From IMG/VR virus record IMGVR_UViG_3300034012_000235, positions 1 to 58,209 of that record: a stretch of 58,209 nt of DNA. The stretch is one strand, 5' to 3'. Shown one piece after another: positions 1 through 58,209 of this stretch. Below the pieces are notes generated by a model that was not told the origin of the DNA, ran no database searches, and was given only the letters and a program-made list of their open reading frames with translations. Source of the stretch: a virus. Both the position numbers and the translations under genes were made by a program. Position 1 is the first letter of the stretch. Every line of letters starts with the position of its first letter.

Positions 1-67
1 TTACGCCGCAGGGTGCTGCCGCGATACCGGGCCACGCCAAGATTGTAAGCAAAGTCGGCCATAGCAC
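1..67. repeat. Terminal direct repeat, left copy (circle overlap)
   Basis: Bases 1-67 are identical to bases 58,143-58,209. The endolysin reading frame continues without interruption when the two copies are merged, so this is most simply the overlap left by assembling a circular molecule. A true short terminal repeat cannot be excluded, but it would have to lie inside the endolysin gene. Confidence 0.95.
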
Positions 68-341
68 CAAGGGCTTTGGGGTAAGCAATCAAGCTCGGCG
101 AAGCCTTCAAAACCCCTGCCAGATAGTTTGTCTGTAGCTCAGACAGCAACCACTCGTCCGCAATCTCCTTGGTGATCTCGGGATGCTCCATCGTCACCTT
201 GGTGCCGTCTGGCTTGAAAACGGTCCCATATCCAATCGTTGGGTAGCCCGCTGGGCAGATGTACGGCTTCAGCCGCAGCCCTTCGAAGGGCCGACACAGA
301 GCAGCAGCAATGTCTACCGCCTCACTTACTGGACCGCTCAT
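1..341 (-). CDS. Endolysin, GH24 T4-type lysozyme (5' part, continues at 58,142)
   Basis: This is the N-terminal part of a 155-residue muramidase. Reading leftward from ATG at 341 and crossing to 58,142, the frame ends at 58,016. The protein has the GH24 core: a Glu in CRPFEGLRLKPY, then YICPAG-x-x-TIGYG, giving an E/C/T arrangement in place of the T4 E/D/T triad. A Cys at that position is common among phage lysozymes. It cleaves the glycan backbone of peptidoglycan. There is no signal peptide, so release should depend on the holin. The start overlaps the holin end by 20 bp. An internal Met at 191 is too late because it would lose the catalytic residues. Confidence 0.92.
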   Translation of the reverse strand, partial: MSGPVSEAVDIAAALCRPFEGLRLKPYICPAGYPTIGYGTVFKPDGTKVTMEHPEITKEIADEWLLSELQTNYLAGVLKASPSLIAYPKALGAMADFAYNLGVARYRGSTLRR

Positions 342-795
342 ACACCCGTCCGACAAACCAGAAGGAGATGATCATGTTGAAGACGGCGAGATCGTCTGCG
401 CCCCACATCGTGACCAGCACCTCCTTCCAGTTTCCGTTTTGGTCCATGGCGATCAGGAAGGCAGCAATCTTCACAGAGGCGTACAGGGCCAGGAAGGAGT
501 AGGTGACCATCGGGCGCACCAGCGCTGAGATCGCGGAGACAAACCACCCGGCATTCTTGGCGGTCTCGGACTGCTCCTTGAACGCCTGGGCCATCGTGTC
601 CATCTCGGCCATCGTCATCTGCGCTTCGACCTGCCGCATGGCGATCTCACCACGGATCTTGGCAAACTCCATCTCGGCTTCAACCATGCGAAGCTCATGC
701 GCCCGTTCATTCTTCTTGTCAAAGAGTTTGAACACCTCTGGCGCAAGGCGCAGGATACCCCCAAACAAACCACCGATTAGCGACTCAAACATCAC
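322..795 (-). CDS. Holin, 3-TM GTA-holin type
   Basis: The product is about 156 residues. An N-terminal hydrophobic stretch is followed by a charged helical region (about 25-80), then two hydrophobic segments (about 84-118 and 136-150) and a basic tail. The segment around VSAISALVRPMVTYSFLALY and the final FWFVGRVYER resemble the 'holin of 3TMs' family linked to gene-transfer-agent release. Its expected role is to permeabilise the inner membrane and let the cytosolic endolysin reach the wall. The upstream TGA (794-792) overlaps a GTG-ATG pair (795-790), so either GTG or ATG at 792 could start it; the TGATG arrangement favours 792. It is followed directly by the endolysin. Confidence 0.8.
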   Translation of the reverse strand: MMFESLIGGLFGGILRLAPEVFKLFDKKNERAHELRMVEAEMEFAKIRGEIAMRQVEAQMTMAEMDTMAQAFKEQSETAKNAGWFVSAISALVRPMVTYSFLALYASVKIAAFLIAMDQNGNWKEVLVTMWGADDLAVFNMIISFWFVGRVYERSSK

Positions 796-1064
796 TTAGC
801 CCCTTTGATACGTTCGCGCTCTTCAAGCAGCCGGACCTTGACCTGAAGCTCGTTGATATGCGCCATCAGTTGCTCTTTGAGGATGGCACGCTTCTCAGCA
901 GAGATTGGACTATCAGTTGGCACGCCGGTAGATGTGATGAGCGCAGGCATGGAACCTTCGATCTTGGTCAGACGCTCAGAGAAAGAGTTCACCTGCCCAA
1001 GAAGCCATGCCAAAGCCGCAACCACGATTGGTATGATGGCTTTTAGAGTGTCGGCCCAGGTCAT
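792..1064 (-). CDS. Membrane-anchored coiled-coil protein, candidate lysis accessory or spanin
   Basis: This 90-residue protein has one N-terminal membrane segment (about residues 9-22, IIPIVVAALAWLLG) followed by a soluble heptad-like helix ending in LLEERERIKGAK. It lies immediately upstream of the holin and overlaps its start, so it belongs to the lysis cassette. A single N-terminal anchor plus a periplasmic coiled coil is the layout of an inner-membrane spanin, but no partner outer-membrane lipoprotein was recognised, so the spanin assignment is inference. It could instead be a holin regulator. Confidence 0.6.
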   Translation of the reverse strand: MTWADTLKAIIPIVVAALAWLLGQVNSFSERLTKIEGSMPALITSTGVPTDSPISAEKRAILKEQLMAHINELQVKVRLLEERERIKGAK

Positions 1065-1067
1065 AGG

Positions 1068-1430
1068 TCAGATCGTCACATTGCCCGTGATGGTCACGTT
1101 GCCCGGTATCGTACCGTTCGGCGACGGCGGTGGGGGTGGGGGTGGGGGTGGGGGTGGGGGTGGGGGTGGGGGTGTTGGTGTTGGTGGTGTTGGTGCTGGC
1201 GGGTCGGTGTGAATGGGATAATCCACCCACTGCGTCTCGCTCTGGCTCCACTTCCACACATAGCCCTCGACCGGCGCGGGCTCCACAGGCCGCACCACCC
1301 ACCCAGGTGGGCACCACCAGACTGTTTCCTCGCCGGGTCCAGGCAGCGGAGGCTCAGGCACCTCCACCCAGCCGGGTGTGCCGTCCGTCTCAGGCTTCGG
1401 GATGGAGCCGTTTTTGCTGTAGAGCGTCAT
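1068..1430 (-). CDS. Proline-rich hypothetical protein with hexanucleotide repeat
   Basis: The product is 120 residues if it starts at ATG 1,430, which overlaps the upstream stop as ATGA; an in-frame ATG at 1,460 would add 10 residues. The N-terminal half is Pro- and Trp-rich (GWVEVPEPPLPGPGEE, then WWCPPGW and WKWSQSETQWVDYP), followed by an uninterrupted polyproline run of about 16 residues encoded by the repeat at 1,131-1,172. The tail contains two NVTI units. No family was recognised. Its place between the fibres and lysis genes suggests a tail or fibre accessory protein. Confidence 0.65.
   Translation of the reverse strand: MTLYSKNGSIPKPETDGTPGWVEVPEPPLPGPGEETVWWCPPGWVVRPVEPAPVEGYVWKWSQSETQWVDYPIHTDPPAPTPPTPTPPPPPPPPPPPPPPPPSPNGTIPGNVTITGNVTI
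1131..1172. repeat. Seven perfect TGGGGG hexamers
   Basis: Seven tandem copies of TGGGGG on the + strand (CCCCCA on the coding strand) are followed by a degenerate TTGG-rich tail to about 1,200. The array encodes the polyproline run of the leftward gene. The + strand could fold into a G-quadruplex, and the tract is a likely site of replication slippage that would change the number of proline pairs without shifting frame. Confidence 0.95.
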
Positions 1431-1834
1431 GCGTAGAACCCCGTTGGCGTCCATTTCCAATCCAGAGGACGCTCAGCCCACCCGCCAATACCCGAACCCT
1501 TGATGTAGCCCGGAATCTCTTTCCTGCGCTTCTCCACAACTGCCAGCGCAGCAGGCAGACCTTGCTTGACAGTCGTTTCCTTGGAAATTGCCACCAAGTT
1601 GTGGTAAGCCTCGCCGTCCCAGAACGGGCCGACATGCACAGTCTTTTCCGTGTTGCGGTCAATTTCAATGTCGTTGATATGCCGCCCGTAGCCGTTGGCC
1701 TTTAGCCATTCGTCAGTGGGTTCTTTCGGGCCGTCATAGACCAGTACACCAACCTCGTCATCCTCACCGTCGTATTCAGTGGGGTAGTCGGTGTCGATGC
1801 ACTTCTGATCGCAGTGTCGAATGAGGAATGTCAT
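1427..1834 (-). CDS. Hypothetical protein downstream of the LamG fibre
   Basis: This 135-residue soluble protein has an acidic N-terminal third (TEYDGEDDEVGVLVYDG) and ends in WKWTPTGFYA. No family was recognised. It overlaps the LamG fibre stop by ATGA and the following Pro-rich gene in the same way, so the three are translationally coupled. A fibre chaperone or fibre-cap role is plausible from position only. Confidence 0.7.
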   Translation of the reverse strand: MTFLIRHCDQKCIDTDYPTEYDGEDDEVGVLVYDGPKEPTDEWLKANGYGRHINDIEIDRNTEKTVHVGPFWDGEAYHNLVAISKETTVKQGLPAALAVVEKRRKEIPGYIKGSGIGGWAERPLDWKWTPTGFYA

Positions 1835-4800
1835 AGCGTCGGGAAGGCTGAGGTGGGGGTAGAAGTCGTGCGGGCGTATCCGTTGGTGATGCGGACATCC
1901 TGCAAGTAGCCGTTCAACACAGCACCGGCCACGCGGTCAGCGCCAACATACAGCACGTTGGTTTGGTTGAAGTTGTCGTTCACCGCGCCCGCGCTGGTGG
2001 CGTCAGTGGCTCCATCCAGAATAACCCGCAGGTTGCCCGATGCCGTGCCAGACCGAACCACAGCAAAGTAGTACCAAGTGCCGGATGCCAGAGAGGTAGC
2101 GCCTGTCAGTTGCGTGGCGGTGTAGCTGAACTGCAGCTTGTTGCCCGAGGTGACGTTTACCGACCAGCCCGTGGTGGCCGTGCCCTTACTCACCAGCCCG
2201 TAGGCCACGCCTGTTGCAGTCAGGTAGACCCAGCCTTCAATGGTGAAGTCGCCTGTGCCAATGCGCAGTTCTGGCTTGTCAATGACGGCCACATAGTCGC
2301 CCGTACCATCAAACGACATGCTGGTTGGTGACCACTTCGCCTGCGTGGTGCTGACCTGCGCATTGCCCACTGTCTGACCATTGTTGATCGTGGCCGCGTC
2401 AAAGATGCCTGCGTTGGTGAAGTTCAGCAGCAGGCTGGTGTTCGTGATTGCTGTGACGGGAGAGATGGGCGGGGTGAATGCGCTGGTGTAGACGGCGGTG
2501 CCGACCACAACCCGTGCATTAGATATATAACCTGTATAGTTATCAGCAAAAGACCCTGTGTTGCTACCAAAAAATATTGTTGTGTTTGCGTTTACCCAAC
2601 TTACAGTTCCTGACGCAATAGAAACACCATTTAGATAAATTGCTGTGGTGCTGCCACTTTTGACTAAAGCAATGTGCTGCCACGAATTTAACGTCGGTGA
2701 AACTACAGATGCAAGAACATTACCAGTACCAAACTGATTTATTGCAAAAGCATTACTGGCGCCGGACGGAATTAAGCCATATATGTTGCCAGACGAAGGC
2801 GTAACCACAATATATCTAGCGCCACCACTATTTAAACTTTGGCTATAAAACCATGCCTCGATTGTCCAGTCACCAGTAGAAAGATTAAAAACAGAACTTT
2901 GTGGAGGAACCAAAGAGTCCCCCGTCCCATCAAAATACGCCGTGCCAGGGTACGCCTTCAGCACATAGTTGCTGAACGGCTGGAATGTTCTCGGGGTCGA
3001 ATTGCCGTTGACCGTGATAGCAAACTTGTTGATGCTGTTGTCAACGAAGCGATTGTCTTGGCAGGCCAGTAGCGAAGTGTTGGTGATGGCGGTGAGGGGA
3101 GTTGTGGGGACGGTGATGGTCGAAGACGCAGCGTTGTACGCGGATGAGCCTTTAAGAACACGGGCGTTAGAAATATAACCCTGCAACTGCCGCGTAGAAG
3201 CATTTGCGAACCACTGTCCACCGATTGTCATCGTTCCGCCAGCCCCAACGGTGGCCGACGTAGTAGCAGTTGCTACGCGGGTTCCGTTTACAAACAACGA
3301 AAGCGTTGATCCGCTACGGCAAGCGACAGCGTGTACCCACTGATTAATTGGGAATAGTGTTGTGTCAACAATAGTGTTTGCAGCCCCTGTTGCATACGCA
3401 AGCGCAAGGTATCCAGACGGATCAAGTTGAAAGCTGCATGTAGCTGAGCCAGTTGCGCCAGCAACACCATAGCTTATAATTCCTTGAACAAACGTATTAG
3501 TTTGCCTAGTTGCAAACACCCACGCTTCATAACTAAAGTCCCCGTTTCCAATTTCAAACGCAGCGTTATTGGCAAGGGTGAGTTCATCACCGTTCCCATC
3601 AAAATACCCACTGTAGTACCCCACAGCATTGTATGGGTCGAAGGGCGAGACGGCGCGGGTAACGGTATTGCCGTTGACAGTGATGGTGAAGTTGTTAGTG
3701 CTGTTGTCAACGAACGTACTGCTCTGGCAAGTGAGCAGGCTGGTGTTGGTGATTGCGGTGAGGGGGGCTGCAGGCGGGATGAAGTTGGCTGTGTAGACGG
3801 CGGTGCCTTTGACGATGCGGACATTGGAGATGTAGCCTGTAGCTAGCTGAGTGCCCCCGCTTGAAGCGCCAATAGTCAACGCATTTGTTGCATTAGCAAG
3901 TGCGCTAGAACTTGTTGTAGATCCGCTTCCGGCAGCAGCGCCATTCAAATAAAGTTGGAATGTAGTCCCGGAACGTACAAACGCAACGTGATTCCAAGCA
4001 TTTAGGTCTAACGCTGATGTTGATACAAGGTCAAACAAAACTGTTGACCCATTACTTGATGTTGCGGCGCGTAAAAATCTGCTTGAGTTATTGCTTGTAA
4101 ACAATACCCACGCTAACCCGCTTCCACCTCCTACCCCATCCCATTGACCAACAATAATTTGTTGAGCGTTTGAGGTGGTTGGGTAATACCAAGCCTCAAT
4201 TGTAAAATCGCCTGTCCCAAAATCCCAAGCAGCGTTATCTGGGACACTCAGGTAATCCCCCGTCCCATCAAAATACCCGCTCCACCCGTAAGCAACGGGG
4301 GCGTAAGGCTGGGGGATATTCAGCGGCGCGAACTTGCTGATGCGCGTGTCACCATTCACCGTGATGGCAAAGGCGTTGGTGCTGTTGTCAATGAAGCGGT
4401 TGTCCTGCAAGCACAGCAGGCTGGTGTTCGTGATGGCGGTGAGGGGCGTGGTCGGCGGGGTGAAGTTGGCGGTGTAGACGGCAGTGCCCACAACCATACG
4501 GGCATTTGCAATATATCCAGTAAACAGTAGTTCGGTAGTGCCCCCAACCGCACCTACTACAACGGCTTGTGTCAAATCCTGTACCGCGCCTGTTTGTGTG
4601 TAAGTCCCAACAGAAGTGCCGTTGTGGTATAGCGTAAATGTGTTGCTGTTTCTGACTAAAGCCACATGCAGCCACACGTTGTTTGGAACTGTAGCCGTTA
4701 TTACGCTTTGCCGCCAAGTGCCTCCAATAGTAGCAGAAAAATCTCCAGCCGCAAACCCCCATCCAGTTGCAGATACAGCTGGGCGTCTGTTGATAATTGA

Positions 4801-5130
4801 CCCAATAGTGCCGCTTGTTTGGTAAATCCACGCCTCTAAAGTAAAATTACTTGAGGCCAAATTAAACGCTGCATTACTTGCCAATGAAAGCGTATCCCCC
4901 GTCCCATCAAAGAACCCGCTCCAGTACCCGCTGGGCATGTACGGATTGAACGACCCCTGCGTGGTGTCGCCGTTGCGGGTTATGCTGAAGTTGTTGGTGC
5001 TGCTGTCGAGGAACGTGTTGTTCTGAGCGCCGTTGGTTGCGCTGGTGTTCAGCAGCAGGGTGACATAGCGGAAAAACGCGTCCGTGGCCGCCTTCAGGGA
5101 CGCAACAACGCCGTGCAGTACGCCGCTCAT
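1831..5130 (-). CDS. Multi-LamG tail fibre or adhesin
   Basis: This 1,099-residue protein has five laminin-G-like (concanavalin A-like jelly-roll) domains, each starting with a variant of FDGTGD-x-L and continuing G-T-G-D-F-T-I-E-A-W. They begin near residues 72, 284, 498, 720 and 930. Between domains lies a conserved linker around LTAITNTSLL and a D-N-S-T-N-x-F-x-I-T-V-N-G stretch. LamG domains bind glycans, so a receptor-binding role on the host surface is likely. The linker DNA is GC-rich and nearly repeated, while the domain cores are visibly AT-richer, consistent with exchange of modules. It follows the upstream fibre gene after only 2 bp, so it is probably translated by coupling. Confidence 0.88.
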   Translation of the reverse strand: MSGVLHGVVASLKAATDAFFRYVTLLLNTSATNGAQNNTFLDSSTNNFSITRNGDTTQGSFNPYMPSGYWSGFFDGTGDTLSLASNAAFNLASSNFTLEAWIYQTSGTIGSIINRRPAVSATGWGFAAGDFSATIGGTWRQSVITATVPNNVWLHVALVRNSNTFTLYHNGTSVGTYTQTGAVQDLTQAVVVGAVGGTTELLFTGYIANARMVVGTAVYTANFTPPTTPLTAITNTSLLCLQDNRFIDNSTNAFAITVNGDTRISKFAPLNIPQPYAPVAYGWSGYFDGTGDYLSVPDNAAWDFGTGDFTIEAWYYPTTSNAQQIIVGQWDGVGGGSGLAWVLFTSNNSSRFLRAATSSNGSTVLFDLVSTSALDLNAWNHVAFVRSGTTFQLYLNGAAAGSGSTTSSSALANATNALTIGASSGGTQLATGYISNVRIVKGTAVYTANFIPPAAPLTAITNTSLLTCQSSTFVDNSTNNFTITVNGNTVTRAVSPFDPYNAVGYYSGYFDGNGDELTLANNAAFEIGNGDFSYEAWVFATRQTNTFVQGIISYGVAGATGSATCSFQLDPSGYLALAYATGAANTIVDTTLFPINQWVHAVACRSGSTLSLFVNGTRVATATTSATVGAGGTMTIGGQWFANASTRQLQGYISNARVLKGSSAYNAASSTITVPTTPLTAITNTSLLACQDNRFVDNSINKFAITVNGNSTPRTFQPFSNYVLKAYPGTAYFDGTGDSLVPPQSSVFNLSTGDWTIEAWFYSQSLNSGGARYIVVTPSSGNIYGLIPSGASNAFAINQFGTGNVLASVVSPTLNSWQHIALVKSGSTTAIYLNGVSIASGTVSWVNANTTIFFGSNTGSFADNYTGYISNARVVVGTAVYTSAFTPPISPVTAITNTSLLLNFTNAGIFDAATINNGQTVGNAQVSTTQAKWSPTSMSFDGTGDYVAVIDKPELRIGTGDFTIEGWVYLTATGVAYGLVSKGTATTGWSVNVTSGNKLQFSYTATQLTGATSLASGTWYYFAVVRSGTASGNLRVILDGATDATSAGAVNDNFNQTNVLYVGADRVAGAVLNGYLQDVRITNGYARTTSTPTSAFPTL

Positions 5131-5132
5131 GG

Positions 5133-6407
5133 TCAGGTAAGCCCGTTGCCAGAGATGATCCAGCTTGTGCTGGTTACTTTGATTGCCGTCGCTATACCGT
5201 AAGCTGCCAGCGTTCTACTGCCAGTTGTGCCTACGCCCGCGAGGTACATCGTATCTGTGGTGATAGCGATGGTCACGGTGTTGATCATGTTGACGAACGT
5301 GATCGTGGTGCCCACTGGAAACGCCACCGAGCCGTTGGCTGGGATCGTGAACGTGCGGGCGTTGTTGTCCGTAATCGGGTGAACAATCGAATCCCCTGCG
5401 TCACCTGCTACCAGTGTGTAATTGGCGCTCTGCGAGTTTTGGGGCATCCCGGTGTAGCCCACCGAGTCCACCACGTTGGTCGCAGGAACCACAGACCCAC
5501 CAAATGTCTGCGTTCCAGTAAAGGTCTGCGCCGCATCCGTCCGGGCAATCGTTGCGCTCGTTGTCGGGAACGTCATCGTTGTCGAATCAGTTCCGCTCAG
5601 CGTCAGGGTGTTGTTAAGCGTAAACGTCTTGCCGTCAGCAATCGTGACTGTTGCACTCGTTGCCGGTGCGGTAAACGCAACCTTGTTGATGCTGGTGGCA
5701 GTAGCCACGCCAAGTGACGGTGTGGTCAGGCTTGGACTTGTTGCGAATACCAGCGATCCAGAACCCGTCTCGTCCGTCACCGCCGCCGCAAGGTTTGCCG
5801 AACTTGGCGTTCCAAGGAAAGTGGCGACTCCAGTACCTAGACCAGAAATTCCTGTGCTGACTGGCAAAGCTGTTGCGTTTGTCAGATCGCCAGATGATGG
5901 CGTACCCAAAGCTCCGCCATTGACAACAAACGCACCGGCAGTCCCCGTATTGACTCCAAGGGCAGTTACTACACCAGTACCCGTCGTGACCGTTGACGGA
6001 GCCGCTCCAGCGCCGCCGCCAACTACAAGAGCATTTGCAGCCAATGCAGCAGAACTTGTGATCGCAGAAGTGCTGCTGAAGTACGGAACACCGCCAGAAG
6101 TCCCAGAGGCGAGTCCAGTACCACCTTGAGCGACTGTGACAGTAGCCGCCTGCTTGATCAGCTTGCCAGTAACTCCGTCAAATGCAGCCAAGTTGTTGTT
6201 TGTCGCAGAAGCAGGGCCTACAACATCCCCGTTTGCGCCTGCTTTACTCGCAATAACTTGAACAACACCGCCGCTGTCCTTGTAAAACAGCTTGCCATCA
6301 GCGGTGTTAATTGCAAGCTCACCCGCGGCTAAGTTGCCTGCAATTGGCGCAGCACTTGCCGTAGAAGAGTTGTAAAGCTGAATCGGGGTGTATCCAGTTT
6401 GTGCCAT
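5133..6407 (-). CDS. Tail fibre protein, repetitive Gly/Thr/Ala-rich
   Basis: This 424-residue protein opens with AAGELAINTADGKLFYKD, a motif found near the start of many phage fibre proteins where the attachment region meets the shaft. Low-complexity Ser/Thr/Ala/Gly repeats follow (AQGGTGLASGTSG and LTTPSLGVATATS types), giving a probable beta-rich shaft. The last 100 residues form a distinct domain. The gene abuts its neighbours with no gap on the upstream side and 2 bp on the downstream side, making a three-gene fibre module. Confidence 0.8.
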   Translation of the reverse strand: MAQTGYTPIQLYNSSTASAAPIAGNLAAGELAINTADGKLFYKDSGGVVQVIASKAGANGDVVGPASATNNNLAAFDGVTGKLIKQAATVTVAQGGTGLASGTSGGVPYFSSTSAITSSAALAANALVVGGGAGAAPSTVTTGTGVVTALGVNTGTAGAFVVNGGALGTPSSGDLTNATALPVSTGISGLGTGVATFLGTPSSANLAAAVTDETGSGSLVFATSPSLTTPSLGVATATSINKVAFTAPATSATVTIADGKTFTLNNTLTLSGTDSTTMTFPTTSATIARTDAAQTFTGTQTFGGSVVPATNVVDSVGYTGMPQNSQSANYTLVAGDAGDSIVHPITDNNARTFTIPANGSVAFPVGTTITFVNMINTVTIAITTDTMYLAGVGTTGSRTLAAYGIATAIKVTSTSWIISGNGLT

Positions 6408-7796
6408 TTAGAAGGTTCCTCCAGAGATGCCAGACCATACCGGAGTACCGGCACCAGCAGATGTCAATACTTGCCCAGCAGTGCCATTCGAAATAAACGA
6501 AGTGGCTCCAGCGGCTGTTTGATACGGGATTTGACTTGCTGCCCCACCCGCAAGGTTTGAAGCGGTCGTGGCCGATCCTGCAGTCGTAGCAGAGCCAACA
6601 GACAGAGTTGATTGCGCCACATACTGCGGTGCGCTCAGCCCTGCAACCAGCACATACGTTGATGTGCCTAGCGTTAGAGCCGAAGTAAGGCCAGGGCTTG
6701 TCTGATAAAGCAGCGCCCCAGAAGTGCCGTTGGCAATGTTGTTGGCCGTAATTGCACTTGTTGCAGAGCCTGCAGTTGCCGCAGACCCCGCAGATGTTGC
6801 ATAACCGACTGACAAGCTAGATTGAGCTACATACTCAGGTGCCGAGGCTCCAGCCGCCAGAACATAGGTTGCAGTTCCTAAAGCCAGTTTAGATAACGCC
6901 GTGGCACTAGATGCATACAGCAAATCACCGACAGAATAAGAACTAAGCCCAGTTCCGCCGCTGTCTGCGTCAAGTGTTCCACCTAATGTCAATACGCCAA
7001 CACTTGTGATCGGACCGCCAGTAAAAGTCAGGCCCGTTGTGCCGCCAGAGGCATCTACAGAGACAACCCCATAACCGGAAATGATCTGACCCCAAGCACC
7101 AGATGCATAGCCTTCAAATGTCCCGATATCCGTGTTGTATCGAAACATGCCATTAGTGGCACCAGATGGCCGATCAGCCGTCCCACCAACAGGAACCTTG
7201 ACGTATTCAACCCCAGGCAGCGTTGGGTTGTCAGAGATTCCAATCGTAGGATTGCCAAGAGCGCCGCTGCCGTTAGCTACGTCAATCTCATTGGCCGTTC
7301 CCTGAATCGTTCGAGGGACAATTGATCCATTGTTCGGAAGCGCGACCAAACCAGCGCCTGAAGCAGTCGCCAACGAAGCAACTTGGCCCGTCAGAGAGAA
7401 AGTAGGATTCCCTGAGATGCCATTGCCGTTAGAAACAGACAATCCAGAGCCGCTTGTCTGGAATGATCTTGAGACAACAGAAGACGCAGAATCCTTGACA
7501 ACAAAGCCCGTAGAAGCAGCTTCTAGGCTTCCAGAAGCCCTGTTCAGCGTGATCCGGTAGAAGGATTGAGCCCCGCCATCCGTCAGGCCAACGCCAAGAC
7601 CGCTAGACAGGTATCGGCTGTTAGGGAGGGATGCCTCTGTATTGAGCGTCAGAAACGTCTGAGTCTGACTGGGAGAAGCCGCAATCGCACCCGTAGTCGT
7701 CTGGACTGTCTGCCCGTTCTGGACAATCGGTACAGACTCCGTACCAGTGATTGGTCCAGCAGCAGGCAATTGAACGATTGTGACTTGTGCGCTCAT
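6408..7796 (-). CDS. Tail fibre protein
   Basis: This 462-residue fibre-like protein starts QVTIVQLPAAGPITGTESVP, an N-terminus typical of phage fibre proteins. A shaft with repeated blocks follows, including two copies of a segment with LxLGT-x-TYVL-x-AG-x-SAP-x-YVAQS-x-LSVG and an SAGSATTAGSATTA-type spacer. The internal duplication and Ser/Gly/Thr bias suggest a trimeric beta-structured shaft. It overlaps the upstream Cys-motif gene by 4 bp. Whether it connects the other fibres to the tail or is an independent fibre cannot be told from sequence. Confidence 0.78.
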   Translation of the reverse strand: MSAQVTIVQLPAAGPITGTESVPIVQNGQTVQTTTGAIAASPSQTQTFLTLNTEASLPNSRYLSSGLGVGLTDGGAQSFYRITLNRASGSLEAASTGFVVKDSASSVVSRSFQTSGSGLSVSNGNGISGNPTFSLTGQVASLATASGAGLVALPNNGSIVPRTIQGTANEIDVANGSGALGNPTIGISDNPTLPGVEYVKVPVGGTADRPSGATNGMFRYNTDIGTFEGYASGAWGQIISGYGVVSVDASGGTTGLTFTGGPITSVGVLTLGGTLDADSGGTGLSSYSVGDLLYASSATALSKLALGTATYVLAAGASAPEYVAQSSLSVGYATSAGSAATAGSATSAITANNIANGTSGALLYQTSPGLTSALTLGTSTYVLVAGLSAPQYVAQSTLSVGSATTAGSATTASNLAGGAASQIPYQTAAGATSFISNGTAGQVLTSAGAGTPVWSGISGGTF

Positions 7797-8137
7797 TCTG
7801 GACTCGGTACAAGGATGTCAAGATTCCCGTTGTTCTCAGGAGTCTGCGTGTTTTGCTGAGTTGACAAGAATGTGTTGTTACCTTCTTGCGTCAAGATTCC
7901 GTTTGGCGGAACAGCCACGCTGACATCTGGCCTGGGGAACCGAATCGTGATTCGCTCCGTCTTCCTAGCAGGTAGTCTATACGGATCGAAGTTGTCTGCA
8001 CACCCCTCGTTGCAGACCTGCAAGCCAGGGAAATTCGGGTCAGACCTCATCACCGAATGAGCACGCTTCATGCGACACCTGTCGCAAACTGCGATTGCAA
8101 GGTCAGAGTTCCCACGGGTATCAAGAAAGCGCGGCAT
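7793..8137 (-). CDS. Small zinc-ribbon-like protein of the tail region
   Basis: This 114-residue protein has CDRC near residue 18 and C-x-x-x-C (VCNEGC) near residue 42, a spacing compatible with one zinc site. A basic segment (LPARKTERITIRFPRP) and a low-complexity Asn/Thr-rich C-terminus follow. Its function is unknown. The overlap with the fibre gene and the 3-bp gap from the neck gene place it in the tail operon. Confidence 0.7.
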   Translation of the reverse strand: MPRFLDTRGNSDLAIAVCDRCRMKRAHSVMRSDPNFPGLQVCNEGCADNFDPYRLPARKTERITIRFPRPDVSVAVPPNGILTQEGNNTFLSTQQNTQTPENNGNLDILVPSPE

Positions 8138-8140
8138 ACG

Positions 8141-9202
8141 TCACCTTGTGTAGCACGCTATGCCGGGCGCGAAAAATATTGGCGCCTTGTCGCGCTCTTC
8201 CTGCTCGGCTTGGTTCAGGTACTTCTCAGCCTGCCCCTCAAGGTACTGAATCCGCGCCACATCAACCCCAGGAAGCTCCAGGCTCATCTGGTGAGCCAGC
8301 ATGCTTTGGATGGCAAGAAACCATCTCTGGGGGATCTCAAGCTCTCCTGACAGATCGCCCACATCCATGATCTGCCTGGAATACCAGACCGTCATCTGTA
8401 CGAATGGGTCAGAAGGAACCGGCCACAGATACATCTTAGGCACTGGGATCGTGCGATCAAACCAGAACTGGAACGGCTGATTAGCCGTGAAGTTCTTGTT
8501 TGGCAGGTTGGTGTAGTCATCACGATTCAACCGCGCCATCGTGATCTCAGTAGAGTTGTTGCCCAAGTACAACTCACGCACACTGATCGTGCTGCCGCCA
8601 GTGGCACGCATTCTGTAGTACGGAACACTCTGCCCAGGATCAACGTCATACCACAACCATTGACCATCTACCCATGCCGCAGGGCCAGGGTTGTACAGTG
8701 TGTTCCACGTTATGTTGTCGCTTGAATACTCAAAGACAACATTGGTCGTGCCAGTTGAGGCAGGCATGACACCAATCGAGCCGATGTACACGGGATCAGT
8801 CGATCCGTAGTTGATCGCCACATTCCCGTTGGGGGAAGTCTGCGTGAAGATCGTGTCGATGTTGCTATCAAAGGCGTTTGCGACCGTTCCACCGGCACTT
8901 GATGAATAGCTACCAGAGGGCCTATTCATCCTGCGATACAGCACATTCAGCGCATCATTGGCGCCAAGAGGCAAGTCATAGATGTACTTGTCGGCCTGCA
9001 GACCAATCACAGTCTTGTTGATGGCCCAATACTGGATGCCGATGTTGATCAGGTTGGACAGCAGGAAAAACAACGACTCTTTGGCCGACAGAACCTGCTC
9101 AGAAGTCAATTCTTCTGCCAGTTTCCCGCACCTACGGGCACCGTGATCAATCAGAGTCTGGACAGAAATGACCGTCTGACCAACAGTTCCCGAGTAAGCC
9201 AT
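8141..9202 (-). CDS. Neck/adaptor-like protein with inserted discoidin-like domain
   Basis: In this 353-residue protein, residues 1-95 and 217-353 read as one helical head-completion or adaptor unit: LIDHGARRCGKLAEEL at the start, and later FDRTIPVPKMYLWPVPSDPF with a helical end. Residues about 95-215 form a separate beta-rich block containing AFDSNID, FEYSSDNITWNTL and YYRMRATGG-x-x-I-x-V-R-E-L, the pattern of F5/8-type C (discoidin) domains. The core probably sits at the portal or neck. The inserted domain could face outward and bind sugar. The domain call is from motif reading only. Confidence 0.7.
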   Translation of the reverse strand: MAYSGTVGQTVISVQTLIDHGARRCGKLAEELTSEQVLSAKESLFFLLSNLINIGIQYWAINKTVIGLQADKYIYDLPLGANDALNVLYRRMNRPSGSYSSSAGGTVANAFDSNIDTIFTQTSPNGNVAINYGSTDPVYIGSIGVMPASTGTTNVVFEYSSDNITWNTLYNPGPAAWVDGQWLWYDVDPGQSVPYYRMRATGGSTISVRELYLGNNSTEITMARLNRDDYTNLPNKNFTANQPFQFWFDRTIPVPKMYLWPVPSDPFVQMTVWYSRQIMDVGDLSGELEIPQRWFLAIQSMLAHQMSLELPGVDVARIQYLEGQAEKYLNQAEQEERDKAPIFFAPGIACYTR

Positions 9203-9205
9203 TGT

Positions 9206-9382
9206 TTACTCTCTTCCAAAGAGACGCTTGACCGTATCTGTCTCCCAAATACGGATTCCAGTCCAAACAATCGTAAACAAAGCTGCGATGGCAGGTAGGA
9301 ACTCCATAAGCGTCCCCAAAACTGTAGCGACGGATAGAGCATCGACTACATGCTTGGTGGAATCTGACAGTTCTTGCTTCAT
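9206..9382 (-). CDS. Small membrane protein, holin-like
   Basis: This 58-residue protein starts at ATG 9,382 (TGATG overlap with the upstream stop, preceded by a GGGGTGG stretch); an in-frame ATG at 9,403 is less likely. One or two hydrophobic segments span SVATVLGTLMEFLPAIAALF and TIVWTGIRIW, ending in the basic TVKRLFGRE. The shape fits a small class II-like holin or antiholin, but it lies in the head-neck region far from the endolysin, so a virion membrane role is equally possible. Confidence 0.65.
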   Translation of the reverse strand: MKQELSDSTKHVVDALSVATVLGTLMEFLPAIAALFTIVWTGIRIWETDTVKRLFGRE

Positions 9383-9900
9383 CACCACCCCGGACAGTTC
9401 CAACGCTTCATCGAAGCCCTTGATCGGCTTCCCTTCTCGCTCTTTTCAGCGATAGAGCCCATTCTCGCGCAGAACGAGTCTCTACGGGAACCCCCTTCAG
9501 GCTGAGGCGCTTTGAGGTTGCTACCAGTCTCTCGGTTGTACTTCTCTCGACCCTTCTGGGTCAAACCAGCGCCGCGCTCCACAGGCATCTTCTCGCCTCG
9601 GCCCACTGCAAGGGATACCCCTCCGCTCTTCATTTTTTTCTCAGAAAACATCTTCTCAACCATGCCCAGCCGTTGAGGCTTAGTCGTCACATCGTTGATG
9701 ATTTCCAATCGTTGGGCTTTGCTTTTGGACGGCTCATAGAACCCAGCTTTTTTCAAAGACTGGACTACGCCGCCATCCTTCATTTCTTTGTCGGCCTTGA
9801 CAAATTCTTTCCCGACCTTTTGTGGCACACCACCAAAGCCGCCCTTAGTGTGAGCGGCCGCTTGCATCAAACGATGCTGGGCTGGTGACTTGCTTGGCAT
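9382..9900 (-). CDS. DUF6321-like protein with N-terminal MPSKSPAQHRLM motif
   Basis: This is a 172-residue, very basic protein. Its start MPSKSPAQHRLMQAAAH with VPQKVGKEFVKAD matches a short sequence that occurs in many phages as an independent small protein. The C-terminal 70 residues (GAGLTQKGREKYNRETGS, then GSRRDSFCARMG and RASMKRWNCPGW) match the DUF6321 pattern. The gene therefore looks like a fusion of two phage micro-domains. It also carries MKDGGVV and MKSGGVS, examples of the Gly-Gly motif shared with other virion proteins here. Function unknown; nucleic-acid binding is plausible from charge. Confidence 0.75.
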   Translation of the reverse strand: MPSKSPAQHRLMQAAAHTKGGFGGVPQKVGKEFVKADKEMKDGGVVQSLKKAGFYEPSKSKAQRLEIINDVTTKPQRLGMVEKMFSEKKMKSGGVSLAVGRGEKMPVERGAGLTQKGREKYNRETGSNLKAPQPEGGSRRDSFCARMGSIAEKSEKGSRSRASMKRWNCPGW

Positions 9901-9902
9901 GA

Positions 9903-10307
9903 TCAGGCGTATGACTTAACCATCTCAAGGACGATGGTGTATTCATCTCCCGCAGATGCGTCCGAGGTGCTAAACAAGATGTCTCCATTCTTGCCTGCTC
10001 CGGCATTGTTGGTCAATCCACCAAACTTTTCAAAGTCAAAGGTGTACAAACTATTTTGCGGAATGGTTTGAATGAGTACATCTGCTGTTGCATCCCAGTA
10101 CATCAACACCTCCATACCGTGGGTAGCTGCATGAATTTTTGTAATAGTTACGCCAGTGCAGGCTAAACCAGATGCACTTGATGTCAAAGCAGAAACATCT
10201 ACCTTCAAAACTTTGTTTTCACCAGTACCGTCAGAAATGTTGGTGAATTTCATGATTGCCATCCGCTCACCATCTATGAGCGTTTGACTTGCGACTGCAT
10301 CAGCCAT
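9903..10307 (-). CDS. Putative virion structural protein
   Basis: This 134-residue, mostly beta protein (GVTITKIHAATHGMEVLMYW and DEYTIVLEMVKSYA) has no Cys-rich or catalytic motif. It sits in the capsid cluster between the DUF6321-like gene and the Gly-Gly motif protein. A head decoration or minor capsid role is inferred from context only. Confidence 0.65.
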   Translation of the reverse strand: MADAVASQTLIDGERMAIMKFTNISDGTGENKVLKVDVSALTSSASGLACTGVTITKIHAATHGMEVLMYWDATADVLIQTIPQNSLYTFDFEKFGGLTNNAGAGKNGDILFSTSDASAGDEYTIVLEMVKSYA

Positions 10308-10330
10308 TTCTAGTACCTCAAAGGAGAAGC

Positions 10331-10346
10331 GGGGGCCTAAGCCCCC
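10331..10346 (-). other. Intercistronic hairpin GGGGGC-loop-GCCCCC
   Basis: A 6-bp GC stem with a 4-base loop lies between the stop of the 323-residue gene and the start of the 134-residue gene. There is no long U-tract after it on the coding strand, so it may stabilise mRNA or act as a weak attenuator. It closely resembles the hairpin at 12,036-12,051. Confidence 0.7.
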
Positions 10347-10353
10347 ACTTGGT

Positions 10354-11325
10354 TCAGCAGGTAACGGCCCCGCCGCGCTTCTTTGGAGTGACTGTTACAG
10401 ACTTTTCAGTCTTTGTCACTGCCCCAGGCGCACTAGCCGCCTTCGCTGGCGAGAAGACTTCCTTCAGCTTACGAGGAATTGACGAGATCAAGTTACCAAC
10501 GCCTTGCGACATGGCCTTGTTCTCTTCAGCCTGACTCTTCTCCCAGGCCTTGTAAGCCCGTTCGTTTCGTGCAGTCTGAATCGTATCCTCAACCCCCTTG
10601 GGAGGGGTTTCAGCCTTACCGCCAGAAGCCATCTTTACCGAGCCGCCCTTCTTGTAAGCGCCTGCACGGTCAGTTGCTCCAGCCGGGGGCGGAGCAGGCT
10701 TCTTGCCTTGGGGCATCGCCACGGGACGACCTGAGTCAACAAGCCCCCCCGTGGCGTAGGCTTTTTTTGCTGAGCCACCTTCCTTGTAGCCGCCAGCGTT
10801 TGCCTTCGCCACGCCACCAGTAGCATAGCCACCGCCATTGCCCATCTTCACATCACCAGTTTTGGCGGGTGAGTGATCAGGCTTTGCGGTGTCTACCTTG
10901 GTGGTTTTGCCAACCTTGGACTTGATGATGCCGCCATCCTTGTAGCCACCTTGCCCATCCACCACGCCACCCGTCTTCAGGCCCTTGTGAGCCTTAGAGG
11001 CAGGCTTTGCAGCATGTTCAGACAGAGTGTCGCCACCTTCCTTCATCATGCGACCAGCCATGCCCACAGGAGCCGCGGGAGCAGCGCCAGCAGGCATAGC
11101 CTTCATTGCACGGCGCCGAGCAGCCATAGAAGGCTTCCCAGGCGCTGCAGCAGGCATCATCCCGCCACGGGCAGGCGCACCACGCATAGCAGGACCAGCA
11201 GTAGGCGCAGCGGCAAGCGCCCCACCCATCTGCATCTTCTTCTCCACCGCGCCACCACTCTTGAGCTTCAGTTCGACTGAAGGCTCAGTGGTGGTCATCT
11301 TCACCATCGGCTTGAATTGACCCAT
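10354..11325 (-). CDS. Low-complexity Gly-Gly motif virion protein
   Basis: This 323-residue protein is rich in Gly, Lys, Ala, Met and Pro. At least ten copies of a short [K/A/Q/M]-x-GG-[V/L/A/S/I] unit are scattered through it: LKSGGAV, MQMGGAL, LKTGGVV, YKDGGII, YATGGVA, YKEGGSA, YATGGLV, YKKGGSV and KKRGGAV. The rest is probably disordered except for a helical stretch near residues 235-285. It lies between capsid genes, so virion incorporation is likely but unproven. The repeated motif also occurs in several other proteins of this phage, which suggests a docking or processing signal (inference). Confidence 0.75.
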   Translation of the reverse strand: MGQFKPMVKMTTTEPSVELKLKSGGAVEKKMQMGGALAAAPTAGPAMRGAPARGGMMPAAAPGKPSMAARRRAMKAMPAGAAPAAPVGMAGRMMKEGGDTLSEHAAKPASKAHKGLKTGGVVDGQGGYKDGGIIKSKVGKTTKVDTAKPDHSPAKTGDVKMGNGGGYATGGVAKANAGGYKEGGSAKKAYATGGLVDSGRPVAMPQGKKPAPPPAGATDRAGAYKKGGSVKMASGGKAETPPKGVEDTIQTARNERAYKAWEKSQAEENKAMSQGVGNLISSIPRKLKEVFSPAKAASAPGAVTKTEKSVTVTPKKRGGAVTC

Positions 11326-11327
11326 GA

Positions 11328-12017
11328 TTAACGCTCCTTCGCAACGAAGACGTAGTCAATCGTCATGGTCTTGGCAACAGCCTCGCCATTCTGGATCGCA
11401 AACGAAACCGTCAGTTCTTCGTCATCGGGCAGATTCGTGGTCACTGAAGAACCCGTCACTACGCCGTTAACCGAATACTCAATCACTGACGCACCGTCAT
11501 AGGCAAACCCGAGGGTAATGAAGGTGTCGTTAGCCAGAGTCGTTACGCTGCTCGTCGTAGCGGTTCCGTTCTTTTCAACCAGCAGGTTGACCGTAGTTGA
11601 CCCGTCAGCCTTGATGAAGAACACGCCATCCGACACATCCAGGGGAGTTGCATCAGTGATCTGAAGACCCATCACAACATCCGACTGGGTGGCATCGCTG
11701 ACCTTGAAGCGAGCTTCAAAGAACAGACGCTTGCCAGCGGCGAACAAGAAAGACTCGCCTACCTTTTGCAGCGCAACCAGATCATCGTCTGCCGCGGTGT
11801 TGGTTAGAAGAAGAAGACCACCATCACCGTTCGCAAGAGCTTGGGTGGCACCGGCTTGAGTCTCCGTTACCGTCCAATCTGCTGCGGTGTAATAGTCAAA
11901 ATCCTCAAAGTACGTATGAAACTTGGTCGCCGCGGGTTGCCCCATATCAGCAAGGGGGGAATCCTCACCAACATTGGTAACGCCATTCGGGAACCGAGTA
12001 ATGATGAAATTACTCAT
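11328..12017 (-). CDS. LamG/ConA-like capsid-region protein, possible head fibre or decoration
   Basis: This 229-residue protein carries a jelly-roll pattern from about residue 55: an FFEARFKV strand, VVMGLQITDATPL, GVFFIKADGSTTVNL, and FAYDGASVIEYSVNG before the final MTIDYVFVAKER. The fold class resembles concanavalin A-like lectins. It is placed directly after the major capsid gene in transcription order, where head decoration proteins usually occur, so display on the capsid surface is a reasonable guess. Confidence 0.68.
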   Translation of the reverse strand: MSNFIITRFPNGVTNVGEDSPLADMGQPAATKFHTYFEDFDYYTAADWTVTETQAGATQALANGDGGLLLLTNTAADDDLVALQKVGESFLFAAGKRLFFEARFKVSDATQSDVVMGLQITDATPLDVSDGVFFIKADGSTTVNLLVEKNGTATTSSVTTLANDTFITLGFAYDGASVIEYSVNGVVTGSSVTTNLPDDEELTVSFAIQNGEAVAKTMTIDYVFVAKER

Positions 12018-12035
12018 CTCGATCTCCTGTAGAGC

Positions 12036-12051
12036 GGGGGCCGAAGCCCCC
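12036..12051 (-). other. UUCG-type hairpin just after the capsid gene
   Basis: On the coding strand a GGGGGC-TTCG-GCCCCC stem-loop follows the major capsid stop by about 8 bases. The CUUCGG loop makes it unusually stable. No U-run follows, so it is more likely a 3' mRNA stabiliser or partial attenuator than a full terminator. Confidence 0.75.
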
Positions 12052-12059
12052 TCTGAGAT

Positions 12060-12974
12060 TTAGACTCCCGGCGTGCCGTACATGGCGCGAGGATCGGTGA
12101 AGCCGACGTCGTAACGCTCGGTGGCCTTGTAGCGCATCGAGTCAGTTTCGAAGTCACCTTCCATCGTCTTCTCCAGCTTGCGGCGCATCAGCAGCTTCAT
12201 GCCTTCCGGAGCATCGGTCTGCACCCACCATGCGGAGGGGTTGGTCAGACGCGACAGAACAGCGGCACCCTCGTCCAGCAAGCCGATAGACTTGATGGGG
12301 TTGATGTCGTTGTTCGCGTTGCCAGCACGCAGAACGCTCTTCAGCAGCACTTCAGCTTGGAAGACGTTGCCAGGAGCCACCACCAGTTGGCGGGGAACCA
12401 GACGGATCTTCTTGCCGTTGTTGTCCACAGCCTGACGGATCTGAATCAGCATCTGCTCCAGAGAGGTCTGGGACAGGTTAGCTGCAGTCGTCAGCAGGTT
12501 GGAGAACGTGCCGCTCACGATGGGGTGAGAAGCGCTGTTCAACTGCACACCGTCGCCGCCAGGATACGAGCTATTGAAAGCGCGGTTCAGCACGTTGGCC
12601 GACAGCGTTTCCTTCGTCTCGATCAGCGACTGGGCAAGGTGACGGGCGTACACCTGACCAATACGGATGTGATCGCCGTCCTCAACGAGCACCTTGGTCA
12701 GCGCGAAGGCCAGACCGTACACGCTGTAGACATAGCGCTTCAGGAACAGAACACCACCCTGCTGGTACGAAACCGGAGTGCCGTCAGGCAACTGCGGAGC
12801 CGCGCCAAAGCCGTACAGAACCGGCTCTTCGTGGTAGTTACGGGGGATACCTTCTTGTTCGCGGAAAACACGCGACCACTCATCGGTACGTTGGTCATAC
12901 ACGCCATCGAAGCATTCGTTGAGGATAGGCTCAACGATTGAACGAAAGTCGGTACTGCGCATCGGGGCTGCCAT
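12060..12974 (-). CDS. Major capsid protein, Mu gpT-like / HK97 fold
   Basis: This 304-residue protein forms the icosahedral shell. The sequence has the look of Mu-type major head subunits: an N-terminal region with EWSRVFREQEGIPRNYHEEP, a long helix around IGQVYARHLAQSLIETKETL, the segment KIRLVPRQLVVAPGNVFQAE, and a C-terminal AWWVQTDAPEGMKLLMRR. A strong ribosome site (AAGGAGGG, 7 bases before ATG) fits high expression, as does the stable hairpin after the gene. Scaffold and decoration genes lie just upstream in transcription order. No separate protease gene was recognised. Confidence 0.87.
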   Translation of the reverse strand: MAAPMRSTDFRSIVEPILNECFDGVYDQRTDEWSRVFREQEGIPRNYHEEPVLYGFGAAPQLPDGTPVSYQQGGVLFLKRYVYSVYGLAFALTKVLVEDGDHIRIGQVYARHLAQSLIETKETLSANVLNRAFNSSYPGGDGVQLNSASHPIVSGTFSNLLTTAANLSQTSLEQMLIQIRQAVDNNGKKIRLVPRQLVVAPGNVFQAEVLLKSVLRAGNANNDINPIKSIGLLDEGAAVLSRLTNPSAWWVQTDAPEGMKLLMRRKLEKTMEGDFETDSMRYKATERYDVGFTDPRAMYGTPGV

Positions 12975-12989
12975 GATCTGCCCTCCTTA

Positions 12990-13592
12990 TTAAACAGCCG
13001 TACCAGCAACACCGGCGAATTGATATTCGGCGATGGTTGCACGGACGATTACGTAAGTGTCTCCCCAAGCATTGTCGGGGTACGGGGCAATGTCAATGAT
13101 GCGCATTTGCGCAGTGTTGGGCGAAGCCACCAACGTGGTTGACAGCGTTGCCGCAGACAGGCCAGTGGTCGTAGAACCAGCAGTCGTGTTGCTCAGATCA
13201 GCTTCAGCACCAATAGAGGTCTGAGCCAGCGTGCCGTCAGCCTGGATTTCATACACGATGTTGGCATCGTTGTAGAAATAGGCGACGACAGAACCGACTT
13301 GGAACGACTCGTTCGCAGGCCAGTAGTTAGACACACGCCGACGGCCAGTCGAGTCAGTCCACTCAACACCCGCAAAGGCGCCGAGGAACGCATCGCCAGC
13401 AGCGGCAACCACGATATAGCCGCCAGTGTCCATCTTGACGGGCTGACCCTTCAGGATAGTCGTGGCATAGCCAGCAGAGACGTTGCCGCTCGTAGAGACA
13501 GCTTGAATACCGTTAGCCAGCGCCTGTGCGCGATCCAGACCAGAGGGATGGAACGCAGGACGCAAGCCGAACGGAGCATTAGTCGCAGACAT
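12990..13592 (-). CDS. Putative capsid decoration or cement protein
   Basis: This 200-residue beta-rich protein has GLRPAFHPSGLDRAQAL near the N-terminus, GQPVKMDTGGYIVVAAAGDA in the middle and a jelly-like C-terminal half. It is adjacent to the major capsid gene with its own AAAGGAG ribosome site, so it should be abundant. Gene order (scaffold, small protein, this gene, capsid) matches decoration or stabilising proteins of other phages. Exact family not confirmed. Confidence 0.7.
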   Translation of the reverse strand: MSATNAPFGLRPAFHPSGLDRAQALANGIQAVSTSGNVSAGYATTILKGQPVKMDTGGYIVVAAAGDAFLGAFAGVEWTDSTGRRRVSNYWPANESFQVGSVVAYFYNDANIVYEIQADGTLAQTSIGAEADLSNTTAGSTTTGLSAATLSTTLVASPNTAQMRIIDIAPYPDNAWGDTYVIVRATIAEYQFAGVAGTAV

Positions 13593-13609
13593 AATTTACT
13601 CCTTTGCCC

Positions 13610-14152
13610 TCACCCATGAAAGATTGGGGTTTGGACGTTTCGGTCAAAATCGCCAAAGCCTTCGCCTTCAACCTTGCCCAAGCTCTTGCCTGAGCTATCG
13701 CGTGCGCCTTGCAGATTCTCAACTTGGACACGGATCTTGTCCGCCTCTTCGTTGGGCATCTCATGGTGCATTTGCAGCATGATGTCCTGATAGACCTCCA
13801 TAGGGATCTTGTACAGGCGCATCTCGTTGCATGCGATGAAACCTATGTCTTCGCCAGACTTGACGCGGTAATTGTCGAACCCAGGGAACTCATCCGCTTT
13901 CACGGGAACGTACCCAAGTCGCATCCGCTTATCAATGCTGTCGTAGGCATTGGTGGTCGATAGCCAGCAAAGGTGCCACCCAGGCATTTCGGGTGTCTTT
14001 GGCAGCGCACTTTGTGTCCACTCATCGCTCCACATCTTCCGACGTTCCTGCGCTGACATGAACTTTTCCTCTGGGGCTCGACGGGATGCGTCCTCACTAG
14101 CGCGAGTTTCGCGGCCACCGGCAGACAGAGACTTTTTAAGACGAGAATCCAT
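13610..14152 (-). CDS. Hypothetical head-region protein
   Basis: This 180-residue protein has a basic, probably disordered N-terminus (residues 1-40) and a folded middle with PGWHLCWLSTTNAYDSIDKR and GEDIGFIACNEMRLYKIP. It ends with DRNVQTPIFHG. It sits directly after the scaffold gene and could be a minor head or scaffold-associated component. No domain family recognised. Confidence 0.65.
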   Translation of the reverse strand: MDSRLKKSLSAGGRETRASEDASRRAPEEKFMSAQERRKMWSDEWTQSALPKTPEMPGWHLCWLSTTNAYDSIDKRMRLGYVPVKADEFPGFDNYRVKSGEDIGFIACNEMRLYKIPMEVYQDIMLQMHHEMPNEEADKIRVQVENLQGARDSSGKSLGKVEGEGFGDFDRNVQTPIFHG

Positions 14153-14156
14153 TTGT

Positions 14157-15089
14157 TTAACCTCGGTTGTTTCGTGCTTCTTGGGCGTAACGCTTGATCA
14201 TCTTTGCGCGTTTTACTGGGTCATCCCAGAATCCCGCGTCCTTCATTGCTCTGACCATTTCTGGCTCAAGCACCAAAGTGTTGCCTTGTCGGCCACCAGT
14301 TGATTCGCGTCCCGATCCAGTTACAAAACTCCTTGGCCTCCTTTTGGGTTCGTCTTGTGATTGAGTATAACGATGCGGCAAGCGTTTCTGCAAGCGGGCG
14401 TCAAGTTCTTCCCAGTAGTCTGCAGAAGCAGGGTCGTAGCCCTCTTTTGCTAGCTTGGCGTCAATAATCTTGGCGATCTCGCTGTCTTCATCATTGCCAT
14501 TCGGGTCATACCAAGAATTGGCTTCCATCCAACTCTTCGCATGCCGCAGCATCTTCGGATCAGCTTGAGGCTCCTCTTGCGTCTTCTCCGCACGGGTTTT
14601 CAGAGCCTGCATGGACTCAAACTTGCGCAGAGCCTCTTCATATCCCTTGTTTGCCTGGGAATATGCGTCACCATTTGAGTTGTTAATCGCCTCTCGACGC
14701 TTGGCATCGAAATACTTCAGGCGCAACTCTTCGTCTTGAATAGCCTTGTCAAGTCGAGCCAACTCAAAGCTCTGGCTCTTCTTCTCAACTTCGGCTAGAC
14801 GCTTGCGGAACTCTTCGTTCTCACGTTGAAGCGACACCAACCGCTGGTCTTTCTCTTCGTTGGTGCGCTTGATGTATTCCTTCTTGGCCTTGCGGCGATT
14901 CCTGCGGGCTTCTCGCACCGCATCCGTATCACCGGGCTGGTCAGCATCTCCGTCGTCTTGAGCTACCTGAACTTCTGGTTCGTCAGAAGAATCTTCAGTA
15001 ACAAGCTCATCAGGCAGTTCTACGATTGCAGAACCGTCTTTCTCTTCAGTAACGGGGATGTCTTCAACTTTTTCTTTATCTGTGATCAT
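14157..15089 (-). CDS. Capsid scaffolding protein
   Basis: This 310-residue protein has an acidic N-terminus (residues 1-55), a long charged coiled coil (about 60-175, e.g. RLVSLQRENEEFRKRLAEVE), a more globular segment with SWMEANSWYDPNGNDED, and a basic C-terminal region. This order and the place between portal/GroES and capsid are characteristic of phage scaffolds, which bind coat subunits through a basic C-terminal helix and leave the procapsid. Start overlaps the GroES-like stop by 4 bp. Confidence 0.78.
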   Translation of the reverse strand: MITDKEKVEDIPVTEEKDGSAIVELPDELVTEDSSDEPEVQVAQDDGDADQPGDTDAVREARRNRRKAKKEYIKRTNEEKDQRLVSLQRENEEFRKRLAEVEKKSQSFELARLDKAIQDEELRLKYFDAKRREAINNSNGDAYSQANKGYEEALRKFESMQALKTRAEKTQEEPQADPKMLRHAKSWMEANSWYDPNGNDEDSEIAKIIDAKLAKEGYDPASADYWEELDARLQKRLPHRYTQSQDEPKRRPRSFVTGSGRESTGGRQGNTLVLEPEMVRAMKDAGFWDDPVKRAKMIKRYAQEARNNRG

Positions 15090-15520
15090 AGGAAAGCCTT
15101 CATTGCCAGGGGGTCACCAGTAAGTTTGGCGATGATTTCATGGTCATTCAGCACCATGAACAGGGCGGGATCTTCAAGATCATCATCACCGGGGACTTTG
15201 ACTTCCCAGCGATCACCACCCCACTTGGGCACTCGGATGTAGTCTCCAGGGACACACCAAGAACCTTCAGGCCACGCAACCATCGTGTCGCGGTGCTTGA
15301 ACGCTAAGGGACCGATCTCGATCACCTTTGCCACCATGTTCTGCCACTTCTCGGTTTCCTTGGTTTCTTCCACCAAGATAATCCCGGCACTTGTTGCCTT
15401 CTTTTTGGTACGGCGCAACTGCACAAGAATACGCCCACCTAGAGGTTTTGCACCGGGGTCCACGCTCGGAAATGCCCAAGCCATCTCAGCCGCGTTAGCA
15501 GCTTCCGGTTGATTACTCAT
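15086..15520 (-). CDS. GroES-like co-chaperonin
   Basis: This 144-residue protein has the chaperonin-10 fold pattern: GGRILVQLRRTKKKATSAGI (strand and mobile-loop region), then IILVEETKETEKWQ, AKVIEIGPLAF, PGDYIRVPKWGGDRWEV, and LFMVLNDHEIIAKL. Phage co-chaperonins such as T4 gp31 replace host GroES on host GroEL and enlarge the folding cage for the capsid protein. No phage GroEL is present, so it must use the host's. The gene lies between portal and scaffold, and its start overlaps the preceding small gene. Confidence 0.83.
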   Translation of the reverse strand: MSNQPEAANAAEMAWAFPSVDPGAKPLGGRILVQLRRTKKKATSAGIILVEETKETEKWQNMVAKVIEIGPLAFKHRDTMVAWPEGSWCVPGDYIRVPKWGGDRWEVKVPGDDDLEDPALFMVLNDHEIIAKLTGDPLAMKAFL

Positions 15521-15692
15521 CGTCTTCCTTCATCAAGTTTTCTAGTATGTCCAGGGCTTCTTTGAGCCCCGAGTAATGCCCGACCATGCGTTGATAAGAC
15601 TCCCAGTTAGCAGCATTGCCAACTGCAAGAGATACAGCAATCTCAGATTGCCGTGCCTTGATCCCGCCGATCAGGTCCGAAAGTGTTGCCAT
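15513..15692 (-). CDS. Small hypothetical protein, 59 aa
   Basis: The frame begins at ATG 15,692, ends at TAA 15,513 and overlaps the GroES-like start by 8 bp. The protein (MATLSDLIGGIKARQSEIAV onward) is a compact helical hairpin ending in acidic residues. The overlap on one side and the adjacent stop on the other, plus coding-like composition, argue that it is real. A small dimeric accessory of the head operon is possible; function unknown. Confidence 0.7.
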   Translation of the reverse strand: MATLSDLIGGIKARQSEIAVSLAVGNAANWESYQRMVGHYSGLKEALDILENLMKEDDE

Positions 15693-15839
15693 TCACTTCT
15701 TCTTAGTTGCCTGTGATAGACCTCCTTGCTTGGGTTTGTCGCCACCTTGCATGGTTTGCCCGGTAATCGGGGCACCCGCTGCCATACGCTTGTGCTGGGG
15801 CACAAGAACGCTCTTCTGCTCTTGATCACTGGTAGCCAT
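15693..15839 (-). CDS. Small Lys/Gly-rich protein, 48 aa
   Basis: The frame runs from ATG 15,839 (preceded by AAAGGAAACC) to TGA 15,693, overlaps the portal end by 14 bp and abuts the next small gene. It is polar and basic, with QGGDKPKQGGLSQATKKK at the C-terminus, another example of the Gly-Gly motif seen in the larger virion proteins of this genome. Probably unfolded alone; function unknown. Confidence 0.6.
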   Translation of the reverse strand: MATSDQEQKSVLVPQHKRMAAGAPITGQTMQGGDKPKQGGLSQATKKK

Positions 15840-18372
15840 ACTGGTTTCCTTTCGTTGAAAAGTCCATGACGGTCTTGTCTTGGTCGTGTCTCAACCTAGC
15901 CGCATCCCGCGTCAAACGGGCCGTCTCGATGCGCTCCTTCATCTGCTGGTCACCCTTAGCGATAGCCAGCTTCAGTTGGAGATCCTCCATAGCCAGAGCC
16001 TGCTCATCCTGCAGCTTCTTCATCTGCATCTGAATGTCAGACTCCAACTCTTGTCCCTTCAGTTGCATCTCTGCCTGATCGCGGGCCTTACGGCGCTCCG
16101 TCTCAGCCATAGAGGTCTGCAACAACACTTGTCCATCAGGCGTCAGTTCAGGCTTCGGCTTGAACTGCTGCATCGTCTGAACCATCTTCTGGATCACAGG
16201 CATGATGCCCGCCAGCGTCTGCTCCGTATCCATGACCACATGCTGCGCTGCAACACCGATGATCTTGTCGATAGGCTTCGGATCAGCCAGCAGTGCGTAC
16301 TCTTCGGGCTTCTCACCCAAAGACTTCTGCACATAGCCGTTCATGCGGTTCAAATACCACAAGGCCAAGTGCTGCTTGATGTGCTCCATTGCCTTTGGCA
16401 GGTAGTTCGGAGCAATCAGAGGGCTTCCACCAAACACCGGGTCTTTGGCGTAGTCCAAGTGCGCCTGAATGTGGCCCAGGTGATCCTGCTCCGGGTAAGC
16501 GTAGGCTGACTGACCAATAGTCATCGCCACGTTCTCGTTTGCGGCGTCTTGCTTCTCAGGAGAAGGCGTATCAGGCATCAACTCATTGATCTGAGGCACC
16601 TTGATCTGCTTCAGGAACCGCATGACCACCGCTTTGCGGTTAAACAGGTCAGGATTCTTCTCCATGATGGTCATGACCGCTTGGGTCTGAGCCATCCGCT
16701 GGGTTTCAGAGAAGATATGCGGGTCAGAAACAGGAATAACGTCAGTAGAACGAGCAAAGTCGTCCCGCTTGATGTCCAAATCCTCTACAACCTCGCCGCG
16801 GCGCATGTCCTCCAGATACCAGCGGTTGATACGCTGCAAAATCTTGAGAACTCGGCCCTGAGACTTGTGCAAACGGGCGTGAATGCTTGAGAAAACCGCT
16901 GCACCCTGCTCAATCAGGGCCTGCGTCGTCCCAACAGGCGCATTTGCGTTGACATCGGCAATCTTTTCTTCCGATGTGGTCACCACACCCTTGGCAGCAC
17001 TCGTCAACCAGCCCAGAAGCTCGAACAAAACCGGGCTTGGCGGGTTGAAAGGCATCGGCATTGCCAGCTTGCGCACATCATCAACACCGGGAGCCGCCTC
17101 AATCTCCGCAACTTGCGTCACTTCGACCTGCTGAGACTGACCCGACACCTTAGCTCCCTTGAGCTTCAGGAGCGTTGCAGCGTTGTTGATGTGGGCAGAG
17201 TCCAGCAAGGCCCGCAAAGCGCCTGTAGCGGCCGCGGAGAGGCCTCCAATGAGGTGCGGCAGGCCAACAGCATAGGCTCCGCGCCACGGGATGAACTTGA
17301 ACTCGACAATCCAGTCGAGCTTCGTCATCGTGTCGTCGCCCTCTTCCCAATTCCGGTACAGACCAACGACTTCTGAGTCCAAGTCATCGATCATCAGGAT
17401 GTAAGGAGCCGACTCACCCTTCGTAACCGGGTCGTCTTCCAGTTCCAGCCATGTGTAGATGTGATACACGCGGCGGATGCCGTCTTCGTTGTCGTTCTCT
17501 GACTTGCCTTCGATCTTGTTCGTGGCCTTCTGAGCGCCAGTAGGCTCAGGATCCATCGTTGCCCGGATGAAACTGACGTCTCGGTACATGCCCGAGTCAA
17601 TCCGACGCTTGAACTCGTAGTCGGAAATGTCGTCAACCTCCGTTACACGCTGGGCAGTGTAGAAACTGCCCGCGGCAAATGGCAGAAGTACGTTGTCAAT
17701 CGGCAGGAACTGGGCACAAGGACGCTTCTTCTTGTCGTCGTACCAAAGTTTCAGGTATTGCGAACCACCGAGAGGCAACTGAGTGAGCATCTGCTCCTGC
17801 TCATCAGCAAATTCCTCGACCTGATCGGTCAACTGCCAGTTCATGAAGTCACGTTTGCGCTCGGCAATCGCAACTTTCTCCTCGTCCACATCACCCAGAA
17901 TCTGAGTACGGGTCGGGCCATCAGGCGGAAACAGTTCTTTGAACGCCCTTGCAGCGAAATCCACGCAGGCTTCGGCCATCACAGGGTGGACAACCTTGGA
18001 TGCACCGTTGAAATTAGCACCACCGGGAGCGTCATTACCCAATCCAGTACGGCGGATACCCTCTTCGTACTGCTTGTCCCGCTGCTTTCGAGCCTCTTTG
18101 TCCTTCTCAACCAGTTGGATGTACCGCAAGGCCATCGAACCCAGGTCAAGAGAATCAATTACATCGCCGTCAGCTAGGTTCTGATAGAAGTCTTCATCCT
18201 CCATCGGACCTTTGCCTTCCATCCGGACAATTGCAGAGCCATCAGGAAGCTCCTCAATCTCGGATTCATCAAGGTCTAGTTCAACCTCAACAGGCTCATC
18301 AGGTGCTGGCCCCCCTTGTTCGCCCCCCACAAAGCGGTTGAACTCGGGATCAATCGGGAATTCGGTTGCCAT
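15826..18372 (-). CDS. Portal protein
   Basis: This 848-residue protein would form the twelve-subunit ring at the DNA-packaging vertex. It has an acidic N-terminal extension, then a segment typical of large portals (GASKVVHPVMAEACVDFAAR and FKELFPPDGPTRT), a long mixed core, and a C-terminal region of very long charged helices (about 700-830) matching the barrel end. The size is large compared with typical siphophage portals but normal for podovirus-type portals. It lies between the PcfJ-containing gene and the GroES-scaffold-capsid block, the expected neighbourhood. Confidence 0.85.
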   Translation of the reverse strand: MATEFPIDPEFNRFVGGEQGGPAPDEPVEVELDLDESEIEELPDGSAIVRMEGKGPMEDEDFYQNLADGDVIDSLDLGSMALRYIQLVEKDKEARKQRDKQYEEGIRRTGLGNDAPGGANFNGASKVVHPVMAEACVDFAARAFKELFPPDGPTRTQILGDVDEEKVAIAERKRDFMNWQLTDQVEEFADEQEQMLTQLPLGGSQYLKLWYDDKKKRPCAQFLPIDNVLLPFAAGSFYTAQRVTEVDDISDYEFKRRIDSGMYRDVSFIRATMDPEPTGAQKATNKIEGKSENDNEDGIRRVYHIYTWLELEDDPVTKGESAPYILMIDDLDSEVVGLYRNWEEGDDTMTKLDWIVEFKFIPWRGAYAVGLPHLIGGLSAAATGALRALLDSAHINNAATLLKLKGAKVSGQSQQVEVTQVAEIEAAPGVDDVRKLAMPMPFNPPSPVLFELLGWLTSAAKGVVTTSEEKIADVNANAPVGTTQALIEQGAAVFSSIHARLHKSQGRVLKILQRINRWYLEDMRRGEVVEDLDIKRDDFARSTDVIPVSDPHIFSETQRMAQTQAVMTIMEKNPDLFNRKAVVMRFLKQIKVPQINELMPDTPSPEKQDAANENVAMTIGQSAYAYPEQDHLGHIQAHLDYAKDPVFGGSPLIAPNYLPKAMEHIKQHLALWYLNRMNGYVQKSLGEKPEEYALLADPKPIDKIIGVAAQHVVMDTEQTLAGIMPVIQKMVQTMQQFKPKPELTPDGQVLLQTSMAETERRKARDQAEMQLKGQELESDIQMQMKKLQDEQALAMEDLQLKLAIAKGDQQMKERIETARLTRDAARLRHDQDKTVMDFSTKGNQYGYQ

Positions 18373-18374
18373 GA

Positions 18375-21300
18375 TTAGATTATCGCCTTGTTAAGCACAC
18401 TCAATCCAGACTTTTTAACTTCACCACCCTTTTTGTAACCTCTGATTTGCTTTAGGCGGTTGTAATACTCGCCCAATTGGTTGATGTATTGATCGTCAAC
18501 AACCTGATGAGGGAACAACTTCTGGATGGTTGGAGTGAAATCCTGTGGGCGCTTGGTTGCCTTTATATGTGCCGAGGCATCAGGGAAGGCCAACTCAATA
18601 GGAGTCAGTTCCTTAGTGTGCCCCAGCGCTTGTCCAGCAATGTCGTGAGAGTAAGTCTTGTGAGAAGAGCCAGGAATTAGACTGGCTCCAGGCTTCATGC
18701 GGCCAACAGAGAGTCCAGTCATGCTGTGCTCCATGTTGCGCAGGGAAGGCTCCATGATTGCGTACTCGATCTCCTTACCACTGGGGATACCCAGCGGCGC
18801 AGTAATCGACTCCTTCTTCATGCGATCATTAAACCACTTGCGAAGCTCAGGGTTTTCTTGCGTTGCCTTGTAAGCCTGCTGATAGTCTTCGATCCCAGGG
18901 AAGTCAGGGAACGTGATCCGTACCTTCTCTTTGGTCTTGGGGTTGATCTTCTCGTACCCCTCGCGGATCATCTTATTGAACATCTCCGCGGCTTTGGGGT
19001 GGACGTTAGACGCCTGAATCGCCAGCAGGTTTGCATCTGCAAAGTGCTGGGCAAAGTTCATGGCGTCATGGCCCATCGCCAAGTGCTGCGCCAGAATCTC
19101 CGGCGTCTCATACATATTGGCAAGGTCGGTCACCTTGTTCTGGAAAATCTGTGCAGGCCCCTCGTTAGAAGCCCAGAACCTCGGGTCATCTAAGTCTTGC
19201 TTGCCAAGACCATACTTGGCCCCGCCCTCCTGCACAGATCCAATAGGCAGACCTTCAACCTCCATCAGCATCTGATCGGCCACCGAGATGTCCCCAGGCA
19301 GGGCAATCCGCACTTGCCCGACTTCTTCAGGGACCACAGCCGACTGCATGACTTCCTTGGTGGGCTGAATATCCACCTGCATCTTCTGGAGCTTGTCAGC
19401 CTCCTTTACCGACCGACCAGCAAGGTTTGCTGCGATCTTGTCGGACTGGCGCACATGCTGCCCCATCTGCTGACGGGCAACACGCTCTGCAGTCTTGGTG
19501 ATCTCTTGCGGAGGTAGGTTAGGAGCCCGCGGCAGCTTTAGTGGCAAGGCTTGGTAGTTGCCAATCGTCTTAGCACCCTTCAGGAGCTTGGCAAGACCAC
19601 CGCCTGCCATGTGAGCTTCTTGCCTAGCGTCTGCCATACGCAAGGCTTGCATGAATGCCTTCTCATCATCCATGCCTGTTGACTTGAGCTTTGCAGCAAT
19701 AGCGTCTGTGTCTGTGACTAGACCGCCTTTAGCGTAAGCCTGCCCAGTCTCTGGGTTCTTGCCGGTTTCAATGGTGTACAGCTTGTCAGCGAAAGACTTT
19801 GCTTCTTCGGGCGTCAAATGCTCAGGGACATCATGGCCCGCTGCCTTCAGCTTGTTCAGATCGATGGCATCAAACATCTCAGCCCGCTCACGCAGCTTGG
19901 TGTTTTTGTAGTCTCCGATGCTTCCCCATTTGCCGCTCTTCACGAAGTCTTGCACCATCGGCAAGTATTCTTCCTTTGGTGCGCGGTTTCCTTTGCCTTT
20001 GATTTGAATGATTTCGTCAGGGGGCATCCCATATCGCTTGAGATACTCCTGTTCCACTAATTCAAACATTCTGTCGGAGTCCTCCACGCGAGTTGGCTCT
20101 CGACCAGCAAAGTGACGCCTCTTAATCTCGTTCCTTAATTCGTCTCTCTCTTTTTTGGGCAATCTTGATACAGCGCCCTCAAGAATCCCAGGCTCAACCT
20201 CAATCGTCACATGAGGCTCACCCTTCTTGTCTCGCAAGGAATAGATTCGGGACTTGCCTGACTCCACATCAGGGCAGTAGCCACCTACGCAGTGGCCCAT
20301 CACATCGCCTTCGTACTTCAGAGCTTCTTCTAGCGTTTCCCGCGGCCAAGTCGCTGGATTGCGCCCTTCGGCCTCCAGTTTCTTGATCAGAGCCTTACGC
20401 TCCTCAAGGGGCATCGTCTTATCACTTGGAGCCTTCAACTGCACCCACTGCATACCTTTCTCGGGGTACTCTTTGTAGGTGAAGGTGGCAGGGTTACGAG
20501 CCTTTGCTGCATCAGCTTCTGCCTTCTGTGCAGCACGCCACTCGTTGATCTTGGCAACACGCTCTACAGCCTGCGCCATCGTTACCTTCTTCAGGTCTTC
20601 AGGCTTCCAGCGAAGATTGGCAGGTAGATCAGAGTCAGCACGGGTTGCGTTGCGCAGTTCGTCAATCAGGTGATCGAAGCCAAGACCTTCCACTGAAGCA
20701 CGCCTTGGCTCATAAACTTTTGAACCGGGATCTACTTTGGCAAGCCAAGGATCTCGCTCTACTACCTCTTTAGGCCAAGTTTGGGAAATCTCTCCTGCTG
20801 TCCACGGCTTGATTGCAACATCAGTTGAATCTTCCCAAGCCCTTGCGGCTTCGCTTACGCCATATCTAGGGTAGCCCTGCACATTTCTCTCAGCAGGCGC
20901 TCTGTATCTGTTAACCCCAACCTGCCCAGGATCAACGTGCAGAACACCGCGTTCAGCCAAAGCCCTCACCGGGTCTTCCGGTGTACCCATCTCGTTCTTG
21001 ATGTACTTGTTGAGCTTAGTATTGATCCAATCCTCAACGGCAACATCCGGCTTGAGCGCAGCAAACGATCTATTGACTGTCTCAGCGGTTTCGGGCGAAA
21101 GACGTTGCAGCACATCTGGAGGATATGTTGCCTCCATCTCTTGCATCGTCTCGCTTGCAGGTCGCCCACGCGCCCCAGGCTTTGGAACAAGCGGCTTAGT
21201 AGCCCCCTCAACACTCCCACTCAACCAGTTACCACCCTTGGGCTTGATCACAGACGGAGCCAACCCACTCTTCAGTAGGTAGCCCTCTGCCATCTCAGCA

Positions 21301-21746
21301 GCCTTCGGCCCCAGAGCCTTTCCTGCGGCCTTAGCGCCTTTCAAGGCACCTCTGGCTAGGGTAGTGCTACCCATGCCCCCAGTAAGCGCTCCTAGGCCCG
21401 ATGCGAACTTGGCAGCAGGCCTCTCATCGCCCCCAGGCAACCACTCTTGATAGAACTCAGACGTAGGCAGGGCTGGCTCTTCAGGAACTTTCACACCGCC
21501 TGGGCCAAAGGCGAAGTTAATCCCCATCCTGCCTAGAGCCTCGATGTCCCCAGGCAACCCAAGAGTTCCAGCTACCCAGCCTCTTGCAAGCTGGGCAGGC
21601 ATGTTCACATCACGGGAGGCGTTCAGCTTCTCAGCACGCTTACCAGATGAAGGCATAACGCCGAATGCGGCACCACCCTTACCAGTAACACCTCGTCTGC
21701 GGGCAGCCTCAATAAGCGCCTGCCTGTCCTGCTCGGGTAATTCCAT
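18375..21746 (-). CDS. Large PcfJ-domain protein, probable virion protein
   Basis: This 1,123-residue multi-domain protein has an Ala/Gly-rich, partly hydrophobic N-terminus (about 50-150) and a PcfJ-like segment centred on DVMGHCVGGYCPDVESGKSR (481-500) followed by IYSLRDKKGEPHVTIEVEPG. A linker with YAKGGLVT (671-678) and HMAGGGLAKLL comes next, then a helical domain (about 900-1,040), and a C-terminal YKKGGEVKKSG. PcfJ-type domains occur in conjugative and phage polyvalent proteins; their activity is not firmly established. Position just before the portal and the Gly-Gly motifs suggest an injected or head-bound protein. Confidence 0.72.
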   Translation of the reverse strand: MELPEQDRQALIEAARRRGVTGKGGAAFGVMPSSGKRAEKLNASRDVNMPAQLARGWVAGTLGLPGDIEALGRMGINFAFGPGGVKVPEEPALPTSEFYQEWLPGGDERPAAKFASGLGALTGGMGSTTLARGALKGAKAAGKALGPKAAEMAEGYLLKSGLAPSVIKPKGGNWLSGSVEGATKPLVPKPGARGRPASETMQEMEATYPPDVLQRLSPETAETVNRSFAALKPDVAVEDWINTKLNKYIKNEMGTPEDPVRALAERGVLHVDPGQVGVNRYRAPAERNVQGYPRYGVSEAARAWEDSTDVAIKPWTAGEISQTWPKEVVERDPWLAKVDPGSKVYEPRRASVEGLGFDHLIDELRNATRADSDLPANLRWKPEDLKKVTMAQAVERVAKINEWRAAQKAEADAAKARNPATFTYKEYPEKGMQWVQLKAPSDKTMPLEERKALIKKLEAEGRNPATWPRETLEEALKYEGDVMGHCVGGYCPDVESGKSRIYSLRDKKGEPHVTIEVEPGILEGAVSRLPKKERDELRNEIKRRHFAGREPTRVEDSDRMFELVEQEYLKRYGMPPDEIIQIKGKGNRAPKEEYLPMVQDFVKSGKWGSIGDYKNTKLRERAEMFDAIDLNKLKAAGHDVPEHLTPEEAKSFADKLYTIETGKNPETGQAYAKGGLVTDTDAIAAKLKSTGMDDEKAFMQALRMADARQEAHMAGGGLAKLLKGAKTIGNYQALPLKLPRAPNLPPQEITKTAERVARQQMGQHVRQSDKIAANLAGRSVKEADKLQKMQVDIQPTKEVMQSAVVPEEVGQVRIALPGDISVADQMLMEVEGLPIGSVQEGGAKYGLGKQDLDDPRFWASNEGPAQIFQNKVTDLANMYETPEILAQHLAMGHDAMNFAQHFADANLLAIQASNVHPKAAEMFNKMIREGYEKINPKTKEKVRITFPDFPGIEDYQQAYKATQENPELRKWFNDRMKKESITAPLGIPSGKEIEYAIMEPSLRNMEHSMTGLSVGRMKPGASLIPGSSHKTYSHDIAGQALGHTKELTPIELAFPDASAHIKATKRPQDFTPTIQKLFPHQVVDDQYINQLGEYYNRLKQIRGYKKGGEVKKSGLSVLNKAII

Positions 21747-21772
21747 GCCTGCTCCTAACGTGCGGCTGAATC

Positions 21773-22009
21773 TTAACCCCTGCCTATCTCTTTAAGCAAA
21801 CGAGGACCAGCCGTGTAATGGAAGCGCCAAGACTTGGTTGCAGGATCTCTCTTGCGGGTTCTGACAACCCATCCCTTCTCCTGCGCATACTGCAACGTCC
21901 TCCTGACGCTGCCAGGATCCATACCCCACTTCAACCCTATGTCATGGTTCGTTAGCTCTTCTTCAGGGTTGACCGCAAAGAACACACACAGCGGAGTAAC
22001 TATGCTCAA
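21773..22009 (-). CDS. Winged-helix DNA-binding protein
   Basis: This protein of up to 78 residues has a winged-helix pattern: helix EEELTNHDIGLKWGMD, recognition helix PGSVRRTLQYAQEKGW, and a wing VVRTRKRDPATKSWRFHYTAG. It probably binds DNA as a regulator or terminase accessory. Its start is uncertain: the only listed start is TTG at 22,009 with a weak ribosome site, while the frame is open back to the TAG of the upstream gene at 22,043. A start at another codon, or amber read-through from the upstream gene, is possible. Confidence 0.68.
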   Translation of the reverse strand: MSIVTPLCVFFAVNPEEELTNHDIGLKWGMDPGSVRRTLQYAQEKGWVVRTRKRDPATKSWRFHYTAGPRLLKEIGRG

Positions 22010-22042
22010 GGTAAGGTCCGGGAACTTGATGGGGCGGCAAGT

Positions 22043-22351
22043 CTATGCCAGAAGGATTGACTGCAAGTGCTGGCGCTCAGCTTCACCCAAGTCTTTGATG
22101 GTCGGATCTTGGCCGTTTAAGAACCGCACAGCAACCTTGGCGTACTTCTTCGCCTTCTTGCCCTTCTTGTGCGTCATGGCCTCTTGAAGCTGCCTGCCCT
22201 GACTTTCAGTGATCAGCCGACCCTTGTTCTCAACATACCAACCAGACTTTAGCGGATACGCTATCCCAAGAATCTTGGCCTCAACCCTCGTCAACGAAAC
22301 AATGCCGTTGAGCCGCTGATACTTTGCTTGTAGGTACTCGCCGACTGTCAT
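22043..22351 (-). CDS. Hypothetical basic protein, 102 aa
   Basis: This 102-residue protein opens MTVGEYLQAKYQRLNGIVSL, has a Lys-rich centre (THKKGKKAKKYAKVAVRF) and a helical end. It could be a small helix-rich DNA- or RNA-binding protein; no family recognised. It is the first gene after the 390-bp leader region and lies in the same frame as the following winged-helix gene, separated by a single TAG. Confidence 0.65.
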   Translation of the reverse strand: MTVGEYLQAKYQRLNGIVSLTRVEAKILGIAYPLKSGWYVENKGRLITESQGRQLQEAMTHKKGKKAKKYAKVAVRFLNGQDPTIKDLGEAERQHLQSILLA

Positions 22352-22740
22352 CTCTATCTCAATAACTACTTAGTAGTTCTCCACCGAATACCACTTAGCT
22401 ACTTCTCTTCAACACCCAAGCGGTTCCGAACGGCCCTCCCCTTTCCTCGCCTAGACGAGGTTCGGTTCAGGCTTACCCAGTGCGGACACGGTAGACCCTT
22501 GACAGCCGTTCGGGTCATGGACGCTATCTACCCCATCCATCTGCGCGGTGTTGCAGACCCTAATCCCACCAGTACCGCTTCTCACTCAGGACGCTGACGA
22601 TGCCGGTAGGCCTGTCCATCACTGAGCCAGTCAGAGCAGAAACGACAAAGCCCTAGAGTGGCCACCCGGTGGAACCCCTCTCGGGGCAGAGAGGGCGGAT
22701 GGTCGCTCTAGGGCTCTTAGTCGGGTTCCACACCAACAGG
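22352..22740 (-). ncRNA. Candidate structured leader or noncoding RNA
   Basis: This is the only gene-free stretch above 300 bases. A near-consensus promoter lies just upstream, and the RNA can form several helices. A 16-bp stem (22,649-22,664 with 22,700-22,715, two G-U pairs) encloses a 7-bp hairpin (22,676-22,682 with 22,689-22,695). A 7-bp pairing (22,669-22,675 with 22,725-22,731) would make a pseudoknot. A perfect 9-bp long-range pairing (22,426-22,434 with 22,505-22,513) encloses hairpin 22,445-22,460, and hairpin 22,540-22,557 lies outside it. It may be a stand-alone RNA or the leader of the head operon. No known family was recognised. Confidence 0.6.
22364..22378. promoter_or_regulatory. 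Perfect 7+1+7 palindrome, candidate operator
   Basis: AACTACT-T-AGTAGTT is a perfect inverted repeat 13 bp before the start codon of the 102-residue gene. A related half, ACTTAGCTACTT, lies about 15 bp further upstream. It could be an operator (for example for the nearby winged-helix protein) or a small hairpin in the leader controlling translation. Confidence 0.5.
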
Positions 22741-22743
22741 GAC

Positions 22744-22773
22744 AGTATAGGCACTGAGCCCTGCAGGTGTCAA
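22744..22773 (-). promoter_or_regulatory. Strong sigma70-type promoter upstream of the structured leader
   Basis: On the leftward strand TTGACA (22,773-22,768) and TATACT (22,749-22,744) are separated by 18 bases. This is the closest match to consensus found in the window, placed just after the stop of the small secreted-protein gene. Transcription would begin near 22,737, run through the structured region and enter the head genes, so it is a candidate late promoter. Confidence 0.72.
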
Positions 22774-22777
22774 GCGG

Positions 22778-22969
22778 TCAAATCATGTAGGGGCAATACT
22801 CAGTGAACAGTTGCTGCACGCAGTTGCGCTGTGAGTCGCAGTACACGCCCAGCCAGCGCACCCCGTTCATGGTGTTGACCATGTTGCAGGACCTCAACGA
22901 CATGAACGCCAGCGCAGGGCCAGACGCCAACAGCGCCACCAGGATCACAGGCACATAGAACTTCTTCAT
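22778..22969 (-). CDS. Small secreted Cys-containing protein
   Basis: This 63-residue protein has a clear signal peptide (MKKFYVPVILVALLASGPALA) followed by a mature part of about 42 residues with four Cys (SCNM, YCDS, NCVQ, YCPY), allowing two disulfides. It should be exported to the periplasm. It sits alone between terL and the leader promoter. A periplasmic role such as superinfection exclusion or wall interference is possible but not shown. Confidence 0.65.
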   Translation of the reverse strand: MKKFYVPVILVALLASGPALAFMSLRSCNMVNTMNGVRWLGVYCDSQRNCVQQLFTEYCPYMI

Positions 22970-22979
22970 CTCATTCTCC

Positions 22980-23168
22980 TTAACACGGTTGGTGATGTAC
23001 CCATACTTCGTTGCCAGTTTCTGGGCACTTAAAGTCTAACCTAGGAAAGCACCAACACAAAGGGGACATCACATGCCCCTCTCCCAAGAAGTGCGTCCTG
23101 ACAACAGGCTCACTCGGAATATGGGTTGGTTCTTCTTTGTCTGCCAGTGTCTGCATAGTCTTCTTCAT
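22980..23168 (-). CDS. Small CxC/HH-motif phage protein
   Basis: A 62-residue protein results if it starts at ATG 23,168; in-frame ATGs at 23,177 and 23,156 are alternatives, and it overlaps the terL end out of frame by about 60 bp. The C-terminal half has LCWCFPRLDFKC, then VWVHHQPC, a Cys/His pattern seen in many tiny phage proteins of unknown function and compatible with metal binding. The start is not certain. Confidence 0.6.
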   Translation of the reverse strand: MKKTMQTLADKEEPTHIPSEPVVRTHFLGEGHVMSPLCWCFPRLDFKCPETGNEVWVHHQPC

Positions 23169-24528
23169 CCCAGTCATCTCTCGGTGGCGGATCAACCTCA
23201 AGCCAGCCAGCGTCACGCAAGAACCGCAGGGCCTGCGTGGCAGAGTCAACGAAGTCATCGTGCGTTGTCTCAGGGAAGCTGCAGATCTGACTGACGAACC
23301 CTTCAGCCCAATCCCTGACGTAGCCCTTCCTCTGGGATGACTCAGGTATCCACACCCGGCCGCGGCTGATGATGTTGCTGACGATGTTCAGGCGCTGCAG
23401 CTTGTCAGCCTTGCCGGGGTTATACGCCCTCACAGGCAGATGCGCTCTCTGCAGGTCTTGGATCAGAGAAATGCCTGCGGACTTGTCCTCGATGAGTATG
23501 AGATCCACGCGCTTCTTCTCTTTGCCCTCACCGAAGATCGTCTCGTACTCGTCGATAACCTTCGGTCGCAGGTCGGGATACTGCATCCTCTCCTGCCAGC
23601 AATCAATAAGCATCGCAGACATAGGCCCGTCAAGTGGCTTAAAGACTCCCCAGGTCGTACAGGCAGTTGGGTCATTCTGTGTCTTCTCGCTGGTGGCGCA
23701 GTCGTAGGACTGTACGATGTACTCGAACTTCGGGAAGGCCTTGCCATCAGGCCACAGCTTGAACATGCTGCGCTGCACAATGCCACCCTCTTCAGGGTCA
23801 ATGATCTCAGCATGGATCTCCTGCCTGCCCAGCTTCGTCCCCTCGTACTGCAGGATCTGCTTCTGGAAGGACGGCGCTAGGTTCGCCAGATTGGCGTAGG
23901 TGCTGGCAGTCGTCAGGGCTACATCATCACCCTCACGCCCCACCAGTTCAACGATCAGGTCCTTCGGCCGCGGGGTGGTGGTGGCGACGATGCGGGTTCT
24001 GGTTCCCAGGCGGACGGAGAACTGGATCTGGTCCCAGGCTTCCTGCAGGTACTCCCAGGCAGCAAGCTCATCCAGCCATGCCCCATGGAACTGCGGACCC
24101 CGGAAGCGCTCAGGCTCAGACGCCGGAATCCCCTTAATAAGTGAGCCGTTGGTCAGCTTGAGTTCGTGGTGCTGCTTGTTGTAGTCAGCAATCAGCGGGG
24201 CAGGAATGACGTTCAGAAGGCCGCTATCGCCCTCGAAGCACGTAGCCTTGACGTCAGCACTGGTCGGCGCTCCAACGAGCCAGCGTGTCCCTGGCTCAGT
24301 CCAGGCCCACCAACCTACCTGCTCAGCGGCCGTCCGCGTCTTGCCTGCACCGCGTCCAGCTAGAAGCAGCCAGATCGTCCACCAGTCGCCCGGAGGTGGC
24401 ATCTGGTGCTTGTGTGCCTTCTCGATCCAGTTAGCCCTCCAGAGGTACGCTAGACGCTTCTCAGGGGGTAGTGTCTTGAGAGCCTGCAGGACGTCAGGCT
24501 GCTGGAAGGCCGTGGCTAGATCACTCAC
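23110..24528 (-). CDS. terL: Terminase large subunit
   Basis: This 472-residue DNA-packaging ATPase and nuclease has Walker A LLLAGRGAGKTRTAAE (about 54-69), Walker B with catalytic Glu in GAWLDELAAWE (about 151-161) and a coupling motif in RIVATTTPRPKDL. The RNase H-like nuclease acidic residues sit in QSYDCATSEK, DLILIEDKSAG and THDDFVDSATQAL. The length and motifs fit terminases of the HK97/GTA-like group. It docks on the portal and packages DNA into proheads. The start overlaps terS by 8 bp. Confidence 0.95.
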   Translation of the reverse strand: MSDLATAFQQPDVLQALKTLPPEKRLAYLWRANWIEKAHKHQMPPPGDWWTIWLLLAGRGAGKTRTAAEQVGWWAWTEPGTRWLVGAPTSADVKATCFEGDSGLLNVIPAPLIADYNKQHHELKLTNGSLIKGIPASEPERFRGPQFHGAWLDELAAWEYLQEAWDQIQFSVRLGTRTRIVATTTPRPKDLIVELVGREGDDVALTTASTYANLANLAPSFQKQILQYEGTKLGRQEIHAEIIDPEEGGIVQRSMFKLWPDGKAFPKFEYIVQSYDCATSEKTQNDPTACTTWGVFKPLDGPMSAMLIDCWQERMQYPDLRPKVIDEYETIFGEGKEKKRVDLILIEDKSAGISLIQDLQRAHLPVRAYNPGKADKLQRLNIVSNIISRGRVWIPESSQRKGYVRDWAEGFVSQICSFPETTHDDFVDSATQALRFLRDAGWLEVDPPPRDDWDEEDYADTGRQRRTNPYSE

Positions 24529-25084
24529 CGGCAGTCTTGCGCAGTTCAGCGTTGGTCACCAGAGCCTCCAGCAGCTTATCCGCCTTAATCTCAGCTTCGA
24601 CTTTGATCGGGGACTCAGCGTCACCCGCAACAGCGATCCTGTCGCCGTAGCGTTTAGGGTTCCATTTAGCTAGCAGCTTCAGCGTGATCTCAGCCCGAGC
24701 CTTCACCAACTGCACATAGCCCGGATCAATCCGGCCGCCACCCTCAGTCAGCATGCGCTCAGGCTCGTCATACATCTCAGCGTAGGCCTTCTCAGCCATT
24801 GCGTCCTGTCCAGCTTCCCGCGCCTGGGCGATGCGTTCCGAAAGCGTGGCGTCCCGCGACATCCACTGATACACAGCAGTCCAAGCTGGCATGTGATCGT
24901 CTCTGCAGATCTGACGCAGTGGCTCACCGTTACTAAGTCTTTGGCAGATCTCTGCTGCAAGCTCAGGCGTGTACTTGGAGGGCCTGCCGATCTTCTTGGG
25001 AGTCTTTGGAAGTGCTGAAGCCACCTCAGCCTTGATTTCTGGCTTTGGTGGCTCCTGGGCTGTTTGAGTGGCTTTGCGGGGCAT
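24521..25084 (-). CDS. terS: Terminase small subunit
   Basis: This 187-residue protein has a basic N-terminal tail and a helix-turn-helix segment GRPSKYTPELAAEICQRL followed by EPLRQICRDDHMPAWTAVYQ. Its oligomerising helical region (AREAGQDAMAEKAYAEM) precedes LVKARAEITLKLLAKWNPK. This is the pattern of Sf6-type small terminases that recognise the packaging site. It is directly upstream of terL. The packaging site in such phages often lies in or near this gene, but none could be recognised. Confidence 0.9.
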   Translation of the reverse strand: MPRKATQTAQEPPKPEIKAEVASALPKTPKKIGRPSKYTPELAAEICQRLSNGEPLRQICRDDHMPAWTAVYQWMSRDATLSERIAQAREAGQDAMAEKAYAEMYDEPERMLTEGGGRIDPGYVQLVKARAEITLKLLAKWNPKRYGDRIAVAGDAESPIKVEAEIKADKLLEALVTNAELRKTAGE

Positions 25085-25122
25085 GTTGGGCTCCAGCGTT
25101 TAATCTGGAGTTGATTCTATTC

Positions 25123-25374
25123 TCAGTTTGCCAGCCAATAGTCAACCCATTCAGGGCGAAGGCGTTTCTGGACTTCGCGCTCAAGGTCGTCCCACTGCTC
25201 TTCAGTGATGTCGTCTTCTGTGATCTTGCCGTTGACCATAACGACGAACGCGCCGTCTTCGTCGTACTCTACTGTGCGCTTGATGGCGTTCAGGGTGATG
25301 TCGAACTTGAGTTCGGTCACTTCGGGGGTTTCGGGCCTGTCGGCGTCGAAGGAGGAGATGTATCCGTACAGCAT
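25123..25374 (-). CDS. Hypothetical acidic protein, 83 aa
   Basis: This 83-residue acidic protein has a beta-rich first half (ELKFDITLNAIKRTVEYDED) and a helical end (EEQWDDLEREVQKRLRPEW). A good AAGGAG ribosome site precedes the ATG. Last small gene before terS in the operon; function unknown. Confidence 0.7.
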   Translation of the reverse strand: MLYGYISSFDADRPETPEVTELKFDITLNAIKRTVEYDEDGAFVVMVNGKITEDDITEEQWDDLEREVQKRLRPEWVDYWLAN

Positions 25375-25385
25375 GGTCTTGCTCC

Positions 25386-25559
25386 TTAGATGTCTTGGTA
25401 CTGGGCGCGGATGGCTTCGGCTTGTTCCTTAGTCTGACCAAAGTATTGATGGCCGGACTTGCCTTCTGCGCACCAGTCATTGATGCCGTACTCAATCTGG
25501 CGCTCAATGTTGAGATCAGAGAAGGACGGGTTGCAGACTTCGTATGCTTGACGGTTCAT
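25386..25559 (-). CDS. Hypothetical protein, 57 aa
   Basis: The frame runs from ATG 25,559 to TAA 25,386 and is preceded by AGGAG at ideal spacing. The protein begins MNRQAYEVCNPSFSDLNIER and has a central GINDWCAEGKSGHQYFGQ and a helical end. It is the first gene after the 25.6-kb promoter, so it should be well expressed. No family recognised. Confidence 0.7.
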   Translation of the reverse strand: MNRQAYEVCNPSFSDLNIERQIEYGINDWCAEGKSGHQYFGQTKEQAEAIRAQYQDI

Positions 25560-25593
25560 GATTCGCTCCTGTTTCGCTGTTAACTGCTTCAGT

Positions 25594-25634
25594 GCAGTGA
25601 CGCTAGTGTAAGCGATGCTTCAAGAGAGTGTCTA
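25594..25634 (-). promoter_or_regulatory. Leftward promoter P25.6 with conserved 22-bp box
   Basis: On the leftward strand TAGACA (25,634-25,629) and TACACT (25,610-25,605) are spaced by 18 bases. The -10 and the start region lie in a 22-bp block (25,594-25,615) that recurs with one mismatch at 27,165-27,186. A small dyad GCT-6-AGC centres on the -10. It would drive the 57- and 83-residue genes and terminase. Confidence 0.68.
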
Positions 25635-25643
25635 TAGGATGCC

Positions 25644-25877
25644 CTACTTTTTTGTGGGGTCAATCACCAGAGTCGCCTGTCCTGCGACAGCCCATCGGTT
25701 TGTCGTAGGCTTAAAGACACACTCCGCCCAGTGATCTTTGTAGCGCTTGAAGTAGCGCTTCCTTCCCTCTGGGCAGGGTTGCTTGTTGATGTCTTCTGTC
25801 ACCACCAGAATGGACTTGCGGTCCTCAATGATCGTGCAGGGAGTCTTGTCTCCCCAGGTCAGGATGACGCCTTTCAT
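25644..25877 (-). CDS. Hypothetical protein, 77 aa
   Basis: This 77-residue protein starts at ATG 25,877, overlapping the upstream stop as ATGA. It is beta-rich and basic (MKGVILTWGDKTPCTIIEDR, then GRKRYFKRYKDHWAECVFKP) and ends WAVAGQATLVIDPTKK. Function unknown; it belongs to a block of coupled small early genes. Confidence 0.68.
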   Translation of the reverse strand: MKGVILTWGDKTPCTIIEDRKSILVVTEDINKQPCPEGRKRYFKRYKDHWAECVFKPTTNRWAVAGQATLVIDPTKK

Positions 25878-26155
25878 TTGAGTCTCTCTGCGTAATGCCA
25901 GATGCTGGTGACTTGTTCGATTGCGTTCTGGGGTTTCCACCGCGGGTTCTTGGGCTCTCGATTAACAGTCTTGGGTTGTGTTTCGCTGGCAACGTAGATC
26001 GCCGAATTGTGGTCGTTGCCTACGTTTTTTAAGAAGCCTCTACGCGAAAGCTGGTAGACGTACCACCGGCTCACACCAAAAGCATCTACAAGTTCTGCTG
26101 CAGTGCGGGCTTTTTCTTTACAGGCCGCAATGACCTTCTGCTGCATGTCAGTCAT
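25874..26155 (-). CDS. Small helix-turn-helix protein
   Basis: This 93-residue protein starts at ATG 26,155, overlapping the upstream stop by 8 bp; a longer open frame upstream is out of register with that gene and less likely. It has an HTH: ARTAAELVDAFGVSRWYVYQ followed by LSRRGFLKNVG. The C-terminal part is basic and Trp-containing. Probably a DNA-binding regulator of the leftward operon. Confidence 0.65.
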   Translation of the reverse strand: MTDMQQKVIAACKEKARTAAELVDAFGVSRWYVYQLSRRGFLKNVGNDHNSAIYVASETQPKTVNREPKNPRWKPQNAIEQVTSIWHYAERLK

Positions 26156-26357
26156 ATTTGCCGTTTCCCCAGATACCTGGGCGGAAGTTATGGCAGAAGA
26201 CGATTGGATCCCCGTGGCCCTCAACGATTTTTGAGGAGCCCGTAGGAATCCACGAAGGCGCGTCGATGATGTCTTCGCACGCGAAGTCAGCGCCGAAGCC
26301 CCATTTCCGGTCCAGGCCTTCAACCCATTCGTTGCCTGTGCGATGTGTCGTGTTCAT
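26148..26357 (-). CDS. Hypothetical protein, 69 aa
   Basis: This 69-residue protein is rich in aromatic residues and Gly (WVEGLDRKWGFGADFACED and FCHNFRPGIWGNGKYD). It is coupled to the preceding 48-residue gene by TGATG. No family recognised. Confidence 0.62.
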   Translation of the reverse strand: MNTTHRTGNEWVEGLDRKWGFGADFACEDIIDAPSWIPTGSSKIVEGHGDPIVFCHNFRPGIWGNGKYD

Positions 26358-26503
26358 CAGAATAGTCCTTCAGGTAGTTCGCTGTGGGGGATGGGGTCTG
26401 GCCTTGTGGGAGGGATGTCATCCGTCTTTGAGGGACTGACTGTTCCGAAAGGCCAGACAGGAGGGGCGTTAGGTGCCCTGGTCCCGTCTGGTTTGGTGTA
26501 CAT
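26357..26503 (-). CDS. Proline-rich micro-protein, 48 aa
   Basis: The frame runs from ATG 26,503 to TGA 26,357. It is joined to both neighbours by one-base TGATG overlaps, which is the main evidence that it is real. Composition is Pro-rich (APNAPPVWPFGTVSP and PPTRPDPIPHSELPE), so it is probably extended and unstructured, perhaps a peptide that binds a host protein. Confidence 0.58.
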   Translation of the reverse strand: MYTKPDGTRAPNAPPVWPFGTVSPSKTDDIPPTRPDPIPHSELPEGLF

Positions 26504-26796
26504 CAGACTGACAGCGCTGTGGCGTAAGCCTCTACAGCCTCAAGCACCTCAAGGCCACCAACGCAGAAGTGACTGCCCTGCCGAGGATCGTCTTCGCCAT
26601 CGTCAAACTGGGAGTGCGTTACCCAGTAGCCGTCTTGATCACGCTCCAAATTAATGCCGTGCTTTGCAGCAAGACGCCGAGCCTTGGCAAGCGCCTCTTT
26701 TTCTGAACGACGGCGCTCGACTCTTGCGACAACCAATGAGGGCTTGCGCCCGAAGATCGCATCGAGTTGGACTTGAAGCTGTTGCATGTTGTTCAT
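26503..26796 (-). CDS. Hypothetical protein, 97 aa
   Basis: This 97-residue protein has a basic helical N-terminal half (VVARVERRRSEKEALAKARR) and a C-terminal half with WVTHSQFDDGEDDPRQGSHF. Function unknown. It follows the gene at 26,806 by 9 bp. Confidence 0.62.
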   Translation of the reverse strand: MNNMQQLQVQLDAIFGRKPSLVVARVERRRSEKEALAKARRLAAKHGINLERDQDGYWVTHSQFDDGEDDPRQGSHFCVGGLEVLEAVEAYATALSV

Positions 26797-26805
26797 GATT
26801 TCCCC

Positions 26806-27132
26806 TCAGATGGCAGTGGTCTTGATGCTGTACACAGCGGTGGTCTTGGTGTGCTTGGCGATCATGTCGGCAGGGATGCTGAGTTCCTTGGCGATAGCCT
26901 TCCAGTCAACGGTGCTGCGGTTGGACTCGGTGTAAGCAGCAACATACGAAGCGCCAACCAACACCTTCTGACCAGACATTGAGGCCACATCCTTGAGTTC
27001 GTCCTTGATGGCATCGGCTTGCTTGGTCAACTCAGCGATCTTGGCGTTGAGAGCACCGAGCGTGTCGATCTTGACGCACTGCTCAACTCCGTTGAAGAAC
27101 TCAACTTGTGCGGGGGTCAGGGCTGCATTCAT
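26806..27132 (-). CDS. Hypothetical coiled-coil protein
   Basis: This 108-residue protein starts at ATG 27,132, which has an AAGGAT site; an ATG at 27,147 is in frame. A helical N-terminal coiled coil (TLGALNAKIAELTKQADAIK) is followed by a small domain with NRSTVDWKAIAKELSIPAD and HTKTTAVYSIKTTAI. This resembles host-nuclease inhibitor-like or recombination-accessory proteins in shape only. It is the first gene downstream of the 27.2-kb promoter. Confidence 0.65.
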   Translation of the reverse strand: MNAALTPAQVEFFNGVEQCVKIDTLGALNAKIAELTKQADAIKDELKDVASMSGQKVLVGASYVAAYTESNRSTVDWKAIAKELSIPADMIAKHTKTTAVYSIKTTAI

Positions 27133-27164
27133 TTCGCTATCCTTCACTGATCTACTGCAACATC

Positions 27165-27205
27165 GCAGTGATGCTAGTGTAAGCGACAGTTTAAGTTGGC
27201 ATCAA
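27165..27205 (-). promoter_or_regulatory. Leftward promoter P27.2 with conserved 22-bp box
   Basis: On the leftward strand TTGATG (27,205-27,200) and TACACT (27,181-27,176) are spaced by 18 bases. It shares the 22-bp box with the promoter at 25.6 kb, and further matching bases (CTACTTT-x-TGTGG) lie upstream of the -35. It sits directly after the Ref-like gene stop and drives the next block of small genes. Confidence 0.7.
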
Positions 27206-27216
27206 TAGGTTCCCGA

Positions 27217-27513
27217 CTACTTTGTGTGGTTAATCAACTCCAGAGTCTCCGCTAGTAGCTCTGCCTCCGTCACACCGTAGTGCCTGACGAAGGCCTTGGT
27301 GCCCATACCGTGGATACCCTCATTGCCGCGATGATGGTTCACGCAGAGTGGCACCACACTCATGTGGCCGCTACGCTTTCCCATGCCTGCACCATGCCGC
27401 GGGTGATGCAACTCCACCGTCCCCGGCTCATGCGGGGGATAGATACGCCTGCAGATAGCGCAGCCCAGTTCAGCTACGCGGCTCATGTGTTTCTTCTCTG
27501 CCAGTGTGGTCAT
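27217..27513 (-). CDS. Ref-like (RecA-dependent) HNH-type nuclease
   Basis: This 98-residue protein starts at ATG 27,513, overlapping the upstream stop as ATGA. Zn/HNH-like residues are CAICRR, VELHHPRHG, GMGKRSGHMSVVPLCVNHHR and GIHGMGTKAF, the arrangement of the P1 Ref C-terminal nuclease domain. In P1, Ref cuts DNA at RecA-made displacement loops. Here it would use host RecA. It lies close to RuvC, suggesting a small recombination set. Confidence 0.78.
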   Translation of the reverse strand: MTTLAEKKHMSRVAELGCAICRRIYPPHEPGTVELHHPRHGAGMGKRSGHMSVVPLCVNHHRGNEGIHGMGTKAFVRHYGVTEAELLAETLELINHTK

Positions 27514-27839
27514 AGGACTGCCTTGATCTCCTGCCTGCTGCTGGCCTCTCTTGACCTCCACACGCCAATGCGTGCCTCTGCTGCTACCAGCCCCCACCTG
27601 ATCTCTTCTTCGGCCTCTACAGCGGCTTTAAGGCCCTCCAGCAGGGCAATGTACTCAGGGTCGGCGTATGCCTCACGCTCCTGTGCGGCCGCTGTCTGGT
27701 GACCGTTGACCTGGGCCTGCTGCATCAAGATCGACCTCTTTGATCGACGGAATTCTTCAAGGTACACCCTCTCGGCCTTAGCTTTGGCGTACTTCTTGCC
27801 ATGCTTAAAGATGTACTCGATTGCGTCATCTGGTTCCAT
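27510..27839 (-). CDS. Hypothetical helical protein
   Basis: This 109-residue, strongly helical, charged protein starts at ATG 27,839 with a GGAG site; an ATG at 27,857 would overlap the previous gene more. It contains EYIFKHGKKYAKAKAERVYL and ends with the conserved-looking GVWRSREASSRQEIKAVL. Similar proteins occur next to recombination genes in many proteobacterial phages. Function unknown. Confidence 0.68.
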   Translation of the reverse strand: MEPDDAIEYIFKHGKKYAKAKAERVYLEEFRRSKRSILMQQAQVNGHQTAAAQEREAYADPEYIALLEGLKAAVEAEEEIRWGLVAAEARIGVWRSREASSRQEIKAVL

Positions 27840-27975
27840 GCCTGCGCTCCGATTCAATCAACAAGGCCTCCGCGAGGTCATACACATCGTCGGGATAGAC
27901 ATGCTTCTGCCCGCTAACGACCCCGGCGTGCATGATGAAGATCGCAAAGACATCCAACAGAGTCGGCTCTTTCAC
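27826..27975 (-). CDS. Small phage protein, 49 aa (GTG start)
   Basis: GTG at 27,975 overlaps the ruvC stop (GTGA) and gives a 49-residue protein with TLLDVFAIFIMHAG and YPDDVYDLAEALLIESERR. That matches a widespread tiny phage protein in which a helix ending in an Ala-rich stretch is followed by a helix with Asp-Val-Tyr. Longer in-frame starts (28,062 or 28,149) would lie inside ruvC and are less likely. Confidence 0.62.
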   Translation of the reverse strand: MKEPTLLDVFAIFIMHAGVVSGQKHVYPDDVYDLAEALLIESERRHGTR

Positions 27976-28430
27976 AACTCTTGGCGTCTGATCCACTCCG
28001 CCAGCAGCAGTGCCTCTGCTACGCCGTGGTCTTTTTTGCGGGTGAGGGGTGCTGTCTTCCATAGTTGCCTCGCAAGTTCCAAACTGGTGGATTTTTCTGC
28101 TGTCACGCCCATGTCCGCCTTCCACCTTTGCGGCCGAACGATGAACCACGGGTCACGGAATAGCTCTGTAACGGCTTCTATGGCCCCTACAGCACGCGCA
28201 AACGTGAAGGTTGAGGCTACCCCCTGCTTCGGCATGGAATGAACGTCCTCAACAACAAATATCGCGTCGTTGCTTCCGATCACTTGTCCAAGCTGATCCC
28301 GCAACTGGATAGCCTTGATCCGGCCGCCATCGTTAGGGATTGGTCCGCAGGCAACGTAATCACCGTGATGATTGATCACGCCCCAGGCACCAGAGACGGC
28401 TCCGGGGTCTAGCCCGATGAAGAGTCTCAT
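27972..28430 (-). CDS. ruvC: RuvC-like Holliday junction resolvase
   Basis: This 152-residue protein has the RuvC/RNase H-like catalytic pattern: LDPG at 7-10 (first Asp), VVEDVHSMPKQG (catalytic Glu), and KKDHGVAEALLLAEW (final Asp/His motif). It resolves four-way junctions made in recombination and replication, helping to debranch DNA before packaging. The length is slightly below bacterial RuvC but usual for phage forms. It is coupled to the gene before and the gene after it. Confidence 0.87.
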   Translation of the reverse strand: MRLFIGLDPGAVSGAWGVINHHGDYVACGPIPNDGGRIKAIQLRDQLGQVIGSNDAIFVVEDVHSMPKQGVASTFTFARAVGAIEAVTELFRDPWFIVRPQRWKADMGVTAEKSTSLELARQLWKTAPLTRKKDHGVAEALLLAEWIRRQEL

Positions 28431-28705
28431 TGCCGCTGGGTAGGAATGCGGTTGCGGATTGCCTCTGCAGCATTGCGCAGGGCAGTGCAGAGTTCGCCCT
28501 CGTCTTCCTTCGTCGCCAGTTCGTCCACCAGATCAGCGCAGGCACCGCGCTCGATCATCACCACTTGTTTGCTGGTCTGGATCGCAACAGACATGATCTC
28601 GGCTTTCGCCGCGGCCAGTGCTTCTGTGAACTCCTGCTCGGTAAAGAGCTTCTGCCCCAGGCCTTGCGCGAAGAACTTTCGCTGGAAATCGCTCATCTCA
28701 GTCAT
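28427..28705 (-). CDS. Hypothetical protein, 92 aa
   Basis: This 92-residue helical protein begins MTEMSDFQRKFFAQGLGQKL and ends in a basic RNRIPTQRQ tail. It is coupled to ruvC by ATGA. Function unknown. Confidence 0.65.
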   Translation of the reverse strand: MTEMSDFQRKFFAQGLGQKLFTEQEFTEALAAAKAEIMSVAIQTSKQVVMIERGACADLVDELATKEDEGELCTALRNAAEAIRNRIPTQRQ

Positions 28706-28919
28706 ACCACTCTCCTTTTTTTCCTTTGTTGCCTAACGACCACTGCTTCTTCGTGTCACGCTCAAGCGTAGATGTCGGATGCAGCTTCTTGAATCGCTCC
28801 AGCCATTCGTGCGCTGCTTGCTTGTCTTTGATCCGGTACTGAATAAGCCACCGGACGAGGCACTGATGCTTGAAAGTTAACAGTGACTCGTTCGTAGGCG
28901 TCGGTGTTGTCTGGCTCAC
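28698..28919 (-). CDS. Conserved small phage protein, GTG start
   Basis: This 73-residue protein starts at GTG 28,919 with a GGAGAGG ribosome site. Core CLVRWLIQYRIKDKQAAHEW, followed by ERFKKLHPTSTL and QWSLGNKGKKGEWYD, matches a small protein found beside replication and recombination genes in many phages. Its first 158 bp overlap the preceding gene in another frame. Confidence 0.68.
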   Translation of the reverse strand: MSQTTPTPTNESLLTFKHQCLVRWLIQYRIKDKQAAHEWLERFKKLHPTSTLERDTKKQWSLGNKGKKGEWYD

Positions 28920-29004
28920 AAAGCCTCTCCATCGTCATGTGACTCTCCTTCCAGTAGTACGCGCAGTTGTCTCGCTTCAGGCACCAGCCACCCATGCAGT
29001 TCAT
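28762..29004 (-). CDS. Small Cys-rich phage protein
   Basis: This 80-residue protein starts at ATG 29,004, overlapping the upstream stop as ATGA. Its N-terminal half MNCMGGWCLKRDNCAYY, then MERLCEP, is a Cys/Asp/His-type motif typical of tiny phage proteins and could bind zinc. The C-terminal half is read across the start of the next gene and may be poorly constrained. Confidence 0.62.
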   Translation of the reverse strand: MNCMGGWCLKRDNCAYYWKESHMTMERLCEPDNTDAYERVTVNFQASVPRPVAYSVPDQRQASSARMAGAIQEAASDIYA

Positions 29005-29693
29005 TTGGACTCCATGTACTCGCGTACTTTCTCAAGAGACTCACGCTTTAAGTCTTCAGTTCTGACGATCTCTTTGTTAACCGCGGGTTCATGGTTCACG
29101 GGAGACTTGATAGAAATCTTCAAGGCCTTCAGCTTCTCAATGGCTGCTGCTTTCGCGCTTGAACTCGACGCCTGCGCACCCAGCAACTTAGGTTGATCGT
29201 TCATGCTAAGCAAACCAGCAGCTTGAGCCGCCTGCATCTCAACCACTCGCCTGTCTTTGTCAAAACCCTCCGAAACGATCCACTCTGGCCTTCCAGAAAG
29301 ATTCAAGCCATCGTAAACAGCTTTGAATGCCATGCGGGCACCAACCTTGTCTCCGTCTTGGTAAACAGCCCTGCAGCGCTCCCAGGCGTACATGATCTCG
29401 TTCGTCCAGACCACAGTCTGGTTTTCATCCATTGCCTTCAAGGCAAGAGCCCAAGCCTCATCAGCAGTTGGATGACCTACCCAACACATCTTGATGAACT
29501 CAGGCAAGGTAGGAGGAAACGTCTTTGTCCGGCAGGCATCAATCCCAGACTGAAGTTCTTGAGGAGTCATCTTGCGAATCTCTGCATCCCACTCAGTCTT
29601 GATCTCGTTCATCGTCAGACCAAGGTTGGCGTACCTGTCTGCCCAGAGCTTGCCGTAGCGAACCAGAAAAAAGTGAAACAGCTTGTCAACCAT
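29001..29693 (-). CDS. Lambda P-like replication protein (helicase loader)
   Basis: This 230-residue protein has an N-terminal helical domain with YGKLWADRYANLGLT and the segment CRTKTFPPTLPEFIKMCWVG, which matches the hallmark of lambda P-like and DnaT-like phage proteins. The middle (ADEAWALALKAMDE and WERCRAVYQDGDKVGARMAF) is helical, and the tail is charged. Such proteins bring host DnaB to the phage origin. It follows the DUF1376 gene by 3 bp, the same order as lambda O and P. Confidence 0.76.
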   Translation of the reverse strand: MVDKLFHFFLVRYGKLWADRYANLGLTMNEIKTEWDAEIRKMTPQELQSGIDACRTKTFPPTLPEFIKMCWVGHPTADEAWALALKAMDENQTVVWTNEIMYAWERCRAVYQDGDKVGARMAFKAVYDGLNLSGRPEWIVSEGFDKDRRVVEMQAAQAAGLLSMNDQPKLLGAQASSSSAKAAAIEKLKALKISIKSPVNHEPAVNKEIVRTEDLKRESLEKVREYMESK

Positions 29694-29696
29694 GAT

Positions 29697-30416
29697 TTAC
29701 TCCATGTCAATGACTTGAGTGTCAGAACGCAACCAGTCGTACTTGTCGGCAATAGGCTTCTGTCTCTCGTTAGGCTTCAGCCAAGAAGCCTCCAAGCCTT
29801 GAGACCCTCTGCGACACCAGACAGCAAGGAACTCCGACAGAGACATCCCGGCCTTCTCTGCTTCGTTACGAGCACCATCAATGACGGTCTGGGTTACGGT
29901 TGCACGCTTGGTCTTGCGTAGCTGAACCCAATCAACCCACACCTGTTGATCGACATCGGGAGGGCAGGCGATAGCCTGCTGGCGCTTTACCTTTGGTTCT
30001 TGGTTGCTGGTTGTTGGTTCATGGTTCTTGGTTGTTGGTTCATGGTTAGGGTTACGGCTGGGTTCGTCTGGGATGCCGCTGGCATCCGACTGGGAACCCA
30101 GTGGGTTCTTTGGCCTACCTCCAAGACTGCCGTTTCGCTTGTTTCTTTCGGCAAGCTGCTTGAACCTACAGATTTCCTGCTCACAACGGTCTTTTGTGTA
30201 CCCATCTGGGGTGCAGGCAAAGAAGTCATTGAGCACCAACTCAACCACTTCGGTTGCCACTCGCAACCGTCTGGAAACCCACTGGGTATCGAGCGGTATT
30301 GGCTTCTCACTGGTGTAGTACATATCGAGCAGACGTCGATACGCCAAGTCTTCCTCGTTTGAGAGGTGACTGGTGGAGGACAGATAGTCCCCGACATGGA
30401 ACTGGTAGTAATGCAT
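29697..30416 (-). CDS. DUF1376 replication initiator-like protein
   Basis: This 239-residue protein starts at ATG 30,416, preceded by AGAGGTGTTC. The N-terminal DUF1376/YdaU domain runs from YYQFHVGDYLSSTSHLSNEE through LAYRRLLDMYYTSEKPIPLD to VVELVLNDFF. A linker (about 110-150) has tandem NHEPTT units, and the C-terminal domain has QVWVDWVQLRKTKRATVTQT and ASWLKPNERQ. The family is linked to phage replication initiation. The linker coincides with DNA repeats that could be iterons. Confidence 0.77.
   Translation of the reverse strand: MHYYQFHVGDYLSSTSHLSNEEDLAYRRLLDMYYTSEKPIPLDTQWVSRRLRVATEVVELVLNDFFACTPDGYTKDRCEQEICRFKQLAERNKRNGSLGGRPKNPLGSQSDASGIPDEPSRNPNHEPTTKNHEPTTSNQEPKVKRQQAIACPPDVDQQVWVDWVQLRKTKRATVTQTVIDGARNEAEKAGMSLSEFLAVWCRRGSQGLEASWLKPNERQKPIADKYDWLRSDTQVIDME
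30008..30047. repeat. Two 19-bp direct repeats at 21-bp period, candidate iterons
   Basis: Bases 30,008-30,026 and 30,029-30,047 are identical (TGGTTGTTGGTTCATGGTT), and a degenerate third copy lies just before. The 21-bp period is exactly two helical turns and also seven codons. They sit in the interdomain linker of the DUF1376 gene, as lambda ori iterons sit in gene O, so they may be the replication origin. Confidence 0.6.
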
Positions 30417-30519
30417 GAACACCTCTAGCTCCACCTCTGAAGGAAACCGACGGCAGGCGGAGGTGTGACGCTTTTCGGGGAGGTAGCTACTCCTGCCCCT
30501 AGCCGGGTTTCGCAACACT

Positions 30520-30855
30520 TTAAGCCAACTCTGCCGGTTGCTGCAACTTTTTCTTGCCTACTCTTCCGGCCGCAGCGTTCTTGATCGACCTATCGTGGCG
30601 CTTCTCAATGTCGAACTGCCACTCGATGTGGACCCACTGATTGTGCTCGTTCAACAGGAAGAACCTCACAAGAACCGGGATGATGCAGTCCCAGTCCAGG
30701 CCTATCACCCTGCAAAGCTCTGCCTCATCGTTAGGCAGCGGCCCCTCCTCCTGATAGTACACATCCATCAGCCTGCGGTAGGCGAGATCCTCAGCATCAG
30801 GCAGACCGTAGGTCTCAATCTGATACGCCTTGAAATCAAACTTGTACCAGTTCAT
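30520..30855 (-). CDS. Second DUF1376-like protein
   Basis: This 111-residue protein corresponds to the N-terminal domain of the neighbouring initiator: NWYKFDFKAYQIETYGLPDA, then EDLAYRRLMDVYYQEEGPLP and CIIPVLVRFFLL. It lacks the linker and C-terminal domain and ends in a basic tail. It overlaps the Cro-like gene stop by 4 bp. It may be a paralogue that modulates or partners the full-length protein. Confidence 0.75.
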   Translation of the reverse strand: MNWYKFDFKAYQIETYGLPDAEDLAYRRLMDVYYQEEGPLPNDEAELCRVIGLDWDCIIPVLVRFFLLNEHNQWVHIEWQFDIEKRHDRSIKNAAAGRVGKKKLQQPAELA

Positions 30856-31058
30856 GGGGCACCAAAGATGTCTGGACGAAGTTCCATCCGATCCACCGCA
30901 CCTTCAGTGACTTGATGGATAGCGGTAGCCAGAGCCGGGGAACAAGGGACTCGTCCGTTGACTAGCAGGGACATCCAAGTCTCACTCACGCCGATTGTCC
31001 GAGCCAGCTTCTGCTGAGACCCTCGGCCTTGAGACTTCAACCATTCACGCAGGGACAT
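30852..31058 (-). CDS. YdaS/Cro-like repressor
   Basis: This 68-residue protein starts at ATG 31,058 with a consensus GGAGGT ribosome site; an ATG at 31,091 lies in the promoter and is rejected. The HTH is GSQQKLARTIGVSETWMSLL, and the end EGAVDRMELRPDIF is the usual YdaS/Cro C-terminus. It is the first leftward gene and should bind the divergent control region, repressing one or both promoters. Confidence 0.8.
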   Translation of the reverse strand: MSLREWLKSQGRGSQQKLARTIGVSETWMSLLVNGRVPCSPALATAIHQVTEGAVDRMELRPDIFGAP

Positions 31059-31080
31059 AGAACCTCCAAAGTTTGATGTG

Positions 31081-31109
31081 ATCTTACACAAGTGTCTGAG
31101 TGTTGTAAA
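31081..31109 (-). promoter_or_regulatory. Leftward early promoter (PL-like)
   Basis: On the leftward strand TTTACA (31,109-31,104) and TAAGAT (31,086-31,081) are spaced by 17 bases, with TG two bases upstream of the -10. It would give a short leader into the Cro-like gene and the replication genes. Confidence 0.72.
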
Positions 31110-31110
31110 G
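31083..31110. promoter_or_regulatory. Candidate operator inside the leftward promoter
   Basis: CTTACA at the left and TGTAAAG at the right form an imperfect inverted repeat of about 28 bp, with an inner ACAC-AA-GTGT dyad (31,086-31,095). It covers the -35 and -10 of the leftward promoter, the expected place for binding of the Cro-like protein. Confidence 0.5.
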
Positions 31111-31114
31111 GGTA

Positions 31115-31143
31115 TTGTATTGTTTCGTTAAACGCACTATGAT
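31115..31143 (+). promoter_or_regulatory. Rightward early promoter (PR-like)
   Basis: TTGTAT (31,115-31,120), a 17-base spacer and TATGAT (31,138-31,143) precede the first rightward gene. The -10 is good and the -35 is weak, so it may need activation or be weaker than the leftward promoter. Confidence 0.6.
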
Positions 31144-31169
31144 CTGGGCACTTTGAAGGAGCGAAGGCA

Positions 31170-31304
31170 ATGACGTTAGACGAAGAAATCAGCGAAATGA
31201 TGCAAGACCTCCGGAAGAGACTGTCCGAAGCACTTGATCGGGCAGAAGCTGGTGAAGCTACAGCGCAAGACTGGATGCTGATCCGTAGACAACTTGGACT
31301 TTAA
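31170..31304 (+). CDS. Small helical protein, 44 aa
   Basis: The frame runs from ATG 31,170 to TAA 31,304, with AAGGAG upstream. The product (MTLDEEISEMMQDLRKRLSE onward) is a single long acidic-basic helix. It is the first gene of the rightward operon, 9 bp before the SSB-like gene; a regulator or leader peptide is possible. Confidence 0.62.
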   Translation: MTLDEEISEMMQDLRKRLSEALDRAEAGEATAQDWMLIRRQLGL

Positions 31305-31313
31305 GGAAACATC

Positions 31314-31970
31314 ATGGGACTCACAGCAAAAGCCTCTAGCGAATCATCATCATTCAAGCCTGTCCCCGCAGGCATGCACCTTGCCCGGTGCTATCGCATC
31401 ATCGATCTCGGGACTCAGACCACTGAGTGGCGGGGGAAGGAAAAGAAGAACTACAAGATCATGATGCTGTGGGAAGTCCACGGCGAAGACGATCACGGGG
31501 CGGCTCTGGTCACTGACCGCAACGAGCCGATGAGCATCTCCAAGAACTACACGATGAGCTTGGGCGAGATATCCACCCTGCGGGCTGACCTGAAGTCTTG
31601 GCGTGGCCGTGACTTCACTGAAGAAGAACTCCGCGGATTCCAGTTGAAGAACGTCCTGGGCGCGTGGTGCATGCTGACTGTTGCACGCACGACTGGTAAT
31701 GACGGCAAAGAGTATTCCAACGTCATGAGCGTCAACCCCGTACCTGCATCGATCAAGAAGGCCGGTCTTCCTGACGGGTTCAATGAGTTGGCAGTCTTTG
31801 ATCTGGACAGCCCTGACATGGCGCTGTTCGATACCTTCAGCGAGAAGCTCAAGGCAAAGATTCAAAACTCTCCTGAGTGGAAGGCTAAGGGCTCTGCATC
31901 GGAACAGTATCAGAAGCAGCAGAACGCCTCTGCATTCTCGGACGATGACGAGAATTCGATCCCGTTTTGA
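31314..31970 (+). CDS. Single-stranded DNA-binding protein (phage type)
   Basis: This 218-residue protein has a core with MHLARCYRIIDLGTQTTEWR, YKIMMLWEVHG, ISKNYTMSLGEISTLRADLK, SWRGRDFTEEELRGF and NVLGAWCMLTV. These match a phage protein family annotated as ssDNA-binding. The C-terminal tip DDDENSIPF imitates the acidic D-x-IPF tip with which bacterial SSB recruits partners. It would protect single strands during replication and may displace or mimic host SSB. Confidence 0.78.
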   Translation: MGLTAKASSESSSFKPVPAGMHLARCYRIIDLGTQTTEWRGKEKKNYKIMMLWEVHGEDDHGAALVTDRNEPMSISKNYTMSLGEISTLRADLKSWRGRDFTEEELRGFQLKNVLGAWCMLTVARTTGNDGKEYSNVMSVNPVPASIKKAGLPDGFNELAVFDLDSPDMALFDTFSEKLKAKIQNSPEWKAKGSASEQYQKQQNASAFSDDDENSIPF

Positions 31971-31999
31971 GTTAACCAAACAATAAATAGGAGAAGCGA

Positions 32000-32308
32000 A
32001 TGAGTTTTAACTTTCTGCACTTAGAGATCATTCGCTGGGCGGAAGCCCGGCAGATCATCCCCAACTCAACCCCCCAGGCTCAACTGTTGAAGACGATGGA
32101 AGAGCTTGGAGAACTCGTAGGCGCAGTAGTCCGCGGCAACCGGGCTGGCGCTATCGATGGGTTCGGGGATGTTCTGGTTACGTTGATCATTGCCTCAGAC
32201 TTGATGGACATTGACCTTCTGAAGGCCCTTGAGTCTTCTTACAACGAGATCAAAGACCGCAAGGGCACCATGATGCCTAACGGTGTCTTTGTGAAGGAGG
32301 ACAAATGA
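32000..32308 (+). CDS. MazG-like nucleotide pyrophosphohydrolase
   Basis: This 102-residue protein has the metal-binding MazG/dUTPase-like helix pattern: KTMEELGELVGAVVR (E-E-x-x-E) and a second helix IDGFGDVLVTLIIASDL (D-x-x-x-D). It hydrolyses NTPs or dNTPs to monophosphates. In phages such proteins may recycle host nucleotides or alter the (p)ppGpp response. The length is typical of single-domain phage MazG. Confidence 0.83.
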   Translation: MSFNFLHLEIIRWAEARQIIPNSTPQAQLLKTMEELGELVGAVVRGNRAGAIDGFGDVLVTLIIASDLMDIDLLKALESSYNEIKDRKGTMMPNGVFVKEDK

Positions 32309-32499
32309 ACGCTTGGGCCAAGATCAAGGCGTTGTTCCAACCGCCTTCTGCTGAAGTGCTGGCTGCGCAAGAGTACGACCATGCCCGCAGAGCCCTTCTA
32401 GAGGCTCACAGCGCCCGCGAATACGCTGAGGCAATGGTGACGTACCACCAGAACCGCATCGAACGTCTGAAGGCCACGTTGGCTGGGGAGGGAGCATGA
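32305..32499 (+). CDS. Hypothetical helical protein, 64 aa
   Basis: This 64-residue, almost entirely helical protein (QEYDHARRALLEAHSAREYA) is coupled by ATGA overlaps to both neighbours. Function unknown. Confidence 0.65.
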   Translation: MNAWAKIKALFQPPSAEVLAAQEYDHARRALLEAHSAREYAEAMVTYHQNRIERLKATLAGEGA

Positions 32500-32744
32500 A
32501 AGAAGAAACCTACATCTTTGACGACGGCACCGAGCCGACCGTCCGCCGCATGCCCAAGGGGTGTGACCAACAAGGCCGGTATCCCGAGGCCGCTGAGGCG
32601 GCGACCGAGATCGGTCAGGACGAGCCCAATTTTTACGGGCGAGAGTTCTGGAAGTCGGAGGTCATCGACGCTCTGATTTTCGCCATCGGCTTGGTGGCGT
32701 GCGCTGGCGCTGTGGTGCTGGTGTTTGGTGGGGGTGCGGCATGA
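32496..32744 (+). CDS. Small membrane protein, 82 aa
   Basis: This 82-residue protein has an acidic soluble N-terminal part and one C-terminal membrane segment (ALIFAIGLVACAGAVVLVFG), consistent with a tail-anchored inner-membrane protein. It is coupled to a second small membrane protein. Function unknown; superinfection exclusion is a possibility. Confidence 0.65.
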   Translation: MKEETYIFDDGTEPTVRRMPKGCDQQGRYPEAAEAATEIGQDEPNFYGREFWKSEVIDALIFAIGLVACAGAVVLVFGGGAA

Positions 32745-32875
32745 AACAGAAGTACGAAGGCCAAGGACTTGAGCGGTTTTTGCGCACCCTGATTACCTTC
32801 GCCATCGTCGGCATGGTGTCGGTGCTGGGGTGGACTGTTTACTCGATTTGGGGGGCCGTGACATGTCCGACCTGA
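32741..32875 (+). CDS. Small membrane protein, 44 aa
   Basis: The frame runs from ATG 32,741 (ATGA overlap) to TGA 32,875 and overlaps the next gene. It has a basic N-terminus MKQKYEGQGLERFLRT and one membrane helix with FAIVGMVSVLGWTVYSIWG. It probably pairs with the preceding tail-anchored protein. Confidence 0.62.
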   Translation: MKQKYEGQGLERFLRTLITFAIVGMVSVLGWTVYSIWGAVTCPT

Positions 32876-33231
32876 GAGACGCTGCGCGTCAGGCGCTGGA
32901 GGCGTTGAAACTTGCCATCGGCGTGTTGTCTGATGAGGACGAAACTGAGAGCAATGCGGTGCGGGCGTCTATCAAGGCTCTCAAAGCTGCGCTGGAGCAG
33001 CCGGATCAGGCCGAGCCGGTGGATGCAGAAGCCGCGCTACGGTTCGCACTGGCCCAGCGAGATTGGGCATTCAAACAATTGCAGGCGCAACCGGACCGCC
33101 GCGAGTGGCGAGGGTTGACGGAGGAAGAGATTGCCAAGTGCTGGCACGACACGCCCGGTCAGCAGGGCGGATGGAATCTGGCGTTCACCCGCGCCATCGA
33201 GGCCGCTTTAAGGAGCAAGAACCATGAGTGA
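32863..33231 (+). CDS. Hypothetical protein, 122 aa
   Basis: This 122-residue protein starts at ATG 32,863, overlapping the upstream stop. An N-terminal helical repeat (RDAARQALEALKLAIGVL) and a C-terminal GLTEEEIAKCWHDTPGQQGG segment resemble common small phage proteins of unknown function. Confidence 0.65.
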   Translation: MSDLRDAARQALEALKLAIGVLSDEDETESNAVRASIKALKAALEQPDQAEPVDAEAALRFALAQRDWAFKQLQAQPDRREWRGLTEEEIAKCWHDTPGQQGGWNLAFTRAIEAALRSKNHE

Positions 33232-33454
33232 ACAACCCGAAGCCCTGCGGTTGGCTGATCAGCTGATAGCGTATCTGGGCGGGAATACGGCAGCGCAAGC
33301 CGCCGCCGAACTGCGCCGCCTGCACGCCCTGAACGGGGAACTGCTGGAGGCGTTGAAGCAAGCATTTGAAGAATGCATTTGGCCGAATGAGCGGTTATCC
33401 GATGTGCATGACAAAGCCCGCGCCGCCATCGCACGGGCGGAGGGGAAGGTATGA
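33224..33454 (+). CDS. Hypothetical protein, 76 aa
   Basis: This 76-residue helical protein (ADQLIAYLGGNTAAQAAAEL) has CIWPNERLSDVHDKARAAIA near the end. It overlaps the previous gene by 8 bp and the next by 4 bp. Function unknown. Confidence 0.65.
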   Translation: MSEQPEALRLADQLIAYLGGNTAAQAAAELRRLHALNGELLEALKQAFEECIWPNERLSDVHDKARAAIARAEGKV

Positions 33455-33657
33455 CCCGCGACGACATCATCAATCTGGCACGCCAGCACGGCAAGCCCGT
33501 ACAGGAGCAGAACGCCGAAGTCGAATACCTGTTCACGCTTGAGGGCGTCAACGCGCTGCTCGCTGCCGAGCGCGAGGCGTGTGCGAAGGTGGTAGAGCAC
33601 TACCGCAGCGACTGGGACATGGCGGACACTATCCGCGCAAGGGGGCAGGAAGCATGA
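33451..33657 (+). CDS. Hypothetical protein, 68 aa
   Basis: This 68-residue protein begins MTRDDIINLARQHGKP and has the segment ALLAAEREACAKVVEHYRSD, a pattern repeated in many small phage proteins that accompany exonuclease and SSB genes. Function unknown. Confidence 0.65.
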   Translation: MTRDDIINLARQHGKPVQEQNAEVEYLFTLEGVNALLAAEREACAKVVEHYRSDWDMADTIRARGQEA

Positions 33658-33851
33658 AAGTCACACTTGAATTCAACCTGCCGGAAGAGAAGCAAGAATC
33701 AGAACTAGCTATGAACGCCGGAGAACTGTACTCCACGCTCAATCAAGTGAATCACATTCTGAGGGCTTGCCTCAAGCACGATGGTGATGCGAGAGACGCA
33801 GCCACTGGATGCCGCTCTTTGATCTCTGATGTTCTCGGGAGGTTTGAATGA
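33654..33851 (+). CDS. Hypothetical protein, 65 aa
   Basis: This 65-residue protein starts at ATG 33,654 (ATGA overlap). It begins MKVTLEFNLPEE and continues with a helical part around ELYSTLNQVNHILRACLKHD. Similar small proteins are frequent in phage early operons; function unknown. Confidence 0.67.
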   Translation: MKVTLEFNLPEEKQESELAMNAGELYSTLNQVNHILRACLKHDGDARDAATGCRSLISDVLGRFE

Positions 33852-34072
33852 ACCTCACTGATTGGTTCCCTGGCTCAGCCAAGCCCGTTCGCAGGGGCGT
33901 GTACCAGCGGCAGTACCCACACTTCTCCAAGACAACCGTACCCCAGTATTGCTATTGGAACGGCAAAAGATGGGGCATGGGTGAGCATTCCGTAGAACAG
34001 GCCATGCGGCATGAGGATGCGTTCATGGTCGCACCCCGTCAATGTCTTCCTTGGAGAGGAGTTCTGAAGTGA
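33848..34072 (+). CDS. Hypothetical protein, 74 aa
   Basis: This 74-residue, basic and aromatic protein (DWFPGSAKPVRRGVYQRQYP and YCYWNGKRWGMGEHSVEQ) is coupled by ATGA to the gene before and by GTGA to the gene after. Possibly a small beta-sheet fold; function unknown. Confidence 0.65.
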   Translation: MNLTDWFPGSAKPVRRGVYQRQYPHFSKTTVPQYCYWNGKRWGMGEHSVEQAMRHEDAFMVAPRQCLPWRGVLK

Positions 34073-34314
34073 AGTACAAGAACTTGGAGTTCTGCCAGAA
34101 GGATGGACGAGATCCAGAGATTATCTGCTGGGTTAAGCAAGAAGGCCGTGATCCGTTTTGCTACACCGTTCTTTGGTGGAGGCGAGGTAAAGAAGGGTGG
34201 CACATTGAGTTCGTAGATGCCCGCCCGCTTGAGCAGGAAAGAGAAGACATCTGGAACCTGATGAAGTACGGCCAGTCCGTCTTGGATGCCATGTTTGAAC
34301 TGGAGCAAGCATGA
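34069..34314 (+). CDS. Hypothetical protein, 81 aa (GTG start)
   Basis: This 81-residue protein starts at GTG 34,069 with GGAG upstream; an earlier in-frame start at 34,042 would overlap the previous gene by 31 bp. The middle is Trp-rich and beta-like (EIICWVKQEGRDPFCYTVLW), and the protein ends in an acidic helix. No family recognised. Confidence 0.62.
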   Translation: MKYKNLEFCQKDGRDPEIICWVKQEGRDPFCYTVLWWRRGKEGWHIEFVDARPLEQEREDIWNLMKYGQSVLDAMFELEQA

Positions 34315-34523
34315 TCAGCAGCAACATCTACAAGTACAAGCCGCAAGACTTTGCACGCTGTGAGAGCAATCCTTCGCTTGATCAATGTAAGAAGTGCGGC
34401 AGAAACGTACACATGAATCCTGTGCACCCCGACAGCGTATGGCAGACATGGATAGGACCGTGGACAGGTCACGGGCCTTGCCCTAATGGAGATTTCATGG
34501 AGATCAAGAATGCTGACAGCTAA
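34311..34523 (+). CDS. Small Cys/His protein, 70 aa
   Basis: This 70-residue protein has CESNPSLDQCKKCGRNVHMN and later HGPCPNGDF, so Cys/His residues could form a zinc site. It is coupled to its neighbours by short overlaps. Function unknown. Confidence 0.64.
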   Translation: MISSNIYKYKPQDFARCESNPSLDQCKKCGRNVHMNPVHPDSVWQTWIGPWTGHGPCPNGDFMEIKNADS

Positions 34524-35262
34524 AGAGACGTCTCAAACAGGCCACTGGTATTCCAGAAACGGAGAACCTACCTACACAATCTTGGGGAAGAACGGGAAGA
34601 TCCGCAACACAACGCTCAGAGACGCTAGGGAATTCAACCTCGTCCCCAGTGTCACCACGATCCTGAACGTGGCTGCAAAGCCTGCTCTGACGAAGTGGTT
34701 GCAGACTCAGGTTCTGCTGGCTGCGCTGACTCTTCCGAAGATCGACAACGAGTCAGAGGACGACTACATCGAGCGAATCCTTGAGGACTCCAAAGCTCAA
34801 GGTCGCGCAGCAGCAGATGCAGGCACTGACATCCACGCCTCGATACAGGGCTTCTACGAGGGTCAGGGGCATGGCAGGCATGAACCCCATGTCATCGCCT
34901 GTAAAGAGGCTCTAGAGGGCTTCTACGGCCCCCAGGAGTGGGTTGCTGAAAGATCCTTCGCCCATGAACTTGGGTACGGCGGGAAGGTTGACCTTCATGC
35001 CTCCAACATCGTGGTTGATGTGAAGACCAAAGACTTCACTGATCCCGCGAAAGTGGATGCTTACGAGGAGAATTTGATGCAGCTATCGGCCTATCGTGTA
35101 GGTCTTGGCATGCCTGACGCAAGATGCGCAAACATCTTCGTGTCTAGGTCCGTCCCAGGCTTGGTAACGATGCGTCATTGGACGCAAGAAGAACTACAAA
35201 AGGGGTTCTTGATGTTCACCAAACTTTTGGAATTCTGGCAACTGAGGAGTGACTACAAGTGA
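34510..35262 (+). CDS. PD-(D/E)XK nuclease, RecB/Cas4-like exonuclease
   Basis: This 250-residue protein starts at ATG 34,510 with GGAG upstream. It has the Cas4/RecB nuclease order: an N-terminal helical part, a Gly-rich segment with AAADAGTDIHASIQGFYEG, then YGGKVDLHASNIVVDVKTKD (PD, D-x-K) and ENLMQLSAYRVGL (Q-x-x-x-Y). It probably degrades double-stranded DNA for recombination. No annealing partner was recognised beside it. Confidence 0.82.
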   Translation: MLTAKETSQTGHWYSRNGEPTYTILGKNGKIRNTTLRDAREFNLVPSVTTILNVAAKPALTKWLQTQVLLAALTLPKIDNESEDDYIERILEDSKAQGRAAADAGTDIHASIQGFYEGQGHGRHEPHVIACKEALEGFYGPQEWVAERSFAHELGYGGKVDLHASNIVVDVKTKDFTDPAKVDAYEENLMQLSAYRVGLGMPDARCANIFVSRSVPGLVTMRHWTQEELQKGFLMFTKLLEFWQLRSDYK

Positions 35263-35474
35263 AACAAGTATCCGCATTCGCTACTGCAGACGGCAAACTG
35301 TTTGAGTCTGCAGAGCAAGCTCATAGGCATGAGTTCATGCTGGCCCGAGAAGACACGGTCAACGAATTCATCACAAGTCAGTCGAACAACTACAAGTCGA
35401 TTGCTCAACGGGCCATCGTCAAGAACACCATCCTCAACTGGGAACTCTGGAAGATTCGCAATGACATTGAGTGA
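35259..35474 (+). CDS. Hypothetical protein, 71 aa (GTG start)
   Basis: This 71-residue protein starts at GTG 35,259 (GTGA overlap with the nuclease stop). It begins MKQVSAFATADGKLFESAEQ, a pattern recalling small proteins that carry an F-x-T-x-D-G-x-x-F motif in phage early operons. Function unknown. Confidence 0.65.
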   Translation: MKQVSAFATADGKLFESAEQAHRHEFMLAREDTVNEFITSQSNNYKSIAQRAIVKNTILNWELWKIRNDIE

Positions 35475-35679
35475 CGACCTCATCAAACAAATCTACTTCT
35501 ACACAGACTCTTTGAACCCCAAGGGGCCGGTAGGAGAAGTAGACATCCTAGATTTCGGCCGCAAGATCGAGGCGGTGTGCAGGATTCAGCACGCAAAAGA
35601 AGAACATACTCGCTGCGTAGAAATCGTCTCGCACATGAATAAGGAAGTCGCCAAAGCTCTGGAGAATCAGCGCCCATAA
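35461..35679 (+). CDS. Hypothetical protein, 72 aa
   Basis: This 72-residue protein starts at ATG 35,461, inside the end of the previous gene. Its segment EVDILDFGRKIEAVCRIQHA and helical C-terminus resemble small phage proteins of unknown role. It is the last rightward gene; its stop codon abuts the A-run of the leftward terminator. Confidence 0.65.
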   Translation: MTLSDDLIKQIYFYTDSLNPKGPVGEVDILDFGRKIEAVCRIQHAKEEHTRCVEIVSHMNKEVAKALENQRP

Positions 35680-35709
35680 AAAACCCCCACCCCGGTGAAA
35701 GGGTGGGGG
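35678..35709 (-). terminator. Intrinsic terminator for the leftward late operon
   Basis: CCCCCACCC (35,684-35,692) pairs perfectly with GGGTGGGGG (35,701-35,709) across an 8-base loop. On the leftward strand six T residues follow. It ends leftward transcription before it would run antisense into the early rightward operon. In the rightward sense there is no U-tract. Confidence 0.88.
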
Positions 35710-35767
35710 AACATACCGCTAAATTGGCAACTGCGGTAATTCAGGCGGGAGACGCAGCCTGAATTCT

Positions 35768-36967
35768 TTACGGGCGGGACATCCTGAATGATGGCCGCGA
35801 AGCCTCTACCATCTCTTGGTAAGTGGCTTCCGGCATCTTTGGTGCTTCCCGCATTTTCCGACGACCGGCCGCAATCAGCGGAGGAATGGTCGCCATCGGA
35901 ATTCCTACTGGTGCCGTAGCAGGGTGAAGGGAAAGCCCAGTACCCAAAGTACCAATCCCACGAAGAGCGATATCAGCATAGTCTGGTCTTTCCTTGGCAA
36001 GCTCTTCCTGAATAGCGCCTACGTCTGTACCCATGCTGTAGCCAGCAAGAGGATAGGAAAGCACCGGCAGTGCTCTTGCTACTCCACCAATGGCACTGGA
36101 TGCTTTAGTGCCTGTCTCAGCCATCTTGCGGAATAGCTGGGTCACTTCTTCCAGAGCCCCTGCAGGCTTAGGCGTTGTGGGAATAGGCTGAGTAGGAGGC
36201 AGCGGTCTTACAGGGCCACCTTGAGGCTGAACGTACTGTGCCCGCGGACCTCCACCGACAGAAGGCTCAGGCGTCATCAAGCCCCCATACCTAGGGTTCT
36301 CAATGAACCTGTCGCTGGGGAACCTCTCTGACAGCAGGTTCATCGCTTCTCGCCGTTGCGTAGTCAGATCATGAACCCCGCCAGCCTGCTTGGTCATGTC
36401 CGTGGCACGCTGCGCCTCGATGTCCGTCAGACCAAACGCCTTTCCATAGTTCTGTACCGCAGAACCACCAGCAGGAGGACGGAGAGGAGCACCACCAGCA
36501 GGCTGATTCACCGGAGCACCACTCGGACCCAGAATGCTCGGGGCAGCAACAGGAGGAGCGACAGGAGGAGCAGCGGGCCTTGCCGCGGCAGGCGCTGTCC
36601 TAGCAACACCCTGCGCAGCACCCTGAGCGCCCTTCTCCAGAATTGATGCCGGCCCCATCTTGCGGGATTCAAGCACTCCAGCAAGGAGGCCTGCCCCAGC
36701 ACCAGCAACACCTGGGCTCATGGCCTCAAGCTCTTGCTTCGCCATCCCCTTGAGTTCATCCACCTTGCTAGGAAGAGCTTCTGGAGCAGGTTCTTCAGCA
36801 GGCTCAGGTTTGGCGTCAATCTCTCGCCCCGGCAGCTTGCCAGTCTTCTTGGCTTGATACTCTAAGTAAGCAAGTTTCTGCTTCGCCTCTTCGCTCAGGC
36901 CCTCTGGTGCCATGAACTCGATTCGCGTGCCGTCTGGAGCCGTAGCTCGATAAAGTTTGTTTGCCAT
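35768..36967 (-). CDS. Putative internal virion (ejection) protein, Ala/Pro-rich
   Basis: This 399-residue protein starts with YRATAPDGTRIEFMAPEGLS, a beta-like motif common at the N-terminus of phage ejection-type proteins, followed by KQKLAYLEYQAKK. Residues 70-180 are Ala/Pro/Gly low complexity, and the C-terminal half has hydrophobic, membrane-active-like segments (ALPVLSYPLAGYSMGTDVGA). The last gene of the leftward operon. An ejected role is inferred from composition and neighbours. Confidence 0.66.
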   Translation of the reverse strand: MANKLYRATAPDGTRIEFMAPEGLSEEAKQKLAYLEYQAKKTGKLPGREIDAKPEPAEEPAPEALPSKVDELKGMAKQELEAMSPGVAGAGAGLLAGVLESRKMGPASILEKGAQGAAQGVARTAPAAARPAAPPVAPPVAAPSILGPSGAPVNQPAGGAPLRPPAGGSAVQNYGKAFGLTDIEAQRATDMTKQAGGVHDLTTQRREAMNLLSERFPSDRFIENPRYGGLMTPEPSVGGGPRAQYVQPQGGPVRPLPPTQPIPTTPKPAGALEEVTQLFRKMAETGTKASSAIGGVARALPVLSYPLAGYSMGTDVGAIQEELAKERPDYADIALRGIGTLGTGLSLHPATAPVGIPMATIPPLIAAGRRKMREAPKMPEATYQEMVEASRPSFRMSRP

Positions 36968-36977
36968 GTTTCAGACC

Positions 36978-38480
36978 TTAATCAAACTTGAACTTAGGCT
37001 GTTGCCCTGGCTTTCCAGGCGTTCCAGGCATCGAGGGAACAGGCATAGTCTCTAGCAACTTAGCCAGCTTGGCATCGTAGTCAGATACCAGCTTGTCGTA
37101 CTCGTCAGACCTCTTGAACTCGCTGACGCTGCGGTATCTGTCTTTGGATTCTTCCCAAAGTCTGGCAATTTGCCTTTCAACCTGACCCCGCGCAATCAGT
37201 GCTTTTGCTTTCATCTGCAATGTTGCAGGCGTGTCTTCACTTGTCATTGCAGTAGCAGCAAACAGCCTGCGCTCAAAGTCAGACACTTGGCCTTGACCCT
37301 TAGCCAGTTGTGATGCTTCTAGCTGAGACTGAGCAAACAGCATCGCCCCGTACTGATACCGAGCGATCTCTTGAGGAGTCAGCTTCATGTTCCGCAAGAC
37401 ATCCTGAATCACTGGAATACCAATAGAGTAGTCTCCTACCCTTGCTGCGTTCTCAGCTATCTTTGCAAGCTGAGAAGTCCAACTTGGGTTGTTCAAGATA
37501 CCAAACATCCGCGATGCAGCAGGATCTTCAGCAAGCGTTAGGACTTGATTGCCTACCCTGATTCTTTCTCCTGCCTGATTTCCACGGGTGATAATCTCTT
37601 TTCGCAGTTCCGTCTCTGTCTTGGCTTCGTCTTCCGCAATGATCTTGCCGCGCCCGCGCTCCTGCTCAAGCTCTTCCGCAGAAGCGATTCGTGACGTACC
37701 TGTAGGACCCTTGACTATGCGGTCTGCAAGACTCTTGTAGCCTGCAGCATCACCAGAACGCTCAAGCGCTGCAAGGCGCATGGCGTCTTCTTGCGATACC
37801 GGATAAGTCCCTGAATAGCCACGAATCTGGATGTTGACTTGCTCGGCTTTCGGGACAGGGAAAGCTCTTCCTGCACCGTAGTCGAAGACATAGCCCTCTT
37901 TTGTCTCACGCTGCTTGCGTGAGTAGTCATCCCACTCCTTTAGCGCCTGCCCAAGAGGTTTGCCTTCCATCTGAGCATTACGCAAGAACTGCTCTCTGGT
38001 CATTGACAGAGGCATCGGGGGAGCTATCTGAAACCCTTGCGGTTCGGCAGCAGCAGGAGGAGCGCCAGGAGGAACTGCCCCAGCGGGCGCAGCAGGAGCA
38101 CCACCGGGAGCACCAGCGGGAGAAGCAGCGCTAGGAGCATTTAGTCCAGGCTTGAGAGCTTGCTCATACGCCTGCGACATCTGTTTCTGACGCTCAAGCT
38201 GCATGCCTTGCTGGGCAAGACTCAACTGAGCTTGGGCAAGCGCCTGATCTTCCTTAGCCCGCGTCTCTTCTGCGCCCCGCAGCTTCCCCGCGGCCATCCC
38301 CAGAGACTCTCCGAATCCACCAGTACGGGTAGGGGCCAAGAAGCCTTCAGCCATCGCAAGCAGAGCAGGATCAAACATCCTGTTCTTTCTCGCATCCAGC
38401 GACTGCATCACCCGATCAAGAGCCTCTTGGTACTTCCTTTGAGACTCTTCATCAGGAGCGTAGATTGCTTTATCAGCCAT
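36978..38480 (-). CDS. Putative internal virion protein, 500 aa
   Basis: This 500-residue protein has a helical N-terminal region including AEGFLAPTRTGGFGESLGMA, a Gln/Ala-rich coiled coil (about 75-110), a Pro/Ala/Gly linker (about 115-150), and a long helical C-terminal domain with RYQYGAMLFAQSQLEASQLA. Similar long proteins sit beside the portal or giant ejection proteins of podoviruses. Role inferred. Confidence 0.66.
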   Translation of the reverse strand: MADKAIYAPDEESQRKYQEALDRVMQSLDARKNRMFDPALLAMAEGFLAPTRTGGFGESLGMAAGKLRGAEETRAKEDQALAQAQLSLAQQGMQLERQKQMSQAYEQALKPGLNAPSAASPAGAPGGAPAAPAGAVPPGAPPAAAEPQGFQIAPPMPLSMTREQFLRNAQMEGKPLGQALKEWDDYSRKQRETKEGYVFDYGAGRAFPVPKAEQVNIQIRGYSGTYPVSQEDAMRLAALERSGDAAGYKSLADRIVKGPTGTSRIASAEELEQERGRGKIIAEDEAKTETELRKEIITRGNQAGERIRVGNQVLTLAEDPAASRMFGILNNPSWTSQLAKIAENAARVGDYSIGIPVIQDVLRNMKLTPQEIARYQYGAMLFAQSQLEASQLAKGQGQVSDFERRLFAATAMTSEDTPATLQMKAKALIARGQVERQIARLWEESKDRYRSVSEFKRSDEYDKLVSDYDAKLAKLLETMPVPSMPGTPGKPGQQPKFKFD

Positions 38481-38492
38481 GTTTGCCTCTTA

Positions 38493-39497
38493 TCAATCGC
38501 CGGGTTCGCCGTAATCGTACACAGGGTTGGATGTGTCCGGAGGCGTATAAATATCTCTTCCTCGACTTGGGTCGCTATATGCTCTCGTAATCAACTCTGC
38601 GGTTTCTTGTGGCGTAGCGGTTCCACTTGTAATCTTTGACCACAGTGACTGCAGTCGATCACCAGCAGTACCAGCGGTAGCAGAACCAAGCACACCCAGC
38701 AATCCAGTTGCAGTGGCAAGCGGAGACGTTTGATATGCACCAGCCTCCGGTCCAACAAACTTCTGCACGTTAGAGATGGGGACTTGATAGCCCCGCATCA
38801 AACCGGCCACGTTGGCAGCTTGAGTCAATGGGTAATCAAGCATGCTCTGCTGGTACTTCTGACGCTCTGCTCCTGCCTTCGTCATGGCTTGAGCACCCGT
38901 CAACCCGAGTTCTTGCTCTTTGCCAGCAATCTCCGATTGAGCCCTCGATGCGGCAGTCTGACCCGTCATCTCATCGATTGCAGCCTTCAGAGCACCTTCG
39001 TATCCCTTCGAGAGAGCACCGTACTGCTGGCCCGTCAGGTTAGATTGAACATCCGCCATCGACTGCCCTAGGGCTCCAGCGTAGCGCTGACTGCCAAGAC
39101 CACCAGAACCTACAAAACCAGCTTTCAGGGAGGGGAGCAAGTTACGTTGGACGTTCTGCTGGCTCAACCTCGCCATCTCATCCACCACATTTGTGGTGTA
39201 CGGATTCATCAACGCAGAGATACGCTCAGGAGTAATGCCTTGCGCAGCAGATGCAGCAGTCTGCCCCGCAGCAGTCAGCCCAGGCTGATACGCTTTGGCA
39301 GCGTCTGGGATGGCTCCATACCCTTGAGTCTGCAGAGGATCATATGCAGCGATCCCTTGCTCTGGAGTTCTACCAAGAGCCGACTGCCCCGTCTGGGACA
39401 GTTGCGTCAGGTAGTTGGTGTAGTAATCCGGCGCCGTCTGGGTGGTCGTCGTCGTCTTGGTGATATCCGGCAGCGGAGCGCCTTGGGTGATACTCAT
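38493..39497 (-). CDS. Putative internal virion protein, 334 aa
   Basis: This 334-residue protein is helical and Gln/Ala/Gly-rich, with YYTNYLTQLSQTGQSALG, ISALMNPYTTNVVDEMARLS and VGSGGLGSQRYAGALGQSMA. The pattern of a tail or neck ejection protein that lies next to a giant core protein is common in uncultured podovirus-like genomes. Abuts the giant gene by 2 bp. Confidence 0.68.
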   Translation of the reverse strand: MSITQGAPLPDITKTTTTTQTAPDYYTNYLTQLSQTGQSALGRTPEQGIAAYDPLQTQGYGAIPDAAKAYQPGLTAAGQTAASAAQGITPERISALMNPYTTNVVDEMARLSQQNVQRNLLPSLKAGFVGSGGLGSQRYAGALGQSMADVQSNLTGQQYGALSKGYEGALKAAIDEMTGQTAASRAQSEIAGKEQELGLTGAQAMTKAGAERQKYQQSMLDYPLTQAANVAGLMRGYQVPISNVQKFVGPEAGAYQTSPLATATGLLGVLGSATAGTAGDRLQSLWSKITSGTATPQETAELITRAYSDPSRGRDIYTPPDTSNPVYDYGEPGD

Positions 39498-39499
39498 GT

Positions 39500-42400
39500 T
39501 TAACCCCTAGCAGACTTTTGCTTGCTGGTCTTCTTGAGGTACTCAAGAGGCGACTTGGCAGGCGGTGGGAGATCCTTCGGACCAGACGACCTCGCGTGAG
39601 CACGGATGGAGTGCATCATGTCGTAGAGTTTATCTGATCCAGCCTTCGTTGATCCATTTCCTAATGCAGCAACTACGTCTGCAGGAAACACAAATTCACC
39701 ATCGGCCAGCATCGCAGGAATGTCGTCAGACTGCCCATCCCCAGGACCAGTCACTGCATCCCCGTGGCGGAAGTCAACACGGGCCTTGCCTGAGTGGTGA
39801 ACCACATTCAATCCACCCTTCGCGTACTTGCCGTATCGGGTTCCACCGCCAGAAGCAAACAGCGGAGTCGCAAGTCCACCAGCCTTGAATCCAAACGGAC
39901 TCTGCTGCTCTTGTGACTTGTTCTCTCCATACGGATCGAGCAGAGCATCGATGCTGGTCTCTTTCCCGTATGCGTAGCGGTCAGGCTGAGTTTGTTGTTG
40001 CTGCTGCGGTGCCATAGTGGTTTGCTGCTGTGTAGATGGAGTGAAATCACCCTTCTCGACCTGCGAGAAGAATGCTGCCAAGGGGCCAAGGAACTTAGAT
40101 TGCCCAGATGTTTGAAGCGGAGAGACAGTAGGCGCAGCTTGTGTTTTGGACGGACCCGCTGCAGGCTGCAGCATCTCCAAGCCAGTCTGACGCCGCTGCA
40201 GAGCTAGTCGTGCCGCCTTGTCTTTTTCTTCGTCAGCTATACGCTGACGCTCCATCTGCTGAAGCTGCCCAGTCAGATCCGTTTTCAGGCCAGAAATTTC
40301 GCCAAACAAACCAGTCGGCGCCCACCGGCTTCCGGGAGCAAACTCAGGAGGCTCACCACTACCCGTAGTCGCTCTATTGAGGAAGTCGTAATCAGACTGG
40401 TCGATCTTCCCGTCACGGTTAACGTCATACGTTAAGTCAGGGGCCGTTGTGACTTCACCCTTGATAACACTGTTGACGTAATCTAGATCGGCTTGGGTAA
40501 CTGCTTGTGCAGGTTTGCCAAGCAACGTAGACGCCTCGTCAATCTGCTTCTGAAGCGCAGTTTGACCACTTGTGATTTGTCCAGAAAGTTGAGTCTTGGC
40601 CTCAGTGATCTGGCCTTGAAGATTCTGAGCAGTAGTGCCCAGTTGAGTAGCAACATCTCCAATAGCGCGAGACAGCGCCTGATCCCGAGACAGACCCTGA
40701 GCCTCATACTCCGAAGCCCTGGTATTGATCCTAGCCTCAGCATCAGACAGAGCCGTCCCCAGCCCTTCTAGGCCGGTCGTAATCTGTTGCCCTAATGCAG
40801 TCTGAGACGCCTCGATCTCTGCCCGCAGATCGGAAGCGGTAGCCCCAAGCTGGGACAGAATGTCAGCCCTGCTCGTACCAAGATCAGTTGCAACCTGAGT
40901 CAATCCGGCCTGGATCGCCTGATACCGAGTGAGACCCCGAGCTTCTGCTGCGGCAATCGCATCATTCAGGCGACTCTCGGTGGAGGTGATCTGCTGACCA
41001 AGTGTCTGTTGAGAGGCTTGGATCTCTGAGCTAAGAGCAGACTGCGTTTGACCAAGTTGAGTCAACAGATCCTGGCGAGTAGTTCCCAGGTCAGATGCGA
41101 CTTGATCAAGACCAGACTGGATGGCCTGATCTCGCGTCATGCCACGCGCTTCTGCCGCGGCAATTGCTTGAGTCAGGCGCTGCTCAGTAGACTCAATCTG
41201 CTGGCCCAGAGCCGTCTGAGAAGCCTCGATCTCTCCACGAAGGGTAGATTCAGTCGTCCCAATCTGGCTGATCAAATCGGCCTTGGTCGTCCCAAGATCC
41301 GCAGCTACCGTGTTCAGCGCAGACTGCAGAGCTTGATCTCTGCTCATGCCACTGGCTTCCGCCGCGGCAATTGCGCTTTGCAGTCTTGACTCGACATCGC
41401 CCAGTTGCGATGTGAACTGCGACCTGAGAGCCTGCTCTGTGGTACCCAATTGAGTCAGCAGATCCGCCTTGGTAGTACCAAGATCAGAAGCCACAGAGTT
41501 GATTGCAGCAGTGATCGCTTGGTCACGGCTCATCCCCGCAGCTTCTGCGGCAGCAATGGCACTGGAGAGCCGCTGCTCTACATTGCCAATCTGCGTTTCA
41601 ACGCCGCCCAACCCGGCTTGAAGCTCTTGCCTGAGAGTCTGTTCAGACTTGCCGATCTGACCTAGAAGGTCATTCTTCGTGACGCCCAGGTCAGAAGCTA
41701 CTGAATCAATTGCCGCTGTCAGAGCCTGATCTCTGCTCAACCCAGAGGCTTCTGCGGCAGCTATGGCATCTTGCAGGCGCTTCTCTACGCCCGTCAATTC
41801 TTTTCTGACGCCACCAAGCTCAGTAGCAAATTGAGTGCGCAGCGTTTCTTCGCTCTTGCCAATCTGAGACAACAAGTCCGTCTTGGCAATTCCAAGATCG
41901 CCAGCTACTGCTTGGATCGCTGCATCTAGTGCAGCATCACCTTGCAATCCTGCCGCCTTGGCATCAGCAATAGCCTGAGTAAGCCGCGTCTCTACGCCGC
42001 CCAGTTCTTCCCTTACTCCGCCAAGTTCAGTTGCAAAGTCAGTACGAAGAGTTTGCTCCGTCTTCCCAATCTGACCAAGCAACGATTCTTTGGTAACACC
42101 AAGGTCAGCCGCAACTGACTGAATGGCTTGATTCAGCGCAGCATCACCAGCCAACCCTGAAGCCTTGGCCGCTGCAATTGCGTCCTGTAGGCGGGTTTCT
42201 ACGTTCCCAATCTCAGTAGTGACAGCACCTAATTGGGTTGAGAAGTCAGTTCTAAGTTGTTCTTCTGTCTTGCCAATTTGACCCAGCAAGTCCTGCTTGG
42301 TAGTGCCAAGCTCCGAGGATACCGAGTTAATCGCAGCTTGAAGTGCCGCATCGCCTTGTAGCCCTGATGCTTTGGCTGCAGCAATAGCCGCAGTGAGTCT

Positions 42401-45400
42401 GGACTCAACATTGCCAAGCTCTGCAGTAACTCCACCCAGTTGCGTAGAGAACTCAGTCCGCAACGCAGCTTCAGTAGTACCAAGCTGAGACAGCAGGTTC
42501 TCGCGGGTAGTTCCAAGATCACCGGCAACGCTCTGAATTGCCGCCTGCAAAGCAGCATCACCCTGAAGCCCAGAAGCCTTAGCAGCATCAATGGCCGCGG
42601 TAAGTCGAGACTCGACGTTCCCAAGTTCAGCTTGAACCTGACCCAGTTGTGTAGAGAAGTCTGTCCTGAGTTGCGTCTCAGTCTTCCCAAGCTGGCCCAA
42701 CAGGGCTTCCTTGGTGGTCCCCAATTCAGAGGACACAGAGTTGATCGCCGCTTGCAGTGCAGCATCACCTTGCAGGCCAGACGCCTTGGCGGCATCAATT
42801 GCAGCACTCAGTCGTGTCTCTACATTGCCGAGTTCAGTAGTTACAGCACCCAGTTGCGTAGCAAAGTCGGACCTGAGTTGAGTTTCGGTCTTCCCGATCT
42901 GCCCCAGCAGAGCTTCTCTGGTCGTTCCGAGATCGCCAGCAACAGACTCAATAGCCGCATTCAGCGCAGCATCTCCAGCAAGCCCGCTTGTCTTAGCTGC
43001 CTCGATGGCAGTATTCAGCCTTATCTCTACGTTGCCAAGTTCGGTAGTAACCGCGCCGAGTTGAGTAGAGAAGTCACTACGCAACTGCGCTTCTGTTTTA
43101 CCGATTTGGCCGAGCAATGCCTCCTTACTGGTGCCCAGATCCGCCGCAACTGCACTAATCGCAGATTGCAACGCAGCATCACTCGACATCCCTTGAGACT
43201 TCGCAGATTCAATAGCTGCGGTCAGTCGGCCTTCAACATTGCCAAGCTCTGTACTGATGGAACCCAGTTGCGTAGCGAATTCAGTACGCAGTTGGTTTTC
43301 AGTCTTTCCAATCTGGCCTAACAGAACCTCTCTGCTGGTCCCCAAATCAATCGCAACAGCGTCAATTGCGGACTGCAGGGCTACATCACCTTGCAGACCT
43401 TCGGCCTTAGCAGACTCAATAGCAGCAGTAAGCCTTGACTCCATTGCTGGATCAACGCCACCAGTAGCCAGTTGGTTAATCTTCTGCGCCAAAGAGTTAT
43501 ATCGCGCCGTATCAAGAGACTCTGCAGCCTTCCCGCTTAGGTCAGCCTCCAAGTATTTGCCGACCAGCGCCTGGACATCTGCCTCCGTGGGATCAGGCAA
43601 TCCAAGCTGCCTATACGCTTCGCGCACTTCTTCAGCAGCAACCACCAACGGATCAGCAAAGCTCTCAACAGCAGTTTTGGTAGATGCTTCAATGGGATTC
43701 GCAGTTGTGGCAACGAAGCGATTGATCTCTTCTTGTGTGGGATTGGTGTACCCAACTGCCTCAAGCATCGCACGGGCTTCTGCCTCCGTGACCTGACGCT
43801 CACCCACATAAGTTTGAGTGCGTCCTCCAAGCTCAGACTCTGCATACTGACCAACAAACTGATCCGCCGCTTGTAATGCAAGTTCAGGCGTGTAGCCAGC
43901 AGCGATAAGACTATCAACCGCCTCTTGGCGCATCACAGCCAGCGGATCTGCAAACTGTCGCGTCAGTGTTTCAGCCTCCGATTGATCTCTTTGACCAATA
44001 AAGTCAGCCGCCTGCTCATCTGTCAGCGTGACGCCCTGCTGCGCTGCAGCAGCCTTGACTTCTTGAATATCGATGTAGTTGCGGTCTACGTAGTTAGATA
44101 CCGCTGCAACCAAATCTGCTTCGCTCTTGACCCCAGCGAATGACTCAATGGTCTGCGTGTCAGGATTGAAGTAGCCATACTGCTTAAACGCATCAGCGGC
44201 TTCTTTGGTCGTGACGGCAGCATCATCAAACTTGACATCAACCGCAGTCGCAAGATCGGAACCTTGAAGACCAAGGCTCTGCAAGTTCTGCGTTAGCGTT
44301 TGCGCGTCAGGCGATTGCGTGACAGACAAGGCAATATTGCCAATGTCTGCGTTGTCGTAGCCAGTGCCAGCAAGGTTATCAAGATTGGTCTTGTAGGCCG
44401 TCAGGCTGAAGTTGGGGTCCGCAGTGGCAACATCAGCCACGCGGCTGAGATCGCTTAGCGATACCTGAGCATCGCCAACCTTCGCCGTGATGGCATCAAA
44501 GTTAAACGATCCCGGCTGGATCTGTTTAACTCCGCTCAGATACTCACTGAGGGTGACAACATTGCCGTTTACATCACGGGCAACGGGCAGGTTTTGGCTG
44601 ATCGCACTCGGTGCCATCAAGCCGCTGGCAACACCCATCTCCAAGATGCCGCCAATTGCTCCGGCGTTACGAGACTGCTGCCAGTCCACTTGGCCGAAGG
44701 AGTTGTACTGCATGGAAGCGTTCTCAACGAACTCGCTTCCCCAGCCCTCGGCGTACTGCTTGGCTGCCATACCAGCAAACTGAGGGGCGGTGATCTTGCC
44801 CACATCCCCCATGAACGTCTTGACCAAAGACGCATCTGCGACACCAGATAACAAGCCAGCAGCCAGCGCACCTTGAGCGCCCGCCTTCCAGCCTTGTGTC
44901 ATTGCTTGGTCGTGCGTTCCACCTTGCTTGCGGATGTTGTCGTAGGTCTCGCCAAAGTTGGCACCAAAAGACTCTGCGCCGTTTAAGAAGACGTTGGTTC
45001 CAGTTGCTGTTGCGTATGCAAGACCCTTACCTGCGACACCCAAAGCCAGACGGCCCATGCCGCCAGATGCAAGCAAAAGAGGTATTTCCTGTACGCCCTC
45101 TTTGCCCAGCATGGTCAAAGCGCCAGCAGGGTTATCGGCAATAGCCTTAACTGTTGCGCCTAGCGTGCCCCAAACACCCTTTGCGTCCGAGATGGATTTG
45201 AGGATGTTTTCTTCTTGCTGCTTGGTGCCGGCAGATTGGATGCTTGATCCGTACTCTGATACCTTTTTTGCAGCTTGTGCCGCAGCGTTGTCCCTGCTTA
45301 CAAGCCCAGTAGCAAAAGCCGCATCACTGAATATCTTGACCAGTTCTCCAGTACCTTGCAATGTCACAGACACCGCATCTACCAATCCTTGCTTCTGTCC

Positions 45401-48400
45401 AGTTGTCAGGCCGCTGGACTTAATAAAGTCCACAAGGTACTTGGAAGTGTCGATGATTGACTCACCAACACCAGATGTTTTTGGATCAAGTTTTGACGCC
45501 GTCTCCAAGTACAACAAAGGATCAGCAGACCTTGGATCTTCGGGTGACAACTGTTGAATCTGCCGCGCAAGATCCAAGTCTTCAAATATTCCCTTAAGAA
45601 CCCCCTCTGTTTTATCGTTAATGACGTAAGCAATACTGCCATCAGACAAAACTATTTGTGATGCCGAATTGTCTTCAAGAGCCTCTTTGGCTGTTGCAAG
45701 TCTTACGCCAGAAAATCCTTTGATTTCATCCAAAGCACTCTGAGATAGATCTGCTTTGTTTTCGTCAACTATGGCAGTGCCGCGAATGTCCACTCTAAAC
45801 GGCCCACCAGCCTGTGCATCTCGCACCTCTTGTGCGCTGCGCGTGTTGTTGTTCAGGAAGTCTTGAGCAGATGCCGCCTTGATCTGGCTGACATCATTGC
45901 CGTAAACAGCATGGACGCCTGCACGAATCTGTGCGATCTGATCTTGCGACAGGTCGGCCATCGACAGACCATTGGCTTCGACTACGCGCTGGATCAGCTT
46001 GGCCGTCTCTTGTTGAAGCCTTCCATCAAAAGCCGCAGCAAGGTTACTGTCATTGACTAAATAAGGCTTGTTGTTGAAGATGTAATTGTTGTAACCCGCA
46101 GCCTTAGCAGCAGCCTCTGTGGCCGCTTGGTTCATTGCTGGATCGCCTTCATAGGTCACCGCACGAACGTCTGCCAACCGCTGAGCATATGTCTCGGCAG
46201 TTGCCTCAGAACCGCGCATCATCATCTGAAGATGATCTGCCGTGAGATCCTTTTCAGACAATCCAGCTTTCTTCCAGAGGTCTACAGCCTCTTGGCCGTC
46301 AGTGCTGTTTTTGTCGGCAACAAACTCGTTGTACTTGCCAGCGATGATGTTCTTGGTGTCGGCCTCTGATCGACCCAGCAAGTCCACCATCTCATCATTG
46401 GTCAGCGCTATCTGGCCCTTGCCAATGTCTCGCAAGAACTGATCAAGCTCATCAGAACTAACATTACCCCTGTCGTAGGCGATATTGCCAACCTCAGTTC
46501 TTGCTGAAGACTCAGACAGGCCAATAAGGCCCATGAGTTCAGCCTCAGTGGGCTCTGTGCCTACGTTTTGCCGCCAGAACTGCCGAGCTTCTGCCTCCGT
46601 CGTGTACAGCGCATTGGCGGCTGCAGTCGGATTCTGGCTGTTAAACAGGTAGTCAAGAGCGCTCTGATTGAGCGTTCCGCCTTGACCTTCCAAGACATTA
46701 GCCGCTTGCGTGAGCTTAGTGATCCTGTCTTGGGCCTGCATCTCGTTCAAGCCCAGAAGACTATTCTTCTGTTCTTGCGTCAGCGGCAGACGATTGCCTG
46801 CGGTGCCCTGGATGATTTGATCAAGCTCTGCAGCGTCAGTCTTGTCCTTGTCGTAAATAAAACTAGCGGCTTGCTGCTCTGACAAGCCAACCATTTGACC
46901 AAGCTCAGCCTCTGTAGGCTCGGTGCCAAACGATGATCTCCAGAATGCCCGCGCCTCATCAAGACTTGTGGCAAGCGTGTCTACATATCTGGCCGGATCA
47001 CTTTGCCGCAGGACTTCACTTAATTGGGAATCAGAAAGCTGCTGACCACCAGTGTCTTGGCTGTAGGCGCTTTGCGCGTTGCGAATGACAGAAGACTTTT
47101 GGTCTTGTACTACTTGGGCTGCAGCCGCCTCATCTCTTCCCGTGATCTGCTGTATTTCGCTGCTTGTTGGCTGCCTGCCAAAAGCCTGCTCAAACAATGC
47201 AGTGGCTTCCTGACTGGAGGTACCTGCGCGATCTACGTTCCCAACCAAGTCACCATTGGTCGCATACTGAGCAAGCTCATCATCCGTAGGATCTCTGCCT
47301 GTTTGCTCCTTAAACAAAGATTTTGCTGTGGCCGTATCTTCTATGCCTTTTAGAGCAAGCGCAGCGTTCTTCGTTTCTTGTACTTGAAACTCTTGAACTG
47401 CCTTATCTAAATTGTCAGCACTTGTTTTGTACTGACCAACATACTGCTCGTATTGGTTTTTAAGCCCATCTAAAGTGCTGCTATACGAATTAAAAGTCCC
47501 AATGTTTTGGTTATAAAACTCGTTGTATGACTCAATAATTCTATTAGCGTTATTTGCCTTATTATTTAAGTCATTTAACTTCTCTTCCGCCAAACTATAT
47601 GCAAACTCCCATTGTTCGCCTCCGGGGCGCAAAAACGTAGTATAGGAACCATTCTCATCACTATGGTTATAGAACTGATAGCCCTTTGATGTCAAATACG
47701 ATTCGTCGTTTGACCAACCATAGTTGAAGACTTCATTTACCGCGTTATAAAGCCTTTTTGCGTCATCGTAGTCTGCTGTTGCGTTTTGAACGTCTGCATA
47801 CCTATTGTTTATATCCTTAGCAAGATTGTTGTACGCATCAACATAATTTTGTTGTTGCGCCAAATTGCTGTCAATTTGATCCTTTACATTTTTAACATTG
47901 TCGGCTTCTGCTTTTACTTGTGCGCTGTAATCTTTGACGCCGTCTTTGATGTAATTAAGGCCAATGCCTGCGAATGACGTAAGAGCACTTTGCGTAAACG
48001 CATCCTTAGCGGAGCCTCCAAGGATGCCTGTGGCAATAGCTGTCTTTGTCGCCCGCTGGAAAGCGTCTCCAATCTGAGAGCCAGTGGGCTTGCTCAGAAT
48101 GTCAATGTCTTTTGTGAACTCGCCTACAGCAGTGTTGACACCAGCGCTAAGTCCAGCCGTCAAGCCACCTTTGATCAATGCTTCAATTGGATCACGCCCA
48201 CTCAACAGGGCAGATGTACCGCTGCTGATAGCGCCTGCAGCAGCGCCACCCAAGACATTGCCCATGATGACGGCGGTCTTACCACCTACACCTGAAGCAA
48301 TAGCGTTAAACGCTACATCGCTTGCGATGGAGCTTGCAATTCCGCTTCCTACGCCAGCAGTGATACCTCCAAGAACGGCTGACTTCAGAACATCACTGAC

Positions 48401-48568
48401 ACTCCCGCCTTGAACAGCGGTGATGCCACCCGCAATGACAGCAGTGCCAATAGCAGTAGCGGCAACAGTGCTTACGGCACTGCCAACAATTGCCGCGCCA
48501 ATCGCTCCACCGATTGTGGCGGTTAGGCCAGTTGCCGCAGCCGCCCCAAGAAGTAGTGCTGCTGGCAT
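39500..48568 (-). CDS. Giant repeat-containing internal virion protein, 3,022 aa
   Basis: The longest gene here. Residues 1-150 are Gly/Ala-rich and membrane-like; about 205-375 form an Asn/Tyr-rich coiled coil of visibly lower GC. About 400-820 and 1,480-1,690 carry units with EARAFW-x(5)-GTEPTEAEL. About 1,150-1,310 is hydrophobic. About 1,706-2,680 has 14 repeats of 69 residues, and a dockerin-like DVNRDGKIDQSD lies near 2,716. The C-terminus has FKAGGLATP, YAKGGLNVV and the block AVTGPGDGQSDDIPAMLADG. It may be ejected to form a channel or scaffold across the envelope, as podovirus core proteins do; function is inference. Confidence 0.78.
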   Translation of the reverse strand: MPAALLLGAAAATGLTATIGGAIGAAIVGSAVSTVAATAIGTAVIAGGITAVQGGSVSDVLKSAVLGGITAGVGSGIASSIASDVAFNAIASGVGGKTAVIMGNVLGGAAAGAISSGTSALLSGRDPIEALIKGGLTAGLSAGVNTAVGEFTKDIDILSKPTGSQIGDAFQRATKTAIATGILGGSAKDAFTQSALTSFAGIGLNYIKDGVKDYSAQVKAEADNVKNVKDQIDSNLAQQQNYVDAYNNLAKDINNRYADVQNATADYDDAKRLYNAVNEVFNYGWSNDESYLTSKGYQFYNHSDENGSYTTFLRPGGEQWEFAYSLAEEKLNDLNNKANNANRIIESYNEFYNQNIGTFNSYSSTLDGLKNQYEQYVGQYKTSADNLDKAVQEFQVQETKNAALALKGIEDTATAKSLFKEQTGRDPTDDELAQYATNGDLVGNVDRAGTSSQEATALFEQAFGRQPTSSEIQQITGRDEAAAAQVVQDQKSSVIRNAQSAYSQDTGGQQLSDSQLSEVLRQSDPARYVDTLATSLDEARAFWRSSFGTEPTEAELGQMVGLSEQQAASFIYDKDKTDAAELDQIIQGTAGNRLPLTQEQKNSLLGLNEMQAQDRITKLTQAANVLEGQGGTLNQSALDYLFNSQNPTAAANALYTTEAEARQFWRQNVGTEPTEAELMGLIGLSESSARTEVGNIAYDRGNVSSDELDQFLRDIGKGQIALTNDEMVDLLGRSEADTKNIIAGKYNEFVADKNSTDGQEAVDLWKKAGLSEKDLTADHLQMMMRGSEATAETYAQRLADVRAVTYEGDPAMNQAATEAAAKAAGYNNYIFNNKPYLVNDSNLAAAFDGRLQQETAKLIQRVVEANGLSMADLSQDQIAQIRAGVHAVYGNDVSQIKAASAQDFLNNNTRSAQEVRDAQAGGPFRVDIRGTAIVDENKADLSQSALDEIKGFSGVRLATAKEALEDNSASQIVLSDGSIAYVINDKTEGVLKGIFEDLDLARQIQQLSPEDPRSADPLLYLETASKLDPKTSGVGESIIDTSKYLVDFIKSSGLTTGQKQGLVDAVSVTLQGTGELVKIFSDAAFATGLVSRDNAAAQAAKKVSEYGSSIQSAGTKQQEENILKSISDAKGVWGTLGATVKAIADNPAGALTMLGKEGVQEIPLLLASGGMGRLALGVAGKGLAYATATGTNVFLNGAESFGANFGETYDNIRKQGGTHDQAMTQGWKAGAQGALAAGLLSGVADASLVKTFMGDVGKITAPQFAGMAAKQYAEGWGSEFVENASMQYNSFGQVDWQQSRNAGAIGGILEMGVASGLMAPSAISQNLPVARDVNGNVVTLSEYLSGVKQIQPGSFNFDAITAKVGDAQVSLSDLSRVADVATADPNFSLTAYKTNLDNLAGTGYDNADIGNIALSVTQSPDAQTLTQNLQSLGLQGSDLATAVDVKFDDAAVTTKEAADAFKQYGYFNPDTQTIESFAGVKSEADLVAAVSNYVDRNYIDIQEVKAAAAQQGVTLTDEQAADFIGQRDQSEAETLTRQFADPLAVMRQEAVDSLIAAGYTPELALQAADQFVGQYAESELGGRTQTYVGERQVTEAEARAMLEAVGYTNPTQEEINRFVATTANPIEASTKTAVESFADPLVVAAEEVREAYRQLGLPDPTEADVQALVGKYLEADLSGKAAESLDTARYNSLAQKINQLATGGVDPAMESRLTAAIESAKAEGLQGDVALQSAIDAVAIDLGTSREVLLGQIGKTENQLRTEFATQLGSISTELGNVEGRLTAAIESAKSQGMSSDAALQSAISAVAADLGTSKEALLGQIGKTEAQLRSDFSTQLGAVTTELGNVEIRLNTAIEAAKTSGLAGDAALNAAIESVAGDLGTTREALLGQIGKTETQLRSDFATQLGAVTTELGNVETRLSAAIDAAKASGLQGDAALQAAINSVSSELGTTKEALLGQLGKTETQLRTDFSTQLGQVQAELGNVESRLTAAIDAAKASGLQGDAALQAAIQSVAGDLGTTRENLLSQLGTTEAALRTEFSTQLGGVTAELGNVESRLTAAIAAAKASGLQGDAALQAAINSVSSELGTTKQDLLGQIGKTEEQLRTDFSTQLGAVTTEIGNVETRLQDAIAAAKASGLAGDAALNQAIQSVAADLGVTKESLLGQIGKTEQTLRTDFATELGGVREELGGVETRLTQAIADAKAAGLQGDAALDAAIQAVAGDLGIAKTDLLSQIGKSEETLRTQFATELGGVRKELTGVEKRLQDAIAAAEASGLSRDQALTAAIDSVASDLGVTKNDLLGQIGKSEQTLRQELQAGLGGVETQIGNVEQRLSSAIAAAEAAGMSRDQAITAAINSVASDLGTTKADLLTQLGTTEQALRSQFTSQLGDVESRLQSAIAAAEASGMSRDQALQSALNTVAADLGTTKADLISQIGTTESTLRGEIEASQTALGQQIESTEQRLTQAIAAAEARGMTRDQAIQSGLDQVASDLGTTRQDLLTQLGQTQSALSSEIQASQQTLGQQITSTESRLNDAIAAAEARGLTRYQAIQAGLTQVATDLGTSRADILSQLGATASDLRAEIEASQTALGQQITTGLEGLGTALSDAEARINTRASEYEAQGLSRDQALSRAIGDVATQLGTTAQNLQGQITEAKTQLSGQITSGQTALQKQIDEASTLLGKPAQAVTQADLDYVNSVIKGEVTTAPDLTYDVNRDGKIDQSDYDFLNRATTGSGEPPEFAPGSRWAPTGLFGEISGLKTDLTGQLQQMERQRIADEEKDKAARLALQRRQTGLEMLQPAAGPSKTQAAPTVSPLQTSGQSKFLGPLAAFFSQVEKGDFTPSTQQQTTMAPQQQQQTQPDRYAYGKETSIDALLDPYGENKSQEQQSPFGFKAGGLATPLFASGGGTRYGKYAKGGLNVVHHSGKARVDFRHGDAVTGPGDGQSDDIPAMLADGEFVFPADVVAALGNGSTKAGSDKLYDMMHSIRAHARSSGPKDLPPPAKSPLEYLKKTSKQKSARG
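40550..43450. repeat. Fourteen tandem 207-bp repeats in the giant gene
   Basis: Units of 207 bp encode 69-residue coiled-coil repeats with consensus R-L-x-A-A-I-x-A-A-K-A-S-G-L, then DLGTTKEALLGQIGKTE and L-R-T-D-F. The central units are nearly identical; units 9-14 diverge and contain MSRDQA instead of LQGDAA. The array is likely prone to unequal recombination that changes the protein length by multiples of 69. Confidence 0.85.
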
Positions 48569-48988
48569 TTACAACTCCACCACGTAAACGTTCATCATTT
48601 GGCCCTGGACTTCAGACTGGTACTCTTGGATCTCAAGGTCAACCATTTTTGCCAGCTTGGAGAATTTCTTGTCGGGAGTGTAGGTGTAGGCCACTTTGAC
48701 TCCGATGCCCTTGAGGTAGTTTGTAAGGTCCACAAAGTTCTTTGCCATGTCGCGTGGACGCTTTTCATCGCCCATCGTGTGAACCTCGACCAGTTCTTTA
48801 CCACGCACAAGCACAAGGAAAAGCACATTCCCAAGATGAACTAGCTTGGCACTCTCTTCTTGAACCAAGCCAGCCAAAGCCCCAAGCATTTGCTGGGCTT
48901 CTTCTTCTGTTTTGGTGACGCTACGGCAATACTCAGTGGCAATACGAAGGATTTCGTCTGCCTCTTTCTTGTCAATTTCTTGTGCCAT
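48569..48988 (-). CDS. GNAT-like protein of the internal virion cluster
   Basis: In this 139-residue protein, after a helical N-terminal half, LVHLGNVLFLVLVRGKELVE, AKNFVDLTNYLKGIGVKVAY and YTYTPDKKFSKLAK follow the strand-helix order of acyl-CoA N-acyltransferases. Small GNAT-like proteins lie beside internal core genes in T7-like phages. The active-site pattern is not clear enough to call it an enzyme. Confidence 0.62.
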   Translation of the reverse strand: MAQEIDKKEADEILRIATEYCRSVTKTEEEAQQMLGALAGLVQEESAKLVHLGNVLFLVLVRGKELVEVHTMGDEKRPRDMAKNFVDLTNYLKGIGVKVAYTYTPDKKFSKLAKMVDLEIQEYQSEVQGQMMNVYVVEL

Positions 48989-49033
48989 TACGTCAGATTC
49001 CAGAAGTTGCAGACAAGATTGCCACTTGTTGCT

Positions 49034-49375
49034 TTAACTTATTGCGGGGTTGATAGCGCCAATCAGCGCCTGCGCCCAGTCATGCCAGTCATCGTAGTCA
49101 TCGGTTCCTGGGATGGCTTCGTTAGTGAACACATCAATGGCCTTCAATCCATTGCCCCAGAGCTTCCAGTCCGTGTTCTGATTTGGGATCTCCAGATGAT
49201 TGACAGCGTATTGCTCGGCCATCAGGCATGCCCAAGACTCAAAAGAGTGATACCTCGGATCATAGACAAGTGGAGAACTTCCCGCCACCCCTGTTGATGA
49301 GGGAGCAAGGCCAAACGTACCCACCAGCAACGGGGAAAACCCAATGCCAAATAAGGCGACTGACCTTGGAGTCAT
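49034..49375 (-). CDS. Small conserved tail-region protein
   Basis: This 113-residue protein has a hydrophobic start and a conserved-looking core (RYHSFESWACLMAEQYAVNH) with a Trp-rich end (YDDWHDWAQALIGAINP). It is coupled by overlap to the 22-residue-repeat protein. Structural role assumed from context. Confidence 0.65.
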   Translation of the reverse strand: MTPRSVALFGIGFSPLLVGTFGLAPSSTGVAGSSPLVYDPRYHSFESWACLMAEQYAVNHLEIPNQNTDWKLWGNGLKAIDVFTNEAIPGTDDYDDWHDWAQALIGAINPAIS

Positions 49376-50883
49376 GTCAGCCTCGTCACTACAGTCGTGA
49401 ATCCATTCGTCTCAATAGACTGAGACAGAGTGCCCACAAACCTACCGTTCTGGGTCACCTGCAACGTATCCGTCAGGGCATACAGAGCCGCAAGGTCTTC
49501 AATCATCTGACCAGGATCGTCCGTTGTGTAAGTCACCCCAGATACCGTCTTGACTGTCACAGTTCCGTTCCTGGCCTCTGTGATGGACTGAACAATATCA
49601 TCCACAGCACGGAAGTTGGTGTTGACCGTCAAGGGCATCGAATCAAGACCATTGAGCTTGTAGATTTGCTGGAGCAGCCTAGCCTGGGCTCTGGTGATCG
49701 TGTACGTTCCAAGCTCTACCGCGGCACTGAAGAATTGGTTTGTGTTGACGTACAGCGGCGGCTGTAGATTGATCGGCCCAGGCGTGACCGTAGGCGAGTA
49801 GAAGACGTTGGTGTTGACCACCAACGGCGGAACCAGCCGCGTGTCAACAGTCGCAGCGTAGAACGTATTGGGGTTCGTGTAGAGCCCCGGATTCAGGAAG
49901 TTCTGAGCCGTGACAGACGCTAAGTAGAACGTCTGTGTGTTGTCGTACCTAGCAGGGTTGAGGCTGTACGTCCCTACAACTGTCGGCGTGTAGAACGTGT
50001 TGACGTTCGTGAACAGCGCAGGCAGAAGCTCATTCGCCGTCGAGATGCTGGGCGAATAGAACGTCTGTGTGTTCGTGTACAGCCCAGGCAGCAGCGTATT
50101 CTGTGTACTGACTGTTGCGCTATAGAACGTCTGCGAGTTGACTACAAGGCTCGGCAGCAAGGCATTTGCTGCATCAACCGTGGCGCTGTAGAAGGTCTGA
50201 GTATTCGTGACCAGCGACGGACTAAGGGTGTATGCGCCCCCAACTGTTGCTGAGTAGAAGGTGTTGGTGTTGGTGTAAAGAGCAGGCGCTAACGTGTTCT
50301 CTGAAAGAACAACGGGCGCGTAGAACGCATTACTGTTGTCATACCTTGCAGGCAGCAACTCATTGCTGGCTACTACTACCGCGGAGTAGAAAGTATTGGT
50401 GTTCGTGTACAGCGCCGGGAACAGATTCTGCGTCGGGCCAGTCTGTGTAATGGTCGCCGAGTAAAACGTCTGTGCGTTGTCGTATCTGCTTGGGCTTAAG
50501 TTGTAAACCGCAGAAACATTTGCTGCATAGAACTGATTGGTGTTGTCGTACCTTGCCGCAGACAAGGTGTTGGTTGCGTCAACAACAGGCGTATAGAACG
50601 CATTTGTGTTGTCGTACCGCGCAGGCGTCAGCGTATTGCTGGATGCAACTGTGGCTGAATAGAAGGTCTGTGTATTGGTGTAAAGAGACGGCGCTAAAGT
50701 GCTGACCGCAGAGACAACAGGCGTGTAGAAGGTATTGCTGTTGTCGTAGCGTACCGGAACCAGCGTATTGCTTGCGGCAACCGTCGCTGCGTCAAAAGTA
50801 TTGACGTTGTCGTACCGCGCAATCTGTGTGAGGGTTTGCGCGGGAGGCCCCGCCCCGGCAGATTGGAGCAGGGTGAGCAGCAT
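49372..50883 (-). CDS. 22-residue-repeat tail protein
   Basis: This 503-residue protein has a short N-terminal part, then 17 repeats of about 22 residues (type LYTNTNTFYSATV-x(6)-LLPA, alternating with RYDN-x-x-x-FY) from about residue 23 to 395. A C-terminal domain (about 396-503) with AQARLLQQIYKLNGLD follows. The alternating aromatic pattern suggests a beta-spiral or beta-solenoid shaft. Probably a fibre or tip protein. Confidence 0.75.
   Translation of the reverse strand: MLLTLLQSAGAGPPAQTLTQIARYDNVNTFDAATVAASNTLVPVRYDNSNTFYTPVVSAVSTLAPSLYTNTQTFYSATVASSNTLTPARYDNTNAFYTPVVDATNTLSAARYDNTNQFYAANVSAVYNLSPSRYDNAQTFYSATITQTGPTQNLFPALYTNTNTFYSAVVVASNELLPARYDNSNAFYAPVVLSENTLAPALYTNTNTFYSATVGGAYTLSPSLVTNTQTFYSATVDAANALLPSLVVNSQTFYSATVSTQNTLLPGLYTNTQTFYSPSISTANELLPALFTNVNTFYTPTVVGTYSLNPARYDNTQTFYLASVTAQNFLNPGLYTNPNTFYAATVDTRLVPPLVVNTNVFYSPTVTPGPINLQPPLYVNTNQFFSAAVELGTYTITRAQARLLQQIYKLNGLDSMPLTVNTNFRAVDDIVQSITEARNGTVTVKTVSGVTYTTDDPGQMIEDLAALYALTDTLQVTQNGRFVGTLSQSIETNGFTTVVTRLT
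49700..50815. repeat. Tandem 66-bp repeats, about 17 units
   Basis: Units of about 66 bp encode the 22-residue repeats; one unit is three residues longer. Two subtypes occur (RYDN and LYTN starts), often with near-identical DNA, which makes the array prone to contraction or expansion. Confidence 0.8.
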
Positions 50884-50886
50884 GCT

Positions 50887-51051
50887 TTACGCCAGCGTTT
50901 TAAGCTGGTCCAGCGTCAACTGAGTTTGAGCAATCTGCGAATCCAGCGACACAACTTGGTTCATGTCGCCAACGGACACCGCTGAAGCGCGGGCCGAATT
51001 CAGCGCTGCCAGTTTGTAACTGACCAGTTGAATTAGTTCTGCAATGCTCAT
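50887..51051 (-). CDS. Small coiled-coil tail protein, 54 aa
   Basis: The frame runs from ATG 51,051 (ATGA overlap with the upstream gene) to TAA 50,887. The protein (MSIAELIQLVSYKLAALNSA onward) is a helical hairpin with VSLDSQIAQTQLTLDQLKTL. Small proteins of this pattern often lie between tail genes in uncultured phages. Structural role presumed. Confidence 0.7.
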   Translation of the reverse strand: MSIAELIQLVSYKLAALNSARASAVSVGDMNQVVSLDSQIAQTQLTLDQLKTLA

Positions 51052-52673
51052 ACCAGCACCACGCATTCTTGTGCGATTGTGGAAAGATGCGACTGCAAGA
51101 ACACAGTGTCGTAAGTGTCAGTGCCGTCAAGGGCGCAATAACACGCCACCCGATTCCCCAGCGCCGCAGTGCCTGACTGCAAGAAATCCGTAGGCGTAAA
51201 TGCTGACAGGACGCGATTCTCTACGTCAAACCGATACATCTGGCTGATCTGCGAAGCCACGTACAGGTTCATGTAGAACATCCGGCCTTCGTTGTCAAAC
51301 GGGCTGTAACACCCACCCGACCCCGTGGTTGGAAGCGCACCGGGGGAGCCGTCATAAACAATCGCACCCGTCCATGTGCCCGTGATCGCTCCTGCAATGT
51401 CCAGCACATCCAGCGTTGCCGCGCCGCCTCGGAAGAAGTAGCAGAACGACTGCCGACCGTACCTGTTTTGATCCGGTTCAATTCCCCATGAGGGTGCCCA
51501 CATGCCGCCAGCAGCATTCGCAGCAGGAGCCACACCAAAGTACGCTGTGCTCCAGGCGTTGGCAACGATGTTGTTGGTGCCGTTGTTGATGGTTGCGTCG
51601 GTGTAGTTGTACGTGTACACCGTGGTCGTCGCCGTGCTGCGCAGCAGCATGAGATTCGGCAGTTCAATCACGAACTTTGCCGTGGCAGAAGGCGTCACCG
51701 TCCAGTTGGTGCCCAGCGTGTAAACCGGGCTCGGCCCTGCGGTGTGGCTGGCGATGATCCGCCGCTGCCCCACCGCCGTGACGTTGGTTGTGTCTTCAAC
51801 AATCCGGATTTGGAAGTTGCGGTATTCGTTTGCCAGCACTACCGCATCGCCCAACGTGGCCTGACCCGTCAGCGTGCCTGCTGCCGTAGCTGTGGCGGTC
51901 AAGGCAAACCGCTGCACAACCCCAGTGTCGTAGTTGAAAGCCCCCTTGATCATCCCGTCGCCGGGAGAATTGTTATAAGGGACGTACTGCTCATCTAGCA
52001 CCATCAGGCTTGAGTCCGTGCCGATGGTCGCGGGGAGGTTCGTGTTTCCCAGCGAGGCTAGGGTGTTGGTCGCCACTTCAAACGAGCGGAAAATTGTCGC
52101 CGCCAATGCGCCTGCCGACAGCATCATCACCCGACCTGCCACAATTTCGTAGCGTGAGCCAGTAGTGGGCGTAAAGCCGAAAGCTGACAAGACCGTGATC
52201 GTTGGCGTAGTGCCCCCGGTATTGCCCGTGATATACCGTTCAACAGTCTTGCCTGACCCGCCTGCCGCGTTGTCAATAATGCGCAGCTTGTAGCCATACT
52301 CACCCGAGCCGCCTCGGTTAGCAAGCATGTTCACACCCACAGCAGTAGGCAGTGCGGTGGTCAGCACTACAGAAGTCGTTGTGGATCCCGCAGCAATCGT
52401 GCCCACAAGACCAAACGAAGGAACAAACGCCGAGGCTGCCCCAGCACCGAACGTGCCGCCAAGACCGGGGTTCACTGCAAACGCAGACCCCTTCGTGATG
52501 ATGTTGTAGCGGTTGAGAATTGCCGCTGATACCAACTGGTACACAAACGGGTTACGAGAGATGTCATTGCGCAGATCGCTACACACGTTGACCGCAGCAG
52601 CATGGGCAGTTGGCATGGGCGGAACTTGCCGCCACACCAGCGTGTCAATGACCTTCTTAAATGTGTTTGCCAT
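51048..52673 (-). CDS. Virion structural protein, 541 aa
   Basis: This 541-residue, beta-rich Thr/Ala/Gly protein has TFKKVIDTLVWRQVPPMPTA at the start and later WSTAYFGVAPAANAAGGMWA and CYSPFDNEGRMFYMNLYVAS. The layout suggests repeated blades of a propeller or a tail-tip plate. It sits between small structural genes in the tail cluster. Exact role unknown. Confidence 0.68.
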   Translation of the reverse strand: MANTFKKVIDTLVWRQVPPMPTAHAAAVNVCSDLRNDISRNPFVYQLVSAAILNRYNIITKGSAFAVNPGLGGTFGAGAASAFVPSFGLVGTIAAGSTTTSVVLTTALPTAVGVNMLANRGGSGEYGYKLRIIDNAAGGSGKTVERYITGNTGGTTPTITVLSAFGFTPTTGSRYEIVAGRVMMLSAGALAATIFRSFEVATNTLASLGNTNLPATIGTDSSLMVLDEQYVPYNNSPGDGMIKGAFNYDTGVVQRFALTATATAAGTLTGQATLGDAVVLANEYRNFQIRIVEDTTNVTAVGQRRIIASHTAGPSPVYTLGTNWTVTPSATAKFVIELPNLMLLRSTATTTVYTYNYTDATINNGTNNIVANAWSTAYFGVAPAANAAGGMWAPSWGIEPDQNRYGRQSFCYFFRGGAATLDVLDIAGAITGTWTGAIVYDGSPGALPTTGSGGCYSPFDNEGRMFYMNLYVASQISQMYRFDVENRVLSAFTPTDFLQSGTAALGNRVACYCALDGTDTYDTVFLQSHLSTIAQECVVLV

Positions 52674-53078
52674 TTAGGTAATCCTTGCGCGTACGCACTG
52701 CGCCCAGGCCGTGCGGTTGGTGTCGAGCACAGTCATACGGGCGTTGTACGTGTCAATGTTGTTCAAAGAGGTGACGGCAGTGACTGTGGTTACCGTACCC
52801 GACTCCACCAACACCGTGCCCCGCTGCCGCTGCAAACTCTTGTCGTACCCCATCGGGGCGTTCAAGTAGTTCAGCATCCGCACCAGCAGAAGCGCCATGC
52901 TCTGGCGCGTTTCCTCCGCTGCTGCGTCAGACACCGGCATCGGGTTTGCGTCAGAGACATCAACCGCCGTATTGTCCGCGCCAATACCAATTTTCACGCG
53001 CTGGTGCAGTACGCCGCCGATGTCGTCAGCAGCAATTACCGCACCAGAGCCTGGGGTATATCCTACGTTGTCAGCCAT
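52674..53078 (-). CDS. Small virion structural protein, 134 aa
   Basis: This 134-residue protein contains VKIGIGADNTAVDVSDANPM, a motif found in many phage structural proteins of similar size, and a C-terminal beta region (NARMTVLDTNRTAWAQCVRA). It is placed directly before the 541-residue protein in transcription order. Role unclear. Confidence 0.7.
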   Translation of the reverse strand: MADNVGYTPGSGAVIAADDIGGVLHQRVKIGIGADNTAVDVSDANPMPVSDAAAEETRQSMALLLVRMLNYLNAPMGYDKSLQRQRGTVLVESGTVTTVTAVTSLNNIDTYNARMTVLDTNRTAWAQCVRARIT

Positions 53079-53116
53079 GGCCTACATTCTATGGTCAACG
53101 ACAGTTTTAACACGGC

Positions 53117-53521
53117 TTAAAGTGCAAAAATGCCTGATGCGTTCCAAGTAACCGTGATATTGCCGCCGTTCGGAGTAACCGGCAGACCCGTCACACCAGT
53201 ATCGATGTACGCCACCAGCGGTGATGTAGCGGCCGTTCCGGTGTCCACATAGATCACCAGCGCCTCAACACTGTTACCAGTCACAGCGGTGTAGGTCACA
53301 TCGGCTCCGTCAAAGACGCCGTTGGTCACCGTCTTGGTGGCACCAATAGTTTGAGCAGTGCCCACAACACCAGTCAACGAAGTCAGGAACTGATCCGCCG
53401 CGTTGTAGGTGTACGTTCCCGTATCGACCAAGGCAACCTTGACCGTTCCAGACAGAAGGTCGGTGTTGGTGGCGGCACCAAGGATAACTTCCTTGTACTT
53501 CGGATAAATGGCGTTTGCCAT
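53117..53521 (-). CDS. Small virion structural protein, 134 aa
   Basis: This 134-residue beta-sandwich-like protein begins MANAIYPKYKEVILGAATN and has VKVALVDTGTYTYNAADQFL and VEALVIYVDTGTAATSPL. Proteins with this outline are frequent in phage tail clusters and probably form small trimeric or ring components. Specific role unknown. Confidence 0.72.
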   Translation of the reverse strand: MANAIYPKYKEVILGAATNTDLLSGTVKVALVDTGTYTYNAADQFLTSLTGVVGTAQTIGATKTVTNGVFDGADVTYTAVTGNSVEALVIYVDTGTAATSPLVAYIDTGVTGLPVTPNGGNITVTWNASGIFAL

Positions 53522-53540
53522 GATTTACTCCTTCAGGGGA

Positions 53541-55748
53541 TCAATAACCTCGGACGTCACCAATGTCAGCACTCAGGATGACTCGGCCTAGCTGATAGTC
53601 GCCATCAGCCACATTTGACACGAACTTCAACCGCAATTCACGGCGTTGTTCCTTCATGTCAATTTTGTTCGTATTAGGGGCAAATGTATAGGGGGCCGAC
53701 TCAACATCTTGAGATTGTGCGTAGGGCCTGCCCGTCACAATCAAAGACATATCCCCATCTTGGATGAAGTCAGGCTCAACACGCTCAAGCCTCAACCAGT
53801 TGTTCTGACCAACCATTGCAGGCTCAGCAGGGCCACCAGACACCCAGCCAAGATCATTCGTCTCAAAGTAGCTCTCAATGGCCGTTACGTTCGTGCCATC
53901 AATCGCATTGACACCGATCTCATGCTGGTAGACCTTGATCAGATCAGGTCTGGTGCTGAACGTAGCAGTCACAGTTCCAGTACCGGTGGCCGCGGCAGAC
54001 ATCTGAATGCCCTGAGCGTAGAGAGCCGATACAGGAACCGCAAAGCCTGCTCCAGAGCCACCCAAGTTGGTGTTGCTGGCACTCAGCGAATCCCCAAGTT
54101 CATAACCAGCACCGGCATTGGTAACTGTCACAGCAGTCACGGCGCCACCGCTGACAGTAATCGTGGCAAGAGCATTTGCCCCACTGCCGCCAGTAAGAGG
54201 TACGTTCGTGTACGTTGCGTTAGGGTAGCCAGAGCCACCCGTAATGGCACCAAGAGTCTTGATGTTGCTTGCAGTGATAGCAATCACAGAAGCACCACTG
54301 ACGATGTTAGTGCCATCAACCATCTGCCCCAGGGTCACATCTACGTTATAGGTGTCCAACAACAGCACATCACTGCCATTAGTAGTATCCACGCTAGATG
54401 TGCTCGACTCGACTTCTTCAGTTGTCTCCCAACTAGCAGACACTGGGAACGCAAACACCTGAGAGAAGTACCCCGCAGACCGTCTTGCGCCTAACGCCTG
54501 ACCGGCGTCATACCAAGTGTTCTCGCGGATGTTGTAGATGATCGCGTCATTGCACTCAGTGGAGTCCCCCCTAGGGTAGAACCACCAAACTTCACCAAAC
54601 CGAGGAACCTTGGTCACCCATACTTTTTGACGCTGCGAGTAGTTCAGGTTGTCAAAAAAGTAGTTCTGATTCAGGTCGTTAGGGATTTCCTTGACAACGC
54701 CGTTGTACAGCAGGAATCGATCCACACCACACCAGTAATACACGCCGTCGTACTCAATCGCAGACTGGCTGGACAAAATAGAAGACTGGCTTGAGACGAT
54801 GTCGTATCGCCAATACTGAGCCGGAGTCCCCTGACCACCGATGTAGCTCACCTTGACAAGACTATCCAGGCTCCAGAACAAACCACTGGGAGAGTTAGAG
54901 CCACCTCGAACCGGAAGCCCCTGAACGAACTTTCCTGTAGCCACGTTAACTTCATTGGCATCCGCAGACACCCAGTCTTGAGCATTCCCCGCAGAGCAGT
55001 TCCTGATTAGCCCGCTGTTCCCGTAGACAAACACATACGGGTGCAGAGTCACAACACCACCAGAGACCTCAACATTGTTGTTAAACGTCAGGGTCACTGA
55101 ACCAGAGGCAGTGGCATTGTTGGACAGCGTAACCGTCGTAGTGGAGACAGAAACAACAGTTGTGTTATCAGGTATGCCAGTTCCAGTAACAGACTGCCCT
55201 GCACCGATCAACAGATTAGTCGCCGCCAGAGTCACTGTAGGCAAACCACTTGATGTAGTTGCCGTGTCAGTAAACACGCCAATCTGAGACATCGTTAGAC
55301 CATTGATGTCCCCAATCAGGACAGGAGTATTTATCGTTGAGTCCGTCGCCGCTAGGTTCTGCCCAGGATGCGCTACCAACGAAGCGTTGCCTGAGCCATC
55401 TACATCATAGAACCCGTCAAACTGCCACAGGTTTAATGAGCTTGCAGTGAAGTTGTTAAGAGTCAAGTTCGCAACACCAGCGCCAACACCGTTGTCGTCA
55501 ATAACAAGCTGCTGCAGGCCCGATGCATGACCGCTGAAGATGTAGTTGAAGTTGTTCTGGGCATTGACCCAAATGCCCCTGGACGGACCTGTCAGTTGGT
55601 CCGAGATGACTCTATAGCCAGCAATCTTGCGAGGTCTTCCGCGCTGGAAACGAACCCAACGTCCATCGCTATAGAACTGCTTGTCAAAGACAGTTCCATC
55701 CCTCTGGATGCCAGATTTCGTATCTAGGGCAAAGACTTTTTGAGTCAT
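53541..55748 (-). CDS. Tail hub / packaged-DNA stabilisation-like protein (P22 gp10-like)
   Basis: This 735-residue protein opens with MTQKVFALDTKSGIQRDGTV, then FYSDGRWVRFQRGRPRKIAG and blocks such as IWVNAQNNFNYIFSGHASGL, FVYGNSGLIRNCSAG and YWCGVDRFLLYNGVVKEIPN, which look like propeller blades. This matches hub proteins at the podovirus tail such as P22 gp10 or T7 gp12 in general form. An inserted low-complexity beta region lies near 500-600. Confidence 0.75.
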   Translation of the reverse strand: MTQKVFALDTKSGIQRDGTVFDKQFYSDGRWVRFQRGRPRKIAGYRVISDQLTGPSRGIWVNAQNNFNYIFSGHASGLQQLVIDDNGVGAGVANLTLNNFTASSLNLWQFDGFYDVDGSGNASLVAHPGQNLAATDSTINTPVLIGDINGLTMSQIGVFTDTATTSSGLPTVTLAATNLLIGAGQSVTGTGIPDNTTVVSVSTTTVTLSNNATASGSVTLTFNNNVEVSGGVVTLHPYVFVYGNSGLIRNCSAGNAQDWVSADANEVNVATGKFVQGLPVRGGSNSPSGLFWSLDSLVKVSYIGGQGTPAQYWRYDIVSSQSSILSSQSAIEYDGVYYWCGVDRFLLYNGVVKEIPNDLNQNYFFDNLNYSQRQKVWVTKVPRFGEVWWFYPRGDSTECNDAIIYNIRENTWYDAGQALGARRSAGYFSQVFAFPVSASWETTEEVESSTSSVDTTNGSDVLLLDTYNVDVTLGQMVDGTNIVSGASVIAITASNIKTLGAITGGSGYPNATYTNVPLTGGSGANALATITVSGGAVTAVTVTNAGAGYELGDSLSASNTNLGGSGAGFAVPVSALYAQGIQMSAAATGTGTVTATFSTRPDLIKVYQHEIGVNAIDGTNVTAIESYFETNDLGWVSGGPAEPAMVGQNNWLRLERVEPDFIQDGDMSLIVTGRPYAQSQDVESAPYTFAPNTNKIDMKEQRRELRLKFVSNVADGDYQLGRVILSADIGDVRGY

Positions 55749-56990
55749 TTAGAACACACCGCCTTGAACGCCGCCCGTAAAGTTTCCGGTGCCGGTAATC
55801 GACAAGCCTGTTGCAGTGAGCCCGAACCTCTTAGAACCAGTGATCGTGATGCCGAATTCACCAGAGCCTGGGCGATAAACACCCGTTGAGGTTTCGCTTG
55901 CAAAGTTCAGAGACGGAGCGCCAGCAGATCCGTTCGCCAAAGACAGCGCAGTTGCTCCAGCAGCAATCGTGGATGCATTCAACAGGTTTACAGAGTCGCA
56001 CAGCAAGATCACCTGTTGACCAGCAGGAACCGTCGCAGTACCACCACCGGCAATTCCAGTAGTAAATGTGATCGTGTATCCAGAGCCGGTGCCATCAGTC
56101 TGATTCGTGAGGTAGTACACCTGAATCGTCTGCGGCACAGTAACAACTACGTTACCAGTCAGAGTGCCCGTGTACTTTTGAATCGGGTTTGACGCCTCTG
56201 CGGCACTCAATGTATACGATCCATTCGTAACAGCTTTTGTCAACTGAGTGAAGTTGAACTGCGTACTCTTGCCCAGGCCAACCGTAAAGAATGCAGTTCC
56301 TGAGCAGGCAACAATACATGAGTCTGTTGGCTGCAGATCAATTGAGGCCGCGCCGTTGATCAGGTTGCCACCAGAAGGGGCAATTGCCAGCGTCCCGGTT
56401 CCTCCATTCCTGACCAGAACGAACCAGTCATCGCCCAGAGTGGAGACTGAAGTCAGCGTCAGCGTTCCCGCTCCAGCAGTCCATACATAGGTGCTGGCTC
56501 GATCTGAAGACACCGCGGTGTAGTTTGATGAGAACGTATTGACCGGGAACGCAGCATTCAGCGTGTTGCTGATAGCCTTCAGCCCATACCCTGCAAGGGT
56601 GGCTGCATCAGCATTGGACGTTCCTACACCAAACGCAATGATCCCCCACGTTCCCGCGGTGGTGGCATTAGTCTTGATGTAGATGTACTTTGACTCACTC
56701 GCCGCGATAGAAACAATCGTGTTCCCGGCGTAGTCAGTGACAACGAAGGTGTTTGCGCCAATGTTGCGGATCAGGGCATCTTGACCAACAGACGCCTGAT
56801 TGGCGGGCGGCATAGCCAGTTGCAGCGACCCAGCAGTCGCCGTAACGTCCATGATCCGCGCAGCATAGTTGTCTGTCGCGTTACCGTTGATCGGCCACGA
56901 AAGAGTCGTATTGGCCGACAGAGTGATGCTGCGATACGAGACATCCGTTGGCTGGATGACGTTCCCAGTGAATGGACTGTTGAAGCTCAT
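55749..56990 (-). CDS. Tail fibre or tail spike-like protein, 413 aa
   Basis: This 413-residue, Thr/Ser/Ala/Gly-rich beta protein has SFNSPFTGNVIQPTDVSYRS at the start and a C-terminal block ASETSTGVYRPGSGEFGITI followed by GSKRFGLTATGLSITGTGNF, typical of fibre tips. It is coupled to the adaptor gene by a one-base TGATG overlap. Probably a head-tail joining fibre or needle. Confidence 0.74.
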   Translation of the reverse strand: MSFNSPFTGNVIQPTDVSYRSITLSANTTLSWPINGNATDNYAARIMDVTATAGSLQLAMPPANQASVGQDALIRNIGANTFVVTDYAGNTIVSIAASESKYIYIKTNATTAGTWGIIAFGVGTSNADAATLAGYGLKAISNTLNAAFPVNTFSSNYTAVSSDRASTYVWTAGAGTLTLTSVSTLGDDWFVLVRNGGTGTLAIAPSGGNLINGAASIDLQPTDSCIVACSGTAFFTVGLGKSTQFNFTQLTKAVTNGSYTLSAAEASNPIQKYTGTLTGNVVVTVPQTIQVYYLTNQTDGTGSGYTITFTTGIAGGGTATVPAGQQVILLCDSVNLLNASTIAAGATALSLANGSAGAPSLNFASETSTGVYRPGSGEFGITITGSKRFGLTATGLSITGTGNFTGGVQGGVF

Positions 56991-57625
56991 CAGGAATCCT
57001 TCGCAACCGCTTGCCTGTCGCCAATCCTGAGCGTGTCTTCCGTCTTCAGGACATTGACGATTTGATCATATTGTGCCTGCCACATGCCCATTCTTTCGTC
57101 GTTCTTTAGGAACGGCATCGCCTGTAAGAGCGACCCATACAGCAGGGCTTGCGGAGCATATTGGGTGAACCAGTTTGACTGATTTGATGAGTCCAAGGGA
57201 GCTAGGCGCTCGTAGTACAGGACTTCATACACATAGTCATCTGCAGGCGTAGGCGCCACTAACCAGTGCGTGTAATCGTAGTCGCAGTAATACTTTGGAA
57301 CATCTTCCTGTGCGGGATCAGGCCAATACTCACGCAAATACTCGTACTTGCGAAGCAGGACAGGTTGTCTTTGGCCGCCAACGGTGACGTTCATTGAGAC
57401 AGTCTTGCGCCACCGAGCAGGCTTATCAATGGTGGCTTGACCCTCAACCATGTTTGAGGTTGCAACCGTCAGGTTCCCCAAGAACTTCAGGTCTGCCGCC
57501 AAGACTTGCTCGGCCAGCATGATGAAGGTCGGTATCTTGTCAATCGTGGCTTGGTCTGTGCGCTCTAGATAAGTCTCAATGTCAGCAGCCAAGCTGTCAT
57601 ACGTCATCACTGCTGCGACTGGCAT
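56990..57625 (-). CDS. Tail adaptor protein (T7 gp11 / P22 gp4-like)
   Basis: In this 211-residue protein a helical N-terminal part (YDSLAADIETYLERTDQATI, then TFIMLAEQVLAADLKFLGNL) is followed by a beta part (PARWRKTVSMNV and KYEYLREYWPDP) and a helical C-terminal part (SLLQAMPFLKNDERMGMWQA). This order is that of adaptors that dock under the portal in podoviruses. An in-frame Met 18 bp after the first ATG is an alternative start. Confidence 0.8.
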   Translation of the reverse strand: MPVAAVMTYDSLAADIETYLERTDQATIDKIPTFIMLAEQVLAADLKFLGNLTVATSNMVEGQATIDKPARWRKTVSMNVTVGGQRQPVLLRKYEYLREYWPDPAQEDVPKYYCDYDYTHWLVAPTPADDYVYEVLYYERLAPLDSSNQSNWFTQYAPQALLYGSLLQAMPFLKNDERMGMWQAQYDQIVNVLKTEDTLRIGDRQAVAKDS

Positions 57626-57626
57626 A

Positions 57627-58019
57627 TCACCACACCTTTTTCTTGATTGACTCGGGCTGAGACACGAACTGCTTACCCTGTTTCATCCCTTCCCGTTTCG
57701 CCCGAGAAGTGGCTCCGTACTCAGCAGGAGTCAGCTTTTCAATCTTGGCTTTGGGCAGATATCTTTCACCCGTAGCCTCTGAGCCTTGAGTAGAGGGCTT
57801 ACCAGACTTGGTGCCCCATTCCTCTTTGGTCCACTTACTGAGGGAATTATCGGCCTTCTTCTGGCCTTTGTAACCGCCTCCAGAAGCCTTGTACTTCTGG
57901 GTGGCTAGTTGAGCCTTACGAGCGCTCCACTGCCCCGAAGAACCGCCTTTATCGGAGGCCTTGACAGAAGCAACGATGCGCTTCCATTTGCTGGGATCAG
58001 ACTTGACAGCAGTGCTCAT
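57627..58019 (-). CDS. DUF5872-like protein
   Basis: This 130-residue basic protein matches the DUF5872 pattern: WKRIVASVKASDKGGSSGQW, SARKAQLATQKYKASGGGYK, DNSLSKWTKEEWGTKSGKPS and a Lys-rich end (RAKREGMKQGKQF). Similar domains occur in phage and giant-virus proteins of unknown function, possibly nucleic-acid binding. The ATG overlaps the endolysin stop as ATGA, and the adaptor gene follows 2 bp after its stop. Confidence 0.78.
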   Translation of the reverse strand: MSTAVKSDPSKWKRIVASVKASDKGGSSGQWSARKAQLATQKYKASGGGYKGQKKADNSLSKWTKEEWGTKSGKPSTQGSEATGERYLPKAKIEKLTPAEYGATSRAKREGMKQGKQFVSQPESIKKKVW

Positions 58020-58209
58020 AGTTGCCCCAGCAGTGCCGCCTCTGCGGCTCTACGCTTGACCAGACCGGGCAGTACTTTGCCGCCACCGCGCACCCACAGG
58101 GCCAACTGCTCCTTGGCACCTTCCCAGTCCTGCTCGTCAATCTTACGCCGCAGGGTGCTGCCGCGATACCGGGCCACGCCAAGATTGTAAGCAAAGTCGG
58201 CCATAGCAC
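58016..58209 (-). CDS. Endolysin, GH24 lysozyme (3' part, continues from base 1)
   Basis: This is the C-terminal part of the lysozyme whose start is at 341. The segment from MADFAYNLGVARYRGSTLRR to LVKRRAAEAALLGQL has the conserved GH24 end: a helix with ADFAYNLG, WEGAKEQLALWVRGGGKVLP and a final KRRAAE. Bases 58,143-58,209 duplicate bases 1-67. Merged, the gene is 468 bp including stop. Confidence 0.93.
   Translation of the reverse strand, partial: AMADFAYNLGVARYRGSTLRRKIDEQDWEGAKEQLALWVRGGGKVLPGLVKRRAAEAALLGQL
58143..58209. repeat. Terminal direct repeat, right copy (circle overlap)
   Basis: Identical to bases 1-67; see the left copy. Removing one copy gives the 58,142-bp circle. Confidence 0.95.

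Follow-up and report, generated by a model that had tools for sequence, protein, structure and literature searches.

The gene-free gap at positions 22352-22773, read on the leftward strand, appears to encode two adjacent RNAs, an uncatalogued RNA of about 100 nt and, behind it, a divergent member of the orphan Rfam family Betaproteobacteria-1. The first was named kissing-loop terminator RNA (KLT) in this analysis. The window, by which we mean the whole stretch of 58,209 nucleotides that was analysed, comes from a freshwater phage and is probably a complete genome, as judged from its 67-bp direct terminal repeat. The gap is probably an accessory, exchangeable cassette of noncoding RNA with its own promoter, in which KLT would be a terminator-ended small RNA and the second RNA would be made by read-through or by late transcription. 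This reading draws on sequence evidence of several kinds, namely the fold, the kissing helix, the position of the promoter, the U tract, the identity of the second RNA as RF02932, the exchange of modules, and empty sites in relatives. A preliminary description of the gap, which had proposed a put-like leader of the late genes, a riboswitch-like leader, or an independent noncoding RNA, was partly supported.

The gene for the terminase large subunit (TerL; 23110-24528, minus strand; PHROG 38, 2e-30) lies upstream of the gap on the same strand, with a 63-aa ORF (22778-22969) between the two. Leftward, the gap is followed by a 102-aa ORF (22043-22351, minus strand) without a match in either Pfam or PHROG, and then by the genes for a 1123-aa protein and the portal. 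The 102-aa ORF goes with the cassette and is absent together with the RNA in relatives with an empty site. A 78-aa ORF (21773-22009) between the cassette and the 1123-aa gene has a borderline MarR_2 winged-helix match and is conserved in the empty-site relatives. The claim that the gap is free of genes was borne out, as no start-to-stop ORF of at least 60 aa was found in 22352-22777; one plus-strand frame is open for 81 codons from stop to stop and holds no such ORF. A conserved protein frame across the gap, named earlier as an observation that would count against an RNA, was looked for and not found. The gap begins with a sigma-70 promoter, TTGACA-18-TATACT (22744-22773, minus strand), that matches the consensus at 11 of 12 positions. 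It had been called the best promoter in the window, but it shares that rank with TTGACA-18-TATAAC at 47695-47666 on the same strand, which also has 11 of 12 matches, lies inside a 9-kb gene (3022 aa), and is probably a chance match.

KLT occupies 22635-22737 on the minus strand, scores 115.9 bits with covariance model R1 and 77 bits with R2, and has a putative 5' end at 22737. The P1 hairpin (22720-22737; stem 22737-22733 with 22724-22720) is followed by a long hairpin (22647-22717) in which P2 (22717-22696 with 22668-22647) encloses P3 (22695-22689 with 22682-22676) and its loop UGCCCC. The P1 loop holds the strand GUGGAAC (22731-22725), which pairs with GUUCCAC (22669-22675), a 7-nt bulge on the 3' side of the long hairpin; all of these elements are on the minus strand. 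This pairing had been described as a possible pseudoknot to the 5' end; since the loop of a small hairpin supplies its 5' strand, kissing interaction is the better term. The fold has a z-score of -4.9, with none of 200 shuffled sequences as stable, and this together with the covariation described below indicates that the stem of the 16-bp class, the inner 7-bp hairpin, and the 7-bp long-range pairing noted earlier are real.

Homologous loci were gathered via TerL and portal. Alignment of the gaps showed a shared 5' module of about 100 nt with different DNA behind it, and model R1 then found this module in many more relatives. Among nine sequences the kissing pairs are formed in all nine and two-sided changes occur in five of the seven pairs. 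In an alignment of 33 distinct copies, built by sequence without fitting to the tested pairs, two-sided changes are found in all seven kissing pairs and in eight of nine pairs of the outer P2, with 95.2% and 99.3% of cells paired, respectively, where cells count sequences rather than independent events. Shuffling lowers the covariation score from 0.654 to a mean of 0.203, and sliding the partner strand by one column takes it below 0.1. The kissing helix, P2, and P3 covary in both the 9 and the 33 distinct sequences, with 0 of 500 shuffles scoring as high. P1 is paired in 98.8% of the cells of alignment A4, where pair 5-14 varies among GC, CG, and UA, and divergent KLT copies keep the hairpin with a different sequence. 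The length of the 5' strand of P2 is constant in 33 of 33 copies. The preliminary description had held that a lack of compensatory changes in homologous leaders would speak against it; such changes are plentiful. It had also pointed to a perfect 9-bp pairing of 22505-22513 with 22426-22434, which is there in the window sequence but found no comparative support, the 3' partner being absent in all four homologues from other loci that reach that far (alignment A5).

KLT gave no Rfam match at the gathering score in the window or the scanned loci, and its near-matches to Rfam microRNA families, far below the cut-off, were set aside as hairpin noise. The order of the strands also raised the possibility of an HDV-like ribozyme topology, which we rejected, in our own judgement, since P3 is too long and neither cleavage-site nor catalytic-core features were seen. 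On comparative grounds KLT would be an RNA family new to the catalogues; it occurs in more than 100 phage contigs, and its covariation, that of a tertiary contact included, is unusually strong.

The two ends of KLT carry signals of their own. Of 55 distinct homologues, 48 match the -10 consensus at the promoter offset in at least four of six positions and 22 in at least five, a value of 5 being reached at 0.7% of random positions. In 40 of these 55 copies the -10-like hexamer stops 6-7 nt short of the first G of P1, and the 5' end of the RNA is therefore very probably the transcription start. At the other end, the long hairpin is followed by a terminator-like U-rich tract (UUUGUCGUUUCU; 22638-22649, minus strand). 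All 67 KLT copies have at least five T in eight after the stem, so that a stable hairpin leads directly into a U tract as in intrinsic terminators, and an uninterrupted run of at least six T is present in 45 of the 67 (0.6% at random). The tract of the window is interrupted (UUUGUCGUUUC) and, at TTTGTCGTTTC, represents the weak end of the KLT range; termination there may therefore be weak.

The strongest rival to our reading makes KLT a regulated attenuator. Closure of the terminator would then depend on the kissing contact, which a factor, ligand, or ribosome might promote or prevent, and the second RNA and the ORF would be controlled accordingly. KLT would form the beginning of the transcript. 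Where the contig extends far enough, a gene-free module almost always comes next, within 10-25 nt and with no obvious promoter of its own; this would be odd if KLT were a separate small RNA only. L018 and L083 have an ORF immediately behind KLT, as would suit a leader. As the kissing partner is also transcribed earlier than the 3' arm of the terminator, the contact might affect closure. Against this, conservation covers the kissing helix as well as the complete terminator stem, and the two can coexist, whereas the alternatives in usual attenuators are mutually exclusive, and the downstream genes are so different that no common signal is evident. We therefore regard attenuation as somewhat unlikely; a riboswitch-like leader is conceivable as well.

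By analogy with phi29 packaging RNA and with GOLLD and ROOL, the kissing contact could instead form between molecules, giving KLT dimers or rings. Within each copy the loop is almost always complementary to the bulge, which fits pairing in cis as well as in trans with a molecule of the same type, and oligomerisation is possible because the sequence signal is the same for both. The constant length of P2 and the position of a phage RNA beside the terminase gene, which recalls phi29 packaging RNA, would suit such assemblies, and the cages of GOLLD and ROOL do form via kissing loops (PMC12286853). Nevertheless, an intramolecular fold is geometrically possible, and the element is missing from many close relatives, which argues against an essential packaging RNA; we consider the intermolecular arrangement unlikely.

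The second RNA of the cassette was identified by comparison with Rfam, a check proposed in the preliminary description, which had been made without tools and had overlooked the match. Scanning of the whole window returned a single match, to RF02932 (22497-22627, minus strand; 63.8 bits against a gathering score of 49.4, covering the full model 1-120), and no match to known riboswitch classes. The cut-off is also passed by five relatives, three of them near 100 bits. The window copy forms a divergent subtype with L246, L306, L316, L322, and L325, and its structure is kept through compensatory changes, with two-sided changes in 12 of 30 predicted pairs in the subtype alignment A5 and in 11 of 21 in A6. 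It resembles RF02932 in matching the full model above the cut-off with its helices kept; it differs from many members, which score 92-110 bits, and has an RNA-like extension beyond the 120-nt Rfam model. This 3' extension (22389-22496, minus strand) is partly alignable with other members of the subtype, and no consensus structure was found in A5 beyond about alignment column 144. A literature search by family name and by the accession RF02932 found nothing in the papers covered.

Betaproteobacteria-1 is widespread in phages; a pattern made for the family matched 103 stretches in viral contigs and 35 in betaproteobacterial genomes. All 35 genome matches carry Betaproteobacteria titles, mostly Burkholderiales, and in Acidovorax phage AP1 the RNA is unannotated and directly follows the primase gene, so the family as a whole is found in Betaproteobacteria and their phages. 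Putative hosts are read off this distribution of the family. AP1 is an isolate, and the stretch of it that was searched has the Betaproteobacteria-1 part without KLT. The ORF just upstream of the RNA falls into one cluster at 55 of 141 loci; by sequence this cluster reads as a TOPRIM primase, in line with the primase annotation in AP1. Among Burkholderiales, 3 of 200 genomes (centre included) have the RNA, a sporadic occurrence such as is expected for mobile DNA. Some Burkholderiales genomes have two or more copies (L212 and L214; L191 and L223; L197 and L202), a number of them identical, with identical flanks. KLT lies upstream of Betaproteobacteria-1 in about 44 of the 103 viral contigs, two of them at a distance of about 0.4 kb. 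Betaproteobacteria-1 thus stands behind KLT in the window group, unlike the bacterial-genome copies, which were found without KLT in front (0 of 35).

Other RNAs may take the place of Betaproteobacteria-1. In a sample of 65 viral contigs, picked with a pattern drawn from one KLT subtype alone, the module behind KLT was D in 25, G in 11, Betaproteobacteria-1 in 7, F in 5, and E in 3; most of the 14 unassigned contigs have their next ORF about 390-810 nt away, and in two the contig ends too early to tell. Since many of the loci are short metagenomic contigs, the numbers of neighbours are minimum values. Among the modules scanned against Rfam, none matched except Betaproteobacteria-1. Folding energy was set aside as evidence for the downstream modules, as their z-scores average -0.5, the same as control DNA, and their structure therefore rests on covariation, seen for RF02932 and, weakly, for module D. 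That module is closed by a long-range stem and shows two-sided changes in six pairs, which is weaker evidence than for KLT. Module F (GTCAGGGCGCGTTAGCTAATG...ACCCAAGAAACACCG), which is recurrent and conserved, occurs behind KLT or behind an ORF (L083:1400-1640, L151, L157, L161, L336), the podovirus record MW202484.1 being among the cases, without an Rfam match. A strongly conserved gene-free stretch of several hundred bases (GACCGGACTCCATCCGTTAGCAAGTGGTTGTATCGCC...) lies downstream of KLT in several large phage contigs (L343, L345, L348, L364, L365, L383, L390, L392); no Rfam match was obtained in the copies scanned, and it may be a large undescribed RNA.

The protein-coding cargo also varies, and includes an HNH endonuclease (L004/L005), a PAPS-reductase-like protein, and small proteins without a match. 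The proteins at L004:7932-8579 and L013:3353-3598 have a common C-terminus (LPLGP..EHIRSIVGGR) and different N-terminal parts, while the 102-aa ORF of the window resembles the L013 protein in its middle, and the cargo ORFs look mosaic. Similar-looking small proteins (~AHxWxGxDTxC...) without a Pfam match lie right behind different RNA modules (L002:2921, L070:3633, L125:4644).

Comparison of close relatives points to an accessory element. Relatives with 98% identical TerL (L011/L012, L014) have an empty site (...CCCTGTTGA|TAGACTTGCCGCC...) where promoter and RNA are both missing, and in L006 the whole cassette is inserted between the same flanks. The full record of L012 (= G001) was searched and has no KLT copy elsewhere. 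By model R2, 17 of 26 large relative records are without KLT, and confident copies never number more than one per record. The cassette boundaries look like insertion sites, and one version carries the HNH endonuclease, as might be expected of a protein-coding or DNA-level element that does not act as RNA. Such an element is extremely improbable, given the lack of a conserved frame in the gap, covariation that preserves base pairs with G-U included, and a promoter and U tract that both follow one strand.

KLT is found in other phages in different gene contexts. In MW202545.1, a distant relative of the window phage, five tRNAs are followed by KLT and then by Betaproteobacteria-1. Two annotated hypothetical proteins overlap the Betaproteobacteria-1 RNA of this record (5652-6109; L335) and are probably not genes. 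An association with tRNA islands, as for GOLLD and ROOL, was rejected, with tRNA genes near 4 of 125 KLT loci and 5 of 136 controls. A phage protein partner was likewise sought, and 8 carriers could not be told from 11 non-carriers by any gene family, the best differences being small or due to antisense frames. No KLT was found at the 35 bacterial loci of Betaproteobacteria-1 noted above or, under strict filters and in a search without a positive control, in 150 Burkholderiales genomes, and bacterial chromosomes were set aside as a location. This absence, together with the abundance in viral contigs, suggests that the carriers are lytic phages.

The preliminary description had named, as one of its options, a put-like leader through which some 45 kb of late genes would be read. 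A leader of the put or lambda 6S type, a promoter-proximal RNA that makes polymerase resistant to terminators for the late operon, is suggested by the strong promoter, by the pair of neighbouring stem-loops that comes right after it and is joined by a tertiary contact, and by a terminator-like tract about 100 nt on, as at lambda pR'. The comparison of relatives makes it very unlikely. Transcription of the late genes need not start at the gap, as TerL and other genes precede it on the same strand, and close relatives have the same late-gene order without KLT; an element missing from them cannot be their late-gene switch. A 6S or Q-dependent leader would be found at the late operon start across the phage group, whereas most of the large relatives counted above have no copy and other phages carry KLT elsewhere, as behind the tRNA cluster of MW202545.1. 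Every copy also has the terminator-like U tract, and HK022 put is about 70 nt long and described without a terminator of its own (PMC9378689). The cassette is thus better seen, on this evidence, as an accessory RNA gene than as a late-gene switch, and the suggestion of an independent noncoding RNA is supported by the empty sites, the varied contexts, and the U tract in every copy.

Under the preferred explanation of an accessory, exchangeable cassette, RNA polymerase would start at about 22737 and produce a compact RNA of about 95-100 nt in which the loop of the 5' hairpin is paired with the bulge of the long hairpin. The long hairpin and U tract would act as an intrinsic terminator, with most transcripts released as small RNA, and the Betaproteobacteria-1 RNA and 102-aa ORF would be made by read-through or by late transcription from the terminase gene. 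KLT and Betaproteobacteria-1 would then be separate products, and both may act in trans, either by themselves or together with a host factor. More tentatively, KLT might found a new RNA class in lytic freshwater phages of Betaproteobacteria. It would be a promoter-linked kissing-loop terminator that forms assemblies with exchangeable large orphan RNAs or controls them, and of these RNAs Betaproteobacteria-1 alone is already described; the kissing contact would in that case gate read-through or join molecules into an oligomer. With KLT, the orphan family Betaproteobacteria-1 gains a phage home and a frequent partner. As one 5' element stands before several undescribed RNA modules, experiments on KLT could open the function of all of them, and the compensatory signal is so strong that the kissing contact lends itself to a direct test with mutants that break and then restore it.

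Several known systems resemble KLT in part. The packaging RNA of phi29 is a phage RNA with loop-based kissing contacts; no common sequence with KLT was shown, and KLT is dispensable among close relatives. HK022 put, a two-stem RNA with a tertiary contact at early promoters (PMC9378689), resembles KLT in having two such stem-loops near a promoter. KLT differs from it in its length of about 100 nt, in the terminator-like tract at its end, and in being accessory and without a tie to early operons, since rather than near PL or PR it lies between the terminase and head genes in the window and in varied places elsewhere. An antiterminator of the HK022 put kind works in cis, suppressing termination via the beta' zinc-binding domain. 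GOLLD and ROOL are phage RNAs that build large assemblies or cages via kissing loops, and like KLT they are structured phage RNAs with a kissing contact and no assigned function (PMC12286853). Their sequence and fold differ from those of KLT, as do their length of several hundred nt and their enrichment near tRNA genes, and their Rfam models gave no match at the gathering score in the window or scanned loci. Lastly, KLT is like intrinsic terminators and terminator-ended small RNAs in having a GC-rich hairpin and then a U tract about 100 nt from a sigma-70 promoter, and it is unlike them in that a conserved bulge of the hairpin kisses the loop of a 5' hairpin and that an exchangeable second RNA lies at once behind.
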